From NCBI GenBank assembly GCA_002898575.1, contig BEHT01000008.1:1-64000 (forward strand): a stretch of DNA of 64,000 bases, given 5' to 3'. How positions within the stretch are numbered: position 1 is the stretch's first letter; each line of letters opens with the position of its first letter. Below, one piece after another: positions 1 through 64,000 of the stretch. The notes below the pieces were generated by a model. That model made no database searches. It was not told where the DNA came from and saw nothing but the letters and a program-made list of their open reading frames with translations. A program made the translations under genes and the position numbers. Origin of the DNA: a bacterium HR17. GTDB taxonomy: Bacteria > Armatimonadota > Fervidibacteria > Fervidibacterales > Fervidibacteraceae.

Positions 1-2415
1 ACGGGTCGGGAGGTTGCCTTCCATTGCGGTAACAGTTATGGCGCACCAACCATCTTGCATCGTTTGCCCCGGCTCAATGACGACGCTGCCCAATTCAAAC
101 CGCTTGCCGCCAGCGAAACCGATTACCGCTTTGCTGTTTTGAGCATTCACTGTTACAACCCCACGCCTTTCACTCATCCCCCGTCCCTCGTCCCCCGTCC
201 CGTTTGTCAAGTCCCAAACTAACTCGCCTGTATCTGAGACGAACTTGTTGCCTTCAATTTTCACTTGCTCGGGTTTGAGCGCTGTCGGTGGAGTTCGTTT
301 TCCTTCCGTCGCAATAGCGACTCGGTGAACGAGTGCCACTTCGTTTCGGACACCGACATGCCCAGCGTGGACGAGCAACCACGCCCAACTTCTTCGGAGC
401 AGGTCAACTTCCTGTTCTTTTGTCAACCTGACGACGACCTGCTGCTTTGCAGGTTTGACATCGCCTCGCACGAACATTGCCACAGCGGGCAGGAGTGTGA
501 CCATCTTGGTCGGATGTTGGTCTATGTCAAAGAAGTTGGGAATCCGCCGCAAATCCCATTCGTCGCGGCGATGGGAATAACTAAAAGCGTAAATTGCATC
601 CCAATCTTGCAGGGCAGCATATGCCGCTAACAGCAAAAAGGCTTCGCTGCAGTAAGTGTTGGGGGCTGGATGGTTGTATTCGGTGACAGAGTGAGGCTTA
701 CCTAAAACTCGCCTCAGTGCTAAGCCGGGCAGCGTCCCACCTGGTTCGTTGACCATTGTGCGGTTAGGGACAATCCAATCTTCTGGATCCCAAGGTCGCG
801 ATGGGAACATCGGATGCTGCCAGTAAGCGTGGGTGTCAACGCAGTCAAGTTTTGCCATAAGGTTGGGAGTGCTGCAACCGACGATCGTGCCGATGACCAA
901 AGCCTTGACTTTCAATTCATCCTTCAAGTGGCGGTAAATTGTCTGCCAATATCGGTCTTCGGTTTCCCACAGAAAGCGGATCCAATCCCTTTGCGCTTCG
1001 GGTGTTCTCTCTCCAAAACGAGTTCGCAGGAAAATAGGAACTGTCCCATCTTCAATTCGTTCGTTTGCTGTCAAACCAACGACACCGCCGGGGCGCAGTG
1101 AAGGTGCAGCGAACCAGTAACTCGTCGTTTGAGCGCCCAAGTTGCTGAAGATGACACGGGCATTGTCGTCGCCTTGTGTCAATGTGAAAGTGAAGCGGTA
1201 TTCGCGCCACTCTTGTGTCAACTTCACATTAGCGCTGAAACCCAAGTTTCGCCAAGGTTCATGGGCTTGCGAGATACCGACGCTGATGGTGCAAGGTTGC
1301 TCAGCGCGAGCCCAAAATGAGAGGGTGTAAGGCTTATCCGATTGAACTTTCAAATTCGGTTGGTGGAACTGAACATGCCAACCCGCTTGACCTCGCTTCT
1401 TGACAGTTACTCGGACGAACCTGATGCCTTTCAGTTCAGGGATGTGTTCGGTTACAACCTCTGCACTGGCTTCAGCGCCAGCGTGTTGCTCTAAAACCCA
1501 ATTTTGCAACCCAGCATCAAAATTCGTGTTTCGCAACAACTCTTCACCCAGAGGCTCCTCACGAACGCCCCAAGCCTTGCGCAACTTTTCAGTCGTCCCA
1601 TAACGCTTTTTCAACCATGCGTTCCATTGGCGCTGTAACTCTTTCTGAAAGACATCGGGCATGCTGTCAATGTCGTTTCCAAGCCAAGCATGGATAAGCC
1701 CGTTTTCGTTGTTGATTTCAACGAAAGCGACGACAGGGTCTTCAGCATAGGTCATGCCCGTGTAGGGGTTCTTGTGGGTCAGCAACTTGCGAGCATATTC
1801 CTTTTGCAGTTCTATCATCGGCTCGTAAAAGAAGCCGACGATGTGTCGCTCCTTCCAACCGAGTTGTTCAATTTCTTTCGGCAACCCATCGGCAGAGTTG
1901 AAGGGTCGTGAAACGAGCAAATTGAGGTTGACATAAATGCCGTTGCGTTTGAGTTGGGCAATCAAATAATCAAGCCTGTCAAGGGCTTCTGGGTCAAGGT
2001 CACGAGTGTGAGCGACATTTCGGGCTCGGATGCCGTTGGGAAACTGTTGCATGTCCATGTGATGGAAGCGGACGATGTTGATGCCAAATTTAGCCATGCG
2101 GGCAGCGATTTTCTCGGAGTCTTCCTTTCGGGGGAAGCAAGCGCCGAAACACAGGTTGACACCAAAAAATCGGATGCGTTGTTTGCCGGCGTAGAGGTGA
2201 CCGTCGGCGCTGACGCGGATGTGCCCAAATTTGCCTGCAGGTTTGTGAAGCCAATGGCTGATGTTAGTGACTGAAGGCGATGCGTCGTCCCAAGGCAAGA
2301 CGAAAGGAAACACCGTAGCCACTGCTTCGGGCGCTGAGTTCGCGGTGTGCATGCTCCACCATCCTCCGAAGCCCGTCAGCGTTGCCAGACCGGCTAACAA
2401 CCACCAACCCCGCAC
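1..2415 (-). CDS. Secreted glycoside hydrolase, clan GH-A type (3' end off the window)
   Basis: An open frame runs from a GTG at 2415 leftwards off the window, about 805 residues, with no stop. An in-frame TAA lies just upstream of the GTG and a G-rich ribosome-binding site precedes it. The N-terminus (MRGWWLLAGLATLTGFGG) is a signal peptide. A TIM-barrel-like region follows: FFGVN, then RFHHMD, then the Asn-Glu pair NNENG, whose Glu237 is the likely acid/base. TEYNHP supplies Glu579, the likely nucleophile. Between them, about residues 290-442 look like a carbohydrate-binding jelly roll (starting NTNFDAGLQNW). The substrate cannot be told. The plus-strand ORFs here are shadows. Confidence 0.8.
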   Translation of the reverse strand, partial: MRGWWLLAGLATLTGFGGWWSMHTANSAPEAVATVFPFVLPWDDASPSVTNISHWLHKPAGKFGHIRVSADGHLYAGKQRIRFFGVNLCFGACFPRKEDSEKIAARMAKFGINIVRFHHMDMQQFPNGIRARNVAHTRDLDPEALDRLDYLIAQLKRNGIYVNLNLLVSRPFNSADGLPKEIEQLGWKERHIVGFFYEPMIELQKEYARKLLTHKNPYTGMTYAEDPVVAFVEINNENGLIHAWLGNDIDSMPDVFQKELQRQWNAWLKKRYGTTEKLRKAWGVREEPLGEELLRNTNFDAGLQNWVLEQHAGAEASAEVVTEHIPELKGIRFVRVTVKKRGQAGWHVQFHQPNLKVQSDKPYTLSFWARAEQPCTISVGISQAHEPWRNLGFSANVKLTQEWREYRFTFTLTQGDDNARVIFSNLGAQTTSYWFAAPSLRPGGVVGLTANERIEDGTVPIFLRTRFGERTPEAQRDWIRFLWETEDRYWQTIYRHLKDELKVKALVIGTIVGCSTPNLMAKLDCVDTHAYWQHPMFPSRPWDPEDWIVPNRTMVNEPGGTLPGLALRRVLGKPHSVTEYNHPAPNTYCSEAFLLLAAYAALQDWDAIYAFSYSHRRDEWDLRRIPNFFDIDQHPTKMVTLLPAVAMFVRGDVKPAKQQVVVRLTKEQEVDLLRRSWAWLLVHAGHVGVRNEVALVHRVAIATEGKRTPPTALKPEQVKIEGNKFVSDTGELVWDLTNGTGDEGRGMSERRGVVTVNAQNSKAVIGFAGGKRFELGSVVIEPGQTMQDGWCAITVTAMEGNLPTR

Positions 2416-2469
2416 TGTCCATCGCCCCCTTTAAGCGGGTTGTAGCAAAAGGCGCTTACCTTGCTTGCC

Positions 2470-2775
2470 TCACACCGCTTCCACGACGGCTTTCTGGTGA
2501 ATCAGGGCGTTTAGCCGCAACATTAAGCGGGACTTGAAACGCGCCGCAGTGTTTTTCTTGATAACACCTTTCGCTGCCGTTTTGTCGATGACACGGCATG
2601 CTGTGTAAACGGCGCGTTGAGCCTCCTCTACGCTCAACTCACCTTTTACGGCTGCTTCCAAAGCGCTGCGGGCGCGCTTGATAAAAGTGCGCATTCGCGA
2701 CCTCAGGGCTTGATTGCGTTGCCTTTGACGCTCTGCCTTACGCAAAGCCCGTAAAGCCGATCTCGTGTTGGGCAT
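2470..2775 (-). CDS. rpsT: 30S ribosomal protein S20
   Basis: A 101-residue basic protein that binds 16S rRNA early in 30S assembly. It begins MPNTRSALRALRKAERQR and has the S20 pattern of Arg/Lys-rich helices, then DKTAAKGVIKKNTAARFKSRL near the C-terminus. The frame opens further upstream, but a CAGGAGGG ribosome-binding site ends 7 bases before the ATG at 2775, which fixes the start. It is transcribed divergently from the TPR gene and lies just upstream of the partial glycoside hydrolase. Length and composition are normal for the family. Confidence 0.95.
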   Translation of the reverse strand: MPNTRSALRALRKAERQRQRNQALRSRMRTFIKRARSALEAAVKGELSVEEAQRAVYTACRVIDKTAAKGVIKKNTAARFKSRLMLRLNALIHQKAVVEAV

Positions 2776-2830
2776 GGCAGCGTCCCTCCTGCCGTGTGCG
2801 TTCAGTTTCCGCGATCGCGTCGGGACAAGG

Positions 2831-2839
2831 ATTATAGCA
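2831..2839 (-). promoter_or_regulatory. Extended -10 promoter for rpsT
   Basis: On the minus strand the sequence reads TGCTATAAT, a perfect -10 hexamer with the TGn extension, about 55 bases upstream of the rpsT start codon. No good -35 hexamer stands 17 bases upstream, as is usual for extended -10 promoters. The assignment is from pattern only. Confidence 0.5.
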
Positions 2840-2935
2840 CCTGCGTCCACCGCATCACAGGGCGCGGAGTGCAAAAATGATAGCGACCGTCGCGCCTCAA
2901 CCGATGGGGCGCCGCCGAACAGGAGTGACCGACTT

Positions 2936-3442
2936 ATGTGGCAATGGCTCCGACGCTGGTTGCAGCGCCCGCCGGCGACAGCGGCAGCGTTACGCCGTCA
3001 AGCCCAGCACTACCTTCGCCAGCGCGATGTCACGCGAGCGTTGCCTTTGCTTCAACAAGCCCTCGCTTTAGAGCCTTCCAACTTAGAAGCCCGAATCAAC
3101 ATGGGGGTAGCCCTGTATCTCCTGCGGCGTTATGACGAAGCCTTAGAGCACTTCCAATTCGCTGCGGCGCTGGATGAACAGAACCCCACGGCACTGTTGA
3201 ACCTCGCCGCGACTTATGATGCGCTGGGGCGGTTAGACGACGCCCTGGCTGTGCTGCAGCGCACCGCACAACGGTTCCCTGACCTGCCCGATGTGCACTA
3301 CAACTTAGCGGTCGCGCTGGCTAAAAAAGGCGAGCGAAACGAAGCCATCGCCGCATTACGGCGCGAGTTGGAACGCAACCCATCCCATCCGCATGCCTTG
3401 CGGTTGTTGCAAATTTTGATGGGCGAAAAGGGCTCTGCGTAG
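2936..3442 (+). CDS. TPR-repeat protein
   Basis: A 168-residue protein starting MWQWLRRWLQRPP at the ATG at 2936, with AGGAG ten bases upstream. The open frame extends further back, but that part overlaps the divergent rpsT and reads as non-native. From residue 20 on there are about four tetratricopeptide repeats (for example ALPLLQQALALEPSN, EALEHFQFAAALDEQNP, DALAVLQRTAQRFPD). It has no signal peptide. TPRs mediate protein-protein contacts, and the partner is unknown. The next gene follows after 12 bases, so the two are probably cotranscribed. Confidence 0.75.
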   Translation: MWQWLRRWLQRPPATAAALRRQAQHYLRQRDVTRALPLLQQALALEPSNLEARINMGVALYLLRRYDEALEHFQFAAALDEQNPTALLNLAATYDALGRLDDALAVLQRTAQRFPDLPDVHYNLAVALAKKGERNEAIAALRRELERNPSHPHALRLLQILMGEKGSA

Positions 3443-3454
3443 GAGGTGACGCCA

Positions 3455-4495
3455 TTGCGCATCGCGGTCTTGGGAGCAGGGGCGGATGTCGGACGCGTCA
3501 TTTGTTTCGCCCTCGCCCAAAGCCCGCTGCTCAACGCCGGCGATGTGTTGGTGCTCATTGGACGGCAAGACGGCAAAAGTGCCTTTGTCGTGCGGGGCAT
3601 GGCGGAAGATTTTGCGGAAGCCTTCGCCGACAAAGCCCTGCAGGTGATCCCGTCGGTGGACCCCGCTGACGCGTGGGGTGACGCCGTCATCGTCGTCGCC
3701 AGCGCCCCTGACCCCGCCCACTTTACCCGCATCTTTCACCGCGAACGCTTGGCGGAAGACAACTGCCGCCTGCTGCTGAACCTAATGCCCGTGCTACGGG
3801 CGAACCGCAACCGCATCGGTTGGGTCATCATCGTCACCAATCCCAACGAGTTAGCCGTTTGGCTGCTGACCGAAGCGATAGAGAGCGACCGGGTCCTGGC
3901 GACAGGCGCGTTGGTGGACAGTTGGCGGTTTCGGTCGGAACTTGCCCGCGACTTGGGCATCGCGCCGCATCGCGTCTGCGCATGGGCAGGCGGTGAACAC
4001 GGACCGAACATGTTGTTTTTCTGGAGCACCGTCCGCGTGGACGGCGTTCCCGTTGACCCTTACGCCCTTCACCCCTTGCGCTGTCCCGATCGCGCCGCCT
4101 TTGAACGGGCGAAAGCCGATGCCTTCGCCGTCGTGGAACGGGTGCTGGCGGCAGAAGGGCTGGACGCCGCCTATCGGGCGTTGCGCCCGTTTCCCGTTGA
4201 AGTGCGGGCAGTGGTCAAGTCTTACCTGACCCACACTTCGGGCGCCAAGACGGGCGGCATCGCCGCCCAAGCGGTCTTGACCTTGCTACGGGCAACGCAA
4301 GGCGCCACACCGACCATCCTTTGCGCCCAGTGCGTGTCCCCTTACGGAACTGTCGGGCTGCCCGTCGCCATCAGCCGAGCAGGGGTGACCCCCCGTCCCG
4401 ACCTGCTCAGCCCCGATGAAGAAGCCGCATTACGCCGAGTCGGGGCGACGGTGCGAGAGCGGTTGCACCGCTTGCGGGCAGCGGTTACTGTATGA
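3455..4495 (+). CDS. Lactate/malate dehydrogenase family protein
   Basis: About 346 residues with the two-domain layout of NAD-dependent 2-hydroxyacid dehydrogenases. It has an N-terminal Rossmann fold with GAGADVGR near residue 7, VTNPNE near 128 (matching the family's VTNPVD) and GEHGPN near 180, containing the catalytic His. The AGGAGG at 3441-3446 overlaps a possible GTG start at 3446, so the TTG at 3455, eight bases after it, is the better start. Sequence between motifs is divergent, so malate versus lactate cannot be decided. The 3' end overlaps the convergent cyclodeaminase-like gene by 11 bases. Confidence 0.75.
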   Translation: MRIAVLGAGADVGRVICFALAQSPLLNAGDVLVLIGRQDGKSAFVVRGMAEDFAEAFADKALQVIPSVDPADAWGDAVIVVASAPDPAHFTRIFHRERLAEDNCRLLLNLMPVLRANRNRIGWVIIVTNPNELAVWLLTEAIESDRVLATGALVDSWRFRSELARDLGIAPHRVCAWAGGEHGPNMLFFWSTVRVDGVPVDPYALHPLRCPDRAAFERAKADAFAVVERVLAAEGLDAAYRALRPFPVEVRAVVKSYLTHTSGAKTGGIAAQAVLTLLRATQGATPTILCAQCVSPYGTVGLPVAISRAGVTPRPDLLSPDEEAALRRVGATVRERLHRLRAAVTV

Positions 4496-5447
4496 TGCCC
4501 AACTTGCGCAGCAACACCCCACCGCAAGCGATGTCTTGAATGGCTAAACCGGTGGAGGAAAAAACAGTGATGTCATCAGGCTGTAGTCTGCCGGGCTTTT
4601 TGCCGACCAGCACTTCGCCCAATTCGCCCGCAATGTCGTCGGGTTGCAACAACCCTTGTCGTAACGGGACATTGACTTCGCCCGATTCCATACCCTGCGT
4701 CAAGTCGTCCAGAAAAACGCGCGCCCGGCGCAAAATTGTCGGGTCCAGTTCTTGTTTGCCTGGCGCGTCGGCGCCGATGCAGGTGATGTGTGTGCCCTTG
4801 GCGATCCATTCGGCGCGCACGAGGGGCTTTCGGGAAGGCGTCGCGGTGACGACGACTTGAGCGCCCCGCACCGCTGCTTCCGGTGTCGGGCAGACTTCAA
4901 TCGTAAAGCGCACGCGGGGTTGCATCTCGCGCAGCAGATCCCACGCTAACTCCGCATCTTGGCTCCAAACGCGCACCTGTTGTAAATGGGGCAACGCTTC
5001 TTGCAACGCTAAGATTTGGAAGCGGGCTTGCACGCCGGCGCCGATCAAAGCGGCGACCCGCGCCTGCGGGTCAGCGAGGGCACGAACGCTCAACACCCCG
5101 ATGGCTGCCGTCCGCAGTGCCGTCAAATAAGTCGCTTCCACGACCGCCAACGGGAACCCCGTGTCTGGCTCTAACAGCACCAACAGCGCTATGACCGTCG
5201 GCAACCCTTTGGCGCGGTTGTGCGGATGGGCGTTGACGACTTTGACGCCGGCGATATTTTGGCGGGGTAAATACGCCGGCATCGTCCGAAAATCACCGCC
5301 AGGCAACGGCACGATCAGTTTGGGGGGCATGACGGCAAACCCTTCCGCTTTATCTATCAACGCGTTTTCTACGGCAGCAACGGCGTCAGGCAGTGCGAGG
5401 AGTTGGCGCACCTGTTCCTCGCGGATGTAAACCGTTTGGCGCGCCAC
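4485..5447 (-). CDS. Ornithine cyclodeaminase / mu-crystallin family protein
   Basis: About 320 residues. This family includes ornithine cyclodeaminase, archaeal-type alanine dehydrogenase and imine reductases, all NAD(P)-dependent. Visible features are the substrate-domain segment PPKLIVPLPGGDFRTMPAYL, the AALRTAAIG-like TALRTAAIGVLS helix, the dinucleotide loop LIGAGVQARF near residue 135, and TCIGADAPGKQELD near the C-terminus. GGAGGTGA at 5454-5461 on the minus strand overlaps the upstream ATG and points to the GTG at 5447 (MARQTVYIREEQ). Which amino or imino acid it acts on cannot be read from sequence. Confidence 0.8.
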   Translation of the reverse strand: MARQTVYIREEQVRQLLALPDAVAAVENALIDKAEGFAVMPPKLIVPLPGGDFRTMPAYLPRQNIAGVKVVNAHPHNRAKGLPTVIALLVLLEPDTGFPLAVVEATYLTALRTAAIGVLSVRALADPQARVAALIGAGVQARFQILALQEALPHLQQVRVWSQDAELAWDLLREMQPRVRFTIEVCPTPEAAVRGAQVVVTATPSRKPLVRAEWIAKGTHITCIGADAPGKQELDPTILRRARVFLDDLTQGMESGEVNVPLRQGLLQPDDIAGELGEVLVGKKPGRLQPDDITVFSSTGLAIQDIACGGVLLRKLGIIQ

Positions 5448-5543
5448 GACGGTCACCTCCATCGGCAATTATGCCAACGCCCGTCTACTTGACTGTTCGG
5501 TTTGCCCGATGGCAATGTTAAAAAGCACGAGGTGAAACGGGCA

Positions 5544-6533
5544 ATGCCAGCCAACTTGACGCCTGAATACCTGCAAGCCGAAGAGGACTTTCGCAAAGCG
5601 ACGACGATTGAGGAAAAAATTGAAGCGCTTCAGCGCATGCTTGCTCTGTTGCCCAAACACAAAGGCACCGAACGCATCCAAGCCGACATCAAGCGCCGCC
5701 TCGCCAAACTGAAGGAGATGGAGCAGCAACAACGGGCAAAACGGGGCGGCAGCGCCGACCCGTTTTACATCCCCCGACACGGTGCCGGTCAAGTCGTTGC
5801 CCTCGGCTTTCCGAATGTCGGTAAGTCAGCGTTGCTAAGTGCCCTCTCTGGGGTCGCGCTGGAGGTCGCCGACTACCCCTACACGACCCAGCGCCCGCAG
5901 CCCGTCATGATGCCTTACGAGAACTTGCAAATTCAACTGGTGGACACGCCGCCTGTCGTGGGCGAGATAGAACCGGCGTTTGCGGGCATGGTGCGTCGTG
6001 CCGATGCGGCACTTGTTATCGTGGACTTATCCACCGACGAGTGTTTTGAACAAGCGGAAGTGCTTCTCAAAGGCATGGCAACGCGCCGGGTGCGCCTCGT
6101 TCGCGACCCTGTGGACGACGACCCCACTAACCCCATCGTGGAACGCGCCGCCATTTTAGTCGGCAACAAACTGGACGCCCCCGAAGCCGAAGACCGTTTC
6201 GTGCTGCTGCAGGGGGCTCACGGCAGTCAGTTGCCGGTGGTCGCCGTGTCCGCCCTTGAGCGGGTCGGTTTAGATGACTTGAAACGGCTCATTTTCCAGC
6301 AACTGCGCATCATTCGCGTTTACGCTAAACCGCCCGGCAAACCTCCGACTTTAGACCGTCCTTTCGTCCTCAAGCGGGGGGCAACCGTGTTGGACTTCGC
6401 CGAAGAGGTGCACCGCGATTTTCCCGACAAACTCCGTTACGCCCGCGTCTGGGGTTCAGCGGAGTTTCCGGGTCAACCCGTGAGCAAGGATTTTATCCTG
6501 CAAGACGGCGACATCGTGGAGTTGCATCTCTGA
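5544..6533 (+). CDS. Obg/DRG-type GTPase with TGS domain
   Basis: A 329-residue protein with an N-terminal helical region typical of DRG-like GTPases (MPANLTPEYLQAEEDF; IPKHKGTE-like LLPKHKGTERIQADIKR). The P-loop GFPNVGKS is near residue 90, DTPPV (G3) near 133, NKLD (G4) near 207 and SAL (G5) near 236. A TGS domain occupies roughly residues 265-329 and ends QDGDIVELHL. These proteins associate with ribosomes or translation factors. GAGGTG lies about ten bases before the ATG at 5544; the earlier in-frame ATG lacks such a site. It is convergent with the next gene, 7 bases away. Confidence 0.88.
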   Translation: MPANLTPEYLQAEEDFRKATTIEEKIEALQRMLALLPKHKGTERIQADIKRRLAKLKEMEQQQRAKRGGSADPFYIPRHGAGQVVALGFPNVGKSALLSALSGVALEVADYPYTTQRPQPVMMPYENLQIQLVDTPPVVGEIEPAFAGMVRRADAALVIVDLSTDECFEQAEVLLKGMATRRVRLVRDPVDDDPTNPIVERAAILVGNKLDAPEAEDRFVLLQGAHGSQLPVVAVSALERVGLDDLKRLIFQQLRIIRVYAKPPGKPPTLDRPFVLKRGATVLDFAEEVHRDFPDKLRYARVWGSAEFPGQPVSKDFILQDGDIVELHL

Positions 6534-6540
6534 CCGCAGT

Positions 6541-7194
6541 TCAATGCCATCTGCCGAGCAGCATAAAAGCGCCCAACAAGAGCAACAGCCCGCTGGAGAG
6601 CCAGCGTTCGTGCCGCTCACTCAAATGGCGGAACATCCGTTCCCAACCCCACTGAGCGCCCATAACGATGCTGATCAGCAACATCACTGTGACCAGGCTG
6701 GTGAACACCGCCAACGCCAATGCGGCTGCTATGCCGAGTTTGACGGCAGCGGCGAAGAAGATGGGCAGCAACCCTTCACACGGTGACAACGCCATCGTCA
6801 CAAACAACCCGCTCAATGTCACCGCATGTTCGGGCAAGTGGCTATGCCCGCAGCCAGGGTGGTGGATGTGTCTGTGCCCGTAGAGTTGAGGGAACGCCAG
6901 AAACAACACCCCCAACGCCATCAACACTGTCCCCGCCACTTTGGGAGCATGCTCGTGGAAAAAATGGACGATCCCGTGCCCCACCAACGACATCACGATG
7001 CCCAAGAGCAGGGTAACGAACGCGTGGGCGACAGCGACAAGAGCGGTGAACCCTAACAACTGTCGCCGGTTCCATCCGTGCACCCGCGCCGCTGCCAAGA
7101 AGGGGAGCCAATGGTTGGGCAACAACGCGTGGACGACAGCCGCTGCTATACCGGCAGCGACGAACCCGCCGAAAGTGCCAAACAACGCCGTCAT
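6541..7194 (-). CDS. UreH/TauE-like integral membrane protein, putative metal transporter
   Basis: A 217-residue protein with about six hydrophobic segments. The early helices carry HALLPNHWLPFL and VAHAFVTLLLG, and a second half carries MALSPCEGLLP, a pattern of the UreH-like / nickel-transporter-like transmembrane family. A His-rich loop (HRHIHHPGCGHSH, near residues 106-118) sits between the halves and could bind a transition metal. GGAGGAGG stands six bases before the ATG. No urease or hydrogenase genes are nearby, so the metal and role are open. Confidence 0.65.
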   Translation of the reverse strand: MTALFGTFGGFVAAGIAAAVVHALLPNHWLPFLAAARVHGWNRRQLLGFTALVAVAHAFVTLLLGIVMSLVGHGIVHFFHEHAPKVAGTVLMALGVLFLAFPQLYGHRHIHHPGCGHSHLPEHAVTLSGLFVTMALSPCEGLLPIFFAAAVKLGIAAALALAVFTSLVTVMLLISIVMGAQWGWERMFRHLSERHERWLSSGLLLLLGAFMLLGRWH

Positions 7195-7310
7195 GGTTCC
7201 TCCTCCAGATCAACAAAATGGCTGTCCATCGGTCGCGTTCCGCTGCGTGGACGGTTAAGGCTGGTGACACGAGGTCCGCAGGACCAACGGTCGTTCGGAC
7301 GGCGACGGCG

Positions 7311-7997
7311 TCAGTTCCAGACAGCCCATTCTGGCGGAACGGCGCGAGCGCGCGCTCGTGCCGTGCGCAAAAACTCGTTCCAAAAAGCCGTGCGCTGCAA
7401 ACGACGCACTTCCCGCTGCAAAATGGTCACCTCGGAGCGCAACAGTTCCGTGACATCATCTGTCTCCAGCAACTGCTGTTTTTCGTGCAAGGGTACATCC
7501 AGCAACGCCCCCACACGAAACCCCAAAGCGGTAAGGTCGGTCGGCAGCATCATGTCAGCCGACGACATCTGTTCAGCCACTGTCTTCAACTCAATGTAGC
7601 GGTAGAGGAGGGCGGCAAGGTGATTTGCGATGCGCGTCAAATCCGGCGATAGCGCCCCGAAACGGTTGGGCAACACCTCCACCTGTGCCACACAAAACGG
7701 GTCATGTTGGACAATTTCCACGATGCGAAACCGCTGCTCCCCTTGCACCATCAGCGTCAAGTGTCCGTCGGGGGCTTGATCCCAATGGACGATGCGGGCG
7801 ATCGTGCCCACTGCGTAGGGTTCCGCGAGACCACCGCCCTCTCGGCGCTGACGCGTCAACACAACGCCCAAACGCCGGTCGTCCTCTATGGACGCTGTCA
7901 CGAGTTGCACAAAGCGCTGCTCAAAAATTTGCAAAGGCAACTTGGCGCCCGGAAACAAGACGGTGTGCAGCGGCAGCAGCGGTAACTCACGGCGCAC
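7311..7997 (-). CDS. Lon N-terminal (LON substrate-binding) domain protein
   Basis: About 228 residues made almost wholly of a LON-N domain without the AAA+ or protease parts. It starts MRRELPLLPLHTVLFPGAKLPLQIFEQRF, the typical PLFPL...VLFPG...PL.IFE.RY pattern, and ends with a helical region (LLETDDVTELLRSEVTILQREV). GGAGGTGAG precedes the GTG at 7997. It lies 16 bases downstream of hisG, so the two are probably cotranscribed. Stand-alone LON-N proteins are common and of uncertain function; a role in substrate recognition is only an inference. Confidence 0.82.
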   Translation of the reverse strand: MRRELPLLPLHTVLFPGAKLPLQIFEQRFVQLVTASIEDDRRLGVVLTRQRREGGGLAEPYAVGTIARIVHWDQAPDGHLTLMVQGEQRFRIVEIVQHDPFCVAQVEVLPNRFGALSPDLTRIANHLAALLYRYIELKTVAEQMSSADMMLPTDLTALGFRVGALLDVPLHEKQQLLETDDVTELLRSEVTILQREVRRLQRTAFWNEFLRTARARARAVPPEWAVWN

Positions 7998-8013
7998 GCG
8001 CGGCTCACCTCCG

Positions 8014-8895
8014 TCACGGCACGACTTTGTTAAGCGGATACTCAATGATGTCTCGTGCCCCGGCTTCTTTGAGCAGCGGAATCAAATCCCGCACCTGCAC
8101 TTCGTCCACGATCACTTCAATCGCCACCCAATCGCTGTCAGCGAGGGGTGCGACGGTCGGTGCCTTCATCGCGGGGAGAACCCCCAACACCCTGTCCAAA
8201 TCGCTGCGCGCGACGTTCAGTTTGAGACCGACCTTTTGCTGTGCCGTCAACGCGCCTTGCAGCAGCAACGCCATGTGGCGGATTTTCCGCTGTTTCCATG
8301 CGTCCGCCCACGCCTGCGGGTTAGCGATCAACCGCGTCGTGGATTCCAGCACCGTCTCAATGATGCGCAAGTTGTTCGCCCGCAGGGTCGTGCCCGTTTC
8401 CGTCACATCGGCGATGGCATCTACCAGTTCGGGCACCTTCGCTTCCGTTGACCCCCACGAAAACTCCACATGGGCGTTGACGCCCCGCGCCTGCAAAAAG
8501 CGCCGCACCGTGTTGGGCAACTCCGTCGCAATCCGTTTGCCCTCCAAGTCTTCCACGCGGCGGTAGGGCGCATCGTTGTGGACGGCGATGACCAACCGCA
8601 CTTTGCCCAGCCCTTGCTTGGAGTAGACGAAATCCGCCACCTGCACGACTTGCTCTTCCACACCGTTCTCCACGATTTGGTCGTAGCCCGTGATGCCGGC
8701 GTCCAGCACACCCTCAGCGACATAGCGGGGAATTTCCTGCGCCCGCAGCAGAATCGCCTGAATGTCTGGGTCGTTAATGCGCGGGAAATGCGACCGCCCT
8801 TCAATGTGCACTTCCCAACCTGCCGCGCGCATCAACCGTAAAGTCGCGTCCTGCAAACTCCCTTTGGGAATGCCGAAGCGTAACCGTCGCTCCAT
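8014..8895 (-). CDS. hisG: ATP phosphoribosyltransferase (long form)
   Basis: The first enzyme of histidine synthesis, joining ATP and PRPP to give phosphoribosyl-ATP. The 293 residues match the long HisG form: a periplasmic-binding-like catalytic part (FGIPKGSLQDATLRLM; GVLDAGITGYDQIVE; ADVTETGTTLRANNLRII, containing the PRPP loop) plus a C-terminal ACT-like regulatory domain from about residue 220 (GVLPAMKAPTVAPL; the end reads IIEYPLNKVVP). AAGGAGG lies ten bases before the ATG. No other his genes are in the window. The long form normally acts without HisZ and is feedback-inhibited by histidine. Confidence 0.93.
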   Translation of the reverse strand: MERRLRFGIPKGSLQDATLRLMRAAGWEVHIEGRSHFPRINDPDIQAILLRAQEIPRYVAEGVLDAGITGYDQIVENGVEEQVVQVADFVYSKQGLGKVRLVIAVHNDAPYRRVEDLEGKRIATELPNTVRRFLQARGVNAHVEFSWGSTEAKVPELVDAIADVTETGTTLRANNLRIIETVLESTTRLIANPQAWADAWKQRKIRHMALLLQGALTAQQKVGLKLNVARSDLDRVLGVLPAMKAPTVAPLADSDWVAIEVIVDEVQVRDLIPLLKEAGARDIIEYPLNKVVP

Positions 8896-8989
8896 GTCGG
8901 CACTGCCTCCTTACGCGACAGCAATGGCGCCTTCAATTTTGGCAACTGCCACCACACTGAGTTACAGTTTTCGCTGGAGTGGATGCCCG

Positions 8990-11900
8990 ATGCGTTTTGG
9001 GTTCTGGGTGGCGATGACGATGCTGGTGAGCAATTGGGCAAGTGGGCAAAGCGCCGTCGGCGTTTGGCATGACCCGTCCGTGCCCCAGCGAGCGGGATAT
9101 GCCGACCCGCAACGGCTGCTCCGATTGCTCCGCCGACACGGTTTTGCAGTGCAAGGGCTTTCGTCCGCTGACCTCGCTGACCCAACCAAGATGACGCCAC
9201 AAAAAGTTGCCCTCGTCCTTTTGCCCTACGGCGCTCATTTTCCCGCCGACGCTGTTGAGAACTTCCGCCGCTATTTGCGAGCGGGCGGACGGTTTCTCAG
9301 TTTAGGCGGCTACGCTTTTGATGAAGTGAGCGAACGGGACACAGGACAAGGGACGCAGGGCACATGGCAATGGGAAAAGCTGGCGAGCGAAAAGGTGCAA
9401 GTGTATACCGCGCAAAAAGGCATCCGCATCGTTGTGCCTGAAGAGGCACCCGTTGATTGGCATCGGGCGCGGGCGTTTGCGTCGCTGCGGTCAGGCGAAC
9501 GCTACTTGCTGATAGGCAAAGTGCGCACCGACGGCATCGCCGACGGGCACGGCGCTTATCTCGCCGCCGATTACTTTGACACCAACGGCAACCGCATCGC
9601 TTTCCAGCAAACGCAAATTGTCCGACGCACTGATGGCTGGCAGGAATTGGGCGTCGTCCTGCATGTCCCGAAAGATGCCGCAAAAGTTGCTATCAATGCC
9701 ATCGTGCACGGGCATGGAACAGCCGAGTTCAAGGATGTCGTGGTGAAACCTGTCATCAACACGCGCTGGGGTGACGCCCGCGATTGGATGCACATTGCTC
9801 CCGAGCAATTGGCGGTTTTTGACCCGTCGTTTCGGATTGATGGCGCGACGGCATTAGAACGCGCCAAAGGACATGCAAGGGATGTGGATAAGGTTGTGGT
9901 GCGGACAGAGGAGCCGATGAAGGGTTACGCGGCGGTGGCGCTCATCGGCGACAATGATCCCGTCAACCCGCAAGCGCGGTCGCGGCTCGTCCCTGTGCTC
10001 GTCGCCCGCGACAAGTTCGGGCGCTTCCTCGGTCCCGCCTTCAGCGTCCTACACCACTTCGCAGGTCCTTATGCAGGCAGCACTTGGGCGTTTTGCGGGA
10101 TTGAAAGCCACGACTTGACACAATCTCCGAAATTTCAAACCGTGTTGGTTGAAGTTGTCCGCCACATGTTGCGGGGCGTTTACCTGCACAGTTTGCGCCC
10201 CTCGTTTTGGACCTACCGCAAGGGCGAGACCGCTGCCGTCAGCGTCAAAGTGCGCAACGACGGTGGTGCGCCGCAAACGGTGACGGTGCGGATGGAAATG
10301 GCGCCGATGGCGCAGCCGTTGCGCATGGGCGCACCGATATCGCTTGGGGAACAAACGGTCACGCTATCGCCCCACGAAGAAACGACCGTGACGGTGCATT
10401 GGCGCATCCCACAAAACGCTGCACCCCTCTACGCCGTTCGCGCCGTTTTGATCGCCCCGTCCCGCGACGAACTATGGTCAGGTTTTTGCGTTTGGGACGA
10501 ACATGTGTCGCAAAATGCAACGCCGATCGCGTGGCGCGACAACGCCTTGTGCGAATGGGACGCCGAAAACAAACGGTGGCAACCCCGCTTCTGGCTGGGC
10601 ACGAACCAAACGGGCGTGATGTTCGCCCCTGCAGCGACTTGGGAAAACCCACTGCAGTGGGAGTTCGAGTTTGCGTTGATGCGAAAGATGGGCTTGAAAG
10701 TGTTACGTGTCTTGCACATCAGCCCCTTCGCGGGCGATTTGGAAAACCCGACCGAAGCGTTTTGGCGGCGTTACGACGCGCTGGTCTTGATGGCGCATCG
10801 GCACGGTTTGGTCCTGATGCCGACCTTGCACGAATGGATGGGCGTGAGCGTAGATGAAGCGACGCTGCGCAAGCAATGCGCCTTCGTGCGGCTCGTCGGT
10901 GCCCGATACAAAAACGCGCCCCGCATCGTTTGGGACATTGAAAACGAAGCGCAGGTCGAATTCCGTGACCATCCCGATTTGCATCGGTTGTTCAACGATT
11001 GGCTGCGCCAGCGTTACGGCTCTGACGAAAAGTTGCAAGCAGCGTGGCGAGAACGGGTCAGGTTGGGCGAAGCGCGTTACGCCGCACACAAACCGCGCAG
11101 CTGGGATGATTTGAAGTTCCGTGACATCCAGTATTTTCGCCGCTGGCTCATTGAGCGGTGGGTCAAAGCGAATGGGCAAGCGCTGCGTGAAAGCGGCGCG
11201 ATGCAACCCCTCACCGACGAAATTGACTGGAAAGTGTGCGGCGACCATTACGAGGGCGCGAAATGGCTGACCTTCACCAACCTGCACTATTACGGTGACC
11301 GTTCTCCGATGGCGATTGCGACCTACCTGAAGTTTCACGACCGCACCGCCCGTGGGCAAGGGTTAGCGGTCGGCGAGTTTGGTGCCCGCGACCACCCCAG
11401 TTTCCGCTTCGGCGGTTGGGGCTACGCGCCGACCGAAGAAGTCGTCCGACATTTCGTTGCCTTGCCTCTCTTGACTTTTGCGCTGCAAGGGGCGATGGCG
11501 CTCAACTGGGACTGGAAAGACATGGAAGCGTGCATTTTTCCGTGGGGCTTGGTGCACCAACACGGTGTTTATGCGTCCGTCGGGACGGAAGACGGGCAAC
11601 GCAGGACGCGGGTTTGGAATGTGGAAGCGGCGCTGAAAGTGGCGGGCAAAACTTTTGCCGCTGTCGCCCGGTTTGTGGAGCGGCACGCACCTCTCACTGA
11701 ACCGCGCCACATCGCGCTTGTCGTCCCTGACGACCATTTGCTCGGTGCGGAAGGCGAGGTGCGGTGGAGTGGGTTGGGTCCTGCAGGGCGCGTCAGCGCC
11801 GCTGTGTTCCGAGCGATTGAAGCGCTGTTGCGCCTCAAAGTGCCGTTCAGCGTCGTCCGCGAATGGGAGTGGGCAAACGCGTTCGCCGACGCATCCTCAC

Positions 11901-12958
11901 GGTCAAATTTGCGCCTGACCGCCATCGCCGTCTTCCCCGTCCCCTTCGTTTGGAGCGATGCGACTTACGAAGCCGTCAAACGCTTCGTTGAACAAGGAGG
12001 CATCGCCATCGTTACAGGCGATTTCACCTTTGACCCTGACCGTCAACGAACGCGAAAGCAGCGGTTGCGAGAGTTGCTCGGTATGCAATTTGTTGACGGC
12101 GTCCTGTCACCTTTTGAACTGGACGAAGTTGCGCCTGTGCGATGCGTGGCGACGGATGACGCGTTTGGGCTGCGGGAGTGGTCGGGCAAACCGTGTGTGA
12201 GGATGGGACAAGAGGCAAGGGGCATGGGGCAAGCGTTTAAGGGGCGGGTGTTGGCAGTGACGGAACAAGGGGCGCCCGTCGTGGTCGCTAACAGGGTGGG
12301 CAAAGGTTTGGTCGTGTTCTGCACCGATGCGCCCGAATGGCGCGGCGCGGACGAAACGCTGGCGGTCTACAAAGCGCTGCTGCAACGGGCAGCCGAGTTG
12401 CACAGCGTGCAACCAGAACGCTCAGCGCCGGTTTGGGGCGGCTGGATTGAGGTTGGCAAAGCACCCGAGATGTTAGCGGTCGGGCAAGCGAACAGCGGTC
12501 GGGGTGGGATTTTCGTCGCCGCCAACCCGACGAACCAAAGGCGCTCAGCGCACTTCGCCGCCGGTGCAGGGTATCCGGTCACGCGCCTGACGCTTTTGCC
12601 CCGCTGGGTCACCTTTTTGGCGTTGAGCACGCACAATGAACCCACAGCGGCATTGGTCGCTGGCGAGTTGTGGGGTGGTGAAGCGCCACTGCCTAAACGC
12701 TTAATGGTGCGCACGGAGTGCCCCACGCTGGTGTGGCACGAAGCACCATCGGCGCGGCTTGGGGCGCCGACCACGCGGTTCATCCCGCTGAACGCCGGCG
12801 AAGTGGCGATGCGCTGGAGCAAACCGAAAGCGCAACTCACAGTCAGCGACTTCGTGACAGGCAAAGTGCTCCTGCGCCGCACGGTGCAGGCAAAAAGCGG
12901 CTGGCTGCAAGTTGTCGTGCCGCCCGAACTGGCGCTGACGGAGTGGCAGGTTGAGTGA
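8990..12958 (+). CDS. Large secreted glycoside hydrolase, clan GH-A (GH42-like)
   Basis: A 1322-residue protein starting at the ATG at 8990 (MRFGFWVAMTMLVSNWASGQS, a signal peptide); earlier in-frame ATGs overlap hisG. Residues 28-110 resemble a class-I-amidotransferase-like fold (VALVLLPYGAHFP, LRAGGRFLSLGG). About 165-250 resemble a jelly-roll binding domain and 400-500 an immunoglobulin-like domain. The barrel spans about 540-880, with Glu653 (WDIENEA) as likely acid/base and Glu796 (VGEFGARD) as likely nucleophile. A further domain near 975-1040 (FVEQGGIAIVTGDFTF) recalls the GH42 trimerisation domain. The substrate is unknown; beta-galactosidase or another beta-glycosidase is possible. 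Confidence 0.78.
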   Translation: MRFGFWVAMTMLVSNWASGQSAVGVWHDPSVPQRAGYADPQRLLRLLRRHGFAVQGLSSADLADPTKMTPQKVALVLLPYGAHFPADAVENFRRYLRAGGRFLSLGGYAFDEVSERDTGQGTQGTWQWEKLASEKVQVYTAQKGIRIVVPEEAPVDWHRARAFASLRSGERYLLIGKVRTDGIADGHGAYLAADYFDTNGNRIAFQQTQIVRRTDGWQELGVVLHVPKDAAKVAINAIVHGHGTAEFKDVVVKPVINTRWGDARDWMHIAPEQLAVFDPSFRIDGATALERAKGHARDVDKVVVRTEEPMKGYAAVALIGDNDPVNPQARSRLVPVLVARDKFGRFLGPAFSVLHHFAGPYAGSTWAFCGIESHDLTQSPKFQTVLVEVVRHMLRGVYLHSLRPSFWTYRKGETAAVSVKVRNDGGAPQTVTVRMEMAPMAQPLRMGAPISLGEQTVTLSPHEETTVTVHWRIPQNAAPLYAVRAVLIAPSRDELWSGFCVWDEHVSQNATPIAWRDNALCEWDAENKRWQPRFWLGTNQTGVMFAPAATWENPLQWEFEFALMRKMGLKVLRVLHISPFAGDLENPTEAFWRRYDALVLMAHRHGLVLMPTLHEWMGVSVDEATLRKQCAFVRLVGARYKNAPRIVWDIENEAQVEFRDHPDLHRLFNDWLRQRYGSDEKLQAAWRERVRLGEARYAAHKPRSWDDLKFRDIQYFRRWLIERWVKANGQALRESGAMQPLTDEIDWKVCGDHYEGAKWLTFTNLHYYGDRSPMAIATYLKFHDRTARGQGLAVGEFGARDHPSFRFGGWGYAPTEEVVRHFVALPLLTFALQGAMALNWDWKDMEACIFPWGLVHQHGVYASVGTEDGQRRTRVWNVEAALKVAGKTFAAVARFVERHAPLTEPRHIALVVPDDHLLGAEGEVRWSGLGPAGRVSAAVFRAIEALLRLKVPFSVVREWEWANAFADASSRSNLRLTAIAVFPVPFVWSDATYEAVKRFVEQGGIAIVTGDFTFDPDRQRTRKQRLRELLGMQFVDGVLSPFELDEVAPVRCVATDDAFGLREWSGKPCVRMGQEARGMGQAFKGRVLAVTEQGAPVVVANRVGKGLVVFCTDAPEWRGADETLAVYKALLQRAAELHSVQPERSAPVWGGWIEVGKAPEMLAVGQANSGRGGIFVAANPTNQRRSAHFAAGAGYPVTRLTLLPRWVTFLALSTHNEPTAALVAGELWGGEAPLPKRLMVRTECPTLVWHEAPSARLGAPTTRFIPLNAGEVAMRWSKPKAQLTVSDFVTGKVLLRRTVQAKSGWLQVVVPPELALTEWQVE

Positions 12959-12972
12959 GAGGGGAGCATTTT

Positions 12973-14784
12973 TCAGCGCCGCCACCATCGCAGCGTCAGC
13001 ACCCCTTCCATCAGCAAACAAGCGAGCGACAGCAACAGGCAAAGAGGCGATAAGTCCCGCAGCGGTGTCGCCGCAAGGGATAGGGTAGGGGGTTGGCTTG
13101 AGTGGATGAAAACGCCGTTATGGTGCGCCAACGCGCGGCGCACCTGTTCGGGAGCGGGTAGCCGAAAATCGCTTTCACTCAAAGGTGGCACGGTCGTCCG
13201 CAACGGCGCAACTTCGGGCGCTTCGTCGGTCTCGCGCGGCACTAACACGCCGCCTTTGTAGGCAGCGAAAGTGATGAGGCGGTAAATGAGCGGCACGAAG
13301 GCAGGCGACCGCACAAGGTTGCCGTCGCGCTCGGTGAGCGGCACCGTGAGCAACAGCAGCCGCCCTTGACCGACAGACAGTTCCAACAGCAGCGGGGCAC
13401 CTGTTTCCAGCGCGACGAGTGTCCGTAAGCGGGCGTTATCGCCTTGCACCAGGGCAGGGCGCGCTACGACGCCTTGCAAGGTAGCGCCCAGCCCGTTCAG
13501 CAACGGCACCGTTTCGTCCGTCCAACGGACCCGCTGCAGCGGGGTCGGCTCCGCCCGCACTGTCAACCCCAACGCCGCCCACAAAGGTGAACGCGCTGCG
13601 TCGGCGACGATGACGGCGTTGTGCCCCTGACGGACCCACGCCAGCACCTTGCGGGTGAGGGTCAGGTCGGTCGGCGCCGAGGCGATGAGCGCGTCGGCGT
13701 CAAACTGCCACCCGCTCAGCGGTGACAAGTTCAGGGCGCGTAGCGCGGCGACGATGAAAGTGTTGCCTTGTCGGACGGCACACGCGACGCGCAAACGATG
13801 CGGTGCCCGCACAACGAACGCCACGCGGTCGTCCAGCGCCAACGCGTCCGCTGCCAGCGGATTGGCTTGCCACCGCACCTCGCACCGCACCCAACCGTTG
13901 CGGTCCGCCAACCGCCAAATCGCTGGAGGCAATGGGAATGCCAGCACGAGTTCTCGCCCTGCCGGCAGTTGAGCGGGACGGACGGTGACGACTTGCGCGT
14001 TTGCCCGCAGGGCGATGTTGCCTGTCAGCGGTTGACGGCTCAAATTGCGCAAACGCACCTGCAGTTGCCCGTCCGCTTGCGGGTCCAGCGGCATCCGCAA
14101 AAGCGCGTCTACACGGGCGTTGCCGACGGCAGGTGTTTCCTTGACATCTACGACCGTCAGCGGGTTCCGCAAGGGTGGCAATCGCAGCGACCGAAAGGGT
14201 TCGCTCTGCAAATCGGTGACGACGATGAGCCGCTTGGCGGCAGCGGTGTGGGACGCAAGCAACGCATCGGCGGTCTGCAACGCAGGCGTCAAGTCCAGCG
14301 CCTTAAAGGTCGGGCGCAACCGGCGCAAGGCAGCGCGCAACACGGCGCGGTCAGTCGTGAAAGGGACGAGCGGTTCGCCGCTACGGTCAGCAGCGACCAC
14401 CGCGATGTCGGCGGGGATGTTCGCGACGAGTTGTTCGCACCAACGCTGAACCTGTCGCCACCACACAGGGTGACCGCCCTGTAGGCTAAGTGAGGTGTCC
14501 ACGACAAGGGCAAGGGCTGTCGGGGCAGGCGGCAGCGGCAGGCTGAGAGGCGCGTAGAGGCGCAACAGAGACAACAGAGCGAACAACACCGCTCCAGTCC
14601 GCAACGCCACCAGCATCAGTTCCCGCAGCCAGCGGCGCCCTTGCATTTGCAGCGTCGCGTCGTGCAAAAAGCGCGTCATCGCAAAGGGCATGACCCGTCG
14701 GCGCCGCCGCGCCAGTAAGTGCACGAGGACGGGCAAAGCCGCAAGGGCTAACACCGGTAGCAGGTGCGGCTGACCCAGTTGCAT
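12973..14784 (-). CDS. BatA-type membrane protein with von Willebrand factor A domain
   Basis: About 603 residues. The N-terminus (MQLGQPHLLPVLALAALPVLVHLLARRRRR) is the BatA hydrophobic/basic signature, followed by a second membrane helix near residue 50. A VWA domain begins ALALVVDTSLSLQGG, whose DTSLS is the metal-ion-dependent adhesion site. A C-terminal helix (LCLLLSLACLLMEGVLTL) anchors the end. Homologues often act with MoxR ATPases, but none is present here. Start chosen at 14784, where BatA homology begins; the upstream extension is not hydrophobic. It is convergent with the glycoside hydrolase. Confidence 0.78.
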   Translation of the reverse strand: MQLGQPHLLPVLALAALPVLVHLLARRRRRVMPFAMTRFLHDATLQMQGRRWLRELMLVALRTGAVLFALLSLLRLYAPLSLPLPPAPTALALVVDTSLSLQGGHPVWWRQVQRWCEQLVANIPADIAVVAADRSGEPLVPFTTDRAVLRAALRRLRPTFKALDLTPALQTADALLASHTAAAKRLIVVTDLQSEPFRSLRLPPLRNPLTVVDVKETPAVGNARVDALLRMPLDPQADGQLQVRLRNLSRQPLTGNIALRANAQVVTVRPAQLPAGRELVLAFPLPPAIWRLADRNGWVRCEVRWQANPLAADALALDDRVAFVVRAPHRLRVACAVRQGNTFIVAALRALNLSPLSGWQFDADALIASAPTDLTLTRKVLAWVRQGHNAVIVADAARSPLWAALGLTVRAEPTPLQRVRWTDETVPLLNGLGATLQGVVARPALVQGDNARLRTLVALETGAPLLLELSVGQGRLLLLTVPLTERDGNLVRSPAFVPLIYRLITFAAYKGGVLVPRETDEAPEVAPLRTTVPPLSESDFRLPAPEQVRRALAHHNGVFIHSSQPPTLSLAATPLRDLSPLCLLLSLACLLMEGVLTLRWWRR

Positions 14785-14872
14785 GTGAGAACGCCCCCAT
14801 CGGTCGCGTTCACACCGAACACTTGCAAAGGACACCCCTTTGGCGCGCCATCCGTTTTGTTAGGCAAGGGCA

Positions 14873-17194
14873 TCAATAGAACTGCCCGACGCTGGTGTCC
14901 AAAAAAGTGCCCTGATTGGATGTCCCGAACAGTTGCTGGAACAGGGGGAAGGCTTTGACGACGAAAAAGAAGCGGAACTCCCGCCGCTCGCGGTTGTAAG
15001 TCAGCCACAGTTGGTAGCAGTGCAGGTCGCGGGTGACGCGGAACTGCACGATGTCCATCTTGCGCAGCAACCCGCTATAGCCCAGCAGAGTTTCCAGCCG
15101 CCAACTCTTTGAGACGCTCCAGTCCATGAACAGGCGCGCCAGCGCTAAGCGCCCCTGCGTCGGCGAGTAACGGAAGGTCAACTCCGAGCGAAACCCGCCC
15201 GGCGGCGGAGCGGGGCGCTCTTCGGCGAATGGGGTCGGTTGGATGCCATAGTAACTGACGAAGGTGCCGTAAGTCGGCACACCCAGCGTGGACGGTTTGC
15301 TCAACACGATGCGCCCTAACAGGTCCAGCCATTGCCCGCGCTCTAAACTGTAGCCCGTTGACAAGTCCACCGCCGCGCCTTGATAAGGGCGCCACCGCAG
15401 GTTGAGCAGTGCATCGCGGTAGAAGTTGTTGCGGACATCTAAGCCCGTCGTCAGTGACAGCAGGAACCTGTCCGACGGCGCCAAACTCAGTCGCAGGTCC
15501 AAGTTCTCATAGTTGGTTCGCAGGTCTGAGGTGAAGGGCGTGAAGCCCCGCACCCGTTGCCGCCAATAGTCCAAGTCCAACCGGCTTTGCCCACCTAACT
15601 CCCATGCCAGCGAGCCCCGGTAGCCGTAGAGGTATTGCGCCGTGTCGTTGCCGTAGAGGAACTGCTCAAACAGCGCGCTGTGGGTGAGGGAGAGCCGCTC
15701 AGCGACCCGCACCGTTCGGGTCGGCGTCTCCATCCGCAGATGCACCCGCTCCGTCGTCAAAGTCTGCACCGGCTGGTTAAAGCCGAGAAAACGCGGCTCA
15801 CGCCACCGGGCGAGGCTGATGACGATAAAAGGTAGGGTGAAACGCGGCTGATGAGGGCGGAAGGTGAAGGTTATCTCAGGCAACCGGTCCAGCGCGTAGG
15901 TCGTATCGCCCAGAAACTTTTCGCGGTCTAAGTCCACGCGCTGCTCAAACCTTAGCGCCCAATCCCATGTGTCGGAGAGGCGCCGCCGCACTTCCACTCG
16001 CTCGGTCAACTCTTCGTCGGTCGCTTGTCCCGGTCGGCGGGTTTGGCGCAGCGTACCCAGCAGGTTGAGGGATTGAGCGACGGTGCTGAAAGTGTGCGAA
16101 AAGGTCCAGACGCGTTCGTCTGTGAAGTTGCCGTAGCGAAACGCCCGCAGCGCCAGCTCCGTCGCACCCCGCAGCCAGTTGCGCCGCAGGCTAAATTGCT
16201 GCTGGACGGTGGACGACACTTGTCCACCCAAAAACGGCGCGTTGCGCCGGTCGTCCCAAAAGGTCGTCAGAAGCAAGCCGGCAAACAGCGTTTGCTGGTG
16301 CCGCCACGAAAAAGTCCGTTCGCGCCCCAAAAACGGCGACCGCTGTAAAAACAGGCTCAAGTCACCCTGCGCCTGGCGGAAGTTGTAACTGTGCTCCAAG
16401 CCGTAGCCCGTCCCGCGCTGTTGCGAGAGGTCCAGCAACAGGTTGACGGTTTGCGCCCGCGTGTCCAGCAAACTTATGGTCGTTTTGACGAAAACGCCTC
16501 CCAGCCGGTCGTAGCCGAAATCGGGGGTGAAAGGCAACCGGCTGCGTTGGCGCCGGGGCTTGATGGAAATGGTGTAGCGTCCCAACCCGATGATTTTGCG
16601 GTCACCGAGAAAAACGCCGATGTGTCGCAGGATGAGCCGGTCGTTGGGCAAAATCTCCACCGACTCCGCTCGCAGGCTGTAGTGCGGGACGGGACGGTCG
16701 CAGGACGAGAGGGTCGCTTGCTCAGCCGTCCACCGCTGCTCGGTGCCGCTGAAGTGGTGGACGGTCAGGTAAAGGGGTTCGGCGACGCCAGCGCCGAAGA
16801 AACTCGGTTCCATTGTTGCCTTGCCGCCGTCCATCGTCCACTGCCGCTGACCGAGGTCGTAGACAATGCGCCCACCGACGAACTCCAAACCCCGCTGCGA
16901 TAGCAGCCGCACGCCTTCCGAGGCTTCCACAATTTGGTCGCGTCGGCGGTAGCGCAGGCGACGGGTGAACAGGGTGAAGTTGCGGTAGGTCAAGCGCACC
17001 AAGCCAGTGCCTTCTGCGGTGCGCCATTCCTCCGTTTGCGGTTCATAACGCAACGGCAATTCGCTCTCCACACGCAGCGTATCCCCCAGTGATCCGACCG
17101 ATGGCGGCATTTCTTGGGGCATTTGGCAACGCCCTGCCGCGACACAAGAGGTAAGGCAACAGCCCATGAGCAAGTAACGCCCCAACCGCGTCAC
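14873..17194 (-). CDS. lptD: LPS-assembly outer-membrane protein LptD-like
   Basis: About 773 residues. The N-terminal signal segment (MTRLGRYLLMGCCLTSC) is followed by an OstA/LptA-like beta-taco region (YRNFTLFTRRLRYRRRDQ; GLEFVGGRIVYDLGQRQW). A long region of alternating residues rich in Arg, Tyr and Phe follows, typical of an outer-membrane barrel, and the final residues end in FY. LptD inserts lipopolysaccharide into the outer leaflet. The GTG start at 17194 overlaps the stop of the LptF/G gene in a GTGA, which suggests translational coupling and supports that start over upstream ATGs. Its pairing with a permease gene supports the assignment. Confidence 0.8.
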   Translation of the reverse strand: MTRLGRYLLMGCCLTSCVAAGRCQMPQEMPPSVGSLGDTLRVESELPLRYEPQTEEWRTAEGTGLVRLTYRNFTLFTRRLRYRRRDQIVEASEGVRLLSQRGLEFVGGRIVYDLGQRQWTMDGGKATMEPSFFGAGVAEPLYLTVHHFSGTEQRWTAEQATLSSCDRPVPHYSLRAESVEILPNDRLILRHIGVFLGDRKIIGLGRYTISIKPRRQRSRLPFTPDFGYDRLGGVFVKTTISLLDTRAQTVNLLLDLSQQRGTGYGLEHSYNFRQAQGDLSLFLQRSPFLGRERTFSWRHQQTLFAGLLLTTFWDDRRNAPFLGGQVSSTVQQQFSLRRNWLRGATELALRAFRYGNFTDERVWTFSHTFSTVAQSLNLLGTLRQTRRPGQATDEELTERVEVRRRLSDTWDWALRFEQRVDLDREKFLGDTTYALDRLPEITFTFRPHQPRFTLPFIVISLARWREPRFLGFNQPVQTLTTERVHLRMETPTRTVRVAERLSLTHSALFEQFLYGNDTAQYLYGYRGSLAWELGGQSRLDLDYWRQRVRGFTPFTSDLRTNYENLDLRLSLAPSDRFLLSLTTGLDVRNNFYRDALLNLRWRPYQGAAVDLSTGYSLERGQWLDLLGRIVLSKPSTLGVPTYGTFVSYYGIQPTPFAEERPAPPPGGFRSELTFRYSPTQGRLALARLFMDWSVSKSWRLETLLGYSGLLRKMDIVQFRVTRDLHCYQLWLTYNRERREFRFFFVVKAFPLFQQLFGTSNQGTFLDTSVGQFY

Positions 17195-18366
17195 CGCGCC
17201 CGCCACAGCAACCATACCCCCATCAAACCGAACAAAAAGTTTTGTGACCACGCGACGAGGAACGGGGCGATGCGGTACTTTTCACCGACAACTTCCGACC
17301 AACCCATCGCCCCTTGATAGAGGAAGACGCCTAAGACGGCGATGAACAAGCCGGCGAAACTACCGCTACGGGCAAAGCGGATGCTTAGCGGCGCCGCCCA
17401 AAGGGTCATCACGATCGTCGCTGCCGGCACGGCGAACTTGAAGTGGTAGGCGACCTTGAAACTGTAGGCGTCCATGCCGCCCTTCTCAAAGACGGCGATG
17501 CGATCTTTCAACTCTTGCACCGACAACTCAAAAGGCTGGCGCTGATCTGCCCAAAACTCCTGCAAGTTCTCGTGCAAGTTCAACACCAACTGGCGCATGG
17601 GGCGTTCGGTGTGGACGAGCAAATTGCCTTTGCGCCCGTAGGTGTGGACGACGACATTATGAAAAACCCAGCGGTTGCTGGTAGGGTCCTTTTGTCCCCA
17701 CTGAGCGGTGATGACTTGTGGGAACGCCCAATTGCGCGGGTCCTTGCGGTAAATGAGCACCCCCCGCAAAGTAGCGGTCGCTCGGTCCACTTCGCGAACA
17801 TAAAAGTAAAAGTCGTTGCCGACCTTGAAGAACTTGTCTGGCTCCACCAACGGTGTCGGGTTGACGACGAGAAGCCGTTGCAAAATTTCGTTGGCGCGCC
17901 GATTGGTCACCGGTGCCACGCGATCGTTGAGGTAAAAATCGCCGACCGACACCAACGCGGCGACGATGACGAACGGCGTCACGACCCGCTGCACGCTTAC
18001 CCCACTCGCCCGCAACGCAATCAGTTCCATTTCGCGCCCCATACGGTTCAGCGTCACGGAAGTCGCCAGAATCATGCCGATGGGGATGGACAACACGGCA
18101 GCGCTGGGCATCAGGTAAACGACCATCAGTAGCGCGTCCCGCGCCGGAACGCCCCGGCCGATGGACTTGATCGCCCAGTAAAAGTAATGCCCGGTCAGCA
18201 CGACGACAAAGAACAGCACGCCCGCACAAAAGGGTGCGATCATCTCCCGCAGCACATAACGGTCCATGCGGGAGACGAACGGCACTGCCCAATACAGCCA
18301 TCCCCAACGCCGTGCAGCGGGCGATGCCGGTGGCAATGCCGTCGCCAAAGGGCGTGTCGGTTCCAT
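17191..18366 (-). CDS. LptF/LptG-family permease
   Basis: About 391 residues: MDRYVLREMIAPFCAG opens the first helix, with further helices in SAAVLSIPIGMILATSVT and after a large periplasmic beta domain. The family motif LNRMGREMELIALRASG lies in the coupling segment. Two or three helices close the protein. LptF/G permeases, powered by LptB, extract LPS from the inner membrane. Only one permease gene is seen, so it may work as a homodimer or its partner lies elsewhere. Start at the ATG at 18366 with GGGTGA upstream; the longer frame lacks homology. Confidence 0.85.
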   Translation of the reverse strand: MEPTRPLATALPPASPAARRWGWLYWAVPFVSRMDRYVLREMIAPFCAGVLFFVVVLTGHYFYWAIKSIGRGVPARDALLMVVYLMPSAAVLSIPIGMILATSVTLNRMGREMELIALRASGVSVQRVVTPFVIVAALVSVGDFYLNDRVAPVTNRRANEILQRLLVVNPTPLVEPDKFFKVGNDFYFYVREVDRATATLRGVLIYRKDPRNWAFPQVITAQWGQKDPTSNRWVFHNVVVHTYGRKGNLLVHTERPMRQLVLNLHENLQEFWADQRQPFELSVQELKDRIAVFEKGGMDAYSFKVAYHFKFAVPAATIVMTLWAAPLSIRFARSGSFAGLFIAVLGVFLYQGAMGWSEVVGEKYRIAPFLVAWSQNFLFGLMGVWLLWRAR

Positions 18367-18492
18367 GCCGAATGTCACCCTGTTTGCGCGATGTGGTTTA
18401 AGGCACGCTGCCCCGTCTCGGATGGTGCGCCTCGCGCCGCACTGCAAAGGGCACCGCTCCCGCAGCGTTACCGCTTGCGTTCGGGTCGGACA

Positions 18493-19332
18493 TCAACGGC
18501 TGACAAAAGTTATCGGCGCGTGGGGCACATATCCTGCGTCAGCGGCGCGTTGCAACAACAGGGCAATCGCTTGCTGTCCCCGTTCGCCCATGTCCACCGT
18601 CAACGCGTTGACATACATGCCGACGAACCGCTGAGCACGGGCGGTGTCCATGCCCCGCCCGAACTGGTGGGCGTAGGCGAGGGCTTCGTCGCGATGGCTT
18701 AAGGCGTAAGCGACGCTGGCGCGGACATGGGCTAAGACCATCCGCTGCACCTCCGCCGGTAACGCCCGCCGAACGACATTGACGCCCAACGGCAAGGGCA
18801 GTCCTGTTTCACCTGCCCACCACTCACCCAAATCCAGCACCTTTACCAACCCGGCGTCCGCGTAGGTCAATTGCCCTTCGTGAATGAGCAAACCGAACGG
18901 CACCTCACCCGCCTGCACTGCATCCATGATGCGGTCAAAAGGCAACACGACGAACGGGAAATTGCCGACGCACAACCGCAGCGCCAAAAACGCCGTCGTC
19001 AGCGTCCCGGGCACAGCGACGGGCAATCGCCGTAAATCGGCTATCGGGTGCGGCTCGCGGGCGACGACGATGGGACCGTAGCCGTCGCCCATGCTTGCCC
19101 CGCTGGTCAAAATGGCATAGCGGTGCGCCAAATAAGCGCACGCGTGCACCGACGCGGCGCTGATATCCAACGCGCCCTGCAGCAGCAACTCGTTGAGCGT
19201 TTGGATGTCGCGCAGGATGTGCTCATAGCGAATGGGACGCGTGTCCACTTTACCGTTCGTCATCGCGTAAAACATGAAAGCGTCGTCAGCATCTGGACTG
19301 TGTCCCAAAGTCAGCACGATCGTGTCTCCCAA
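18493..19332 (-). CDS. mqnD: 1,4-dihydroxy-6-naphthoate synthase (futalosine menaquinone pathway)
   Basis: A 279-residue periplasmic-binding-protein-like fold with the MqnD signature LGHSPDADDAFMFYAM at the N-terminus, SVHACAYLAHRYAIL and LLIHEGQLTYADAGL. MqnD converts cyclic dehypoxanthine futalosine to dihydroxynaphthoate, a late step in menaquinone synthesis. It is the only futalosine-pathway gene here. The start is uncertain: the TTG at 19332 has GGTGAG close by, while the GTG at 19317 (MLTLGHSPD) has GGGAGA seven bases upstream. The menaquinone would feed the bc-type complex encoded at 30-35 kb. Confidence 0.87.
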   Translation of the reverse strand: MGDTIVLTLGHSPDADDAFMFYAMTNGKVDTRPIRYEHILRDIQTLNELLLQGALDISAASVHACAYLAHRYAILTSGASMGDGYGPIVVAREPHPIADLRRLPVAVPGTLTTAFLALRLCVGNFPFVVLPFDRIMDAVQAGEVPFGLLIHEGQLTYADAGLVKVLDLGEWWAGETGLPLPLGVNVVRRALPAEVQRMVLAHVRASVAYALSHRDEALAYAHQFGRGMDTARAQRFVGMYVNALTVDMGERGQQAIALLLQRAADAGYVPHAPITFVSR

Positions 19333-19366
19333 CAGCGCTCACCGTCCTGACCGTTGTCTGCAAACG

Positions 19367-19420
19367 GCGGGTTGAGGGGCACGCCCTCCGAGCATGCGCG
19401 GCGGGCAGGACGCCCTACCC
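19367..19420. repeat. Degenerate hairpin repeat with AGGA loop
   Basis: The segment contains CGCCCTCCGA and then GGCGGGC-AGGA-CGCCC followed by a CCC tail. This resembles, in degraded form, the AGGA-loop hairpin and CCCTCCGA arm of the repeat family at 36.3, 47.1 and 51.6 kb. The conserved termini of that family are not present, so membership is doubtful. Confidence 0.3.
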
Positions 19421-19455
19421 ACATTCAAGGCATCGCAAAAGCAAAGTGTGGCACG

Positions 19456-21069
19456 CTACGGGGCACGCGCATGCTGCGGACATCGCACGGGACGGTTGCT
19501 CAGCCACACCGCCCCACGCTGGCGCTCCACAAGGTGCAGGGGTAAACCGCGCAGGTCGGGCAAAAAACGCACATGGGTTAGGACATCCACCCGCTGAAAG
19601 GACGCCAGCAGTGGGGCGAGCTGCTTGGCGCTATCTATGCGCACCACACGACGCCCACTGTAAAACACGACGCTGGACAAATCGCGCCGATAAACGATGA
19701 GCACATCCTCAGGGCGCAACTGACGCGCCGCTTGTTGTGCGAAGTGCTTCAAGGGGTCTTGGCGGTAAGCGCCGATGATAGGCACCAATGTGGCGAAGGC
19801 GATGGCATGCCACACGCAGAGCAGCGCGACGCTTGCGAGCACCATCTGCCGGCGCGGCAACAAGCTGACCGCTGCCAAGGCTGCTGCCAACCCTGCTAAG
19901 GCGTTGGTGCCCCATCCAAACGACACAGTTTCACCGCCGCTGAACCGCAAGCGCCAATCTGCGACCGCATTGAGCGCGAACGGTGCGACGGCTGAGATAA
20001 CCGCGCCGACGACCGCAACGGCTCCCCACGCAAATTTACCCCATCGCTCTTGAGAGGGTGTCGCGTTTGCCCCCCATTCGCCGACCAGCGCCGCTACCGC
20101 CGGCACAGACAGCAGCACATACTGGGGGTTTTTGGTGTGCGACAGCGTGAAGACGAAGATGGGCAAAACTGCCCAAACGCGCCACAGCCACTGCCATGCC
20201 ACCGCCACCTGTTCGTCCGTGTCGCTTGGAGGGCGCAATCGCCACACCGCTAACGCCGACCAAGGCGCCGCCAGCGCGAAGGCTGTGACGGGGTAGTAAA
20301 CGATGTGCACCAGCAACGGCAATTTGCTGCCGCCGGCGTAGCGGTGCACATTCTCTGCGAACAAAAATTGGCGCAGAAATTCGCCTTGCGTGCGGACCGT
20401 CACGGCAACATACCAAGGCGCGACGATGAGAACGAACAACACCGCCGCCCCCAGCACGACACGCCAATGGGGCACGCAAAGCGCGCGGCGCCCCACGATC
20501 AACGCTGTCACAACGACGATGCACACGGGCAGCGCGATACCGACGGGTCCTTTGGTCAAGACCGCTAACCCCATCGCTGTGGCAGCCGCATACAGCCACG
20601 CCGTGTGTCCCGTTGTCAACGCGCTCCAGAGGGCTGCGATGCCCCCTGCCATGAACGCCGTCAGCACCATGTCGGTGATGGCAGCGTGCGCAAACAGTTG
20701 CGTGCCCAGCATCGTCAACCAAGCCATTGCGGCGATGTAGGCAGCGTCAGCGCCCAAGGCGTGCCGCACCATCGCCCAAACCGATCCTGCCAGCACCAAC
20801 GCGGCTACGCCCGACCAAAACCGCGCCGCAAACTCGTTAATGCCGAAGAGACGGTAGGCAATTATCAGCAGCCAATAGAAGAGGACTGGTTTGGCGTAAC
20901 GCGGTTGCCCATTGAAGGTGGGAAGCACCCAATCGCCCCGCAGCATCATCTCCCGCGCCGCTTGGGCATAACGGGGTTCATCCGTGTCAAAAAGGGCGGT
21001 CCGGTGGCTCCCCCAAAAACAAAGCGCAGCGGCAACCGAGAGCAACGCCGTCCACAATAGCCGCTTCAT
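19456..21069 (-). CDS. GT39-type membrane glycosyltransferase (PMT/ArnT family)
   Basis: About 537 residues with ten or more hydrophobic helices, starting MKRLLWTALLSVAAALCFWG. The periplasmic loop FDTDEPRYAQAAREM carries the Asp-Glu pair typical of ArnT and other GT-C enzymes, followed by YAKPVLFYWLL. A hydrophilic C-terminal domain (from about residue 440) ends near VERQRGAVWLSNRPV. Such enzymes move a sugar from a polyprenyl-phosphate donor to lipid A, protein or glycan on the outer face of the inner membrane. The ATG at 21069 is chosen because the longer open frame runs back through both tRNA genes. Confidence 0.8.
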   Translation of the reverse strand: MKRLLWTALLSVAAALCFWGSHRTALFDTDEPRYAQAAREMMLRGDWVLPTFNGQPRYAKPVLFYWLLIIAYRLFGINEFAARFWSGVAALVLAGSVWAMVRHALGADAAYIAAMAWLTMLGTQLFAHAAITDMVLTAFMAGGIAALWSALTTGHTAWLYAAATAMGLAVLTKGPVGIALPVCIVVVTALIVGRRALCVPHWRVVLGAAVLFVLIVAPWYVAVTVRTQGEFLRQFLFAENVHRYAGGSKLPLLVHIVYYPVTAFALAAPWSALAVWRLRPPSDTDEQVAVAWQWLWRVWAVLPIFVFTLSHTKNPQYVLLSVPAVAALVGEWGANATPSQERWGKFAWGAVAVVGAVISAVAPFALNAVADWRLRFSGGETVSFGWGTNALAGLAAALAAVSLLPRRQMVLASVALLCVWHAIAFATLVPIIGAYRQDPLKHFAQQAARQLRPEDVLIVYRRDLSSVVFYSGRRVVRIDSAKQLAPLLASFQRVDVLTHVRFLPDLRGLPLHLVERQRGAVWLSNRPVRCPQHARAP

Positions 21070-21096
21070 TCTCTTTGCGTCCCCATCAGTCAGATG

Positions 21097-21124
21097 TTGT
21101 TGGCAATACAGGCGATGGCATAAT
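21097..21124 (+). promoter_or_regulatory. Promoter for the tRNA-Pro / tRNA-Gly pair
   Basis: TTGTTG at 21097-21102 and CATAAT at 21119-21124 are separated by 16 bases. The -10 lies 14 bases upstream of the tRNA-Pro start, a plausible spacing for a stable-RNA promoter. It also lies in the divergent space before the glycosyltransferase gene. Confidence 0.5.
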
Positions 21125-21138
21125 TTAACGCACCGTAG

Positions 21139-21213
21139 CGGGGCGTAGCGCAGTTTGGTTAGCGCGTCGGCTTTGGGAGCCGAAGGTCCCCGGTTCAAAT
21201 CCGGGCGCCCCGA
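21139..21213 (+). tRNA. tRNA-Pro (anticodon TGG)
   Basis: A complete cloverleaf: acceptor CGGGGCG pairs with CGCCCCG. The anticodon stem TCGGC/GCCGA encloses loop TTTGGGA with anticodon TGG at 21174-21176, and the T arm is CCCGG-TTCAAAT-CCGGG. The 3' CCA is not encoded; the discriminator A is followed by TAAATT. Confidence 0.95.
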
Positions 21214-21248
21214 TAAATTGTCCACACTTGCCAGCCGGTCGCGATGGG

Positions 21249-21323
21249 GCGGGCGTAGCTCAGGGGCAGAGCATCGGCCTTCCAAGCCGAGGGTCGCGGG
21301 TTCAAATCCCGTCGCCCGCTCCA
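21249..21323 (+). tRNA. tRNA-Gly (anticodon TCC)
   Basis: A complete cloverleaf: acceptor GCGGGCG pairs with CGCCCGC. The anticodon stem TCGGC/GCCGA encloses loop CTTCCAA with anticodon TCC at 21281-21283. The T arm contains GGTTCAAATCC. Discriminator T at 21320 is followed by an encoded CCA (21321-21323). It lies 35 bases after tRNA-Pro and probably shares its transcript. Confidence 0.95.
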
Positions 21324-21449
21324 TTTGTCACCTTCGTGTCCATCCCGCAACGCACCGCGACACAGCGGCTTCGTCTAAACACATGGTGTGTTCCCCGCCA
21401 AGGCGCGTTCACTGACTGCAGGCGTCAATGTCGCGAAGGGGTGCAGTTT

Positions 21450-22886
21450 ATGTCCATGTTTAGGTCGCTGGGCAGGGCAAAGCCGGTCGCCGCATTGGAG
21501 TGGACGGACGGGGCGCTACGCCTTTCCGTGCCTGCGCGCAGCGGTCGGATGACCGCCACTTTCCCTTTGACGGCGCCGCCCGAAGAGCAAGCCTTTGAAG
21601 TCAGCCAACGCGTGCAAGAGTTGGTGCGTCGGGGGACTTTGGTCGCGCCGGTGTGCATCGTTTTGCCGTCACACGCATGCACTTTCAAACTGTTGCGCTT
21701 GCCCTCGGGCAACGGCGACAGCATTGACCAAACATGGCGCGCCGAAGCCGTCAATCAACTGGGGCTACCGGCGCAGGAAGTGGAACTGGCGTTTTACGAA
21801 CAACCTGACGGCGTCTTGGTCGCTGCGTGCCGCAAAAGTTTCCTCCACACTTACCTAGCGCCCTTCGTGCAAACGGGGCTTGCCGTGCGATGGGTGGTGC
21901 CCTCGGTGATCGGTCTATGGGCGAGCGTGACCGCACCGCCGTCTGAAAGTTGGGGGTTAATAGAACTGCGCGGTAACCCCGAACGATGGCTCGCCGCCAC
22001 CCTCGCCTTGGGCAAAGGGCGCCATCTGCGGTTGGTGCACTCGGTGCCCTTCAACGGGGACGGCGCCGAACGGCTCACGGACGAACTGCAACGGGCTTTT
22101 GCCCTTTACCACCGCTCGTTCAGTGAACCGATAACCCGTCTGTTCGCCGTCGGCGATGGCGCTTTGCTGGGCGATGTGTCAGCCCATTTAGCCCGCACCC
22201 TACAACTTTCGGTAGAAGATTTGCCGCTTGCGGCAGAGGGCAACAACACCGCCGAGCGGGTTCTTAGCACGATCGCCGCTACCGTCCCGGCTTTGCCGGC
22301 GTCTGCAAGTTTCCCGCCCCCGCAACCTGAACCGGCGTTAGCGTGGCGGCGATTGGAAGAACGGCTCATCGGTGCTGTCGCCGTTTTAGCCGTTGTGGGT
22401 TTGGTCGCCGCCCTCATGCTGTCGTCGCGCGCTCGCGCCTTGCAAACTCAAGTGGCAGAGAAACAGACAGAAAACGCACAACTGGAGCAAGCCCTGAACC
22501 GTTTGGACGCCGGCGCTTATGCCACCAAAGTGCAAGCGATGGAGCAACTGTGGCGACAAGTCACCGACCCCCGCAACGACCCGCTGGAAGTGCTTTACGC
22601 TGTCAGCAAAGCCTTACCTGCCAGCGCATGGGTGACCGAGATGGCGTTCCTGCGGGACGGTCAAGTCGTGTTGCGAGGCAGCGCGCTGTCGCACGGTGCA
22701 GTCGCCGATGCCGCCCGGGCGTTGAGCAGCACCTTTGTCGCCGACAACCGCCCTTTGTTTGTTGAGGTGCAGACGAACTTCGCCAACGCCCGCACGGAAG
22801 GCGGAAAAACTTTCGTGGATTTCCAAATCACCGGCTGGCTGCGTGAACGGAACCTGCGCGGGCAAAGGCAGGTGCAACGCCCATGA
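21450..22886 (+). CDS. GspL-like (PilM-PilN fusion) secretion/pilus assembly protein
   Basis: About 478 residues. The first 285 look like a divergent PilM/GspL cytoplasmic actin-like domain (AALEWTDGALRLSVPA; LPAQEVELAFYEQPDGV). One transmembrane helix lies near residues 304-326 (LIGAVAVLAVVGLVAALML). A coiled coil follows (LQTQVAEKQTENAQLEQAL), then a PilN-like ferredoxin fold (LPASAWVTEMAFLRDGQVVLRG). This is the domain order of GspL, the inner-membrane platform protein of type II secretion, equal to PilM plus PilN of type IV pili. The ATG at 21450 is preceded by AAGGGGTG. The stop overlaps the next gene by ATGA. Confidence 0.75.
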   Translation: MSMFRSLGRAKPVAALEWTDGALRLSVPARSGRMTATFPLTAPPEEQAFEVSQRVQELVRRGTLVAPVCIVLPSHACTFKLLRLPSGNGDSIDQTWRAEAVNQLGLPAQEVELAFYEQPDGVLVAACRKSFLHTYLAPFVQTGLAVRWVVPSVIGLWASVTAPPSESWGLIELRGNPERWLAATLALGKGRHLRLVHSVPFNGDGAERLTDELQRAFALYHRSFSEPITRLFAVGDGALLGDVSAHLARTLQLSVEDLPLAAEGNNTAERVLSTIAATVPALPASASFPPPQPEPALAWRRLEERLIGAVAVLAVVGLVAALMLSSRARALQTQVAEKQTENAQLEQALNRLDAGAYATKVQAMEQLWRQVTDPRNDPLEVLYAVSKALPASAWVTEMAFLRDGQVVLRGSALSHGAVADAARALSSTFVADNRPLFVEVQTNFANARTEGGKTFVDFQITGWLRERNLRGQRQVQRP

Positions 22887-23515
22887 AAGACGGACACCGG
22901 GTCATGCTGGTCGGGTTAGCCGTCATCGCCTTGCTTTGTTGGGGTTGGGCTGCTTCCGCCTTTTGGCAGGTGCGTTCCCTCCATCAACACCTCGCTGACC
23001 TCAACGCCCAACAGCGCGCCTTGAGCCAACGCCTCGCGACCGCCCACCATCAGCAGCAACGCTACAACGACATCGTGCGAGAACTGGGGCAGCCGCTCAG
23101 CCGTTTTGAGCCCGGGCAATTGACGGCGCGCTTGATGGAGCAGGTGGAAGGCGCTTTGACCCAAAGCCGCCTGAAAGTGGAAACGCTGCAGCCGATGGCA
23201 TGGCAAGTAAATCCCGACCTAAGATGTGTGCGGTTGCCCGTCCAAGTGACGGCGACGACGACACACAAGACGCTGAGCGATGCCCTGCAGGGCATCACGG
23301 AACTGCTCCAACGGCTCCGCACTTTGCGTCCGCCGCTAATTGTGGAGCGGTGGAGCATGCAGGTCGTTGGGCAGCCTCAGCCGGCTTTTCGCGTCCAAGC
23401 CTTATGCGTGTGGCTTGTGCCAGTGGACGATGCCGTTTTGAAAACTTTAGCGCCCGCACCGCGCCGACGCACTGCGCCCTTCGGTGCGGCAGGCGCGCCG
23501 GCGCTGGAGAGGTGA
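22883..23515 (+). CDS. GspM/PilO-like inner-membrane platform protein
   Basis: 210 residues with one N-terminal membrane helix (about 7-27, MLVGLAVIALLCWGWAA). A coiled-coil segment follows (VRSLHQHLADLNAQQRALSQ), then a small periplasmic domain of ferredoxin-like character (TQSRLKVETLQPMAW; LTELLQRLRTLRPPLIVER-like region). Size, topology and position directly after a PilM-PilN fusion fit GspM/PilO, which pairs with GspL/PilN. The four-base ATGA overlap suggests stoichiometric translation. Sequence identity to known members looks low, so topology and context carry the call. Confidence 0.65.
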   Translation: MKDGHRVMLVGLAVIALLCWGWAASAFWQVRSLHQHLADLNAQQRALSQRLATAHHQQQRYNDIVRELGQPLSRFEPGQLTARLMEQVEGALTQSRLKVETLQPMAWQVNPDLRCVRLPVQVTATTTHKTLSDALQGITELLQRLRTLRPPLIVERWSMQVVGQPQPAFRVQALCVWLVPVDDAVLKTLAPAPRRRTAPFGAAGAPALER

Positions 23516-23521
23516 TCTCCG

Positions 23522-24493
23522 ATGAGCCGCGAAGTGACCCCGCGTGATTGGGCAATCTTGAGTGTGTTCACGGTCGCGCTTGTTCTCGGTTGTTACGCCT
23601 ACTATCGCCACGTGACGGCTCCGTCTGCGTCGCGCGGTCAAACCGTCGCTACCACGACAGCGACGCAGTCGTTACGACGAACTTCCGAAGCGCTAACGAC
23701 AACGGACACCGCTCAAGCCCCAGTCGTTCAACAATCCGCCAGTCCAGCGGCTTTGCCGCGACGAGACTACCGTTTCATCGCCGACCGCAACATTTTCCAA
23801 CCGCCCCGCGAATCACCGCCCCAGCGGACTCAACCCTCAACAACGGTGCGGTCAACAGCGCCGCCAACACCGTCACGAACGCCGCGCGGGTTAAGCGCGC
23901 CGCCCCCGTTGCCGCCTGCCCCACCGCCTCTGCCGGCGGCGAGCACGCCGCCGCCGTCAACGGTCATGGCATCGCGCCCTGCCAATTTGACGGCGACGGG
24001 CGTCGTGCGCTTGGGCAGCGACACTTATGTGGTCTTGGAAAACCCGCAAACCCGTGACACGGCATTCGTGCGGGTCGGCGAAAGCGCTTTTGGCTATCAG
24101 GTCGTGAACGCCGGCGACAACTATGTAGAGGTGCGGCAAGGCGATTTCGCCTATCGCATCACTTTAGGCGAAGGCAAGCAGGAACGCAAAATCTTGGCGA
24201 TGGGCGGAGCACCCGGACAAGCCCCCCGTCCGGGTGCAGTGTCTTCCCCCCCGTCACCTCCTGGCTCGCCCTCTGGTTTCGGCATGGGCAACAGAGGTGG
24301 AGACGGCGGCAATAGACGGCGCAACCCGTCGGAGTGGGTGACCCGCGTCGTTGACCGATGGAACCAACTGCCGGAATTCGTGCGCAACCGCATCATGGAA
24401 CGGCTGCGCGAAAACTGGTCACAAATGTCCCCCGAACAGCAACAACAGGTGCAACAAGCCCTCCAGCGCGCTGGCGTCAACTTCACACCGTAG
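23522..24493 (+). CDS. GspC/PilP-like periplasmic linker protein
   Basis: 323 residues: a single N-terminal helix (WAILSVFTVALVLGCYAYY), then the motif DRNIFQPP, which recalls the DRNLF-type segment at the start of GspC homology regions. A Pro-rich linker of about 60 residues comes next. A small beta domain spans about 155-220 (LTATGVVRLGSDTYVVLEN; FVRVGESAFGYQVVNAGDNYVEVR), and the tail is hydrophilic, Gly/Arg-rich and helical. GspC links the inner-membrane platform to the secretin, whose gene follows 36 bases later. The C-terminal 90 residues have no counterpart I recognise. Confidence 0.65.
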   Translation: MSREVTPRDWAILSVFTVALVLGCYAYYRHVTAPSASRGQTVATTTATQSLRRTSEALTTTDTAQAPVVQQSASPAALPRRDYRFIADRNIFQPPRESPPQRTQPSTTVRSTAPPTPSRTPRGLSAPPPLPPAPPPLPAASTPPPSTVMASRPANLTATGVVRLGSDTYVVLENPQTRDTAFVRVGESAFGYQVVNAGDNYVEVRQGDFAYRITLGEGKQERKILAMGGAPGQAPRPGAVSSPPSPPGSPSGFGMGNRGGDGGNRRRNPSEWVTRVVDRWNQLPEFVRNRIMERLRENWSQMSPEQQQQVQQALQRAGVNFTP

Positions 24494-24529
24494 CGTAAGC
24501 GTAACCCGTTGAGCCGAGGTGACCTGCCG

Positions 24530-27500
24530 ATGAAAGCGCTCAGACCCTCGTGGCAATGGCGTTGCTGGCTGACAACGCTCGTCTTAGCGGGGTGGCTGTC
24601 ATGGGCACCGATGGCGTCAGCGTTTCAAGCCACCTTACCGGTCGCCCAACAGCCGCCGGACCAACCCAGCGCCCCACCGCAGCAACCGCCTGAGCAGCCC
24701 CAACAACCGCCGCCTGAACAACCACAACAACCTGAACAGCCCCAGCCACCACAACAGCAACAGCCACAACAGCCGCAACAGCCGCAACAACCGCCGTCCC
24801 CACCGGCGCAACCGCCGCAGCCCTCGGCTCCTGTCGCCCCGCCTGCTCCGGCGGGTCCGTCGCGCACCGAAGGGCGCATCTTTCGCGAGGCGCGGGGCGT
24901 GATGGTGGAGTTGAATTTTGTGCGGGCGGAAATTTCAGCGGTCTTGGAGTTTTACAGCAAAGCGACGGGCAAAATTTTCGTCCCCCATCCCAACTTGGAA
25001 GGAACGCTCACCATCATCGCGCCCTTCCGCATGAGCGTTGACGAAGCGCTGCAAGTGTTAGCCGCTGCACTGGCGGTGCGTGGGTTCACCTTAGTGCCTG
25101 AGGGGGACCGCATCGTCAAAATTGTGCCGATCGCTGAAGCCCGTCAACAAGCCCTTGAGACGCGCTTTGGTGACGCCCAAAAACCACCTGTCCCGCCCAG
25201 CCAATTGGTTACGCAAGTCTTTCCCCTGCGCTACCTGAACGCCCGCCAAATGCAAGCGGAACTGCAACCCTTGCTGTCGGCACAAAACGCGCTGCTCGCC
25301 AGCACCAGCATCGGCAACATGCTCATCGTCGTGGACACCCAAGCCAACATTGACCGTCTCAGCCAACTCATCAAGTTGATGGATGTGGACTTGTCGGCGC
25401 AAGTGGCGATAGAGGTCGTCCCGTTGCAATACGCCGACGCCCAACAAGTCGCGCAAGCGTTGGGACAGTTGTTGGCGCCGATGGGCGTGGTTGTCGGCTC
25501 TGCACCCCGCCCCACGGCGCCGACGCCGGGACCGCCGAGCGCCCCCGCACCTTCACTTGCGGTCACAACCGCGTCCATTCAACTTGTGCCTTTCCCGCAT
25601 TCCAACGCCCTGCTCGTCTGGGCGCCGAAGGAGCGTATGGAGTGGGTCAAAGCGTTCATCCGTAGGCTGGACACGCCCGCAGCGGAAGCCTTGCAGGTGG
25701 AAATTTTCCGCCTGCAATTTGCCGACGCCGCTGACATGGAGCGGATTTTGTCGGAACTGTTTGAACGCCGCACTGTCACCGCGCCGCCAGGTCAACCGCC
25801 GTTCCAACCGCCCCAACCGCAACCCCAACCGCAACAAACGGGGCAACGCCGCGCCGTGCCGACGGAGCCTGAGGCTATCATCACTTCCGACCCGCGCACT
25901 AACTCCGTCATCGTCGCGGCAACGCGCGAACGGTTGGACGCCATTCGTCAACTCATCCAGCAATTAGATGTAGATGCCCGCCCCAATCTACAGTTCAAAA
26001 TCATCCCGCTGCAACGGGCTTACGCGCCCGACACGGCACAGATTCTGCAGACATTGCTGGTGGAAGGCGTGGCGGCTGCGCAGCGGCAGCCCAGCGCCGG
26101 GCGTTTTGCCGCCTTTTTCGCGCAACCCAGCCCGACCGCCCAAGCGATCGCCGGTGGCGCCGTGCGGAGCGGTGAAATTCGCATCGCTGCTGACACCCGT
26201 GCCAACGCGTTGGTCGTCGCCGCTACCCGCGAAAACTTGGCGCTGGTGGAACAGTTGGTCGCCGAACTGGACAAAGATTACCTGCCGCCGGTCAAGGTCA
26301 AAGACTTCGTCCTCAAATACGCTGACGCCACGCAGGTGGCGGACATGCTCAACAGGATGGTGCAAACGACGGCGCAACCGCGCGGGGGCTTCCCCTTCTT
26401 TTTCGCTGGCATCCCCTTTGAGCAACGGGTGGCGGGACCGAGTCAGTGGATGGGCTTTCAACAAAATGTCGTCGTCGCTGACCCTCGGCGCAACGCGGTC
26501 GTCGTCGCCACGACAGACGCCAACATGCCTCTCTTTGAACAGGTGATCGCCCAATTAGACCAACCTGCCGATTTGGGGCGGCTCGTCAAGGTCTACCCCG
26601 TCCAAAATGTGGACGCTCAAGCCTTAGCGGACACCATCAACAGCATCATGCAACAACAGCGCCGTCCGACCGGCTTTTTGTTTTTTGCCCTGCAGACTTT
26701 GGGTGGAACGCAGCAACTGGGTCCGCTGCAAAACTTGCAGGATGTCACCGTCACCGCCGATAACCGCACCAACTCCATCGTCGTCACGGCACCGCCTTCA
26801 GCGTTTTCCGCCATTGACAGTTTGATTGAGCAACTGGACCGCCCGCAGCCGCAGGTGTTCATTGAAGTCATCATCGCCGATGTGACGCTGACGAAAGAGT
26901 TGCAGTTCGGCGTAGAGTGGCACATCAGCCAGCAAAACATTTTCGGCGCGACCAACCAAGTGACGACGGATGTCGTCACGGGGACACCGACCCCTTCAAC
27001 AACCGGCGCGCAGGGGTTGTTCTACACCTACCTGAGCGATAATTTCCGCGCCATCTTGCAGGCGTTAGCCCGCGACCAGAAAGTGCAAGTCATCGCCACG
27101 CCGCACATTTTGACGATGGCGAATGTGCAAGCCCAAATCCAAATCGGGCAACTCTTTCCCGTCGTCACAACTTTCTTCCCAGGCACAGTCGGCACACCGC
27201 CTCAGATCAGCACCGAATTGCGCTCTATTGCGACGACCTTGCAAGTGACCCCGCGCGTTAACAACGCCGGTTTTATCGTCATGGACATCGTGCAAACAAT
27301 TGACGATTTAGGCGGCACGGTCACGCAAGCGGGTTTCACACAACCCATCATCAACAACCGCCAAGCCCGCACCTCGGTGACGGTGCGGGACGGTGAAACG
27401 GTCGTCATCGGTGGTATCATGCGCGACCGCGTGCAGGAAATTAAGACGGGCATTCCCATCCTCAAAGATTTGCCGCTCATCGGCGCCCTCTTCCGCCGCA

Positions 27501-27730
27501 CCGAAAAGAGCCGGGAGCGGACCGAATTGATGGTGTTTTTGACGCCGCGCATCATCCGACACCCCGCTGAATTGCCCAAGTTGACCGAAGAGGAACGCAA
27601 AAGGAGTCGCCTTGCCCCGCCGCTTCCGACGCCGACCGTCCCTCAACAACAGCAAAAACAAAATGCCCTTCCCAACGCCCAACCTGACCGGGAGACGCCG
27701 CTTGAGAGCGTGCCTACACCGCGCCGATAA
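24530..27730 (+). CDS. Secretin, GspD/PilQ family, with expanded periplasmic domains
   Basis: 1066 residues from the ATG at 24530 (GAGGTGAC upstream). Order: signal peptide; a Pro/Gln-rich tract at about residues 40-115; an N0-like domain (VELNFVRAEISAVLEFYSK); about six N1-type repeats, each with a strand like VFPLRYLNARQMQ and a later NALVVAATRENL-type strand; then the secretin barrel (FIEVIIADVTLTKELQFGVEW; TSVTVRDGETVVIGGIMRD; GIPILKDLPLIGALF). The C-terminal tail is Gln-rich. It forms the outer-membrane channel for type II secretion or a type IV pilus. Usual GspD is 650-750 residues, so the N-domain number is high. Confidence 0.85.
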   Translation: MKALRPSWQWRCWLTTLVLAGWLSWAPMASAFQATLPVAQQPPDQPSAPPQQPPEQPQQPPPEQPQQPEQPQPPQQQQPQQPQQPQQPPSPPAQPPQPSAPVAPPAPAGPSRTEGRIFREARGVMVELNFVRAEISAVLEFYSKATGKIFVPHPNLEGTLTIIAPFRMSVDEALQVLAAALAVRGFTLVPEGDRIVKIVPIAEARQQALETRFGDAQKPPVPPSQLVTQVFPLRYLNARQMQAELQPLLSAQNALLASTSIGNMLIVVDTQANIDRLSQLIKLMDVDLSAQVAIEVVPLQYADAQQVAQALGQLLAPMGVVVGSAPRPTAPTPGPPSAPAPSLAVTTASIQLVPFPHSNALLVWAPKERMEWVKAFIRRLDTPAAEALQVEIFRLQFADAADMERILSELFERRTVTAPPGQPPFQPPQPQPQPQQTGQRRAVPTEPEAIITSDPRTNSVIVAATRERLDAIRQLIQQLDVDARPNLQFKIIPLQRAYAPDTAQILQTLLVEGVAAAQRQPSAGRFAAFFAQPSPTAQAIAGGAVRSGEIRIAADTRANALVVAATRENLALVEQLVAELDKDYLPPVKVKDFVLKYADATQVADMLNRMVQTTAQPRGGFPFFFAGIPFEQRVAGPSQWMGFQQNVVVADPRRNAVVVATTDANMPLFEQVIAQLDQPADLGRLVKVYPVQNVDAQALADTINSIMQQQRRPTGFLFFALQTLGGTQQLGPLQNLQDVTVTADNRTNSIVVTAPPSAFSAIDSLIEQLDRPQPQVFIEVIIADVTLTKELQFGVEWHISQQNIFGATNQVTTDVVTGTPTPSTTGAQGLFYTYLSDNFRAILQALARDQKVQVIATPHILTMANVQAQIQIGQLFPVVTTFFPGTVGTPPQISTELRSIATTLQVTPRVNNAGFIVMDIVQTIDDLGGTVTQAGFTQPIINNRQARTSVTVRDGETVVIGGIMRDRVQEIKTGIPILKDLPLIGALFRRTEKSRERTELMVFLTPRIIRHPAELPKLTEEERKRSRLAPPLPTPTVPQQQQKQNALPNAQPDRETPLESVPTPRR

Positions 27731-27869
27731 GCCGTTGAGCGCTGCACGGGACGGGGACCCACCCCGCTGAAAAAGTGGGCAGTCTCAGGCGAAGTGACGG
27801 GCGCACCATCGTGCGTTCCGGCAGCGATGCCACGCAAAACAAAAACAGTCGCTGAGGAGGTGTTGTTTG

Positions 27870-28529
27870 ATGAAGCGTTACCTGATAGGTATCGGTTTGA
27901 TCGCCGTCGGTTTCTTGGGTGGGTTGTTGGCGCAACAACCGGCACAGCCGCCGAGAGCGCCGGACTTTTCCCAATTCGCCCGCCGTATCCCGGTTGCCTT
28001 CGGCACCGTCGTTAGCGTGCAGGGCAACACGCTCGTCGTGCAAGCGGCGTTCGGTGAAAACACCGTAACGCGCACTGTCACTGTATCCAACAACGCGCAA
28101 ATCCAACGCAGCCAGCCGGCGACGCGTGCTGACATCAAACCCAATACCGTTGCGGTCGTGCAGGGGCAACCTGACCCGCAGACGGGTTGGTTGAGAGCGA
28201 CGACGGTCGTCGTTATGCCCCATTTGCCCCGTGAAGGGGTGACCGTTGTCGGGCGCGTTTACGATGTCAAGGGCGGCGGTAGCCAGTTTGGTGTTAGCGC
28301 CCCTGTCTTGGTCAACCCTGACGCGCGCGTTTTCAAAATGACGCCTATTAAACTGGCTGACCTTAAGCCGGGCGAGCGCGTGTTTGTGCGCGGACGCCCC
28401 GATGAACAGGGCAACCTCGTCGCTGAAACCATCGTCGCCGGCGAGATGCCCCCCTTTGGCGGCTTCGGCGGCGGACGAACGCGCGGCTTCGGGCAAGGAC
28501 CCCGCCGCGAACGGGCTGCTCAGCGGTGA
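27870..28529 (+). CDS. Exported DUF5666-like protein
   Basis: 219 residues beginning MKRYLIGIGLIAVGFLGGLLA, a signal or anchor helix, with GAGGAGGT eight bases upstream of the ATG at 27870. The body has two repeats of an OB-like strand pattern (FGTVVSVQGNTLVVQA...TVTVSNNAQI, and VGRVYDVKGGGSQFGV...VFKMTPIKLADLKPGERVFVRG). This matches the style of DUF5666 proteins. A Gly/Arg-rich tail follows. No enzyme motif is seen. A strong hairpin terminator follows at 28555, so the gene ends this transcription unit or stands alone. Confidence 0.6.
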   Translation: MKRYLIGIGLIAVGFLGGLLAQQPAQPPRAPDFSQFARRIPVAFGTVVSVQGNTLVVQAAFGENTVTRTVTVSNNAQIQRSQPATRADIKPNTVAVVQGQPDPQTGWLRATTVVVMPHLPREGVTVVGRVYDVKGGGSQFGVSAPVLVNPDARVFKMTPIKLADLKPGERVFVRGRPDEQGNLVAETIVAGEMPPFGGFGGGRTRGFGQGPRRERAAQR

Positions 28530-28554
28530 ACTTGGGGCGGCTCGTCTGCGTCCC

Positions 28555-28609
28555 GACGCGACGCCGTCAATGCAACGCGGTAAATTGGCGGCGTCGCGTC
28601 TTTCCGTTT
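28555..28609 (+). terminator. Inverted repeat, probable intrinsic terminator
   Basis: GACGCGACGCCG at 28555-28566 and its exact complement CGGCGTCGCGTC at 28589-28600 form a 12-base-pair stem with a 22-base loop. It is followed by TTTCCGTTT. The site lies 26 bases after the DUF5666-like stop. The T run is imperfect. Confidence 0.6.
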
Positions 28610-28658
28610 GACACGCCCCATCAGGTGATGCCAAAATTTGCGCCGAGGTGACCGAACG

Positions 28659-29501
28659 ATGCGCCACTGCGGTTGGCATTGGATCGGGGTGATGGGGATG
28701 TTCGCCTTAAGTGCACTGTTAACGCTCCCACATGAAAACCCTGAAGCCGAAGGGCAACCTGTTCGGCGGTTGCTGTTCGTCAACCGCTCCATGGGCTTTC
28801 GCCACGACACGACGGCGACGGCTGCAGACATCGTCACACGGTTGGGCTGGGGGCACAAACCTGCGACCGACCTACTGGGACTGCCGCCGAACCAACGCCT
28901 GTTCTTGACGACGGTGAGCGAGGACACGGATTTGCTGGTGCCTGAGATCCTTAACCGCTACGACGCTGTCATGTTTTACACGACAGGCGAATTACCCTTA
29001 AGTGACGCCCAAAAGCGTGCTTTGCTGGACTTCGTGCGCAACGGCAAGGGTTTTGTCGGCGTCCACAGCGCAACGGACACTTTTTACCAATGGGCGGACT
29101 ACGGCGAAATGATCGGCGGTTACTTTGACGGGCACCCGTGGCACCAATTGGTGCGCGCAGTGGTGGAAGACCCTTCACACCCAGCCACGCGCCACTTGGG
29201 TAGCGTGTGGGAAGTGACCGATGAGATTTATCAGCACCGTAACTGGTCTCGTGAAAAGGTGCGGGTGCTTTTGCGGCTAGACCCATCCTCGGTAGACATC
29301 GCCAAGGGCAAGCGAACCGACCAAGATTACGCGTTGGCGTGGTGCCGCGAGTATGGCAAAGGGCGGGTGTTTTACACGGCGCTGGGACATCGTGAGGAAG
29401 TGTGGCGCGACCCCAAGTTTCAAGCCCACCTGTTAGGCGGTATCTTGTGGGCGATGGGTGTGTTGCCCGGTGACGCGACCCCGCGCCCCAAGCCCCGGTG
29501 A
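28659..29501 (+). CDS. ThuA-like domain protein, exported
   Basis: 280 residues. An N-terminal hydrophobic segment (WIGVMGMFALSALLTLP) probably directs export. The rest is a ThuA / trehalose-utilisation class-I-amidotransferase-like fold: RRLLFVNRSMGFRHDT, ILNRYDAVMFYTTGEL, FVRNGKGFVGVHSATDTF, GGYFDGHPW, and RVFYTALGHREEVW at the end. Members are common in sugar-degrading bacteria but poorly characterised; a catalytic role is not shown. GAGGTG at 28645-28650 fixes the ATG at 28659. The stop overlaps the alternative GTG start of the S4 gene. Confidence 0.85.
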   Translation: MRHCGWHWIGVMGMFALSALLTLPHENPEAEGQPVRRLLFVNRSMGFRHDTTATAADIVTRLGWGHKPATDLLGLPPNQRLFLTTVSEDTDLLVPEILNRYDAVMFYTTGELPLSDAQKRALLDFVRNGKGFVGVHSATDTFYQWADYGEMIGGYFDGHPWHQLVRAVVEDPSHPATRHLGSVWEVTDEIYQHRNWSREKVRVLLRLDPSSVDIAKGKRTDQDYALAWCREYGKGRVFYTALGHREEVWRDPKFQAHLLGGILWAMGVLPGDATPRPKPR

Positions 29502-29506
29502 CGCCC

Positions 29507-29788
29507 ATGCGGTTGGACAAATTTTTGCAACTGACAGGGTTAGTCAAACGGCGCGCTTTAGCCAAAGCCTTGTGCGAATCGGGGCGTGTCTGCGTTAACG
29601 GGAAAATCGCCAAACCCGCTACGGAAGTGCGAGAAGGCGACTTGATCGCCGCTGAAATGGGCTGGGAAAAGTGGCAAGTGCGCGTGCAACGCTTGCCTCA
29701 AGGCAGCGTCCCTACCCACCGCCGCTCTGAGTTCGTCACCTTCTTGGAACGCCAGCACAAAAATATGTGGGAAGATGACGAACCGTGA
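29507..29788 (+). CDS. S4-domain RNA-binding protein (Hsp15/RqcP-like)
   Basis: About 93 residues that are essentially one S4 domain: MRLDKFLQLTGLVKRRALAKALCESGRVCVNGKIAKPATEVREGD, split by the usual loop, plus a short basic tail. Family members bind rRNA or 50S-peptidyl-tRNA complexes during ribosome recycling. The ATG at 29507 starts the conserved MRLDKFL; a GTG at 29498, overlapping the previous stop as GTGA, is an alternative. Probably translationally coupled to the ThuA-like gene. Confidence 0.85.
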   Translation: MRLDKFLQLTGLVKRRALAKALCESGRVCVNGKIAKPATEVREGDLIAAEMGWEKWQVRVQRLPQGSVPTHRRSEFVTFLERQHKNMWEDDEP

Positions 29789-29909
29789 ATGTCTGACGAC
29801 ATCCGACAGTTGTCTAATCGTCGGACACGGTTGACCCGACTAAAGACGGCAAGTTTGTTGCGGCAATATAGGCGACGGGTGCACAGTGCAAAGGAGGGCA
29901 TGAGCGAAA

Positions 29910-30458
29910 ATGGCAGCACCAGCGACAGCACCGGCGCGTCCGCAGGCGCGGGCGGGTGCGACGACGCGGCGGAAATTCTTAACGGACATCTTTTCCGTCA
30001 TCGGTTGGGGTATCTTTTGGAGCATTATGGGGATTTTCGGCTGGATTTTCGCCCGCTTCTTTTTCCCCAACGTCCTGTTTGAGCCGCCCCCAGCCTTTGA
30101 AGCGGGCTTTCCTCACGAGTACCCTGTCGGCTCAGTGGATGGGCGCTGGAAAGATCGCTACAATGTCTGGATCGTCCATGAGCCTTACGGCTTCTTTGCG
30201 CTGGACGGCACTTGCACCCATTTGGGCTGCAAACCCAACTGGATTGAAGTGGAGCAAAAGTTCAAGTGCCCCTGTCACGGCAGTGGCTTCCGAAAGGACG
30301 GAACGAACTTTGAGGGTCCCGCCCCGCGCCCGTTAGACCGCTACAAGATTTATTTGGGTGAAGGCGGCAGACTCGTCGTTGACCGCAGCGTGAAATTTCC
30401 GGGTGTGCCTGGCAAAGATTCCAACGAACTCTATCCGCAGAGTATCCTGCGCATTTGA
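29910..30458 (+). CDS. Rieske iron-sulfur protein of a bc/b6f-type complex
   Basis: 182 residues: a short cytoplasmic N-terminus containing TTRRKFL, a transmembrane helix (IFSVIGWGIFWSIMGIFGWIF), then the Rieske domain with CTHLGC and CPCHGSGF providing the two Cys and two His that bind the 2Fe-2S cluster. This subunit takes the first electron from menaquinol. It leads the operon Rieske, cytochrome b, subunit IV, multihaem cytochrome c. The ribosome-binding site is not strong: the GGAGG lies about 13 bases upstream. Confidence 0.93.
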   Translation: MAAPATAPARPQARAGATTRRKFLTDIFSVIGWGIFWSIMGIFGWIFARFFFPNVLFEPPPAFEAGFPHEYPVGSVDGRWKDRYNVWIVHEPYGFFALDGTCTHLGCKPNWIEVEQKFKCPCHGSGFRKDGTNFEGPAPRPLDRYKIYLGEGGRLVVDRSVKFPGVPGKDSNELYPQSILRI

Positions 30459-30476
30459 GCAAGGAGGCGAACAGCG

Positions 30477-31307
30477 GTGAGCGAAGAGCGCCAAACGCCG
30501 GAACAGGAGAGCCCGACACGCCCCGCTTCCCGCACAGATGGGCAAGGCGAAGGGCTTTTGATGCGCATCATCAACAGCCACTTCGTCCGTTCCATTTACC
30601 GCACACCGTGGCCTGTTGACCGGCGCTCCCGCATTTTGACGGTGCTCAACAGTTTGGTCCTTCACCTTCACCCCACCCGCATTCCCCGCCACGCCGTCAA
30701 AGTCTCTTACACTTGGTGCATGGGTGGGTTGAGCTTTTACCTGATGTTGTTGTTGACAATCACCGGCATCTTGCTGATGTTCTACTACCGTCCGGCGCCG
30801 GAGCATGCTTACTGGGATGTCAAGTATCTGATGAACGATGTGCCTTTCGGGCGCATTTTGCGCAACATGCACCGATGGGCAGCCCATGCGATGCTCATCA
30901 CCGTTTGGCTGCACATGTTGCGGGTGTTCCTGACCGGCTCCTACAAACCGCCCCGCGAGTTCAACTGGGTCATCGGTGTCAACCTGCTGGTGTTGACAAT
31001 GCTGTTGTCCTTCACGGGTTATTTGCTGCCGTGGGACCAACTGGCGATGTGGGCGGTGACTGTCGGCACCAACATGGCGCGGGCAACCCCGTTCTTGGGG
31101 CATGAAGGTCCGTTCGGTCCGCAATTGGGCATGACGCCTTACAACGATGTCCGCTTCGCTTTGTTGGGCGGCAGCATCGTCGGCGAGAACGCCCTTATCC
31201 GCTTCTATGTCTGGCACTGCTTGGGCTTTCCGTTCATTCATGCGTGGCTCATGGCGATTCACTTTTGGCGCGTGCGCAAAGACGGTGGCATTTCCGGTCC
31301 ACTTTGA
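30477..31307 (+). CDS. Cytochrome b (N-terminal, b6-like) of the menaquinol complex
   Basis: 276 residues, four-helix b6-type cytochrome. The haem-ligand pair in [16 protein letters not shown] is spaced 14 residues. The second pair, in [17 protein letters not shown], is spaced 15, the b6 pattern. [16 protein letters not shown] marks the quinol-oxidation site helix. A hydrophilic N-terminal extension of about 25 residues precedes it. GTG start at 30477 with AAGGAGG nine bases upstream. The C-terminal half of cytochrome b is encoded by the next gene. Confidence 0.93.
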
Positions 31308-31333
31308 AGGCTGGCTAAAGGAGGGCAAAGGCT

Positions 31334-32248
31334 ATGGCGGAGCACGCCCCTGCACCTGAGCAACCTCGTTCCCAACCGGCGGGGCAACGCCCTGCGACCC
31401 CGCGCCCGGCGCGTCGGGGCATGACCGAAGAACAAGTCCAAGCGACGCAGGTCGCCGCTGAACGCAAACGCGAGGCGCTGGAAGAGGGCAAGGTGCTCAC
31501 ATGGCCGGACTTGGTTTACGCGGAATTTCTCTCGGCTGTGTTTCTGACCGTCGTGTTGTTCATCGTCTCGTTGGTTTTCAACGCGCCGTTGGAAGAACCG
31601 TCCAACCCCAACAAAACGCCCATCCCGTCCCGCGCGCCGTGGTATTTCTTGGGCTTACAAGAGATGCTTGTCTACTTTGACCCGTGGATCGCAGGGGTTT
31701 TGTTGCCTGGAATGATCATCGTCGGCTTGATGGTCATCCCTTATGTGGACACCAAACCGACCGTCGGCATCGGGCGCTACAGCTGGAAGGGACGCGAATG
31801 GCAATACATTTTCTTCATCGGTGGCTTTGCCCTCTGGCTTATCCTGATCGTTATTGGGCAGTTCTTCCGCTGGGGACCTTGGGCGATTTACATGCCGTGG
31901 GAGCCGCGCGAACACATCAAAGTCGTCGCAGAGCACCTGACCTGGTGCCCGTTGCACAAAGACCCACCCGCCAACATGTTTTGCCCGGTCGGCTTCCTGA
32001 TTTACGCCCTCTTCAACGCGCTGGTGTTCACCTATCCGTGGTGGTTGCGGTTCGTGCACAAAGACTGGGGCGAACGCGCCATCAATTACTACCGTCAGTT
32101 AGGCTTAGTGCGTTACTTGATTGTCATGTTTTTCGTCTCATGGACGCTCTTTTTGCCCATCAAGATGATGATGCGGTTGGGTGTTTTCCCGCTGTTTTGG
32201 GGCATTCGGTTGAAATACCTTGTCGTGACGCCATGGTTCAACATCTGA
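31334..32248 (+). CDS. Cytochrome b C-terminal subunit (subunit IV-like)
   Basis: 304 residues with an extended hydrophilic N-terminus (about 55 residues) and helices from LVYAEFLSAVFLTVVLFIVSLVF onward. RAPWYFLGLQEMLVYF lies where PEWY is found in mitochondrial cytochrome b; APWYF is the usual form in split menaquinol cytochromes. About six hydrophobic segments can be counted, more than the three of b6f subunit IV; the extra ones lie after residue 150. GGAGG precedes the ATG. It lies between cytochrome b and the multihaem cytochrome. Confidence 0.87.
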   Translation: MAEHAPAPEQPRSQPAGQRPATPRPARRGMTEEQVQATQVAAERKREALEEGKVLTWPDLVYAEFLSAVFLTVVLFIVSLVFNAPLEEPSNPNKTPIPSRAPWYFLGLQEMLVYFDPWIAGVLLPGMIIVGLMVIPYVDTKPTVGIGRYSWKGREWQYIFFIGGFALWLILIVIGQFFRWGPWAIYMPWEPREHIKVVAEHLTWCPLHKDPPANMFCPVGFLIYALFNALVFTYPWWLRFVHKDWGERAINYYRQLGLVRYLIVMFFVSWTLFLPIKMMMRLGVFPLFWGIRLKYLVVTPWFNI

Positions 32249-32267
32249 TGCAGGAGGGGTTAGACGC

Positions 32268-35054
32268 ATGGACCAGATTTACAACACCCGTCGGCTCAAT
32301 CAGATTTTCACCGTCCTCAACCTGACAGCACTAGCGCTCATCCTCATCGTCATCTACAAGGACCAGCGCCCTGAGTGGTACCCCTATCAGACCACCTACA
32401 TCCAACTGTTCCGCCAGTATGCCCAGCAGGAACTGAAACGAGTGCAACAGGAATTGCAGAACGACACCGAATATCAAGAGTTGAAGAAACAACTGCAAGA
32501 GGTTTCCCAACGCCTCAACGCCAACCCACGCTACAAGCAACTGAGCCAAGAGATAGCGCGGTTGAACGCGGAACTCAAAAAGGTGCAGACGCAGTTGGCG
32601 GAAGTGCGGCTGGATTACCTCCACTACGAAGACGAATTTTTCTGGGCACGGTCGCAAGCGGCTAAAGATCGTTACCGTCGTCTCATGCAACAACTTAAGC
32701 CGACCGTGGACAAACTAACCGCGCAGATGGAGGACATCCAACGGCAGTTGCTGAAAGTGACGGAAGAATTCAACGCGCTGGACGCGGCGCGCCGTGCCGT
32801 CCAAGAAAAACTGAGCCAGAAGGAATTTGCGCTACAGGTCGCACAAGCGTCGCTGGAAAGCGCACAAAAGGCGAAACCCCAAATCCAGCAAATCCACAAC
32901 CCCGAACTGCACTTGGTAGACCGCTGCACCACTTGCCACATGGGTTACGATAAGCCTGAAAGTTGGGGCACTTTTATCAAGGCGCGCATCGCCGACTTGG
33001 AACGCAGAAAGGCGCCTAAGTCCCAAATCGCCATCCTGAAAGCCCTCATGCCCCATCCCCGCCAGCAGGAACTGTTCAGCAAACATCCCGTCAGCAAGTT
33101 CGGCTGCACCAGTTGTCACGGCGGGCAGGGCGTCGCCCTCAAAAAGGATGTCGCCCACGCCTATAACGAGAAGTTTTGGGAGACGCCGATGCTGCCCATC
33201 AAATATGTGGAAGCCGGCTGCGGCAAGTGCCACCGCTACGAGATGACCCTCGCCGGCGCACCGAAACTGTCGCGGGGCAAGCAACTTTACTACATGTTGG
33301 GTTGCTTCGGCTGCCACGACGCTAAGGGCTACGAAGATGTCCCTGAAGACTTGCAAAAAATCGGTCCGAGCCTGACGCACATCGCCGAAAAAGTGAGCCC
33401 TGAATGGTTGTTCCGCTGGCTGAAAGACCCGCACGCATGGTCACCCACCACTCGCATGCCGATGTTTTACCTGCGCGATGACGAAGTGTGGGCGTTGGTC
33501 GCTTACTTGCGCCATGCCTCGGAAGTCGTGCAGGGGCAAGCGCAACCGCAGTTCGTTGACCTGCGACCCCACTACGGCAAGCAACCCTTGCGTTTGGCGA
33601 AACGCTACCCTGGCGGCGACCCCAATCGCGGGCGGCAACTGGTGCAGCAAGTCGGCTGTTTGGGGTGCCACCGCATTGAGGGTGTGGGTGGTCCGCAGGA
33701 ACGCGAGCCGGGCAAACGCGTCCTCAGCGAAAAAGATTTCGGTCCCAACCTCAGCAAAGTCGGCAGCAAAATCACCAACCCTGACTGGCTGTTCAACTGG
33801 CTGCTTAACCCCAAAGGCGTTGACCCGTCGGCAAAGATGCCCAATTTGCGGTTGTCCGAGCAGGAAGCGGCGGACATCACCGCCTTTTTGCTGACGCTGA
33901 AAGAGAAACCGACCGTGCGCCCTGTCGCTTTCACGCCCACACCCAACCTGAACAACCCTGAACTGATTGAAAAGGGCTTTTCGCTCATCGCCAACTACGG
34001 CTGCGCCGGCTGCCATAACATCCCTGGCACCGAGAAACTTACCAAGATCGGCAAAAACCTCTCTGACGAAGCCGACTTGGACCCGCACCTGATTGACTTT
34101 GGGCAACGCGTCCACGAAATCTTTGAGAAGGCACCGACCTACTGGGACCGCAAATACATCTGGCTGCGGGAGAAAATCATCCGCCCGCGCAGTTTCCGCG
34201 AAAGCGGTCTGCGCATGCCCAATCTGAACATCTCCGAACAGGATGCCGACGCCCTATTGACCGCCATCCTGAGTTTCACCAAGCGGGAACTGGCGACGCT
34301 GAAGGTAACGGGAACGGATTTGCCCCAAACCTTGTATGTGCGTGACCGAACCACCGACCCGCGTATCGCCGCCGTCTCAGCCGGACAAAAACTCGTCTTC
34401 GGCTACAACTGCGTCGGTTGCCACATCGTGGAGGGTTACGGCGGTGACATTTGGCCGCTGTTGGAAGACGGCATGCAGCCGCCCAACTTGCAATCCGAGG
34501 GCTACCGCGTCAACCACGATTGGCTCTTCCGCTTTTTGCACGACCCGACGATGGGCAGCGGGCGGCAGCATTACATTCGCCCGTGGCTCCAAGTGCGGAT
34601 GCCGACCTTTGGCTTTGATGACGAAGAAGTCAACACGCTTATCCGCTACTTTGCGGCAGTGGACCAACGCCCCATCCTGACCGCGTTCCACCGTCCCTAC
34701 CACCCTGACCCACAAATGGTTGCGGTGGGTAAACGGTTGTTTGACCAACTGCAATGCATCGCGTGCCACCCAACAGGTCCAGTGCAGCCTGGCGCGGACG
34801 TCGCCCAGTTAGCACCCAACTTGCAACTGGCGCGGGAGCGGCTGCAACCCGAATGGATTGTGGACTGGCTGTTAGATCCCCAAAAGTTTCAACCTGGCAC
34901 CCGCATGCCGACCTTCTTCCCATACAACGAACAAACGCAGAAGTATGACTCACCTTTACCCGACATCTTAGGCGGCGATGCCCGCAAGCAAGCCGAGGCA
35001 CTGCGCGATTACTTGTTTACCCTTGCCCCGCCGGCGACCGCGCGGCGCCAGTGA
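32268..35054 (+). CDS. Membrane-anchored octahaem cytochrome c with N-terminal coiled coil
   Basis: 928 residues. A transmembrane helix near residues 12-25 (LTALALILIVIYK) is followed by roughly 170 residues of heptad-like coiled coil (for example QELKRVQQELQNDTEYQELK). Eight CxxCH sites follow: CTTCH, CTSCH, CGKCH, CFGCH, CLGCH, CAGCH, CVGCH and CIACH, several with downstream MP segments (TRMPMF, AKMPNL, LRMPNL, VRMPTF, TRMPTF) that can give axial Met. It is placed to carry electrons from the Rieske/cytochrome b complex to an oxidase. It replaces the usual cytochrome c1. The long coiled coil is unusual. Confidence 0.88.
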   Translation: MDQIYNTRRLNQIFTVLNLTALALILIVIYKDQRPEWYPYQTTYIQLFRQYAQQELKRVQQELQNDTEYQELKKQLQEVSQRLNANPRYKQLSQEIARLNAELKKVQTQLAEVRLDYLHYEDEFFWARSQAAKDRYRRLMQQLKPTVDKLTAQMEDIQRQLLKVTEEFNALDAARRAVQEKLSQKEFALQVAQASLESAQKAKPQIQQIHNPELHLVDRCTTCHMGYDKPESWGTFIKARIADLERRKAPKSQIAILKALMPHPRQQELFSKHPVSKFGCTSCHGGQGVALKKDVAHAYNEKFWETPMLPIKYVEAGCGKCHRYEMTLAGAPKLSRGKQLYYMLGCFGCHDAKGYEDVPEDLQKIGPSLTHIAEKVSPEWLFRWLKDPHAWSPTTRMPMFYLRDDEVWALVAYLRHASEVVQGQAQPQFVDLRPHYGKQPLRLAKRYPGGDPNRGRQLVQQVGCLGCHRIEGVGGPQEREPGKRVLSEKDFGPNLSKVGSKITNPDWLFNWLLNPKGVDPSAKMPNLRLSEQEAADITAFLLTLKEKPTVRPVAFTPTPNLNNPELIEKGFSLIANYGCAGCHNIPGTEKLTKIGKNLSDEADLDPHLIDFGQRVHEIFEKAPTYWDRKYIWLREKIIRPRSFRESGLRMPNLNISEQDADALLTAILSFTKRELATLKVTGTDLPQTLYVRDRTTDPRIAAVSAGQKLVFGYNCVGCHIVEGYGGDIWPLLEDGMQPPNLQSEGYRVNHDWLFRFLHDPTMGSGRQHYIRPWLQVRMPTFGFDDEEVNTLIRYFAAVDQRPILTAFHRPYHPDPQMVAVGKRLFDQLQCIACHPTGPVQPGADVAQLAPNLQLARERLQPEWIVDWLLDPQKFQPGTRMPTFFPYNEQTQKYDSPLPDILGGDARKQAEALRDYLFTLAPPATARRQ

Positions 35055-35322
35055 CGGGCGTCGTTGCCGCCAGCAACTGGCGGGCTTCCAAAAGGGCGTG
35101 AACGATTTGTTCGCCCTGCGGTGTCAGTTGATAGCACACTTGCACGGGACGGGTCGGAACGACCTTGCGTTGGACGCCCTGCAACTCTTACAGGCGTCTG
35201 AGATGGTCAAACACCCGCTTGCGGGACATCCGCAGCCCTACGACCAGCAGACGGGGACGAGTCGGTTGGCGGAGCAACAGTGCCAACGATTTTAGCCGAC
35301 AAGGGCACTGGAGTAGCGGGAA
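35017..35322 (-). pseudogene. Decayed winged-helix regulator with in-frame stop
   Basis: The reading frame that follows the stop of the winged-helix gene continues, in the same frame, with SLALLLRQPTRPRLLVVGL and MSRKRVFDHLRRL. It then hits TAA at 35188-35190, and resumes as ELQGVQRKV...VCYQLTPQGEQIVHALL. Both halves fit one winged-helix protein (compare RRTLYRRLKHLQQA and LRLTEEGERCLQVV next door). A C-to-T change turning CAA into TAA would explain the break. The frame ends at 35017, inside the 3' end of the cytochrome gene on the other strand. No clear start was found. Confidence 0.5.
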
Positions 35323-35631
35323 TCACTGCACGATTTGATCAACGCTGAGCCCCGCTGCTTCTAATCGCTGCACGACTTGAAGACATCGCTCCCCTTCCTC
35401 CGTCAAGCGCAGGGCGGCAGGGACAGCGCCCCCGTGCAACGGGGCTGGTGGCTGAGCAGTGGGTTCTATCAACCTGGCTTGCTGCAGGTGTTTCAAGCGG
35501 CGATACAGGGTTCGGCGGGGGATTTGCGGGCAATGGCGTTGCAACATGGCGGGACGGTTTTGCCCTTCCTTAAGCGCCCGCAAAATAGCGATGTCCCAGC
35601 GGCTTCGGACAGCGACAGTATCGCATGGCAT
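35323..35631 (-). CDS. Winged-helix transcriptional regulator
   Basis: About 102 residues from the ATG at 35631, with GAGGTG eight bases upstream. It shows helices and wing of a small HxlR/PadR/ArsR-like DNA-binding protein: SRWDIAILRALKEG, RRTLYRRLKHLQQARLIEP and ALRLTEEGERCLQVVQRL. No metal- or ligand-binding site is evident. It lies between the menaquinol complex and the oxidase genes, divergent from the coxB-like pseudogene, so it may regulate respiratory genes; this is inference. A decayed paralogue follows directly. Confidence 0.7.
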   Translation of the reverse strand: MPCDTVAVRSRWDIAILRALKEGQNRPAMLQRHCPQIPRRTLYRRLKHLQQARLIEPTAQPPAPLHGGAVPAALRLTEEGERCLQVVQRLEAAGLSVDQIVQ

Positions 35632-35699
35632 CAAGAGCCACCTCTCGGCGCAACGCCACCGAAAGTTTGCCACGCTGCTGCAGACACCCTCTAAGTGCC

Positions 35700-35729
35700 A
35701 TTTTAGGAACTAAGTCTCCTTCTTGTCAC
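35700..35729 (-). promoter_or_regulatory. Promoter for the winged-helix regulator
   Basis: On the minus strand GTGACA (35729-35724) and TAAAAT (35705-35700) are 18 bases apart, close to the sigma-70-type consensus. They lie about 70 bases upstream of the regulator's start codon. The divergent coxB-like gene may have its own weak promoter (TTGCAC, 18 bases, TAGGGT) in the same space. Confidence 0.5.
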
Positions 35730-35803
35730 CTCTTGCACCCCATCTGTTCATCGCTGTAGGGTTTAACGCGCGACCAAGGATGACGACAAGGTGGTGAACA
35801 ACG

Positions 35804-36520
35804 ATGGCGCCGATGGTGGCGTTTGCCGTGTGGGCGTTCATCGCCCTCATCATCGTCGCTGTTTACGCTTATTGTGTCCTGAGCACTCGTGTTCCATTGG
35901 AGGGAGAAGCCGCTTACAAAGCCGTCAGCCAGTTACGGCGCCCGCTGTTTGTGCTCCTCACCCTCGTGCTTCTCGCTTCCTTTGCCTTGAGTGTGCCCCA
36001 TCTCCCTTACCCGCGCCCCACTTTTCCCGACAAGGTAGTCTATGTGACCGCTAAGCAATTTGCCTTCGCCATCACCGAAAAACCCGTTCGCACGGACGCG
36101 GAGTTTGAAGAGGCGACGACGGCTGAACCCGTAAAAATCCCGGTCAACGCCCTTGTGGAGTTTCGGGTCACGAGTCTGGATGTCAATCACGGCTTCAGCC
36201 TCTTCTCCCCTGATGGGGTGTTGCTCGGTCAAACCCAGGCGATGCCTGGCTATGTCAACCGCCTCTTCATGCGTTTTGACCGCCCGGGCACTTACACATC
36301 TTTGTGCTTGGAGTGCTTTAGTCGAATTTTCCTTTCGGCAGCTCCTCGGAGGGCATGTCTCCTGACGCGCCAATTTCTTTGCGGCGGCTCAGGAGAGCCG
36401 CCCTCCGAGAGCCACCTTGTCGTTCGGAGGGCGCGTCTCCTGACGCGCCGATTTCTTTGCGGCGGCTCAGGAGAGCCGCCCTCCGAGAGCCACCTTGTCG
36501 TTCGGAGGGCGCGTCTCTGA
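35804..36520 (+). pseudogene. ba3-like cytochrome oxidase subunit II, disrupted at the CuA site
   Basis: The first 173 residues read as subunit II of a ba3-type haem-copper oxidase: two N-terminal helices, then a cupredoxin domain (VYVTAKQFAFAITEKP; DVNHGFSLFSPDG with the first CuA His; PGTYTSLCLEC). After this the frame enters a hairpin repeat element (from 36324) and runs through its tandem units, giving a 26-residue repeat and then a stop caused by a one-base deletion. The expected second Cys, His and Met of CuA are missing. Another frame after the element reads GYLVEVGKRWR, plausibly the old C-terminus. No matching subunit I is nearby. Confidence 0.7.
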
Positions 36521-36586
36521 CGCGCCGATTTCTTTGCGGCGGCTCAGGAGAGCCGCACTCCAACCAAAGCCCATTATTCAACACAG
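36324..36586 (+). repeat. Hairpin repeat element, copy A (with 78-bp tandem units)
   Basis: A 263-bp element bounded by GAATTTTC and ACACAG, the same ends as copies at 47.1 and 51.6 kb. Inside, a 78-bp unit is repeated from 36346, 36424 and 36502; the last copy is partial to about 36556, with one base deleted. Each unit holds two hairpins, GGCGCGTC-TCCT-GACGCGCC and GGCGGCTC-AGGA-GAGCCGCC, flanked by complementary arms CGGAGGGC and GCCCTCCG. It interrupts the coxB-like frame. No transposase is encoded; a REPIN- or MITE-like nature is inference. Confidence 0.8.
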
Positions 36587-36612
36587 GGTTACCTCGTGGA
36601 GGTGGGCAAACG

Positions 36613-37446
36613 ATGGCGGCTCGCCTTCGCTGCCGCCAAAGCGCCGTCGTCCTGACCACGCTTGTTTTGCTGGTGTCGGTTCAGCGCAGTCTTGCCCAAA
36701 CAGAAAACGGCGCTCGGTTGCTTCCCCGCGAAGAGGAAGCCCTCTACCGGGCGGTCCCCGACATCACTGTGCGGACGATAGACGGAACGACGCTCCCCTT
36801 CTCGTCGCTGTGGCGGGAGCGCCCGATTTTGCTCACCTTTGTTTCCGCCCATTGCTCAGGTGTTTGCCACCCTTACCTGCGATCATTGCGGGACGCTATC
36901 CGGCGGGTCGGCGGATTGGGGAGCGCTTATGAGGTCGTCGTCCTCAGTTTCGTCCCGAAAGACACACTGGCAGAACTTCGCCTTATGGCGGAAGCCACTG
37001 GGCTGTCTCCTACAGAGCGCCCTCATTGGCATTTCGGCATCGGGGCGTCCGAAGCGATACGGCAGTTGGAGCAAACGGTGCGCTTCTGGCACCGCCGCGT
37101 CAAGGGCACGAACCAATACGACCATCCCGCCATGCTGGCAGCGATCAAAGACGGCAAGGTCGTTCGCTTGCTCGTTGGGGCAACAGTATTGCCCCCGCGG
37201 TTGCGGGAAGTCGTGCGGGAATTAGAAGGTGAAACGGTCCTTGCCTACCCGCTCCCCGATGCGAAGATACCTTTCCGCTGCTTCCGTTACGACCCGAAAA
37301 CAGGCGCGTGGCGCCCCGATTGGGGGGTGCTGGCGCTTCTGATGCCACCGTCGCTGACAGCGATGAGCGTCCTTTACCTCTTCTGGTGCAAGGGATGTCC
37401 GAGAGACACCCAAAGCGTCCGAAGGTCAGACAGATTTCGCCGATAG
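36613..37446 (+). CDS. SCO1/SenC-like thioredoxin-fold protein with C-terminal membrane helix
   Basis: 277 residues from the ATG at 36613; GGAGGTG eight bases upstream supports it, although the frame is open back through the repeat element. Signal segment LTTLVLLVSVQRSLAQ, then a thioredoxin-like fold with CSGVC at residues 81-85 (the SCO copper motif CxxxC). The usual third ligand His is not clear; TNQYDHPAML may supply it. A C-terminal helix (GVLALLMPPSLTAMSVLYLFW) is followed by CKGC. SCO proteins deliver copper to the CuA site of oxidase subunit II, in keeping with the neighbours. Confidence 0.75.
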   Translation: MAARLRCRQSAVVLTTLVLLVSVQRSLAQTENGARLLPREEEALYRAVPDITVRTIDGTTLPFSSLWRERPILLTFVSAHCSGVCHPYLRSLRDAIRRVGGLGSAYEVVVLSFVPKDTLAELRLMAEATGLSPTERPHWHFGIGASEAIRQLEQTVRFWHRRVKGTNQYDHPAMLAAIKDGKVVRLLVGATVLPPRLREVVRELEGETVLAYPLPDAKIPFRCFRYDPKTGAWRPDWGVLALLMPPSLTAMSVLYLFWCKGCPRDTQSVRRSDRFRR

Positions 37447-37522
37447 AACCAGGCAAACTTGTTGCACTAAACTTTAGAGACGGCGAACCGTAAAGAAACA
37501 CCGCAAGGAGGACTGATAGGGG

Positions 37523-38278
37523 ATGCAGTGGCGACATGCGCTGACGCTGTTGGGTTCCTTAGCTATTGCCGTGGGACTGAGTTGTGCGCGAAGCCCAGAA
37601 CCCCAACCCATCCAAAAAACGGGGGCGGCGCGGGGCAACGCGACGATCAAAGGGGTCGTTAAATTCACAGGCACACCCCTCAAGCCCCGCATGATTAGCA
37701 TGAAGCAGGACAAAAAGTGCGACGCTTTGCACAAGGGTAAACCCGTTCCATCTGACGAATTCGTCCTGAACAAAAACGGAACGCTCAAATGGGTGCTCGT
37801 TTATGTCAAGAACCCACCAAAGGGCAATTACAAGCCACCGAGCAAACCCGTTGAGTTGGACCAAAAGGGTTGCCACTACACGCCCCATGTCTTCGGGATT
37901 ATGGTCGGGCAAACCTTAGAAATCGTCAACTCCGACGGTTTTCTGCACAATGTCCACTTTGTCGGCAAGAAAAACCCGCAGTTCAATCAGGCACAACCGA
38001 CCAGCGCCGTCAAGATCCGCAAACAGTTCAGGTCGCCCGAGTTGCCCCCTGACAGTTACTTCAAGTGCGATGTCCACCCGTGGATGAAGGCGTGGGTCGG
38101 TATCTTTGACCATCCCTTCTTTGCCGTGACAGACGACAGCGGTTCTTTCACCATCAGCGGATTGCCTGCAGGCACTTACGAAATTGAAGCGTGGCACGAA
38201 CGGTTGGGCAAGCAAACGCAAAAGGTGACGGTAAAGGCAGGCGAGACAAAGACCATCACTTTCACTTTCAAGCGATGA
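37523..38278 (+). CDS. Cupredoxin-like lipoprotein with carboxypeptidase-regulatory-like domain
   Basis: 251 residues with a lipoprotein signal (LGSLAIAVGLSC; the Cys near residue 21 would be lipidated). A plastocyanin-like region has a possible type 1 copper set: His in SDGFLHNVHF and Cys, His and Met in KCDVHPWMKAWVG. The C-terminal 60 residues look like a small beta-sandwich of the carboxypeptidase-regulatory type (GSFTISGLPAGTYEIEAWHE). It could pass electrons to the oxidase encoded next or carry copper. AAGGAGG lies upstream of the ATG, and a strong terminator follows. Confidence 0.72.
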   Translation: MQWRHALTLLGSLAIAVGLSCARSPEPQPIQKTGAARGNATIKGVVKFTGTPLKPRMISMKQDKKCDALHKGKPVPSDEFVLNKNGTLKWVLVYVKNPPKGNYKPPSKPVELDQKGCHYTPHVFGIMVGQTLEIVNSDGFLHNVHFVGKKNPQFNQAQPTSAVKIRKQFRSPELPPDSYFKCDVHPWMKAWVGIFDHPFFAVTDDSGSFTISGLPAGTYEIEAWHERLGKQTQKVTVKAGETKTITFTFKR

Positions 38279-38287
38279 AACCGTGCC

Positions 38288-38325
38288 CAAAGGGGCAGGG
38301 GACACCGCAATGTCCCCTGCCTTTT
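38288..38325 (+). terminator. Intrinsic terminator after the cupredoxin gene
   Basis: GGCAGGGGACA at 38294-38304 pairs perfectly with TGTCCCCTGCC at 38311-38321 around a six-base loop, followed by TTTT. It separates the cupredoxin gene from coxB, so the aa3-type genes may have their own start of transcription or partial read-through. Confidence 0.75.
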
Positions 38326-38348
38326 GGGTGAGCGAGGTGTGATGGTTG

Positions 38349-39194
38349 ATGCGCCGTAAGCGCGGGCAAATGGATGGCGTTGTGTTAGCGCTGCTGTTGG
38401 TGCTCTTGGTGCTCGCGGCAGCGATCACCGTCGCAGGCTCCAAAAAGTTCGGGTGGTGGCTGAGACCGCTGGCGTCCGAACACGGTGCCGCCATTGACCG
38501 TTTGTTTGTCACCACCCTGGTCATCACGGGAGTTGTCTTCATCTTGGTGCAACTGCTGTTGGCGTTTTTGGTGTTCCGCTACCGGGGGGAAGCAGGACGA
38601 CGCGCTGTCTTTTATCCCGATAACCCGCGTCTGGAATTGGCGTGGACGATTGTGCCCGCTGTGATTTTGACCATGTTGATTTTGAGCGGTGGTCGGCTGT
38701 GGTCCCGCATCCAACTCAGTTCGCCTCCACCCGACGCCTTCGTCGTGGAGGTGTGGGGGCAACAGTTTAAGTGGGCAATTCGTTACCCTGGCAAAGACGG
38801 CAAGTTTGGACGCGTAGACATGCGCCTCATCAGCGGCGACAACCCTCTGGGCATCGACACCAAAGACCCCGCCAGCAAAGACGACATCTTTTTCCCGGCG
38901 GGTGAAGGTGAACTCCATGTGCCCGTCAACAAACCTGTCGTCGTTTACCTGCGCTCCAAAGATGTCATCCACAGTTTCTATGTCCCGCACTTTCGGGTCA
39001 AGCAAGATGCCGTGCCGGGAATGGTCACGCGGGTTTGGTTTGTGCCCACGCGCAAGGGGCAGTTTGAAATTGCTTGCGCCGAATTGTGCGGACAAGGGCA
39101 TTACACGATGCGGGGCATTTTGATCGTGGAAGACGAAGCGCAAGTGCAGGAGTGGTTGGCGCAACAGTCCACTGTCGCTGACCTTATCCCATAA
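38349..39194 (+). CDS. coxB: Cytochrome c oxidase subunit II
   Basis: About 281 residues. After a possible signal helix, two transmembrane helices follow (FVTTLVITGVVFILVQLLLAFL; WTIVPAVILTMLIL). The cupredoxin domain carries the complete CuA set: His in KDVIHSFYVPHF and CAELCGQGHYTM with two Cys, the Glu, His and Met. WGQQFKWAIRYPG is the aromatic electron-entry patch. It has no fused haem domain. GAGGTG nine bases before the ATG at 38349 selects that start over the TTG at 38346. It is the intact counterpart of the disrupted gene at 35.8 kb. Confidence 0.93.
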   Translation: MRRKRGQMDGVVLALLLVLLVLAAAITVAGSKKFGWWLRPLASEHGAAIDRLFVTTLVITGVVFILVQLLLAFLVFRYRGEAGRRAVFYPDNPRLELAWTIVPAVILTMLILSGGRLWSRIQLSSPPPDAFVVEVWGQQFKWAIRYPGKDGKFGRVDMRLISGDNPLGIDTKDPASKDDIFFPAGEGELHVPVNKPVVVYLRSKDVIHSFYVPHFRVKQDAVPGMVTRVWFVPTRKGQFEIACAELCGQGHYTMRGILIVEDEAQVQEWLAQQSTVADLIP

Positions 39195-39227
39195 ACCCTT
39201 GCCGACGCTGAAGGAGGGTCGTTGGCG

Positions 39228-41042
39228 ATGGCGCACGAAGTGCACGCCCAAACCGAAGTCCATCACGAACCGCAAAGTTTCTGGACGCGTTACATCTTCA
39301 GCCAAGACGCCAAAATCATCGGCATTCAATACCTCATCACGGCGTTCGTGATGGGGTTCGTCGCGATGGTGCTGTCTTGGTTGATGCGGTTGCAGTTGGG
39401 CTTCCCCGGCAAAACCTTCCCGTGGCTGGAGAAATTGCTTCCTCACGCCGCTCAAGGGGGTATCCTCAATCAGGACTTCTATCTCGCCGCCGTCACGATG
39501 CACGGCACCATCATGATCTTCTTCTTCATCACAGCCGCTGGCACGGGCGGCTTCTCCAACTTCCTCATCCCGCTGCAAATTGGCGCCCGTGACATGGCGT
39601 TCCCCTTTCTCAACATGTTAAGTTACTGGGTTTATTTGGCAGCCTGTATCGTTTTGATTGCCTCTTTCTTCGTGCCTGGCGGACCCGCCGGTGGCGGATG
39701 GACGATGTACCCGCCCCTCAGCAGCGTCAAGGAAGCCTTGATGGGTTCGGGATGGGGCGCAACCTTGTGGCTGATTGCTTTAGCCCTTTTCATCGCCTCC
39801 ACGACGATGGGTTCCCTCAACTACATCACGACTGTCCTAAACTTGCGGACGAAGGGGATGACGATGGGGCGATTGCCCCTGACCGTTTGGGCGCTGTTCA
39901 TCACGGCGATTTTGGGGCTGCTGTCGTTCCCCGTGTTGTTCGCCGCTGCCGTCATGCTGCTCCTAGATCGCCATTTGGGCACCAGCTTCTTCACGCCCTA
40001 CCTCGTCGTCAGCGACAAGCACATCCCCCATGAAGGCGGCAACCCGATCTTGTGGCAGCACCTGTTCTGGTTCTTGGCTCACCCTGAAGTTTACATCGCC
40101 ATCCTGCCTTCTATGGGCATCACTTCGGAAGTGCTTTCCACCCATGCCCGCAAACCCATCTTCGGCTACAAAGGCATGGTCGCTGCCATCGCCGCCATCG
40201 CGCTTCTGTCCTTCCTCGTTTGGGGACACCACATGTTTGTCAGCGGGATGAACCCTTGGCTGGGCACCGCCTTCATGACGACGACGCTGCTGATTGCCGT
40301 CCCATCCGCCATCAAAACCTTCAACTGGCTGGCGACGCTGTGGGGCGGCAACATTCGTTTTACCACTGCGATGCTTTTCGCCATCGGGTTCATCTCCACT
40401 TTCGCCACAGGCGGTTTGACGGGCATTTTTTTGGGCAACCCCCCCGTTGACATCCCGCTCCACGACACCTATTTCGTCGTCGCCCACTTCCACTTCGTCA
40501 TGGGCGTTTCCGCTGTGTTCGGTTTGTTCGCCGGCGTCTATCATTGGTTTCCCAAGATGTTCGGACGGATGATGAATGAGCGGTTGGGCAAACTTCACTT
40601 CTGGCTGACCTTCATCGGCGTTTACTTCATTTTCTTCCCGATGCACTACCTCGGCTTTCTGGGTGTGCCGCGCCGCTATTACGCCTTTGACCAATACGAC
40701 TTTATCCCGCAAGCGTTGGTGCACAACATCAATGTGGTCGTCAGCGTCGCTGCTTTCATCGTCGGCGCGGCGCAACTGCTGTTCGTTATCAACTTCATCT
40801 GGAGTTTGTTCAAAGGTCCCAAAGCCGACCGCAACCCATGGAAAGCCAACACCTTAGAATGGCAGGCTCCGTCTCCACCGCCGCATGGCAACTGGGGAGA
40901 CGAATTGCCCGTCGTTTACCGCTGGCCTTACGACTACAGCGTTCCCGGTGCGCCCGAGGATTTCATCCCGCAAACCGTTCCGACTGTCCCCGCACGGCGG
41001 GGCGACGGTGGTGACGGAAAAGGTGGACAGGCATCGCAGTGA
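39228..41042 (+). CDS. coxA: Cytochrome c oxidase subunit I (aa3-type, A-family)
   Basis: 604 residues with about 12-13 helices. Visible sites: LAHPEVYIAILP (CuB His, the covalently linked Tyr, and the Glu of the D pathway that marks the A1 subfamily), VWGHHMFVSG (two CuB His), and HDTYFVVAHFHFVMG (haem a3 and haem a ligands). MHGTIMIFFF near residue 100 carries the other haem a His. The C-terminus ends in a hydrophilic Gly/Asp-rich tail. AAGGAGGG nine bases upstream selects the ATG at 39228 rather than the TTG at 39222. Confidence 0.95.
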   Translation: MAHEVHAQTEVHHEPQSFWTRYIFSQDAKIIGIQYLITAFVMGFVAMVLSWLMRLQLGFPGKTFPWLEKLLPHAAQGGILNQDFYLAAVTMHGTIMIFFFITAAGTGGFSNFLIPLQIGARDMAFPFLNMLSYWVYLAACIVLIASFFVPGGPAGGGWTMYPPLSSVKEALMGSGWGATLWLIALALFIASTTMGSLNYITTVLNLRTKGMTMGRLPLTVWALFITAILGLLSFPVLFAAAVMLLLDRHLGTSFFTPYLVVSDKHIPHEGGNPILWQHLFWFLAHPEVYIAILPSMGITSEVLSTHARKPIFGYKGMVAAIAAIALLSFLVWGHHMFVSGMNPWLGTAFMTTTLLIAVPSAIKTFNWLATLWGGNIRFTTAMLFAIGFISTFATGGLTGIFLGNPPVDIPLHDTYFVVAHFHFVMGVSAVFGLFAGVYHWFPKMFGRMMNERLGKLHFWLTFIGVYFIFFPMHYLGFLGVPRRYYAFDQYDFIPQALVHNINVVVSVAAFIVGAAQLLFVINFIWSLFKGPKADRNPWKANTLEWQAPSPPPHGNWGDELPVVYRWPYDYSVPGAPEDFIPQTVPTVPARRGDGGDGKGGQASQ

Positions 41043-41142
41043 ACTTTGCCGTCCACTGCAGTTTGCCATTGCCAAGCCATTCCATCTTTATGACCGTCAC
41101 TTTGAGCAAGAAGGGTTCTTGTGCCCGCTCAGGTGAAAACCG

Positions 41143-42228
41143 ATGACAACGATAAACGCATCCGCGGCAAATCGGTCAAAGGGAAATGCGTGGCTCCACC
41201 GCTTCGCCGTCATGGTGGCGGCGACGACGGTGATGCTCATTTCCGCAGGGGCGTTGGTGACCAGCACCAAATCGGGCGATGCCATTCCCGACTGGCCGAC
41301 GGCTTACGGGGGGCTAGTGCCCTTTTACCTGGCTGGCGGCGTGTTGATTGAGTGGACACACCGTTTGATCGCAGGCATCACAGCAGCCCTCGTCTTGGTC
41401 TTGACGCTTTGGCTGGCGTTTAGCACCTCCCCGCGCTGGCTGAAAGCGTTAAGCGGTCTGGCGCTGCTGGCGATTATCGCGCAAGCAGTGTTGGGCGGGT
41501 TGCGCGTTCTGGTCGTCTCCCACGAACGCGTGCAAGCGACTGCGCTCGTTATCACCCAAGCGCCCCACGCGGAAGCCGTGCGCATCGCTTTTGCCATCGC
41601 CCACGCCACTTTGGCGCAGATCGTTCTGGCGCTCACTTTCGCCATCGCCTTGTTCACGAAACCGTTCCATCAACCAGATGGCGCGTCGGTGCCCCTACTT
41701 TCATCCTTGCGCCTTACACGCCTGCACGCTGGCACGCTCGCGCTCATCGCCTTGCTGTTTGTGCAATTGTTGCTGGGTGCGGTGATGCGCCACACCGGTG
41801 CGGGGCTCATCATCCCCGACTTCCCGACGGCGTTCGGCAACCTCTTCCCACCTTTCGGCAATTTGCCTTTTGACCCGAACAACCCGATGCGGATGAGTTA
41901 CAACGAGTTCGCCTTTAAGGTCGCCGTCCATTTTGCCCATCGCGTCAATGGATTGTTGATTGCGCTGGTGATTGTCGCGTTGTTTGTGACGGTGTGCCGC
42001 CACGCTCAATGGCGCGACGGCGCGCCGCTGCGTAAACTGACGAGTTGGCTGTTGGGCTTGGTGCTCGCTCAAATCGTGTTGGGTGGGCTGGCGGTTTGGA
42101 CGCAACTGTCCGTGCCCGTCACCGTCGCCCATGTCGCCGTCGGCGCCACTCTGTTGGGGCTCAGTGTCGTGACCTTCTGCCAATTGCTGCTCACGACCCA
42201 ACGGGAGACGGTGGCTGTTACGACCTGA
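41143..42228 (+). CDS. ctaA: Haem A synthase
   Basis: 361 residues, about eight helices in two homologous halves. Conserved His lie in EWTHRLIAG and FAIAHATLAQ of the first half and HFAHRVNGLL and VAHVAVGATLL of the second. SGDAIPDWPTAYGG and GLIIPDFPTAFG are the two matching loop motifs. CtaA oxidises the C8 methyl of haem O to give haem A for the aa3 oxidase encoded upstream. CAGGTGA precedes the ATG. The substrate maker CtaB follows. Confidence 0.93.
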   Translation: MTTINASAANRSKGNAWLHRFAVMVAATTVMLISAGALVTSTKSGDAIPDWPTAYGGLVPFYLAGGVLIEWTHRLIAGITAALVLVLTLWLAFSTSPRWLKALSGLALLAIIAQAVLGGLRVLVVSHERVQATALVITQAPHAEAVRIAFAIAHATLAQIVLALTFAIALFTKPFHQPDGASVPLLSSLRLTRLHAGTLALIALLFVQLLLGAVMRHTGAGLIIPDFPTAFGNLFPPFGNLPFDPNNPMRMSYNEFAFKVAVHFAHRVNGLLIALVIVALFVTVCRHAQWRDGAPLRKLTSWLLGLVLAQIVLGGLAVWTQLSVPVTVAHVAVGATLLGLSVVTFCQLLLTTQRETVAVTT

Positions 42229-42310
42229 TGTGATTTCTGCGTCGCTTGCCCGTTTGCTCGTCGTTCGCAATGTACCCAAAGCCACAGAACGCAGCGCGAA
42301 GGTGACTGGG

Positions 42311-43243
42311 ATGAAAACGACAGCGTGGGTGGAGACGGATATCGGGATGCAAACGGGAACGGCGGAAGGAAAGACGGCGGCGATCGCCGCTAAACTCGCC
42401 GATTACCTGCAACTGGTCAAGTTCAAACTGACGGCGCTGGTCGTCATCACGACGGCGTTGGGTTATTTGATCGCGCTGCGCAACCCTTGGGTGACAGTGA
42501 GCGGGCACTTTGCGCTGACGCTGCTGGGCGCGCTGTTGGTCGTCGGCGCCGCCAATGCTTTCAACCAGGTGCGGGAACGGGACACCGACGCGGTGATGAC
42601 ACGGACGAAATGGCGCCCGTTGCCCGCTGGGCGAATGAGCGTAGCGGAAGCGCTGTTGGCAGCGGCAGGGATGGCGGCTGCGGGGCTGGCACTGTTGGCG
42701 TGGGTGACGAACGGGTTGACCGCAATGTTGGCGGCGGTGGCAATGGCGTTGTATGTTTTCGCTTACACGCCACTGAAGCGAAAAAATGAGTTTTGCACGC
42801 TCGTCGGCGCGGTCAGCGGTGCCATTCCGCCGATGATGGGCTGGACAGCAGTCCGCAGTGAACTGAGCCCCGAAGCGTGGGCGCTGTTTGCCTTGCAGTT
42901 TCTTTGGCAGTTTCCGCACTTTTGGGCGATTGCCTGGCTGCATCGCCACGACTACCAAAAAGTTGGCTTTCACCTCTTGCCCGTGCGGGGCGAACCGCAC
43001 GCCGTCGCCCGTCAAACGGTGCTTTACACGGTGGCGACGGTGTTAGTGAGCGCCTACCCGTTGATGGCGGGCGAAGTGACGGCTCTTTACGCAGTAGGTG
43101 CGACGGTGCTGGGCACATGGTTCATTCACGCTGCGTGGCGTTTTTATCGTCACCGTTCTCACCGATGCGCTAAAACTTTGTTGTGCGTCGCCGACAGTTA
43201 CCTGCCGCTGGTGTTGTTGTTATGGCTGTGGACGAAAGGGTAA
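42311..43243 (+). CDS. ctaB: Protohaem IX farnesyltransferase (haem O synthase)
   Basis: 310 residues, a UbiA-family prenyltransferase with about nine helices. NAFNQVRERDTDAVMTRTKWRPLP contains the NxxxDxxxD-like metal site and the haem-O-synthase RT..RPLP signature; FLWQFPHFWAIAWLHRHDY is also typical. It attaches farnesyl to haem B, giving haem O. AAGGTGA six bases upstream supports the ATG at 42311. It is followed closely by subunit III genes. Confidence 0.93.
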   Translation: MKTTAWVETDIGMQTGTAEGKTAAIAAKLADYLQLVKFKLTALVVITTALGYLIALRNPWVTVSGHFALTLLGALLVVGAANAFNQVRERDTDAVMTRTKWRPLPAGRMSVAEALLAAAGMAAAGLALLAWVTNGLTAMLAAVAMALYVFAYTPLKRKNEFCTLVGAVSGAIPPMMGWTAVRSELSPEAWALFALQFLWQFPHFWAIAWLHRHDYQKVGFHLLPVRGEPHAVARQTVLYTVATVLVSAYPLMAGEVTALYAVGATVLGTWFIHAAWRFYRHRSHRCAKTLLCVADSYLPLVLLLWLWTKG

Positions 43244-43293
43244 AGATGGTAAGCGCACGGGCACGCACCCTGCACATGGCAGGTGAGCCAAAC

Positions 43294-43929
43294 ATGGTGC
43301 GCACGAAACCGAAAGGCACAACGGTTAACATAGACGACCCCGGCAACGGCGACGGTTGGTCGGGAGATGGTTGGGCACAAGGTGGGGAAGGGTTGCCCAT
43401 CCCGACGGCGCGGTTGGGCTTGTGGCTCTTTCTGGGTGCAGCGACGATGCTTTTTGCAGCGTTTTCCAGTGCCTACCTTGTGCGCATGCCGATGTCCGAT
43501 TGGCGCAGTGTTCCGAAGCCGCCGATTTTGTGGCTTAACACGCTGGTGCTAATTTTCAGCAGCGTCACGGTGCAATGGGCGTGGGTCTCCGCCCGCAAAG
43601 GCAAACTGGACGCCCTGCGCAACGGGTTGTTAGTGACGACGATGTTGGGCGCTTTGTTTGTGGCAGGACAGTTGACGGCGTGGCGGCAGTTGGTCGCGGC
43701 GGGCGTTTACTTGCAAACGAACCCCGCCAGCAGTTTCTTTTACCTGCTGACAGCGATGCACGGGTTGCACTTGCTCGGCGGTATCGTCGCTTTGATGTGG
43801 GCGACGGCGAAGGCGTGGCGCGCCGAATACACGCCCGCCAACCATCTCGGCGTGGAGTTGTGCGCTGTCTATTGGCACTTCCTCACCCTCGTTTGGCTGT
43901 GGCTGTTGATACTACTGTCGCTGCGTTGA
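43294..43929 (+). CDS. Cytochrome c oxidase subunit III-like protein (first copy)
   Basis: About 211 residues with five helices. LPIPTARLGLWLFLGAATMLFAAF is the usual first helix of short bacterial subunit III, with FYLLTAMHGLHLLGGIVAL and YWHFLTLVWLWLLILL later. The start is uncertain: ATGs at 43246, 43276 and 43294 are in frame, and only the last has a GGTGAG at good spacing. Subunit III stabilises the D-pathway proton uptake of subunit I. A second, different subunit III gene follows 56 bases later. Confidence 0.82.
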   Translation: MVRTKPKGTTVNIDDPGNGDGWSGDGWAQGGEGLPIPTARLGLWLFLGAATMLFAAFSSAYLVRMPMSDWRSVPKPPILWLNTLVLIFSSVTVQWAWVSARKGKLDALRNGLLVTTMLGALFVAGQLTAWRQLVAAGVYLQTNPASSFFYLLTAMHGLHLLGGIVALMWATAKAWRAEYTPANHLGVELCAVYWHFLTLVWLWLLILLSLR

Positions 43930-43985
43930 GCCATCGGACACCCATCGTGAGTGACAACGCACTGAATGAAGGGGTGACGGTGACG

Positions 43986-44654
43986 ATGCATTCAGAGACG
44001 CAAGCGGTGCCGTTGGAAGAAGTGCTCAAGTCCGATTGGGGCGGTGGCAAATCGCCCTTTGGGGTCAGTTGGGGTAAGTTGATGATGTGGCTGTTCATCT
44101 TGTCGGACGCTTTCACCTTTGGCGGTTTGTTAGCAGGCTACGGCGCCTTGCGCGTAAGTAGTGGACGCTGGCCAGACACAGAGCACATTTTTGAGTTGTT
44201 CGGTCAACCGCTGCTGCTGATCGCCATCATGACCTTCATCTTAGTCAGCAGCAGCGGGTGGATGGCATTGGCAGTTCATGCGGCTTACAGCCGTGATCGG
44301 CGTCGGACCGTGCGCTACCTCCTGTTAACTTGCCTGTTTGGGCTTCTGTTTTTGGGGTGTCAAGCCTACGAGTGGACCCACTTGATCCACGAAGGTTTAC
44401 GCCCTTGGCATGCCCCTGACCATGCACCGTTTTACGGCGTCCGCAATTTCGGTGCGTGCTTCTTTACCCTGACGGGCTTTCACGGAGCGCATGTGCTCAG
44501 CGGTGTCATCTACCTGTCCATCATCGCCCTGCGGGTCGCTAAGGGCGTTTACGAACAGCGGGGCTCTTACGAAGCCGTGGAAATCGCTGGGCTCTATTGG
44601 CACTTCGTGGACTTAGTATGGGTGTTCATCTTCACCTTCTTCTACTTGTTCTGA
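43986..44654 (+). CDS. Cytochrome c oxidase subunit III (second copy)
   Basis: 222 residues, with helices at WGKLMMWLFILSDAFTFGGLLAG, LLIAIMTFILVSSSGWMAL, LLLTCLFGLLFLGCQAYEW, GFHGAHVLSGVIYLSI and AGLYWHFVDLVWVFIFTFFYLF. The closing YWHFVDLVWVF and the internal CQAYEW are standard for CoxC. It differs strongly from the preceding copy, so the pair probably form a split or heteromeric subunit III, as in some other bacteria. ATG at 43986, with a G-rich site nine bases upstream. Confidence 0.9.
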   Translation: MHSETQAVPLEEVLKSDWGGGKSPFGVSWGKLMMWLFILSDAFTFGGLLAGYGALRVSSGRWPDTEHIFELFGQPLLLIAIMTFILVSSSGWMALAVHAAYSRDRRRTVRYLLLTCLFGLLFLGCQAYEWTHLIHEGLRPWHAPDHAPFYGVRNFGACFFTLTGFHGAHVLSGVIYLSIIALRVAKGVYEQRGSYEAVEIAGLYWHFVDLVWVFIFTFFYLF

Positions 44655-44688
44655 CCTGCCGACAGGCTATGGGATGAGGTGATGGCTG

Positions 44689-44997
44689 ATGGAGCACGCT
44701 GAACACAAACATCCACAGACAAAAGTCTATTTGACCGTTTGGTTTTGGCTGTTCGTGCTAAGTTTCAGCGCCTACTTTATTGACTTGCTGCACCTGCCCT
44801 TCGCCTTGAAGGCGGCACTGTTGGTCGTCATCGCCCTGATGAAAGCAGGGCTCATTGCCGCTTACTTCATGCATTTACGGTTTGAACGCCTCAACCTCGT
44901 TTACACTGTTCTTTTGCCGCTCATTTTGTTGGTGGCATTAGTAGCGGCTGTCCTGCCGGATGGGCTCAGTGTGCTCCTGCGCCAACAGCCCTTTTAA
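44689..44997 (+). CDS. Cytochrome c oxidase subunit IV (prokaryotic CoxD type)
   Basis: 102 residues with three helices (VWFWLFVLSFSAYFIDLL; ALLVVIALMKAGLIAAYFMHL; YTVLLPLILLVALVAAVLP). ALMKAGLIAAYFMHLRFE is the family signature. GAGGTG seven bases upstream fixes the ATG. It follows the subunit III genes as usual and is thought to aid assembly or stability. Confidence 0.88.
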   Translation: MEHAEHKHPQTKVYLTVWFWLFVLSFSAYFIDLLHLPFALKAALLVVIALMKAGLIAAYFMHLRFERLNLVYTVLLPLILLVALVAAVLPDGLSVLLRQQPF

Positions 44998-45024
44998 GCG
45001 CTCCCGATAGGGTAGGTGACATCT

Positions 45025-45258
45025 ATGCGTTGGGTCAGTGCGGTTCTTACCTCACTGGCGTTAACTGTGTCCGCTGCCGCCCAATGTGCGTTATGTAAAG
45101 CCGCTGTGCAATCGTCAGGTAACGCTAACTTGATCGGTGGGTTGCGTGCGGGAATTTTGCTCCTAATGGTTGCCCCTTATTTGATCGTCGGTGTCATCGC
45201 TTTCGCTGTCTATCGCGCTCACCGACGCTCATTGCGCTTTCAACCCGAACAAAGTTAG
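45025..45258 (+). CDS. Small membrane protein with exported CxxC motif
   Basis: 77 residues: signal helix MRWVSAVLTSLALTVSAAAQ, then CALCKAAVQSS, then GLRAGILLLMVAPYLIVGVIAFAVY and a basic tail. The CxxC would lie just outside the membrane. Similar small proteins (C-x2-C near a processed N-terminus, then an ...ILxLMxxPY helix) occur beside oxidase genes in other phyla, but I know of no proven function; copper handling is a guess. AGGTGA five bases upstream selects the ATG at 45025 over the GTG at 45016. Confidence 0.6.
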   Translation: MRWVSAVLTSLALTVSAAAQCALCKAAVQSSGNANLIGGLRAGILLLMVAPYLIVGVIAFAVYRAHRRSLRFQPEQS

Positions 45259-45271
45259 AGGCAATTACGCT

Positions 45272-45637
45272 ATGCGACGCTGCGTTGCTTTGCTGCTCGC
45301 CATGCACTTGATAGGGCAATGGGGTTTGTATCGGCTGAGCAGTGGGCAGCGAACGCGTAACGCCCATGCACTTTACTGCTTTTGTCAAAACTGTCCCGGT
45401 GAACCTTTTTGCTGCTGCGGCAAAGGGCAAACGCAGCACCAGAAGGTGCAACTGTCGGCAACTTGTGACCAACCAGCGACACTGCTGCTAACGCAAAATG
45501 CCGAACGCCCGATGGTGACGACCTCACCCGTTGTTTTGTCGCCACCCGCTTGTCTGGCCGCGTTACACCTTGAACCACCGTCCATTAAACCTGCCGAATA
45601 TGTGGTCGCTTTGGATAAACCGCCCCGCCTCCTTTGA
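45272..45637 (+). CDS. Cys-rich exported protein of unknown function
   Basis: 121 residues from the ATG at 45272, 13 bases after the previous gene. The N-terminal hydrophobic segment ([17 protein letters not shown]) is followed by a compact Cys cluster, [17 protein letters not shown], and two more Cys downstream ([15 protein letters not shown]). The cluster could bind copper or zinc. I do not recognise the family. The position at the end of the cox run, next to the CxxC protein, suggests a part in oxidase assembly. Confidence 0.5.
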
Positions 45638-45690
45638 GCCGCTGCCTTTGCGCGCTCAAAAACTTCACTGGCTCAAAGGGGGCGATGAAA

Positions 45691-46341
45691 ATGAAGCGCA
45701 TCGCTTTCACGCTCATTGAACTCTTGGTCGTCATCGCCATCGTCGCTATCTTGGCGGCGATGTTGTTGCCCGTGCTCAGCGCGGCGCGAGAGAAAGCCCG
45801 CCAAACGGCGTGCTTGTCTAACTGCCGTCAAATCGGCTTGGCGTTCGCTCAATACAGCACTGACTGGGACGACCGCTTCCCGCTGACCGCTCATTCTTTA
45901 GCGGGTTGGGCGGACACTGCTCAGCCTTACATCCGCAACCGCCAGATTTACCACTGCCCAAGTCAGACGCAACCGCGTATCAGTGCTTACTTCATGAACC
46001 TGTATCTGGCAGGCAATCAACCCTTTGGATCGCTGTCAGCGATTGGCAAGCCTGCCAGCGTTATCGTCATTGCCGAGGGAGCAGACGCCAGGACCAGTGA
46101 CCATTTTCACCCGATGTGCTGGGGCATACCTTGGGACATGGCTTTTTGTCACGGCAGCGACAACGCGTGGGCGTGGGACGCGATAGCGGATGAAACGAGG
46201 GAGTTGGCGGTGCGACGACATCAAGGTGGCTTCAACGCCGTTTGGGTAGATGGGCACGCGAAATGGACGCTGTGGCGTCCGACATGGTGGCGCGACCTCG
46301 CCCGCAACATCTATGCTGGCGCTTACGACCCGCGCCAATAA
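45691..46341 (+). CDS. Type II prepilin-like protein (DUF1559 family)
   Basis: About 216 residues. The N-terminus [27 protein letters not shown] is a prepilin cleavage and hydrophobic segment (shown here only to name it; cleavage expected before F). [20 protein letters not shown] follows, and the C-terminal H-x9-DG motif is in [17 protein letters not shown]. Family members are highly duplicated in Planctomycetota and Armatimonadota and may be pseudopilins of a secretion system. The G-rich site at 45678-45682 fits the ATG at 45691 better than the one at 45685. Confidence 0.87.
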
Positions 46342-46399
46342 ATTCGCGCTGCAGCAACAACGGCGTCAAACTTTGCTCGGACGGAGGTGAAGTCGACCG

Positions 46400-47014
46400 A
46401 TGAGCCAATGGCACCGTTTCGCCGGGTTGGTCGCGGCGTTGACCGTCATCGCAGCCCTCGCAGGAGCCTTCGCACACTTTTGGCAACAGCGGGGGAGCGC
46501 TCTACCCGTCTACTGGACAGTGCCCGCGTTTCAACTGATTGCCCATGACGGCAAACCCTTCGGGTCGCGCGATTTGAAGGGCAAAGTGTGGGTGGCGGAG
46601 TTCTTCTTTGCGTCATGTGCAGGCATCTGTTTGGACATGAACCGCAACATGGCGCGGGTGCAAAAAGCCTTCGCCGATAACCCTGATGTCGTGCTCGTCA
46701 GCATCACCGTTGACCCCAAAACCGACACGCCCGAGATCCTGCGGGAATATCGCAAAAACTTCGGGGCTATAGAGGGCAAATGGGTTTTCCTGACAGGCGA
46801 CAAAAAGGCAATTTACCGCTTGGCGCGGCACGGCTTCAAGGTGGCAGCGGCAGAAGTCAAACCGCAAGAGGAAGGCGGTGCCACCGACTTCATCCACAGC
46901 GACCGTTTCGTCCTTGTAGACCGTCAGGGGCGCATTCGCGGCTACTACAACGGCACGGACAAACAGCAGGTCCAAAAACTCATCGCCGACATCCACCAGT
47001 TGCTGCGGGAGTGA
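46400..47014 (+). CDS. SCO1/SenC-family copper chaperone
   Basis: 204 residues with an N-terminal membrane anchor (VAALTVIAALAGAFAHFW). The thioredoxin fold has CAGIC (the CxxxC copper site), SITVDPKTDTPEIL and the third-ligand region DFIHSDRFVLVD. All three SCO ligands are present, unlike the SCO-like protein at 36.6 kb. It probably metallates the CuA site of CoxB. GGAGGTGA lies ten bases before the ATG. A hairpin repeat element follows at 47.1 kb. Confidence 0.9.
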   Translation: MSQWHRFAGLVAALTVIAALAGAFAHFWQQRGSALPVYWTVPAFQLIAHDGKPFGSRDLKGKVWVAEFFFASCAGICLDMNRNMARVQKAFADNPDVVLVSITVDPKTDTPEILREYRKNFGAIEGKWVFLTGDKKAIYRLARHGFKVAAAEVKPQEEGGATDFIHSDRFVLVDRQGRIRGYYNGTDKQQVQKLIADIHQLLRE

Positions 47015-47118
47015 AAGCAAGGCGCGCTTTGCCCTTCGTGATTGCAGTGAGCCCAATAGGAGTTCGGCAAGAGTCCCACACTCCCCGCTTCGTGAGCGCA
47101 GCATCTTTTTGCAGGCTA

Positions 47119-47284
47119 CTGTGTGGGGTTTGGTCGGAGGGCGGCTCTTTTGAGCCGCCCACAGGACAATTCGCCACATTCGGAGGGCGGCTCTCTTGAG
47201 CCGCCGAACAAAATGAACACGAAAAAACGGCGCGTCGGGAGACGCGCCCTCCGAAAGACGCCGAAAAATGAGACGCGAAAATTC
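47119..47284 (-). repeat. Hairpin repeat element, copy C
   Basis: A 166-bp copy in reverse orientation. Read on the minus strand it begins GAATTTTC and ends ACACAG, as in the other two copies. It holds one GGCGCGTC hairpin (loop changed to TCCC) and two GGCGGCTC hairpins with AAGA- and AAAA-type loops, plus the CCGACCAAACCC right arm. It occupies most of the 348-base space between the SCO gene and the DUF420 gene; the rest (47015-47118, 47285-47362) shows nothing else clear. Confidence 0.78.
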
Positions 47285-47362
47285 AGCGCATCGGGATATG
47301 CTCCACCCAGAGGACGACGAAAGGGGAAAAAGTTAGCGGCAAACGGGGGCTGAAAAAGCACC

Positions 47363-47791
47363 ATGCTGGACATCCGCGATTTGCCGACGGTGAACGCGGT
47401 CTTGAATGCGACGAGCGCGGCGCTATTGGCAGTCGGTTACGCTTTTATCCGCAAAGGCAATATCGCTGCCCATCGGGCGTGCATGCTCGGTGCGGTGGTA
47501 GCATCGGCGCTGTTTTTCGCCAGTTACACTGTCTATCACGCCCATGCGGGCACGACCAAATTTGCGGGCACGGGTTGGGTGCGTCTTGTCTATTTCACCG
47601 TCCTCATTTCGCACACCGTTTTGGCAGCCGTCATCGTCCCAATGGTCCTCGTCACATTGTTACGGGCGTTGCGCTCCGACTTTCAACGCCACCGCGCTCT
47701 CGCCCGTTGGACGCTGCCATTGTGGCTTTATGTGTCGGTGACGGGTGTGCTGATTTACCTGATGCTCTACCACTGGTATCCATCCCGTTGA
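47363..47791 (+). CDS. DUF420 membrane protein (CtaM/YozB-like)
   Basis: 142 residues with four helices. LPTVNAVLNATSAALLAVGYAFIRKG, FFASYTVYHAHAGTT and VYFTVLISHTVLAAVIVPMVL carry the conserved Asn and His of DUF420. In Bacillus relatives the protein is needed for making active aa3 oxidase, and its placement near cox genes agrees. The ribosome-binding site is poor (an A-rich stretch only). The nearest upstream feature is the repeat element, so its promoter is not clear. Confidence 0.85.
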   Translation: MLDIRDLPTVNAVLNATSAALLAVGYAFIRKGNIAAHRACMLGAVVASALFFASYTVYHAHAGTTKFAGTGWVRLVYFTVLISHTVLAAVIVPMVLVTLLRALRSDFQRHRALARWTLPLWLYVSVTGVLIYLMLYHWYPSR

Positions 47792-47803
47792 CGGTGAGGG
47801 AAC

Positions 47804-48412
47804 ATGGCGACCGTGTTGGGCATTGATTTGGCGGCGAGCGAACGGAAAGCCAGTGGCGTTTGCATATTGCGGGGCAAGCGGGTGCAGACTTCGTTGGTGC
47901 GCACCGACGACGAGATAGTGGCGTTAGCGCAAACGATACGCCCACAGTTGATCGCCATTGATGCGCCCTTATCGCTGCCGCCCGACCGAACGAGCATTCA
48001 CCAACGCACTGCGACGCATTTGCGACCTTGTGACCGCGAGTTGTTGCGGCGAGGCATCCGCTTTTTTCCTGTCACGCTCGGCGCGATGCGCCAATTGACC
48101 GAACGGGGCATCCGCCTGCGCCACCGGCTGGAAGGGTTAGGCTTTCGCGTCGTAGAAGCGTTTCCCGGCGGAGCCCAAGATGTGTTGGGACTGCCCCGCA
48201 AGCAACACGACCTAAAAGGGTTGCGGGATGGGCTGCGGCGGTTGGGATTGCAAGGCATCTGTGACGATGCGACCCACGATGAATTGGACGCGATAACGGC
48301 GGCGTATGTCGGATGGCTCTTTTTGCGCGGGCGCGCCGCACTGCTGGGCGATGACCACAGTGGCATCGTGATGCCTTTGCCTCAAAAGGCGTGCTATCCT
48401 GTCAAACTGTGA
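47804..48412 (+). CDS. DUF429 family protein
   Basis: 202 residues with an RNase H-like fold of the DUF429 type: VLGIDLAASERKASGVC at the start, IRPQLIAIDAPLSLP, RECDREL-like RPCDRELLRRGI, VVEAFPGGAQDVLG, and DDATHDELDAITAAYVG near the end. The acidic residues could form a nuclease-like metal site, but activity is unproven in the family. GGTGAGGG precedes the ATG, 12 bases after the DUF420 stop, so the two are probably cotranscribed. Confidence 0.8.
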   Translation: MATVLGIDLAASERKASGVCILRGKRVQTSLVRTDDEIVALAQTIRPQLIAIDAPLSLPPDRTSIHQRTATHLRPCDRELLRRGIRFFPVTLGAMRQLTERGIRLRHRLEGLGFRVVEAFPGGAQDVLGLPRKQHDLKGLRDGLRRLGLQGICDDATHDELDAITAAYVGWLFLRGRAALLGDDHSGIVMPLPQKACYPVKL

Positions 48413-48445
48413 AGCACGAAAGTGCCCTGACGCTTCGTTGTGGGA

Positions 48446-48461
48446 GCGCAGCAGGCTGCGC
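48446..48461. repeat. Short hairpin, GCGCAG-CAGG-CTGCGC
   Basis: A perfect six-base stem with a four-base loop, preceded by GGGA and followed by CCC, between the DUF429 and HemQ genes. It resembles the 36/47/51-kb hairpins in size and layout but has neither their arms nor their ends. No T run follows, so it is a poor terminator. Confidence 0.35.
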
Positions 48462-48518
48462 CCCTTATCGTCAAATTGCCTCGCCTTCTAAACACTACGC
48501 TGTGAGGTGACCGAAGCG

Positions 48519-49310
48519 ATGATGCAAACGATGGCGGCATGGCAACGCTTTGCGGAGATGGCAGCGCCGTTGGAACGACCTCAACTGCCCCGCAACATCC
48601 ACAAGAGCACGGAGCGGTTAGTGTTTTGCTACCAGTTTTTCAAGGTGTGCCCCGAATGGTGGGCGCTGAGCGATGCGGAGCGGCAGGACGGTAAACGAGA
48701 GTTAGTGGAGTTGGTCCGCACCTTTGAGCGCCATTTGCTTATCCGCCCTTACTCCACGCTGGGCTTAAAGGCGACGACAGATTTCATGCTGTGGATCATC
48801 AGCAAGGAGATGCGGGGCGTGGAGTTGTTCACGGCGGCGCTGGGGCATAGTTTCGTCGGGCGTTACCTCAATCGCCCATACACTTACCTAACGCTGACAC
48901 GCCCGTCCATCTACCTGCGCCATCCGACGCGCCACCAAGAGCCGCAACAGGAACGCCCCCAAGAGCGCCAAGAGCAGGAGTTTACAGGCGAAGCGCCCTA
49001 CTTTTTCATCTACCCCTTCACCAAAACGCACGAGTGGTATCAGTTGCCTTACGAGCAGCGGCGGGAGATGATGCTGGAGCACTTCCGCATCGGCAATCAG
49101 TTCCCGACGGTGCGCACTTACACGAGTTATGGCATGGGCTTGGACGACTACGAATTCGTCGTGGCGTTTGAAGCCGATGACCCCAACGAGTTTCAAGAGT
49201 GCGTGATGCGACTGCGGGAAGCCAAAGCCCGTCCCTACACGCTGGTGGACACGCCCCTTTGGACTTGCCTGAAGCGCACGATAGACGAACTGGTGGAACT
49301 GGTGTTATGA
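48519..49310 (+). CDS. HemQ / chlorite dismutase family haem protein
   Basis: 263 residues. The C-terminal half has YPFTKTHEWYQLPYEQRREMM followed by EHFRIG (the possible haem-ligating His) and SYGMGLDDYEFVVAFE, the pattern of the HemQ branch. HemQ oxidatively decarboxylates coprohaem III to haem b. The middle has an extra Gln/Glu/Arg-rich segment (HQEPQQERPQERQEQE). GAGGTGA eight bases upstream supports the ATG at 48519 rather than the GTG at 48507. The stop overlaps the next start in ATGA. True chlorite dismutase activity cannot be ruled out by sequence. Confidence 0.85.
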   Translation: MMQTMAAWQRFAEMAAPLERPQLPRNIHKSTERLVFCYQFFKVCPEWWALSDAERQDGKRELVELVRTFERHLLIRPYSTLGLKATTDFMLWIISKEMRGVELFTAALGHSFVGRYLNRPYTYLTLTRPSIYLRHPTRHQEPQQERPQERQEQEFTGEAPYFFIYPFTKTHEWYQLPYEQRREMMLEHFRIGNQFPTVRTYTSYGMGLDDYEFVVAFEADDPNEFQECVMRLREAKARPYTLVDTPLWTCLKRTIDELVELVL

Positions 49311-50479
49311 CCGTGCAGCGCTACGATGCCGATGTCATCGTCGTCGGGGCAGGACCAGCGGGCGCGACAGCCGCACGCCTTTTGGCGGAGTGGGGTCTGT
49401 GCGTGCTGCTGTTGGAGCGCAAAAAGATGCCCCGCTACAAACCCTGTGGCGGTGCGTTGACCAAGCGGACGCTGCATTTGCTAGCGCCATTGGACATCTC
49501 GCCCGTCATAGAAGCGCGCATCAATACGCTCGCCATTCAAGCGCCCGACGGCGACCGCTTCACGCTCACTTTGCCCGAACCGCTCATCGTCACCGTCATG
49601 CGGGACAGGTTTGATGCGTTTTTGACCGATGCTGCCGTCGCAGCAGGCACCTACTTGCGCCAAGCGGAAACGGTGCTGCGTTGTGAGCAGACAAGCGAAG
49701 GCGTTATCGTCACGACGACGCAACGCACCTATCGCGCCCGCTTGCTTATCGGTGCCGATGGAGCAAACAGCGTCGTCGCCCAGCAATTGGGGTTGCGCCC
49801 GCAACGACGCGCCGTTTCACTGGTGAGCGAATTAGCGCCGACAACTTTCCCACGATGGGACGGCAGCGCGCATTTGTGGTTTCCATCAGCGCTGAGGGGC
49901 TATGCGTGGTGTTTTCCGAAAGGTGCGCATTTGTCGGCGGGCATTTACACCCTGTCGTCGACCCTGCCACAGTGGCGGACATGGTTAGAGAGCTATCTCG
50001 CCCCCTTGCGGTTGCTAGACGGTTTTCAACGCCACCACTTGCACGGTCACCCTGTCCCGTTGGCGGACAAAAGGGCAGCGTTTCATCGGGGCAACGGGCT
50101 GCTGATTGGTGACGCGGCGGGCTTGGCGGACCCGTTCACGGGCGAAGGGATTTCGTGGGCGGTGCTGAGTGCCCAATGGGTGGCGGAAAGTGCGTTGAGG
50201 GTGCTGACGGGTGAGTGGCGCGATTTGCACGGCTACACCGAGCGGCTGCGGGCGCAAGTGGTGCCCGAACGGCAGGCGGCGCTGTGGTTTGCGCGCATTC
50301 TGTTTGCGCTGCCGCGACTGAGTTGTCGCTGGTTTCTGCGTCACGATGCCGTGCTGCGCAACTTCGCCCGGCTGCTCAGTGGCGAAGTAACCTATCGGGC
50401 GTTGTGGCACAAGGTGATGCGGAAGGGTTTTGTGTTGTTGCACCCTGCTTCGGCGCGCAACCTTGCAGCGGTTGGTTGA
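49307..50479 (+). CDS. Geranylgeranyl reductase family FAD-dependent oxidoreductase
   Basis: 390 residues. FAD-binding VIVVGAGPAGATAARLL is at the N-terminus, PRYKPCGGALTKR follows (a signature of this family), and the second FAD motif is GDAAGLADPFTGEGISWAV. A helical C-terminus ends the protein. Members reduce isoprenoid chains of chlorophyll, lipids or quinones; here a menaquinone side chain or lipid is the likely substrate, by inference. Its ATG overlaps the HemQ stop, and its stop overlaps the next start, so the three are probably translated as a unit. Confidence 0.88.
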   Translation: MTVQRYDADVIVVGAGPAGATAARLLAEWGLCVLLLERKKMPRYKPCGGALTKRTLHLLAPLDISPVIEARINTLAIQAPDGDRFTLTLPEPLIVTVMRDRFDAFLTDAAVAAGTYLRQAETVLRCEQTSEGVIVTTTQRTYRARLLIGADGANSVVAQQLGLRPQRRAVSLVSELAPTTFPRWDGSAHLWFPSALRGYAWCFPKGAHLSAGIYTLSSTLPQWRTWLESYLAPLRLLDGFQRHHLHGHPVPLADKRAAFHRGNGLLIGDAAGLADPFTGEGISWAVLSAQWVAESALRVLTGEWRDLHGYTERLRAQVVPERQAALWFARILFALPRLSCRWFLRHDAVLRNFARLLSGEVTYRALWHKVMRKGFVLLHPASARNLAAVG

Positions 50480-51360
50480 TGCGAATGGAAGGGTCCCTCT
50501 TAGCGTTCGGGGCAGTAATTACGGCGTTGGTGGGTTACGGGGTTTGGCGAAGCGTTTTCGTGGAGCCCTATCGGCTGGCGGTAGAGCGACGGTTGGTGGC
50601 GCTGGCGTCGTTGCCGCCAGCGCTGGACGGTTTGACCATTGCGTTGCTGACGGACCTGCACCTGATGCCCAACGGGCGGGGCGTGGAGTTGGCGGAGCGG
50701 GCTGTCGTGCTCGCCAACGCCGCAGACCCCGATGTGGTCTTGCTGGGCGGCGATCTGGTGCATTGGTGTGGAGCGGTGCCGCACCTGATCCCTGTCTTGC
50801 GGAGGCTGCGGAGCCGTTACGGCGTCTTTGCCGTTTTGGGCAATCACGACCACCATTGCCCTTGGCGCTGGCGCACTCCAGAGCCTTGGGGCGGGCGCCC
50901 GCTGAGCCCCGACGAGTGGCGACAGGTGCTGGCGCAAGCCAAAGTGCATTTGCTTGTCAACGAGGCTGTCCCACTGCACATCAACGGGGCGACGGTGTGG
51001 TTAGCGGGCGTTGATGACGCTTACACGGGGCGGGCGGATTTGCTTGCCGCACTGGCGTCTGTTCCTGACGACGCTTTCGTCATCCTGTTGTCCCATTCGC
51101 CCGATATCGTGGACGACCCGCTAATTCGCCGCGTCGCTGTCGTGCTGAGCGGACACACGCATGGCGGTCAAGTGGTGTTGCCCCTTTTGGGACCCCTTTT
51201 TGCCCCGTGCCGGGACAAATGGCGGCGGGCGCAAGGGGTCGTGCGAGTGGGCGATACTTGGCTCATCGTGTCGCGCGGCATCGCCGCTGGCGTTCCCGTC
51301 CGCTTCCGTTGCCCGCCCGAAGTCACCCTGCTGACGCTACGGCAGAGCCGCCCGAGGTAG
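50479..51360 (+). CDS. Membrane-anchored metallophosphoesterase
   Basis: 293 residues: an N-terminal helix (LLAFGAVITALVGYGVW), then the calcineurin-like site motifs in order: LTDLHLMP, GGDLVHW, GNHDHH, LSHSPD and GHTHGGQ. This is the YkuE/LpxG-like branch, some of which hydrolyse phospholipid or UDP-sugar lipid phosphates. It starts at the ATG in TGATG, sharing one base with the previous stop; an ATG at 50485 is also possible. The substrate is not known. Confidence 0.85.
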   Translation: MRMEGSLLAFGAVITALVGYGVWRSVFVEPYRLAVERRLVALASLPPALDGLTIALLTDLHLMPNGRGVELAERAVVLANAADPDVVLLGGDLVHWCGAVPHLIPVLRRLRSRYGVFAVLGNHDHHCPWRWRTPEPWGGRPLSPDEWRQVLAQAKVHLLVNEAVPLHINGATVWLAGVDDAYTGRADLLAALASVPDDAFVILLSHSPDIVDDPLIRRVAVVLSGHTHGGQVVLPLLGPLFAPCRDKWRRAQGVVRVGDTWLIVSRGIAAGVPVRFRCPPEVTLLTLRQSRPR

Positions 51361-51454
51361 TGAGACTGTGAACGAAGGCTTATAAGGTGTGCTACATCAG
51401 TAAGTGCCTCTAAGATAACGGCTTCGTTCAAACCGCGCAGAGGGGGATGCAACC

Positions 51455-51625
51455 TTGGAAGACGAACTGAAAGGGCAATACTCTTCGGTTGAAGGCGGCG
51501 GTTTTCGCCTCCTGTTCGTCGCAAGTTTAGCCGCAGCGGTCGGTATCGGTGCTGACGTGCTGGCTTATGTGGAAAAGTTTAAGGTTCCGAGGCTCGTGGA
51601 ATTTTCCTTTTCGGCAGTGCTTTAG
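51455..51625 (+). pseudogene. Small ORF truncated by the repeat element
   Basis: A TTG at 51455 with GAGGGGG eight bases upstream opens a 56-codon frame (MEDELKGQYSSVEGGG, then FRLLFVASLAAAVGIGADVL, helix-like). The frame enters repeat copy B at 51599 and stops within it after nine more codons. Part of this ORF is a hydrophobic helix. I do not recognise it; it may be the stump of a longer membrane protein or a non-gene. The space 51361-51454 before it holds an inverted repeat GAACGAAG (51370) / CTTCGTTC (51422). Confidence 0.35.
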
Positions 51626-51721
51626 AGAGCGCGTCTCCTGATGCACCCTTAAGGTTTTGCATGCCAATTTTCGGCGGCTCAGGAGAGCCCCCTCCGACCA
51701 AACCCTATTATTCAAACACAG
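51599..51721 (+). repeat. Hairpin repeat element, copy B
   Basis: A 123-bp copy with the same ends (GAATTTTC and ACACAG) and the same left arm (CCTTTTCGGCAG) and right arm (CTCCGACCAAACCC, ATTATTC) as copy A. It has only one unit. The left hairpin is degraded (GCGCGTCTCCTGATGCAC) and the right one has lost a base pair. The rest of the 51361-51900 space holds the truncated ORF before it and a promoter after it. Confidence 0.75.
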
Positions 51722-51814
51722 CAGGGTCCTTCGCCGGCGGGCGCTTAGAGGTTTGAGCAAATACAAGTATGGGTAGGGAAGCGTCAGACGGGTCTACGCG
51801 CTCATTGTGCCCTA

Positions 51815-51843
51815 TTGACAAAGGGTGCAGCGCAGGCAATAAT
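51815..51843 (+). promoter_or_regulatory. Consensus promoter for the DUF1559 prepilin gene
   Basis: TTGACA at 51815-51820, a 17-base spacer, and AATAAT at 51838-51843: a perfect -35 and a near-perfect -10. The start codon is 57 bases downstream. The leader between them contains a short inverted repeat (around CTGTCAGAGGGCAGGGGTCTG). Confidence 0.75.
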
Positions 51844-51900
51844 TAGCGCTACCTGTCTGTCAGAGGGCAGGGGTCTGCCTGTAAAGGGAGGCGGTTAGAA

Positions 51901-52782
51901 ATGATGGTCCGCACAAATGCGAGGGCGCACTGCGTTTGCTGTTCCGCGTCTGTTGCAATGCGTCTGTTGCACCCTACGGCGAGGCGTCGCAATGGCTTTA
52001 CTCTCATTGAGCTGCTCGTGGTGATTGCGATCATTGCTATTTTGGCGGCGATTTTGTTCCCTGTGTTCAGTCAAGCCCGCGAGAAGGCGCGACAAAGTTC
52101 GTGCCTTTCCAACGCCCGTCAAATTAGCATGGCAATGGCGCAATACTCAGTTGACTACGACGAAATGTTTCCTTCAGGCAATCACCCTGACAACACCACA
52201 TGTGCCGGCATTCCTTTCCGTTACGGGTGGCGGGGTTGGGTCGTCAATGCGTTGTTTCCGTATGTGAAGAACGCGCAACTGTTCCTCTGCCCCAGTCGGT
52301 CGCCGGGATGGGGTATTAACTTTGACGCCAATGGGGCACGATGCACCAACGCGGTCATTAACTTCACGACTTATTCCTACAACTACTTAGGTCCTGCAGC
52401 GATAGGCAACCGTATCGCCGCAGTTTTGGAACCCGCCCGTCACACCTTTCTCTGGGACAGTCAAAACCGATGGACAGATTGCGGCGTCGTCAGCGGGTGT
52501 GGGATATGGACGAACCGCGATTTGTGCCGCTACTTAGGGGTAGAGCGCACCAATGGTAACTGTGGTCTCGCTGCTGCCGCTGCACCTGACCTCAACTACA
52601 CTTCGTGGCACATGTTTGGCAACAACTTTTCGTATGTTGATGGGCACTCCAAATGGAGCAAGTGGGACAATGTGCGTTGGGGGGATATCGTGAACCGCAA
52701 GAGCACGAACTCCGATATCCTCAACTATGACCGCCCCACCGTCCAAGCCCCTGACACCCAATCGGGTTGGCCGTGGATGTAA
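51901..52782 (+). CDS. Type II prepilin-like protein (DUF1559 family)
   Basis: 293 residues. The prepilin segment [18 protein letters not shown] begins near residue 31, after an unusually long basic leader if the ATG at 51901 is used; an ATG at 51958 ([13 protein letters not shown]) would shorten it. Then [18 protein letters not shown] and the H-x9-DG motif in [23 protein letters not shown] lies upstream of 51901. It has a strong promoter of its own, so it may be abundant. It resembles the protein at 45.7 kb but they are not close copies. Confidence 0.87.
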
Positions 52783-52812
52783 TTGCGTATGTGTGACACG
52801 GAGGTGGGTGCA

Positions 52813-53019
52813 ATGCGTCAGGAAGTGCCGACTTGGGTGGCAGCGGTGATTATCGTTCTCGTGCTGCTCGTTATCGGCGCCGTTTACTGGTATACTGCCC
52901 GCTCGCGCCCTGCTCCAGAAGCGCAATCGCTACCTGCCTCTCACCAACCGGCACCGATGCCGCAGGGTTCGTTTGCCCCAGGGCAGGGTGGGCATCAACC
53001 GCCGCCACAGTTTCGCTAG
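52813..53019 (+). CDS. Small single-helix membrane protein, Pro/Gln-rich tail
   Basis: 68 residues: a helix (WVAAVIIVLVLLVIGAVYWY) and then a Pro/Gln-rich exposed tail (APMPQGSFAPGQGGHQPPPQ). GGAGGTG nine bases before the ATG at 52813 supports translation. It follows the prepilin gene by 30 bases and is probably cotranscribed with it. No family is recognised. Confidence 0.55.
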   Translation: MRQEVPTWVAAVIIVLVLLVIGAVYWYTARSRPAPEAQSLPASHQPAPMPQGSFAPGQGGHQPPPQFR

Positions 53020-53170
53020 TCCCTCTTGACGCCCCTCAACAGGGTAGCAGTAGGAGACGGGCAGCGTTAAACTTTAGCGGTGCCTCGCGGCAGACAGCCT
53101 CGCCTGTCCGAGGTAAGGTGCTGTTTTGTGCCATTCGGTTGAACCAAAGAGGGTGACGGCTTTGCTGCGG

Positions 53171-53416
53171 ATGCGAACGGCACAGCAAACTTTGGAACGA
53201 CGCCGGGTCATCCTGCCCCGCGAAGGCAATTTATTTGAGCGGCTGCGCCAGTTTTTGCAAGAGTGTTGGGCGGAACTGAAATTAGCCCAGCGTCCGACCC
53301 GCAAGGAAGTGGTCAGCTACAGCCTTGCCGTCCTTACCGTTGTCGTCGCATCGGCGCTTTACTTAGCGACATTAGATGTGCTGTTAGCCCGACTGCTTGC
53401 GTGGTTTCATCGTTAA
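53171..53416 (+). CDS. secE: Preprotein translocase subunit SecE
   Basis: About 81 residues: an amphipathic region (FERLRQFLQECWAELKLAQRPTRKEV, the SecE signature of W.EL.KV.WPTRKE) followed by one transmembrane helix (LAVLTVVVASALYLATLDVLL). SecE clamps SecY in the Sec channel. Its place just before nusG is the standard order. The start may be the ATG at 53171 or the TTG at 53162, which is better spaced from GAGGGTGA. No rpmG or tRNA-Trp is found in the 150 bases upstream. Confidence 0.92.
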   Translation: MRTAQQTLERRRVILPREGNLFERLRQFLQECWAELKLAQRPTRKEVVSYSLAVLTVVVASALYLATLDVLLARLLAWFHR

Positions 53417-53431
53417 GGAGGGCAAGTCTGA

Positions 53432-53995
53432 ATGGCGCAGGTGCAACCGACCGTCCGTAAACGGTGGTATGCAGTGCATGTCATGACCGGGCAAGAGGAA
53501 AAAGTCAAACAGTTGATAGAGCGCCGCGCCAAAGTGCTGGGATTGGAAGACAAGTTCGGGCGTATCGTCATCCCCCGCGAGCGGGATACGCAATCCCGCC
53601 GCAGCGGGGGTGAACGGCATGTGTTCCCCGGCTACATCCTTGTTGAAATGGTTTTGGACGAGGAGACATGGCATCTCGTTCGGCGCACGCCGGGCGTAAC
53701 CGGTTTCGTCGGGGCTCAAGAAGGACGCACCGACAGGAGCGGCGTCCCCGTTATTCAACCCCTCAGAGACCAAGAGGTAGAAGCTATCTTGCGCATGATG
53801 GGCGAGGAAGCCGTGCGCCCACGCGCCATCTGGCACAAGGGCGAGACGGTGCGCATCAAGTCCGGTCCTTTCGCCGACACCGTCGGGCGCATTGAGGAGG
53901 TCAACACCCAACGCCAAACTTTGGTCGTGATGGTGAACTTACTGGGACGGGAGACACCCGTAGAAGTGGACTTCGCCCAAGTGGAGCGGGTTTAA
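53432..53995 (+). CDS. nusG: Transcription termination/antitermination protein NusG
   Basis: 187 residues: an N-terminal NGN domain (RWYAVHVMTGQEEKVKQLIE; HVFPGYILVEMVL; RRTPGVTGFVG) and a C-terminal KOW domain (KGETVRIKSGPFADTVGRIEEVN). It binds RNA polymerase and links it to the ribosome or Rho. AAGGAGG precedes the ATG. It follows secE by 15 bases. Confidence 0.96.
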   Translation: MAQVQPTVRKRWYAVHVMTGQEEKVKQLIERRAKVLGLEDKFGRIVIPRERDTQSRRSGGERHVFPGYILVEMVLDEETWHLVRRTPGVTGFVGAQEGRTDRSGVPVIQPLRDQEVEAILRMMGEEAVRPRAIWHKGETVRIKSGPFADTVGRIEEVNTQRQTLVVMVNLLGRETPVEVDFAQVERV

Positions 53996-54007
53996 CGGAA
54001 CCAGACC

Positions 54008-54036
54008 TTGCGTTTTCGCGTTTGCCTTGCTAAAAT
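54008..54036 (+). promoter_or_regulatory. Promoter for the rplK-rplA-rplJL genes
   Basis: TTGCGT at 54008-54013, a 17-base spacer and TAAAAT at 54031-54036, 41 bases before the rplK start. The promoter is enclosed by the inverted repeat GGAACC (53997-54002) / GGTTCC (54046-54051), which could be an operator or form a leader hairpin. Confidence 0.6.
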
Positions 54037-54076
54037 GTCCTGATCGGTTCCCGACCTTAAACAGGAGGGTTGCTGT

Positions 54077-54502
54077 GTGGCGAAGAAAGTCGTGGCGACC
54101 GTTCGGCTGAACTTGCCCGCAGGTAAAGCGGCTGCGGGTCCACCCGTCGGACCGACTTTGGCACCTTACGGCATTAACTTGATGGAATTCATCAAGGCTT
54201 ACAACGAAGCGACCCGCGAAATGATCGGGACGATCGTTCCCGTAGATGTGACCATCTATTCAGATAGGTCGTTCACCTTCGTGCTGCGCCGCCCTCCTGT
54301 CGCGGAGTTGTTGAAGAAAGCCGCCAATATAGAGAAGGGGTCGTCAGCGCCGAACAAAACAAAGGTCGGTCGGGTCACGCGTGAGCAAATCCGTGAGATC
54401 GCCCAACTCAAAATGCCTGATCTAAACACCGACGATTTGGAAGCCGCCATGCGCATGGTGGAAGGCACTGCCCGCAGCATGGGCATTGAAGTCGTCCCAT
54501 AA
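54077..54502 (+). CDS. rplK: 50S ribosomal protein L11
   Basis: 141 residues with the expected [25 protein letters not shown]-type start, [33 protein letters not shown] and the 23S-rRNA-binding C-terminal part ([28 protein letters not shown]). It forms the GTPase-associated stalk base with L10-L12. GTG start at 54077 with AGGAGGG upstream. Confidence 0.97.
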
Positions 54503-54571
54503 TCGGGCACTCCCGTCGGCACAGCCACTGCCACTTTTCCCGCCGTGAGACTACAGGCTGGAGGGAGCCCT

Positions 54572-55270
54572 ATGGCAAAACGCGGCAAACGCTACCGCCA
54601 GTTGTTGGAACTGTATGACCGTCAGGCGGAATACTCAGTAGCGGACGCCCTTGAGCTGATCAAGAAGTTGGCGACCGCCAAATTTGACGAAAGCGTGGAT
54701 GTGGCGCTTGTATTGGGTATTGACCCCCGCAAGAGTGACCAACGGGTTCGAGGGGTCGTTCAGTTGCCCCACGGCACTGGACGCCAACCTGTCGTCGCCG
54801 TCATCGCCAAAGGCGAAAAGGTGCGTGAAGCCGAAGAGGCAGGAGCGGATTTCGTCGGAGCGGAAGACCTCATTGACCGCATTGATAAAGGGTGGAAGGA
54901 CTTTGACTATTTGCTGGCAACGCCGGACATGATGCGGTTGGTCTCCCGCTTAGGGCGTAAGTTGGGACCGCTCATGCCGAACCCCCGCACCGGCACCGTA
55001 ACCAACGAGATCGGTGAAGTTGTCCGACAACTCAAGAGCGGGCGCTTGGACTTTCGGTCAGACCCGCAAGGTGTGGTGCATACGGTCATCGGTAAGGTGT
55101 CGTTCCCGACCGCCCATCTCTTGGACAATTTCAAAGCCCTTTTGGACGCCGTCATGAAAGCGCGTCCCGCCACACAACGCGGTCAATACATCCGTTCCAT
55201 TTACCTGTCACCGACGATGGGACCCAGCGTCAAGGTGAGCGTTCAAGACGCGTTGCAGTTGGTGCGTTAA
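54572..55270 (+). CDS. rplA: 50S ribosomal protein L1
   Basis: 232 residues, two-domain L1: MAKRGKRYRQLLELYDRQ, FDESVDVALVLGIDPRKSDQ, GADFVGAEDLIDRI, and the signature LGRKLGPLMPNPRTGTVT. The N- and C-terminal halves together bind the mobile L1 stalk of 23S rRNA. GGAGGGAG stands seven bases before the ATG at 54572. In many bacteria L1 represses its own operon; no clear mimic was found here. Confidence 0.97.
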   Translation: MAKRGKRYRQLLELYDRQAEYSVADALELIKKLATAKFDESVDVALVLGIDPRKSDQRVRGVVQLPHGTGRQPVVAVIAKGEKVREAEEAGADFVGAEDLIDRIDKGWKDFDYLLATPDMMRLVSRLGRKLGPLMPNPRTGTVTNEIGEVVRQLKSGRLDFRSDPQGVVHTVIGKVSFPTAHLLDNFKALLDAVMKARPATQRGQYIRSIYLSPTMGPSVKVSVQDALQLVR

Positions 55271-55300
55271 AGTCTTTGCTTTCAGGGAGGACGGAAACCC

Positions 55301-56233
55301 ATGCCGCGGCCGGAAAAGGTCAAGTTGGTCAACGATTTCGCCGAGAAGTTGAGCCGGTCCAAAAGTTTAGTCGTCACGACCTACATGGGCTTGGATGCCC
55401 AACAGATGGCTGCCTTGCGGCGGCAGTTGAAAGCCGCTGGGGTGGAGTTTCGGGTCATCAAAAACACCTTGTTCGGGCGCGCCCTTCAGCAAGCCGGCTT
55501 CAACGGGGATTTGCTCCAACGGTTGCGGGGTCCGTTAGCCATCGCCATTGGCTACGATGACCCCGTGTCGGCGCCAAAGGTCATACACCAACTTCGTAAA
55601 GACTACGAAGCCTTGTCTTTGCTTTGGGGTATCGTGGAAGGGCGTGTTTACGACGGCTCGCAACTGGAAGCCATCGCCACTCTGCCCTCACGCGAGCAGT
55701 TGGTCGCGGACTTACTGGGAGCCTTGCTTTCCCCTCTTTCGGCTTTGGTGGGCGTTGTGGACGCTTTACTTTGGGAATTGACGGCTGTTTTGGAAGCCGT
55801 CATGGAAAAACATTCTGGACGCGAAGGAGGGTCTAATATGGCCGCAGCCACAAAAGTCCAAGAGTTAGTGGACGCCATCAAAGGGATGTCGCTTCTGGAA
55901 CTCAAGCAATTGGTGGACGCCCTCAAAGAGGAGTTCGGTATCACCGGGGTCGCTCCGGTGGCTGTAGCGGCGCCCGGCGCCCCAACGGCTGTCGCCGAAA
56001 CGCCCCCCGCCGAAGAGAAGACGGAGTTCAAAGTCGTCCTCAAGTCGGCAGGCGAGCAGAAGCTGCAGGTCATAAAAGCCGTGCGCGAGGTCGTGCCCGG
56101 TTTGGGCTTGAAGGAAGCCAAAGACTTGGTGGAGTCAGCGCCGTCGGTCTTGCGCGACGGTGTGAGCAAGGAAGAAGCCCAGCAAATTAAGGAGAAGTTG
56201 GAAGCGGTCGGAGCCGTCGTGGAGATTGAATAA
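55301..56233 (+). CDS. rplJ: Ribosomal protein L10 fused in frame to L7/L12
   Basis: One open frame of 310 residues. Residues 1-179 are L10 ([40 protein letters not shown]; the C-terminal L12-binding helix [19 protein letters not shown]). The frame then reads [11 protein letters not shown] and passes without a stop into [11 protein letters not shown], the start of L7/L12. The connecting codons include a strong ribosome-binding site (AAGGAGG at 55824-55830), so free L12 can be made as well. A TAA exists at 55834-55836 but in another frame. Sequencing error cannot be excluded. Confidence 0.9.
55838..56233 (+). CDS. rplL: 50S ribosomal protein L7/L12 (internal start)
   Basis: 131 residues when started at the ATG at 55838, seven bases after AAGGAGG. 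N-terminal dimerisation part [24 protein letters not shown], an Ala/Pro hinge ([15 protein letters not shown]), and the C-terminal factor-binding domain ([38 protein letters not shown]). Several L12 copies are needed per L10, so separate initiation makes sense even though the L10 frame runs into this gene without a stop. Confidence 0.93.
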
Positions 56234-56305
56234 GCCGCGCACAGCCGGGCTTGCGTCACTGACACAACGCCGTAAGGTTTTTGGACTCAAGGAGGCGCAA
56301 AAAGC

Positions 56306-59300
56306 ATGGCGGCAGCAACCACGCGCCCACGAGAGGCGCAGAGTTCGTTTGTCCGCCGCTTGCGTGAGCGTTTGCAGCGCTACCAAAAGATTCTGCCACC
56401 CATTGACCCACCGCACCTGATGGAAGTGCAACACCAATCCTACAAATGGTTCCTGTCGGAGGGGTTGCGCGAGTTATTGCGCGCCTTCTCCCCTATTGAG
56501 GACTACACGGGCACACTGGTGCTGGAGTTTCTGGATCACGAGTTGGAAATTCCGCAGCCCCACGCCCATTGCGAGCAATGCCGACAAGGAGCGTGTCACC
56601 AGCACAAATACTTTTCGCCCGAGGCGTGCAAGGAGCGCGGGCTGACCTACGAAGCGTCCCTGAGGGCGAAAGTGCGGCTCATCGACAAAGAAGCCGGCGA
56701 GGTCAAGGAGTGGACAGATGTTTACCTTGGCGAACTGCCCCTCATGACCCCGCAGGGCACCTTTATCGTCAACGGCACCGAACGGGTCGTTGTCGGTCAA
56801 CTGAACCGCTCGTCAGGGGTGTATTTTTCGTCCCACCTTCACGAACTGACCGGACGCGAGATGTTCATGGCGCAAATCGTCGCCCGCAACGGCAACTGGT
56901 TGGAATTTGAAACGGTCGTGGAGACGAAACAGGAAGAACGCGCCAAAGAGCGGGTGACGGTTCGCGTGCGCGTGGGCGGCTCCAAACCCATGCCAGCGAC
57001 GCTCTTGCTCAAAGCGTTCAGCGCCCTGCGCGAGACGCGGGGAATTGCCCCGACCCCTCGCTATTTGCCCAAGACAGCCCGCGCTCTCATCGGCAAGCGG
57101 TTGGCAGAACCGGTCATTGACCTGAGCACAGGCGAGTTCCTCGCCCACGAGAACACCGTCGTGACAGCCGAACTGTGGGAACGCTTCCAAACAGCCCAAG
57201 TGGACAAAGTAGGCGTTTTGGAAGAGCGCCTGCCGTGCAGCACGACCGCCGACATCGTGCGCCTTTTCAGTGTTCCCCTCACCTTCACCAGCCCCATTAC
57301 TCTGTCGGCGGAGGAAGCCGATGAACAACGGCTGTGGTTGCTGGACGACTTAGTGGACCCTCGCAGCCGTCGCGTTGTTGTAAAAGCGCCGACGCGGGTC
57401 ACCGGCGAAGTGTTGGAACGCCTCAACCGCCTATTGGAGGCGGGCTTAACGGAGGTAACCTTGTATCGGTGCGACCCTTACATCAGCGACACTTTGGATG
57501 TGGATCCCGCGCCAGATGAACGCACGGCGTTGTTGACCGTTTACCGCGTATTGCGCCCCTCGGAACCCGCCACTTGGGACGCCGCGCGGGAGTTGCTTTA
57601 CAGCCTGTTTTTGGACTCACGCCGCTATGACTTGGGGCGGGTCGGTCGCTACCTGCTGAACCGCAAATTGGGCTTCAAAGAGTGGTTGGGCGATGAACCC
57701 CCCATAGACCGCGTGACGATGACGATTGAAGACATCGTGGGCACTTTGCGGGCGCTCATCTGTTTCCGCGAAAAAATGGAAAGTCTGGACGAGAAGATGG
57801 GCGAGCCGTTCTGGGGGTTGTTCCGACAGACTTACAACGGTGACCAGCCCCAAATCCCTGAGGTCTTGCAGCACCCCGATTGGATGCCCCTGCTTCAGGA
57901 CGATGTTGACCACCTCAAAAACAAGCGGTTGCGCAGCGTCGGCGAACTGTTGCAGTCGCAGCTGCGTGCGGCGCTGTTGCGCATGGAACGCGCGATCAAG
58001 GAGCGGATGGCGACCGTCCCCCGCGAGCAACTGTCGCCCAACCAACTGCTGTCCATCAAACCCCTTCAAGCCGCTATTCGGTCCTTCTTCGCCTCAGGGC
58101 AGTTGTCCCAGTTCATGAGCCAGCACAACCCGTTGGACGAATTGGAGCACAAACGCCGCATGACCGCGCTCGGACCGGGGGGAATCTCGCGCGAAAGCGC
58201 CAAAGGCATGCTGCAGTTGCGCGATGTCCACGCCAGCCACTACGGGCGCATTTGCCCCATCCAAACGCCAGAAGGTCCCAACATTGGGCTCATCTCGCAC
58301 CTTGCGGTTTACGCCCGCGTGGACGAGTTCGGATTCCTGCGCACGCCTTACCGCGTCGTCAAAAACGGGCGAGTGACGGGCGAGGTCGTCTGGCTGGCTC
58401 CCGATGAGGACGAACGCCATTACATCGCCCCTGCCGACACGCCGGTGGACGAAAAAGGGCAAATCATCCCCGACCGCCTCATCGTGCGCGGTCCTAAGCC
58501 CGAAACGGGCGAACCGGGCTACTTGTGGGTCAGTCGGGAAGAAGTGCATTTCATGGACGCCTCGCCTCGGCAATGCTTCTCCATCGCGACCAACCTCATC
58601 CCATTTCTGGAGCATGACGACGCTAACCGCGCGCTGATGGGTTCCAACATGCAGCGCCAAGCGGTTCCGTTGGTGCGCCCTGAAGCCCCCCTCGTGAAAA
58701 CGGGCATGGAAGGGCGCGCCGCACGCGACAGCGGCGCCCTCGTCATCGCTGAGGAAGACGGTGTGGTCACTTATGTGGACGCATCCCGCATTGAGGTCAC
58801 AACGCGGTCTGGCGAACGCAAGGTCTACGATTTGCGCTTGTTCCGCCGGTCCAATCAAGGCACTTGTTGGCACCAACGCCCGATCGTGTCCAAAGGGCAG
58901 CGGGTCAAAAAAGGTGATGTTTTGGCAGACGGACCTGCCACGCAGAACGGGGAACTGGCGTTAGGGCGCAACCTGTTGGTAGCGTTTATGGTCTGGGAAG
59001 GCTACAACTACGAGGACGCCATCGTTATCAGCGACCGTCTGGTCAAGGAAGACATTTTCACCAGCATCCACATTGAAAGTTACGAAGTCACCGCCCGCGA
59101 CACCAAACTCGGTCCCGAAGAAATCACCCGCGATGTGCCCAACGTTTCCGAGGAGCGGTTGAAGTTCTTGGACGAAAACGGCATCGTCGTGGTCGGTGCC
59201 GAGGTAAAAGCCGAAGACATTTTGGTCGGCAAAGCCGTGCCCAAAGCGGCGACGGAACTGTCGCCTGAAGACCGGCTCATGGTCGCCATCTTCGGCAAGA

Positions 59301-60535
59301 AAGCCGAAGACATGAAGGACGCCTCCTTGCGGGTGCCGCCGGGCGAATGGGGAACGGTTATCGGCACCGTCGTCCTCGCCCGCTACAAATACCGCTGCCG
59401 CAAGTGTGGGGAAATCCTCCGCCACTGGAAGAAATTAGAGCGCACTGAGCACAGCCGCTGCGGCGGCAAGTTAGATCAACTGCCCAGCGACGAACTGAAA
59501 ACGGGCGTTAACATGATGGTGCGCGTCTATGTCGCCCAACGGCGCAAGATCGCTGTCGGCGATAAAATGGCAGGGCGTCACGGCAACAAAGGGGTCGTCG
59601 CCAAAATCCTGCCGGAAGCCGATATGCCTTACCTGCCTGATGGCACACCCGTGGACATCGTCCTCAGCCCCTTAGGTGTGCCGTCGCGCATGAACATCGG
59701 GCAGTTGTTGGAGACCCACTTGGGGTGGCTCGCTCGGTTCCACGGCACTGCCTTTGAGGTGCCTCCGTTTCTCGGTGTGGTCAAAGAAACGGATATCTTG
59801 GAAGGCTTCCGCGAAGCCGTTAACGAACTGCAAAAAGATGCCCTGTATGCCATTGCCACGACCGAATGGCACCTGAAAGTGCGCAAGCCCCATTGGGGTG
59901 AACCCGCCAGCGATTACGCCCGCGAGTTAGCCGATCTCGTCGCCCAACAACCCCCTGAACAGAGAGAGCGGTTGTTGGCGACCTTGAGCCTCCCTGCCGA
60001 CGCTGACGGCAAGGCAATCGTTGATACCTTGCTGGCGCGGGCGTATCGCCGCGTCGGTTTCGACCCAGAAACGGGCAAGTCTATCCTCTACGACGGACGC
60101 ACCGGTGAACCCTTTGACCAACCCGTCACCGTCGGTTGGATGTTCGTGATGAAACTCATTCACATGGTGGAAGACAAAATCCACGCCCGCGCGACGGGAC
60201 CGTATTCGTTGGTCACGCAGCAGCCGTTAGGCGGTAAAGCCCAATTCGGAGGGCAGCGGCTGGGCGAGATGGAAGTGTGGGCGTTGGAAGCCTACGGCGC
60301 CGCCTACAACCTCCAAGAGATGCTCACGGTCAAGTCCGACGATGTGCAAGGGCGTGTCCAGATGTTTGAAGACATCGCCCACGGACGCAACATTCTGGAA
60401 GCCGGCATCCCTGAATCCTTCAAAATCCTCGTCAAGGAACTGCAAAGCCTCGGGTTGCAGGTCACCGTGGAAACCCGTGACGGGGTGCCGGTGGAACTGA
60501 AAGACGACGAGGAGGTAAAAGCGGAGGGCGGGTAA
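56306..60535 (+). CDS. rpoB: DNA-directed RNA polymerase subunit beta
   Basis: 1409 residues, complete. Typical blocks: FIVNGTERVVVGQLNRSSGVYF, the rifampicin region SQFMSQHNPLDELEHKRRMTALGPGG, HYGRICPIQTPEGPNIGLI, GDKMAGRHGNKGVV and the C-terminal GGKAQFGGQRLGEMEVWALEAYGAAY. Two Cys/His-rich insertions are unusual: residues 89-108 (HCEQCRQGACHQHKYF) and 1031-1052 (CRKC...HSRC, zinc-ribbon-like). AAGGAGG lies upstream of the ATG. The gene starts 72 bases after rplL, and rpoC follows. Confidence 0.97.
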   Translation: MAAATTRPREAQSSFVRRLRERLQRYQKILPPIDPPHLMEVQHQSYKWFLSEGLRELLRAFSPIEDYTGTLVLEFLDHELEIPQPHAHCEQCRQGACHQHKYFSPEACKERGLTYEASLRAKVRLIDKEAGEVKEWTDVYLGELPLMTPQGTFIVNGTERVVVGQLNRSSGVYFSSHLHELTGREMFMAQIVARNGNWLEFETVVETKQEERAKERVTVRVRVGGSKPMPATLLLKAFSALRETRGIAPTPRYLPKTARALIGKRLAEPVIDLSTGEFLAHENTVVTAELWERFQTAQVDKVGVLEERLPCSTTADIVRLFSVPLTFTSPITLSAEEADEQRLWLLDDLVDPRSRRVVVKAPTRVTGEVLERLNRLLEAGLTEVTLYRCDPYISDTLDVDPAPDERTALLTVYRVLRPSEPATWDAARELLYSLFLDSRRYDLGRVGRYLLNRKLGFKEWLGDEPPIDRVTMTIEDIVGTLRALICFREKMESLDEKMGEPFWGLFRQTYNGDQPQIPEVLQHPDWMPLLQDDVDHLKNKRLRSVGELLQSQLRAALLRMERAIKERMATVPREQLSPNQLLSIKPLQAAIRSFFASGQLSQFMSQHNPLDELEHKRRMTALGPGGISRESAKGMLQLRDVHASHYGRICPIQTPEGPNIGLISHLAVYARVDEFGFLRTPYRVVKNGRVTGEVVWLAPDEDERHYIAPADTPVDEKGQIIPDRLIVRGPKPETGEPGYLWVSREEVHFMDASPRQCFSIATNLIPFLEHDDANRALMGSNMQRQAVPLVRPEAPLVKTGMEGRAARDSGALVIAEEDGVVTYVDASRIEVTTRSGERKVYDLRLFRRSNQGTCWHQRPIVSKGQRVKKGDVLADGPATQNGELALGRNLLVAFMVWEGYNYEDAIVISDRLVKEDIFTSIHIESYEVTARDTKLGPEEITRDVPNVSEERLKFLDENGIVVVGAEVKAEDILVGKAVPKAATELSPEDRLMVAIFGKKAEDMKDASLRVPPGEWGTVIGTVVLARYKYRCRKCGEILRHWKKLERTEHSRCGGKLDQLPSDELKTGVNMMVRVYVAQRRKIAVGDKMAGRHGNKGVVAKILPEADMPYLPDGTPVDIVLSPLGVPSRMNIGQLLETHLGWLARFHGTAFEVPPFLGVVKETDILEGFREAVNELQKDALYAIATTEWHLKVRKPHWGEPASDYARELADLVAQQPPEQRERLLATLSLPADADGKAIVDTLLARAYRRVGFDPETGKSILYDGRTGEPFDQPVTVGWMFVMKLIHMVEDKIHARATGPYSLVTQQPLGGKAQFGGQRLGEMEVWALEAYGAAYNLQEMLTVKSDDVQGRVQMFEDIAHGRNILEAGIPESFKILVKELQSLGLQVTVETRDGVPVELKDDEEVKAEGG

Positions 60536-60578
60536 GGTTCACACCCGCCCCCGAGCATACACCCTTTGGGGGTGACTC

Positions 60579-63500
60579 ATGTTGGAGACGAAAACGCAGC
60601 GCCCGACCAACTACTTTGAGGTCGTTCGCATCGGTCTGGCATCGCCGCAAGACATCCGTTCATGGTCGCACGGCGAGGTCAAACGCCCCGAAACAATCAA
60701 CTACCGCACCTTCCGACCGGAAAAAGACGGGTTATTTGACGAACGCATTTTCGGTCCGACGAAGGACTACGAATGCGCGTGTGGGCGCTATAAGAAACGC
60801 AAGTTCGCCGGCATCGTGTGTGAGCGATGCGGTGTTGAAGTTACTTCCTCAAGGGTGCGCCGCCGCCGCATGGGGCACATTGAGTTAGTCTCGCCCGTCG
60901 CCCACATCTGGTTCTTCCGCAACACCCCCTCGGTTATCGCCATGTTGCTGGACATCTCGCCCAAACTCGTAGAACGGGTCGTTTACTTGACGACTTACAT
61001 CGTCACGCAGGTAGACCCCCGCGCAATCCGTCAAGAACGGGACAACCTGCAAAAAGCCGTGGAGTTGGAAAAATCGGAAATTGACGCCAGTGTCCGCAAC
61101 CACATCAACCGGTTGCGCCGCGAACAGGAAAATTTGCGCGACCGCGCCCGCAAAGGGCAAATGCCCCTTGAGGACGCAGAGGACCAAATTCGCGCCTTAG
61201 AAAAAGAAATCCAAACCGTAGAGCAGCAAGCCGAAGAACAAAAGCAGGAATTGGACAAGGCGCTGGAGTTGCTGCAAGCCCTCCAACCCAAACAGGCGTT
61301 GTCGCCGGAGGAGTTTCTATCGCTGAAGCGGTTGCTGGAGACGGCGCAACGCAAACTCGGTCGCCCCTACGATCACCTGTTCAAAGCGGGCACCGGCCCT
61401 GAAGCCTTGCGGGAGTTGTTGGAAGATTTAGACTTGGAACGCACGGCGCGGGAACTGCGCCGGGCTTTACAGGACACCACTGGAGCCAAGCGCGCCCGTC
61501 TCATCAAACGGTTGGAGGTCATAGAGGCTTTCCGCAAGTCCCGCAACCGCCCTGAATGGATGATCATGGAAGTGCTGCCCGTGCTGCCGCCGGATTTACG
61601 CCCGATGGTGCAATTGGACGGTGGTCGGTTTGCCACCAGCGACCTGAACGACCTGTATCGGCGGGTCATTAACCGTAACAACCGGCTCAAGAAGATGCGG
61701 GAAATTCGCGCCCCCGAAAGCATCATTAACCACGAAAAACGCTTGCTGCAGGAAGCCGTAGACGCACTCTTGGACAACTCCCGCAAACCCCACCCCGTTC
61801 AAGGACCGACAGGGCGTCCGCTTAAGTCGTTGTCGGACATGCTGCGGGGCAAAGAAGGACGGTTCCGCCGCAACCTGCTGGGCAAGCGCGTGGACTATTC
61901 GGGGCGTTCTGTCATTGTTGTCGGTCCCCAATTGAAACTTTACCAGTGCGGGTTACCTCGGGTGATGGCGAAGGAGTTGTTCCGCCCGTTCCTGATGCAC
62001 TGGTTGGAGCGCCATTCTGACCAGACAGGCATTTACACCCTCCGCAGTGCCCGCCGACTCTTGGAAGAGGACGACAACCCGTTGGTGCACGAAGCGTTGG
62101 AGCATGTCGTGAAAAACCATCCCGTGCTGTTGAACCGCGCCCCCACTTTGCACCGTCTGGGCATTCAAGCCTTTGAGCCCGTTTTGGTGGACGGCAAAGC
62201 CATTCAGATTCACCCGCTCGTTTGCCCGCCTTACAACGCCGATTTTGACGGCGACCAAATGGCGGTCCATGTGCCTTTGTCGGTCACGGCGCAAGCCGAA
62301 GCGCGCCTGCTGATGATGTCGTCCAACAACATCTTTTCGCCGGCGAACGGGCAACCGTTGATGGCGCCCGGCTACGACATCGCCTTGGGTTGCTACTACC
62401 TGACGCTGTGTCAGGAATTACCCGAAGAGACGCATATCGCTTACACGCCTGGGCGCAAAACTTTCGCCACGCCGGTAGAAGTGTTGCTTTACGCCCGCAA
62501 AGGGCTGTTGCGATTAGACGAGGAAGTCACCATCGGTAACGAGCGAGCGCCCGTTTACCGCCATATTTTGCACTACCTCGCCCCACGCGGGCGCGCGTTT
62601 GCCGACCCTGCAACGGCACTGCGGATGTTGGAAACAGGTCAACTCCACTGGCAAGCGGACATTTTGGTGCGCCACCCAGCGGCGAGCGCCGACGGTCACG
62701 GCTGGCTGTTGACGACGCCAGGGCGTCTGCTTTTCAACAGCCTGCTGCCGCCTGACTTCGGCTACATCAATGAACCGGTGACCAAAGGCAAACTGCGCGA
62801 CATCGTCATCCAACTTTATGAGCGTTACAGCAACGCGCGGTTGGTGCAATTTCTGGACGAGGTCAAAGACCTCGGTTTCCATATCGCCACCCTTTCAGGC
62901 ATCACCCTCTCGGTCGCAGACCTGCGGGTGCGTACCGAACGCGAGCAAATCATCCGCCAAGCCGAGGAGAAGGTGCGGCAAATTGAAGAAGCCTACGAAC
63001 AAGGCTTGATGAGCCCCTTTGAACGAGAGGAGCAAATCTACCGCACTTGGATGGATGTCGTGGACAAAGTGACCGAACAGGTTATGCAAAACATCGGTCC
63101 CTTCAACCCGTTGTTTATGATGGCGGAAAGCGGTGCTCGCGGTCGCAAAGAGCAAATCGTGCAATTGGCGGGGTTGCGCGGTTTGATGACGACAGCGTTG
63201 GGCACGATCATTAGCGACCTGCCCGTCAAAAGCAACTTCCGCGATGGGTTAAGCCTGTTGGAATACTTCGTCTGCACTTTCTCGGCGCGGCGCACCCTCG
63301 CAGACACCGCTTTGCGCACTTCCGACGCAGGTTACCTGACCCGCCGGCTGGTGGATGTCGCCCAAGATGTGGTCATCAAAGCGATTGACTGTGGGACGAC
63401 AGAGGGGATAGAGGTCACAGCGATTGAAGAGCGCCAACGCTTGGACGAACACCGCGAGCAAGTCGTGACCATCGTCCCCTTGTCGGAACGCATCTTCGGA

Positions 63501-64000
63501 CGCATCGCTGCCGCGGACATCGTGCACCCGAAAACGCGCAAAGTGCTCGTCCGCGCTGGCGAGATGATTACCCGCGATAAAGCGAAAGCGGTTGAAGCCG
63601 CTGGCGTCACCTCGGTAAAAGTGCGCTCACCGTTGACTTGCGAGTTACCGCACGGTCTGTGCGCCAAATGCTACGGGATGGATTTGTCCACGGGTCGGTT
63701 AGTGGAGTTGGGCGAAGCCGTCGGGATCATCGCCGCGCAATCTATCGGTGAACCCGGCACCCAATTCACCCTGCGCACTTTCCACACCGTCATCGGTCAA
63801 AGTTTGGTGGAAATCCGCCAGTTCAAAGGGCACCGCGAACGCGCTTTGCGCGAAATCATCCGTCACTCCCGCGCCCAAGGCGCTGAAATGACCCTTAAGG
63901 ACATGATGGAAGAGATCAAACGCGCCTCGCGCGGCGCAGAGGAGGAACAAAAAGAACAGCGCATGAAGTGGTGGACGCGACTGCACGTCCCGCGCCGACG
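60579..64000 (+). CDS. rpoC: DNA-directed RNA polymerase subunit beta' (3' end off the window)
   Basis: The first 1140 residues, from the ATG at 60579 (GGGGGTGA upstream). N-terminal zinc site CACGRYKK...CERCGVEV; the usual helical insertion after residue 145; LLGKRVDYSGRSVIVVGP; catalytic NADFDGDQMAVH (residues 553-564, three Asp for Mg); bridge-helix region SGARGRKEQIVQLAGLRG; second zinc site CELPHGLCAKCYG. After TFHT (residue 1070) the usual GGVA of the trigger loop is absent and a charged helical insert begins that runs to the window edge. Confidence 0.97.
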   Translation, partial: MLETKTQRPTNYFEVVRIGLASPQDIRSWSHGEVKRPETINYRTFRPEKDGLFDERIFGPTKDYECACGRYKKRKFAGIVCERCGVEVTSSRVRRRRMGHIELVSPVAHIWFFRNTPSVIAMLLDISPKLVERVVYLTTYIVTQVDPRAIRQERDNLQKAVELEKSEIDASVRNHINRLRREQENLRDRARKGQMPLEDAEDQIRALEKEIQTVEQQAEEQKQELDKALELLQALQPKQALSPEEFLSLKRLLETAQRKLGRPYDHLFKAGTGPEALRELLEDLDLERTARELRRALQDTTGAKRARLIKRLEVIEAFRKSRNRPEWMIMEVLPVLPPDLRPMVQLDGGRFATSDLNDLYRRVINRNNRLKKMREIRAPESIINHEKRLLQEAVDALLDNSRKPHPVQGPTGRPLKSLSDMLRGKEGRFRRNLLGKRVDYSGRSVIVVGPQLKLYQCGLPRVMAKELFRPFLMHWLERHSDQTGIYTLRSARRLLEEDDNPLVHEALEHVVKNHPVLLNRAPTLHRLGIQAFEPVLVDGKAIQIHPLVCPPYNADFDGDQMAVHVPLSVTAQAEARLLMMSSNNIFSPANGQPLMAPGYDIALGCYYLTLCQELPEETHIAYTPGRKTFATPVEVLLYARKGLLRLDEEVTIGNERAPVYRHILHYLAPRGRAFADPATALRMLETGQLHWQADILVRHPAASADGHGWLLTTPGRLLFNSLLPPDFGYINEPVTKGKLRDIVIQLYERYSNARLVQFLDEVKDLGFHIATLSGITLSVADLRVRTEREQIIRQAEEKVRQIEEAYEQGLMSPFEREEQIYRTWMDVVDKVTEQVMQNIGPFNPLFMMAESGARGRKEQIVQLAGLRGLMTTALGTIISDLPVKSNFRDGLSLLEYFVCTFSARRTLADTALRTSDAGYLTRRLVDVAQDVVIKAIDCGTTEGIEVTAIEERQRLDEHREQVVTIVPLSERIFGRIAAADIVHPKTRKVLVRAGEMITRDKAKAVEAAGVTSVKVRSPLTCELPHGLCAKCYGMDLSTGRLVELGEAVGIIAAQSIGEPGTQFTLRTFHTVIGQSLVEIRQFKGHRERALREIIRHSRAQGAEMTLKDMMEEIKRASRGAEEEQKEQRMKWWTRLHVPRR

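Follow-up and report, generated by a model that had tools for sequence, protein, structure and literature searches.

A putative MITE family carrying a REPIN between its terminal inverted repeats in the genome of bacterium HR17

Three element copies in the window

The window, a stretch of 64,000 nucleotides (C8:1-64000) of the genome G000 (3.15 Mb in 75 contigs, 96% complete), contains three copies of a hairpin-rich element. Copy 1 lies in a COX2-like gene and copy 2 is located between SCO1-like and DUF420 genes. The homology to COX2, within the CuA domain, extends as far as ..SLCLE, where the CuA cysteine motif begins, and ends at copy 1, on the far side of which YLVEVGKRWRLA is found. Copy 1 interrupts this gene. 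The features are listed below; boundaries and duplications of the window copies were derived from other copies in the genome.

35804..36313, + strand: COX2-like gene, interrupted by copy 1 (PF00116 match; alignment to solved COX2 chains)
36314..36588, + strand: element copy 1, with left terminal inverted repeat (TIR), three REP dimers and right TIR, in the COX2-like gene (ends by comparison with better copies)
36314..36331, + strand: left terminal repeat of copy 1 (TGCTTTAGTCGAATTTTC, worn; consensus TGCTTTGTTGAATTTTCC)
36348..36371, + strand: REP a, dimer 1 of copy 1 (GGAGGGCATGTC..GACGCGCC, left arm mutated)
36383..36406, - strand: REP b, dimer 1 of copy 1
36426..36449, + strand: REP a, dimer 2 of copy 1
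36461..36484, - strand: REP b, dimer 2 of copy 1
36504..36526, + strand: REP a, dimer 3 of copy 1
36538..36561, - strand: REP b, dimer 3 of copy 1
36571..36588, + strand: right terminal repeat of copy 1 (CCATTATTCAACACAGGG)
47117..47290, - strand: element copy 2, with worn left TIR, REPs a, b and b, and an internally deleted right TIR
47229..47252, - strand: REP a of copy 2
47182..47205, + strand: REP b (first) of copy 2
47136..47159, + strand: REP b (second) of copy 2
51591..51723, + strand: element copy 3, a single degenerate dimer with both ends
51624..51647, + strand: REP a of copy 3 (degenerate)
51673..51696, - strand: REP b of copy 3 (degenerate)

The first-pass annotation had already recognised the three copies and their orientations (+, -, +), which were borne out, but the true ends lie further out than it had placed them. 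The termini that it proposed, GAATTTTC and ACACAG, are only the inner parts of an imperfect TIR, for which better copies give TGCTKTGTTGAAT and ATTCAACACAGCA. Instead of the described interior of one hairpin of one kind and one or more of another, copy 1 contains three a hairpins (GGCGCGTC) and three b hairpins (GGCGGCTC) that strictly alternate. One a and two b are present in copy 2, and one degenerate a and one b in copy 3. The right end of copy 2 has lost most of ATTATTCA. No clear target duplication was present at any of the three window copies, the best showing about 5 of 8 matches (copies 2 and 3). The hairpin pattern GGCGGCTC-NNN-AGAGCCGCC was matched 12 times in the window, both strands counted, against 0.4 expected, and none of the shuffles reached 12; chance GC hairpins, dismissed from the outset, are thus ruled out. 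The window copies are worn members of a genome-wide, protein-less mobile family.

Structure and distribution of the family

In the whole genome, approximately 300 GGCGGCTC-type hairpins were found without requiring a head (control: one match), a pattern so nearly palindromic that most sites in this count are tallied on both strands. When the GGAG head was required, approximately 320 b-type hairpins were counted (reversed-pattern control: none). The idea of a mobile unit had been made to depend on the presence of further copies with these ends, and the terminal 13-mer, with at most one mismatch, gave 83 matches genome-wide (control: 3). Stretches with a total length of about 1.74 Mb were read, comprising about 1.0 Mb picked around copies and a further 0.75 Mb.

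The layout of the full unit is TGCTTTGTTGAATTTTCC...(a+ b-)n...ATTCAACACAGCA, with monomers of about 130–136 bp, and it reads TGCTTTGTTGAATTTTCCTTTCGGCAGTGCCTCGGAGGGCGCGTCTCCTGACGCGCCCTTA..TTTTCATGCCATTTTTCGGCGGCTCAGGAGAGCCGCCCTCCGACCAAACCCCATTATTCAACACAGCA in the better-preserved genome copies. Its ends, TGCTTTGTTGAATTTTCC and CCATTATTCAACACAGCA, are imperfect inverted repeats of the form TGCT(T/G)TGTTGAAT, and the imperfect pair TGCTTTGTTGAAT / ATTCAACACAGCA delimits 31 two-ended copies. The small monomers, the lack of a coding gene inside and the many end motifs are those of a MITE. Copies are numerous and occur in both orientations. In the sampled stretches the order L+ (a+ b-)n R+ holds nearly throughout the clusters, with few exceptions, and the distance and sequence from the TIR to the first REP and from the TIR to the last REP are constant in essentially all two-ended copies. 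At the threshold used, both ends were present in 33 of the 114 clusters with good REPs, one end in 40 and neither in 41, some of the clusters lacking an end being worn or cut at a stretch boundary. Given these 41 or so end-less clusters, some REPs exist or spread without TIRs, and this was counted against the reading of the family as a MITE with a REPIN.

Two element copies at L163:3600-4080 and L163:4900-5230, about 1.16 kb apart, are near-identical and share their flanking GTAG repeats; this pair is a local segment duplication. The TIR-less REP clusters at L122:2022-2093 and L142:15392-15525 have a similar right flank (taag.gctaaaatg.cctcacc), which is perhaps another repeat.

REP a consists of GGAG-GGCGCGTC-loop-GACGCGCC and REP b, in the opposite orientation, of GGAG-GGCGGCTC-loop-GAGCCGCC; among neighbouring REPs the pairs a+b- and b+a- dominate. 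Because the loops of a and b are complementary (TCTCCTGA / TCAGGAGA), the dimer as a whole also forms a single long, imperfect hairpin, in the manner of a REPIN (z -5.6 as DNA; z -7.8 for copy 1 as RNA). Like a REPIN, the interior has two inverted REPs able to form one hairpin, each with a conserved unpaired GGAG head beside the palindrome. Stem variation keeps pairing: position 6 of the REP a stem is G-C in 181 of 334 and A-T in 113 of 334, although copies within arrays are not independent. A sub-lineage of REP b with the stem GGCTGCTC/GAGCAGCC and a compensatory change at its position 4 was seen at L162:291, L169:2990, L173:1623 and L176:659.

The number of dimers per locus varies from 1 (most loci) to about 15, and the amplified unit is mostly 68–82 bp, with possible misassembly of arrays of 70–80 bp repeats in an assembly of 75 contigs. 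The similarity of the b-to-a spacers is 0.90 within arrays and 0.61 between arrays, showing that the arrays expanded separately, each at its own locus.

Among the 291 genomes of the phylum searched, the family is abundant only in G000. No b hairpins were found in the two genomes of the same genus (61–63% complete) or in the same-family genome, a loose TIR pattern in 60 relatives remained at background level outside G000, and element DNA compared to the four nearest relatives matched only G000 among the matches listed. When 84,980 species genomes were scanned for exact 25-mers, one match was obtained, L180 (CALDGA010000012.1), filed as uncultured Flavobacteriales. As this contig carries the GTAG REP family of G000 as well as the GGAG family, it probably comes from a relative and was binned wrongly.

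REPs with the GGAG head occur more widely. In other families of the phylum (including G266 and G271) they are multi-copy, with several stem types, and some are dimeric. The same-order genome G004 contains TIR-less GGAG b-a dimers (L310 and L311), and the same a/b heterodimer is present in a distant family (L318). Judging by these TIR-less dimers, the REPIN appears older than its association with the TIR ends.

Target duplications, element ends and origin of the unit

For the 31 two-ended copies, the mean identity of the 8-bp flanks was 0.508, compared to 0.275 in a null of re-paired flanks (z 8.0). A 9-bp duplication gave a z of 6.4; all other lengths tested (2–15 bp) gave at most 2.5, the next best being 7 bp (z 2.5). 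Exact target site duplications (TSDs) are CAGCCGCCC, AAAATGGGC and GATGCGGC, and many others are off by one base, indicating that most insertions are not recent. The family appears to be mostly decaying now, since both TSDs and TIRs carry mutations.

The copy at C12:46340-46798 (L153:6340-6798) is 459 bp long, contains six b and five a hairpins and has the exact 9-bp TSD AAAATGGGC. It is located in an Eco57I/MmeI-type methyltransferase gene whose frame stays open through the element, adding 468 bases in frame, or 156 codons of SEGGSPEPPKSGASKDAP-like repeats. A homologue in G034, of the same phylum, lacks the element and is 72% identical over the junction; it is a gene-level empty site with its breakpoints at the TIR ends, the one such case. 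In the same-family genome G003, which is syntenic, the gap at copy 2 is an unrelated sequence of only about 25 bp, and the region of copy 1 is 2.5 kb shorter, while in G002 synteny ends at the region of the window copies. In this comparison with sister genomes, suggested in the first-pass annotation, the breakpoints of the window copies were not resolvable in G003 or G002. Within the sampled genome, a search for paralogous empty sites returned the self-match only. With TIR boundaries, TSDs of 8–9 bp and a gene-level empty site, the unit moves like a MITE, and its earlier description as a defined mobile or spreading unit is upheld.

IS903B has GGCTTTGTTGAATAAATC at its ends and generates a 9-bp repeat (PMC10569121). 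The element ends share with it the 12 consecutive bases GCTTTGTTGAAT, seen also in an annotated IS903B, and each of the two ends is identical to it at 13 of 18 positions; together with the target duplication, 9 bp in the IS903 group (IS5 family) and 8–9 bp here, this is the whole of the resemblance, that is, about 12 contiguous bases and the TSD length. The first base is T here and not G, 8-bp duplications occur as well as 9-bp ones, and the interior of the family is unrelated to the IS903 transposase gene, with no transposase inside the elements and none of the IS903 type found elsewhere in G000. In a search with PF13737, the domain of the IS903-type transposase, there was no match in G000 or in 29 of 30 relatives, and no IS903-type DDE transposase acting on the element ends was found in the incomplete assembly of G000. 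An autonomous IS copy with the same ends in G000 was rejected for lack of PF13737 and of a gene-sized convergent TIR pair, none of the 83 TIR motifs forming a convergent pair 0.7–3 kb apart.

The copies are, in all probability, a family of non-autonomous TIR transposons (MITEs) that carry a REPIN and have been amplified inside. In view of the TIR-less REP dimers elsewhere in the phylum, the family would best be understood as a MITE with a captured REPIN, which combines kinds of element already known. The ends would have been recognised in trans by a DDE transposase of IS903-like (IS5-family) specificity that has since been lost or is absent from the assembly; this enzyme would have excised or copied the unit, about 131 bp long, and placed it at staggered breaks of 8–9 bp. 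An older REPIN, whose lineage is also seen in the phylum without these ends, would have lain inside the founding element and travelled along. After insertion, slippage or unequal exchange between the hairpin repeats may have amplified the dimers locally, resulting in arrays with private spacers.

G000 has a single RAYT (C41:29343; PF01797, NF047646 REP_Tyr_transpos equivalog), which is embedded in dimers of a second, GTAGCGTCG-headed (GTAG) REP family (L062 / L179, C41:28800-30869) that shares the alternating two-stem design of the GGAG family. A RAYT flanked by GGAG-headed REPs of this family was not found in G000, and the RAYT of the GGAG family is missing from the assembly. Elsewhere in the phylum, at L112, inverted GGAG-headed hairpins lie on either side of a RAYT, by analogy with which GGAG is a plausible RAYT-type head. 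It is nevertheless improbable that the family is a plain REPIN or BIME moved by a RAYT, with the dimer as the mobile unit and the outer sequence as passively carried flank. Such movement would agree with the GGAG-headed head-to-head heterodimer and its complementary loops, with the existence of TIR-less dimers, with the RAYT equivalog in G000 and with the GGAG-flanked RAYT at L112, but the TSDs were measured, and the empty-site breakpoints lie, at the TIR ends, the RAYT of G000 is flanked by a different family, and RAYT/IS200-type transposition is not known to create TSDs. A RAYT as mover of the whole unit was rejected as the main cause on the GTAG-headed flanks of the sole RAYT and on the TSDs, which RAYTs are not known to create. 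Of the earlier analogy with REPIN/RAYT-like or MITE-like spread, both halves stand in that the movement is MITE-like and the dimer interior REPIN-like, whereas the link to a RAYT is not supported, the sole RAYT of G000 not being flanked by these hairpins.

Equally unlikely is a history in which IS903-like MITEs were landing sites for repeated REPIN insertion. REP dimers within longer palindromes in Anabaena variabilis and Halothiobacillus neapolitanus (PMC3733652) offer a precedent, and REPs are also found here without TIRs; however, the constant TIR-to-REP distance and sequence in essentially all two-ended copies mean that one founding event is needed, and no REP-less TIR element was seen among the loci read. 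In those two organisms, as here, REP dimers lie regularly within a larger repeated palindrome, but the outer repeat of the present family is set apart by measured TSDs, IS-like ends and an empty site, and it encloses a dimer amplified as much as about 15-fold. Selected functional RNA or terminator hairpins at gene ends, instead of mobile DNA, would suit the strong folds, the pairing-preserving stem changes and the position of most copies between genes or at gene ends, but are very improbable and refuted as sole explanation, any function being secondary, since TSDs, TIRs, both orientations and the coding insertions (COX2-like, methyltransferase) require mobility and no conserved downstream gene class was seen.

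A MITE with a captured REPIN, the reading preferred here, can be compared to other known repeats. Rickettsia palindromic elements are found as in-frame insertions in genes, similar to the copy that adds 156 codons to the methyltransferase gene, but most copies here are intergenic or at gene ends and the family has TIRs and TSDs. With the REPINs and BIMEs of GTAG-headed REPs and their RAYTs (PMC2817692, PMC3116915, PMC3733652) the family has in common the palindromes of 20–30 nt, the unpaired purine-rich head, the head-to-head heterodimers, the tandem and clustered copies in their hundreds and the species-specific abundance. It differs from them in the GGAG head, the position of the dimer inside TSD-making TIRs and the lack of a RAYT flanked by these REPs in G000.

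Solitary REPs and implications

Solitary TIR-less REPs were found between direct duplications of about 17–39 nt with a period of 65–69, unlike the 8–9 bp TSDs of the TIR elements (L131:338-, L156:13524-, L246:3365-, L262:9538-, L123:15473- and L149:11557-). In the first sample, four solo REPs between duplications scored 25.5, 23.5, 21 and 12 (null maximum 13); in an independent second sample, the pattern was present in both solos (L246:3397 and L262:9573). In total, 6 of 6 solo REPs were in such scars, with two composites set aside: L122:3342, which adjoins GTAG repeats, and L162:291, which has a degenerate partner. An unbiased scan for two-copy repeats, REP and CRISPR arrays excluded, gave 9 of 38 at period 65–69 and 0–4 per other 5-nt bin. 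Isolated repeat-insert-repeat units with a period of 65–68 and no REP in the insert were located at L122:8986, L168:16185, L175:3273, L158:5438, L134:15778 and L132:6574; in the unit at L132:6574, the duplicated sequence is the right end of an element copy. A search for donors of the solo-REP inserts gave self matches only or one partial array match.

The CRISPR array of C53 (L174:59-2740) contains 41 repeats of 30 nt (GTTCCGACCCGACCTTGAGGGGATTGAAAC) in 40 units, with spacers of 34–38 and a period of 64–68. It adjoins a REP element copy. None of its spacers had a full-length match in the sampled genome. The cas1 gene (C15:21175-21767, L260:1175-1767) is in two overlapping pieces with stop codons within the first; either the gene looks broken or the assembly looks wrong there. 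The period of the scars is close to that of the array, and on this basis we tentatively propose that the solo REPs are accidents of CRISPR adaptation, in which Cas1-Cas2 put a REP fragment of 33–43 nt off-array and duplicated a target of about 25–33 nt. Off-array integration is known under Cas1-Cas2 overexpression, according to a statement in PMC11788318 that cites Nivala et al. 2018, and one study found that Sulfolobus Cas1 prefers stem-loop DNA (PMC9456107). Rival origins of the scars are template switching at hairpins and a REP-specific insertion, to which the non-REP cases would be unrelated. If the proposal is true, REP palindromes would be preferred adaptation substrates, which would give REPs a third way to spread in addition to RAYTs and MITEs, and the scars would form a natural, dateable record of the frequency of Cas1-Cas2 errors and of any attraction of Cas1-Cas2 to hairpins.

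The family joins two classes of repeats that are usually kept apart, MITEs moved by their ends and the REPs and REPINs tied to RAYTs. Insertion of its elements disrupts genes (COX2-like) or lengthens proteins in frame (methyltransferase). With a REPIN that probably rode a DDE-type transposon, the abundance of REPs is not necessarily a measure of how active RAYTs are in a genome, and similar hitch-hiking may be concealed in published counts of REPs.
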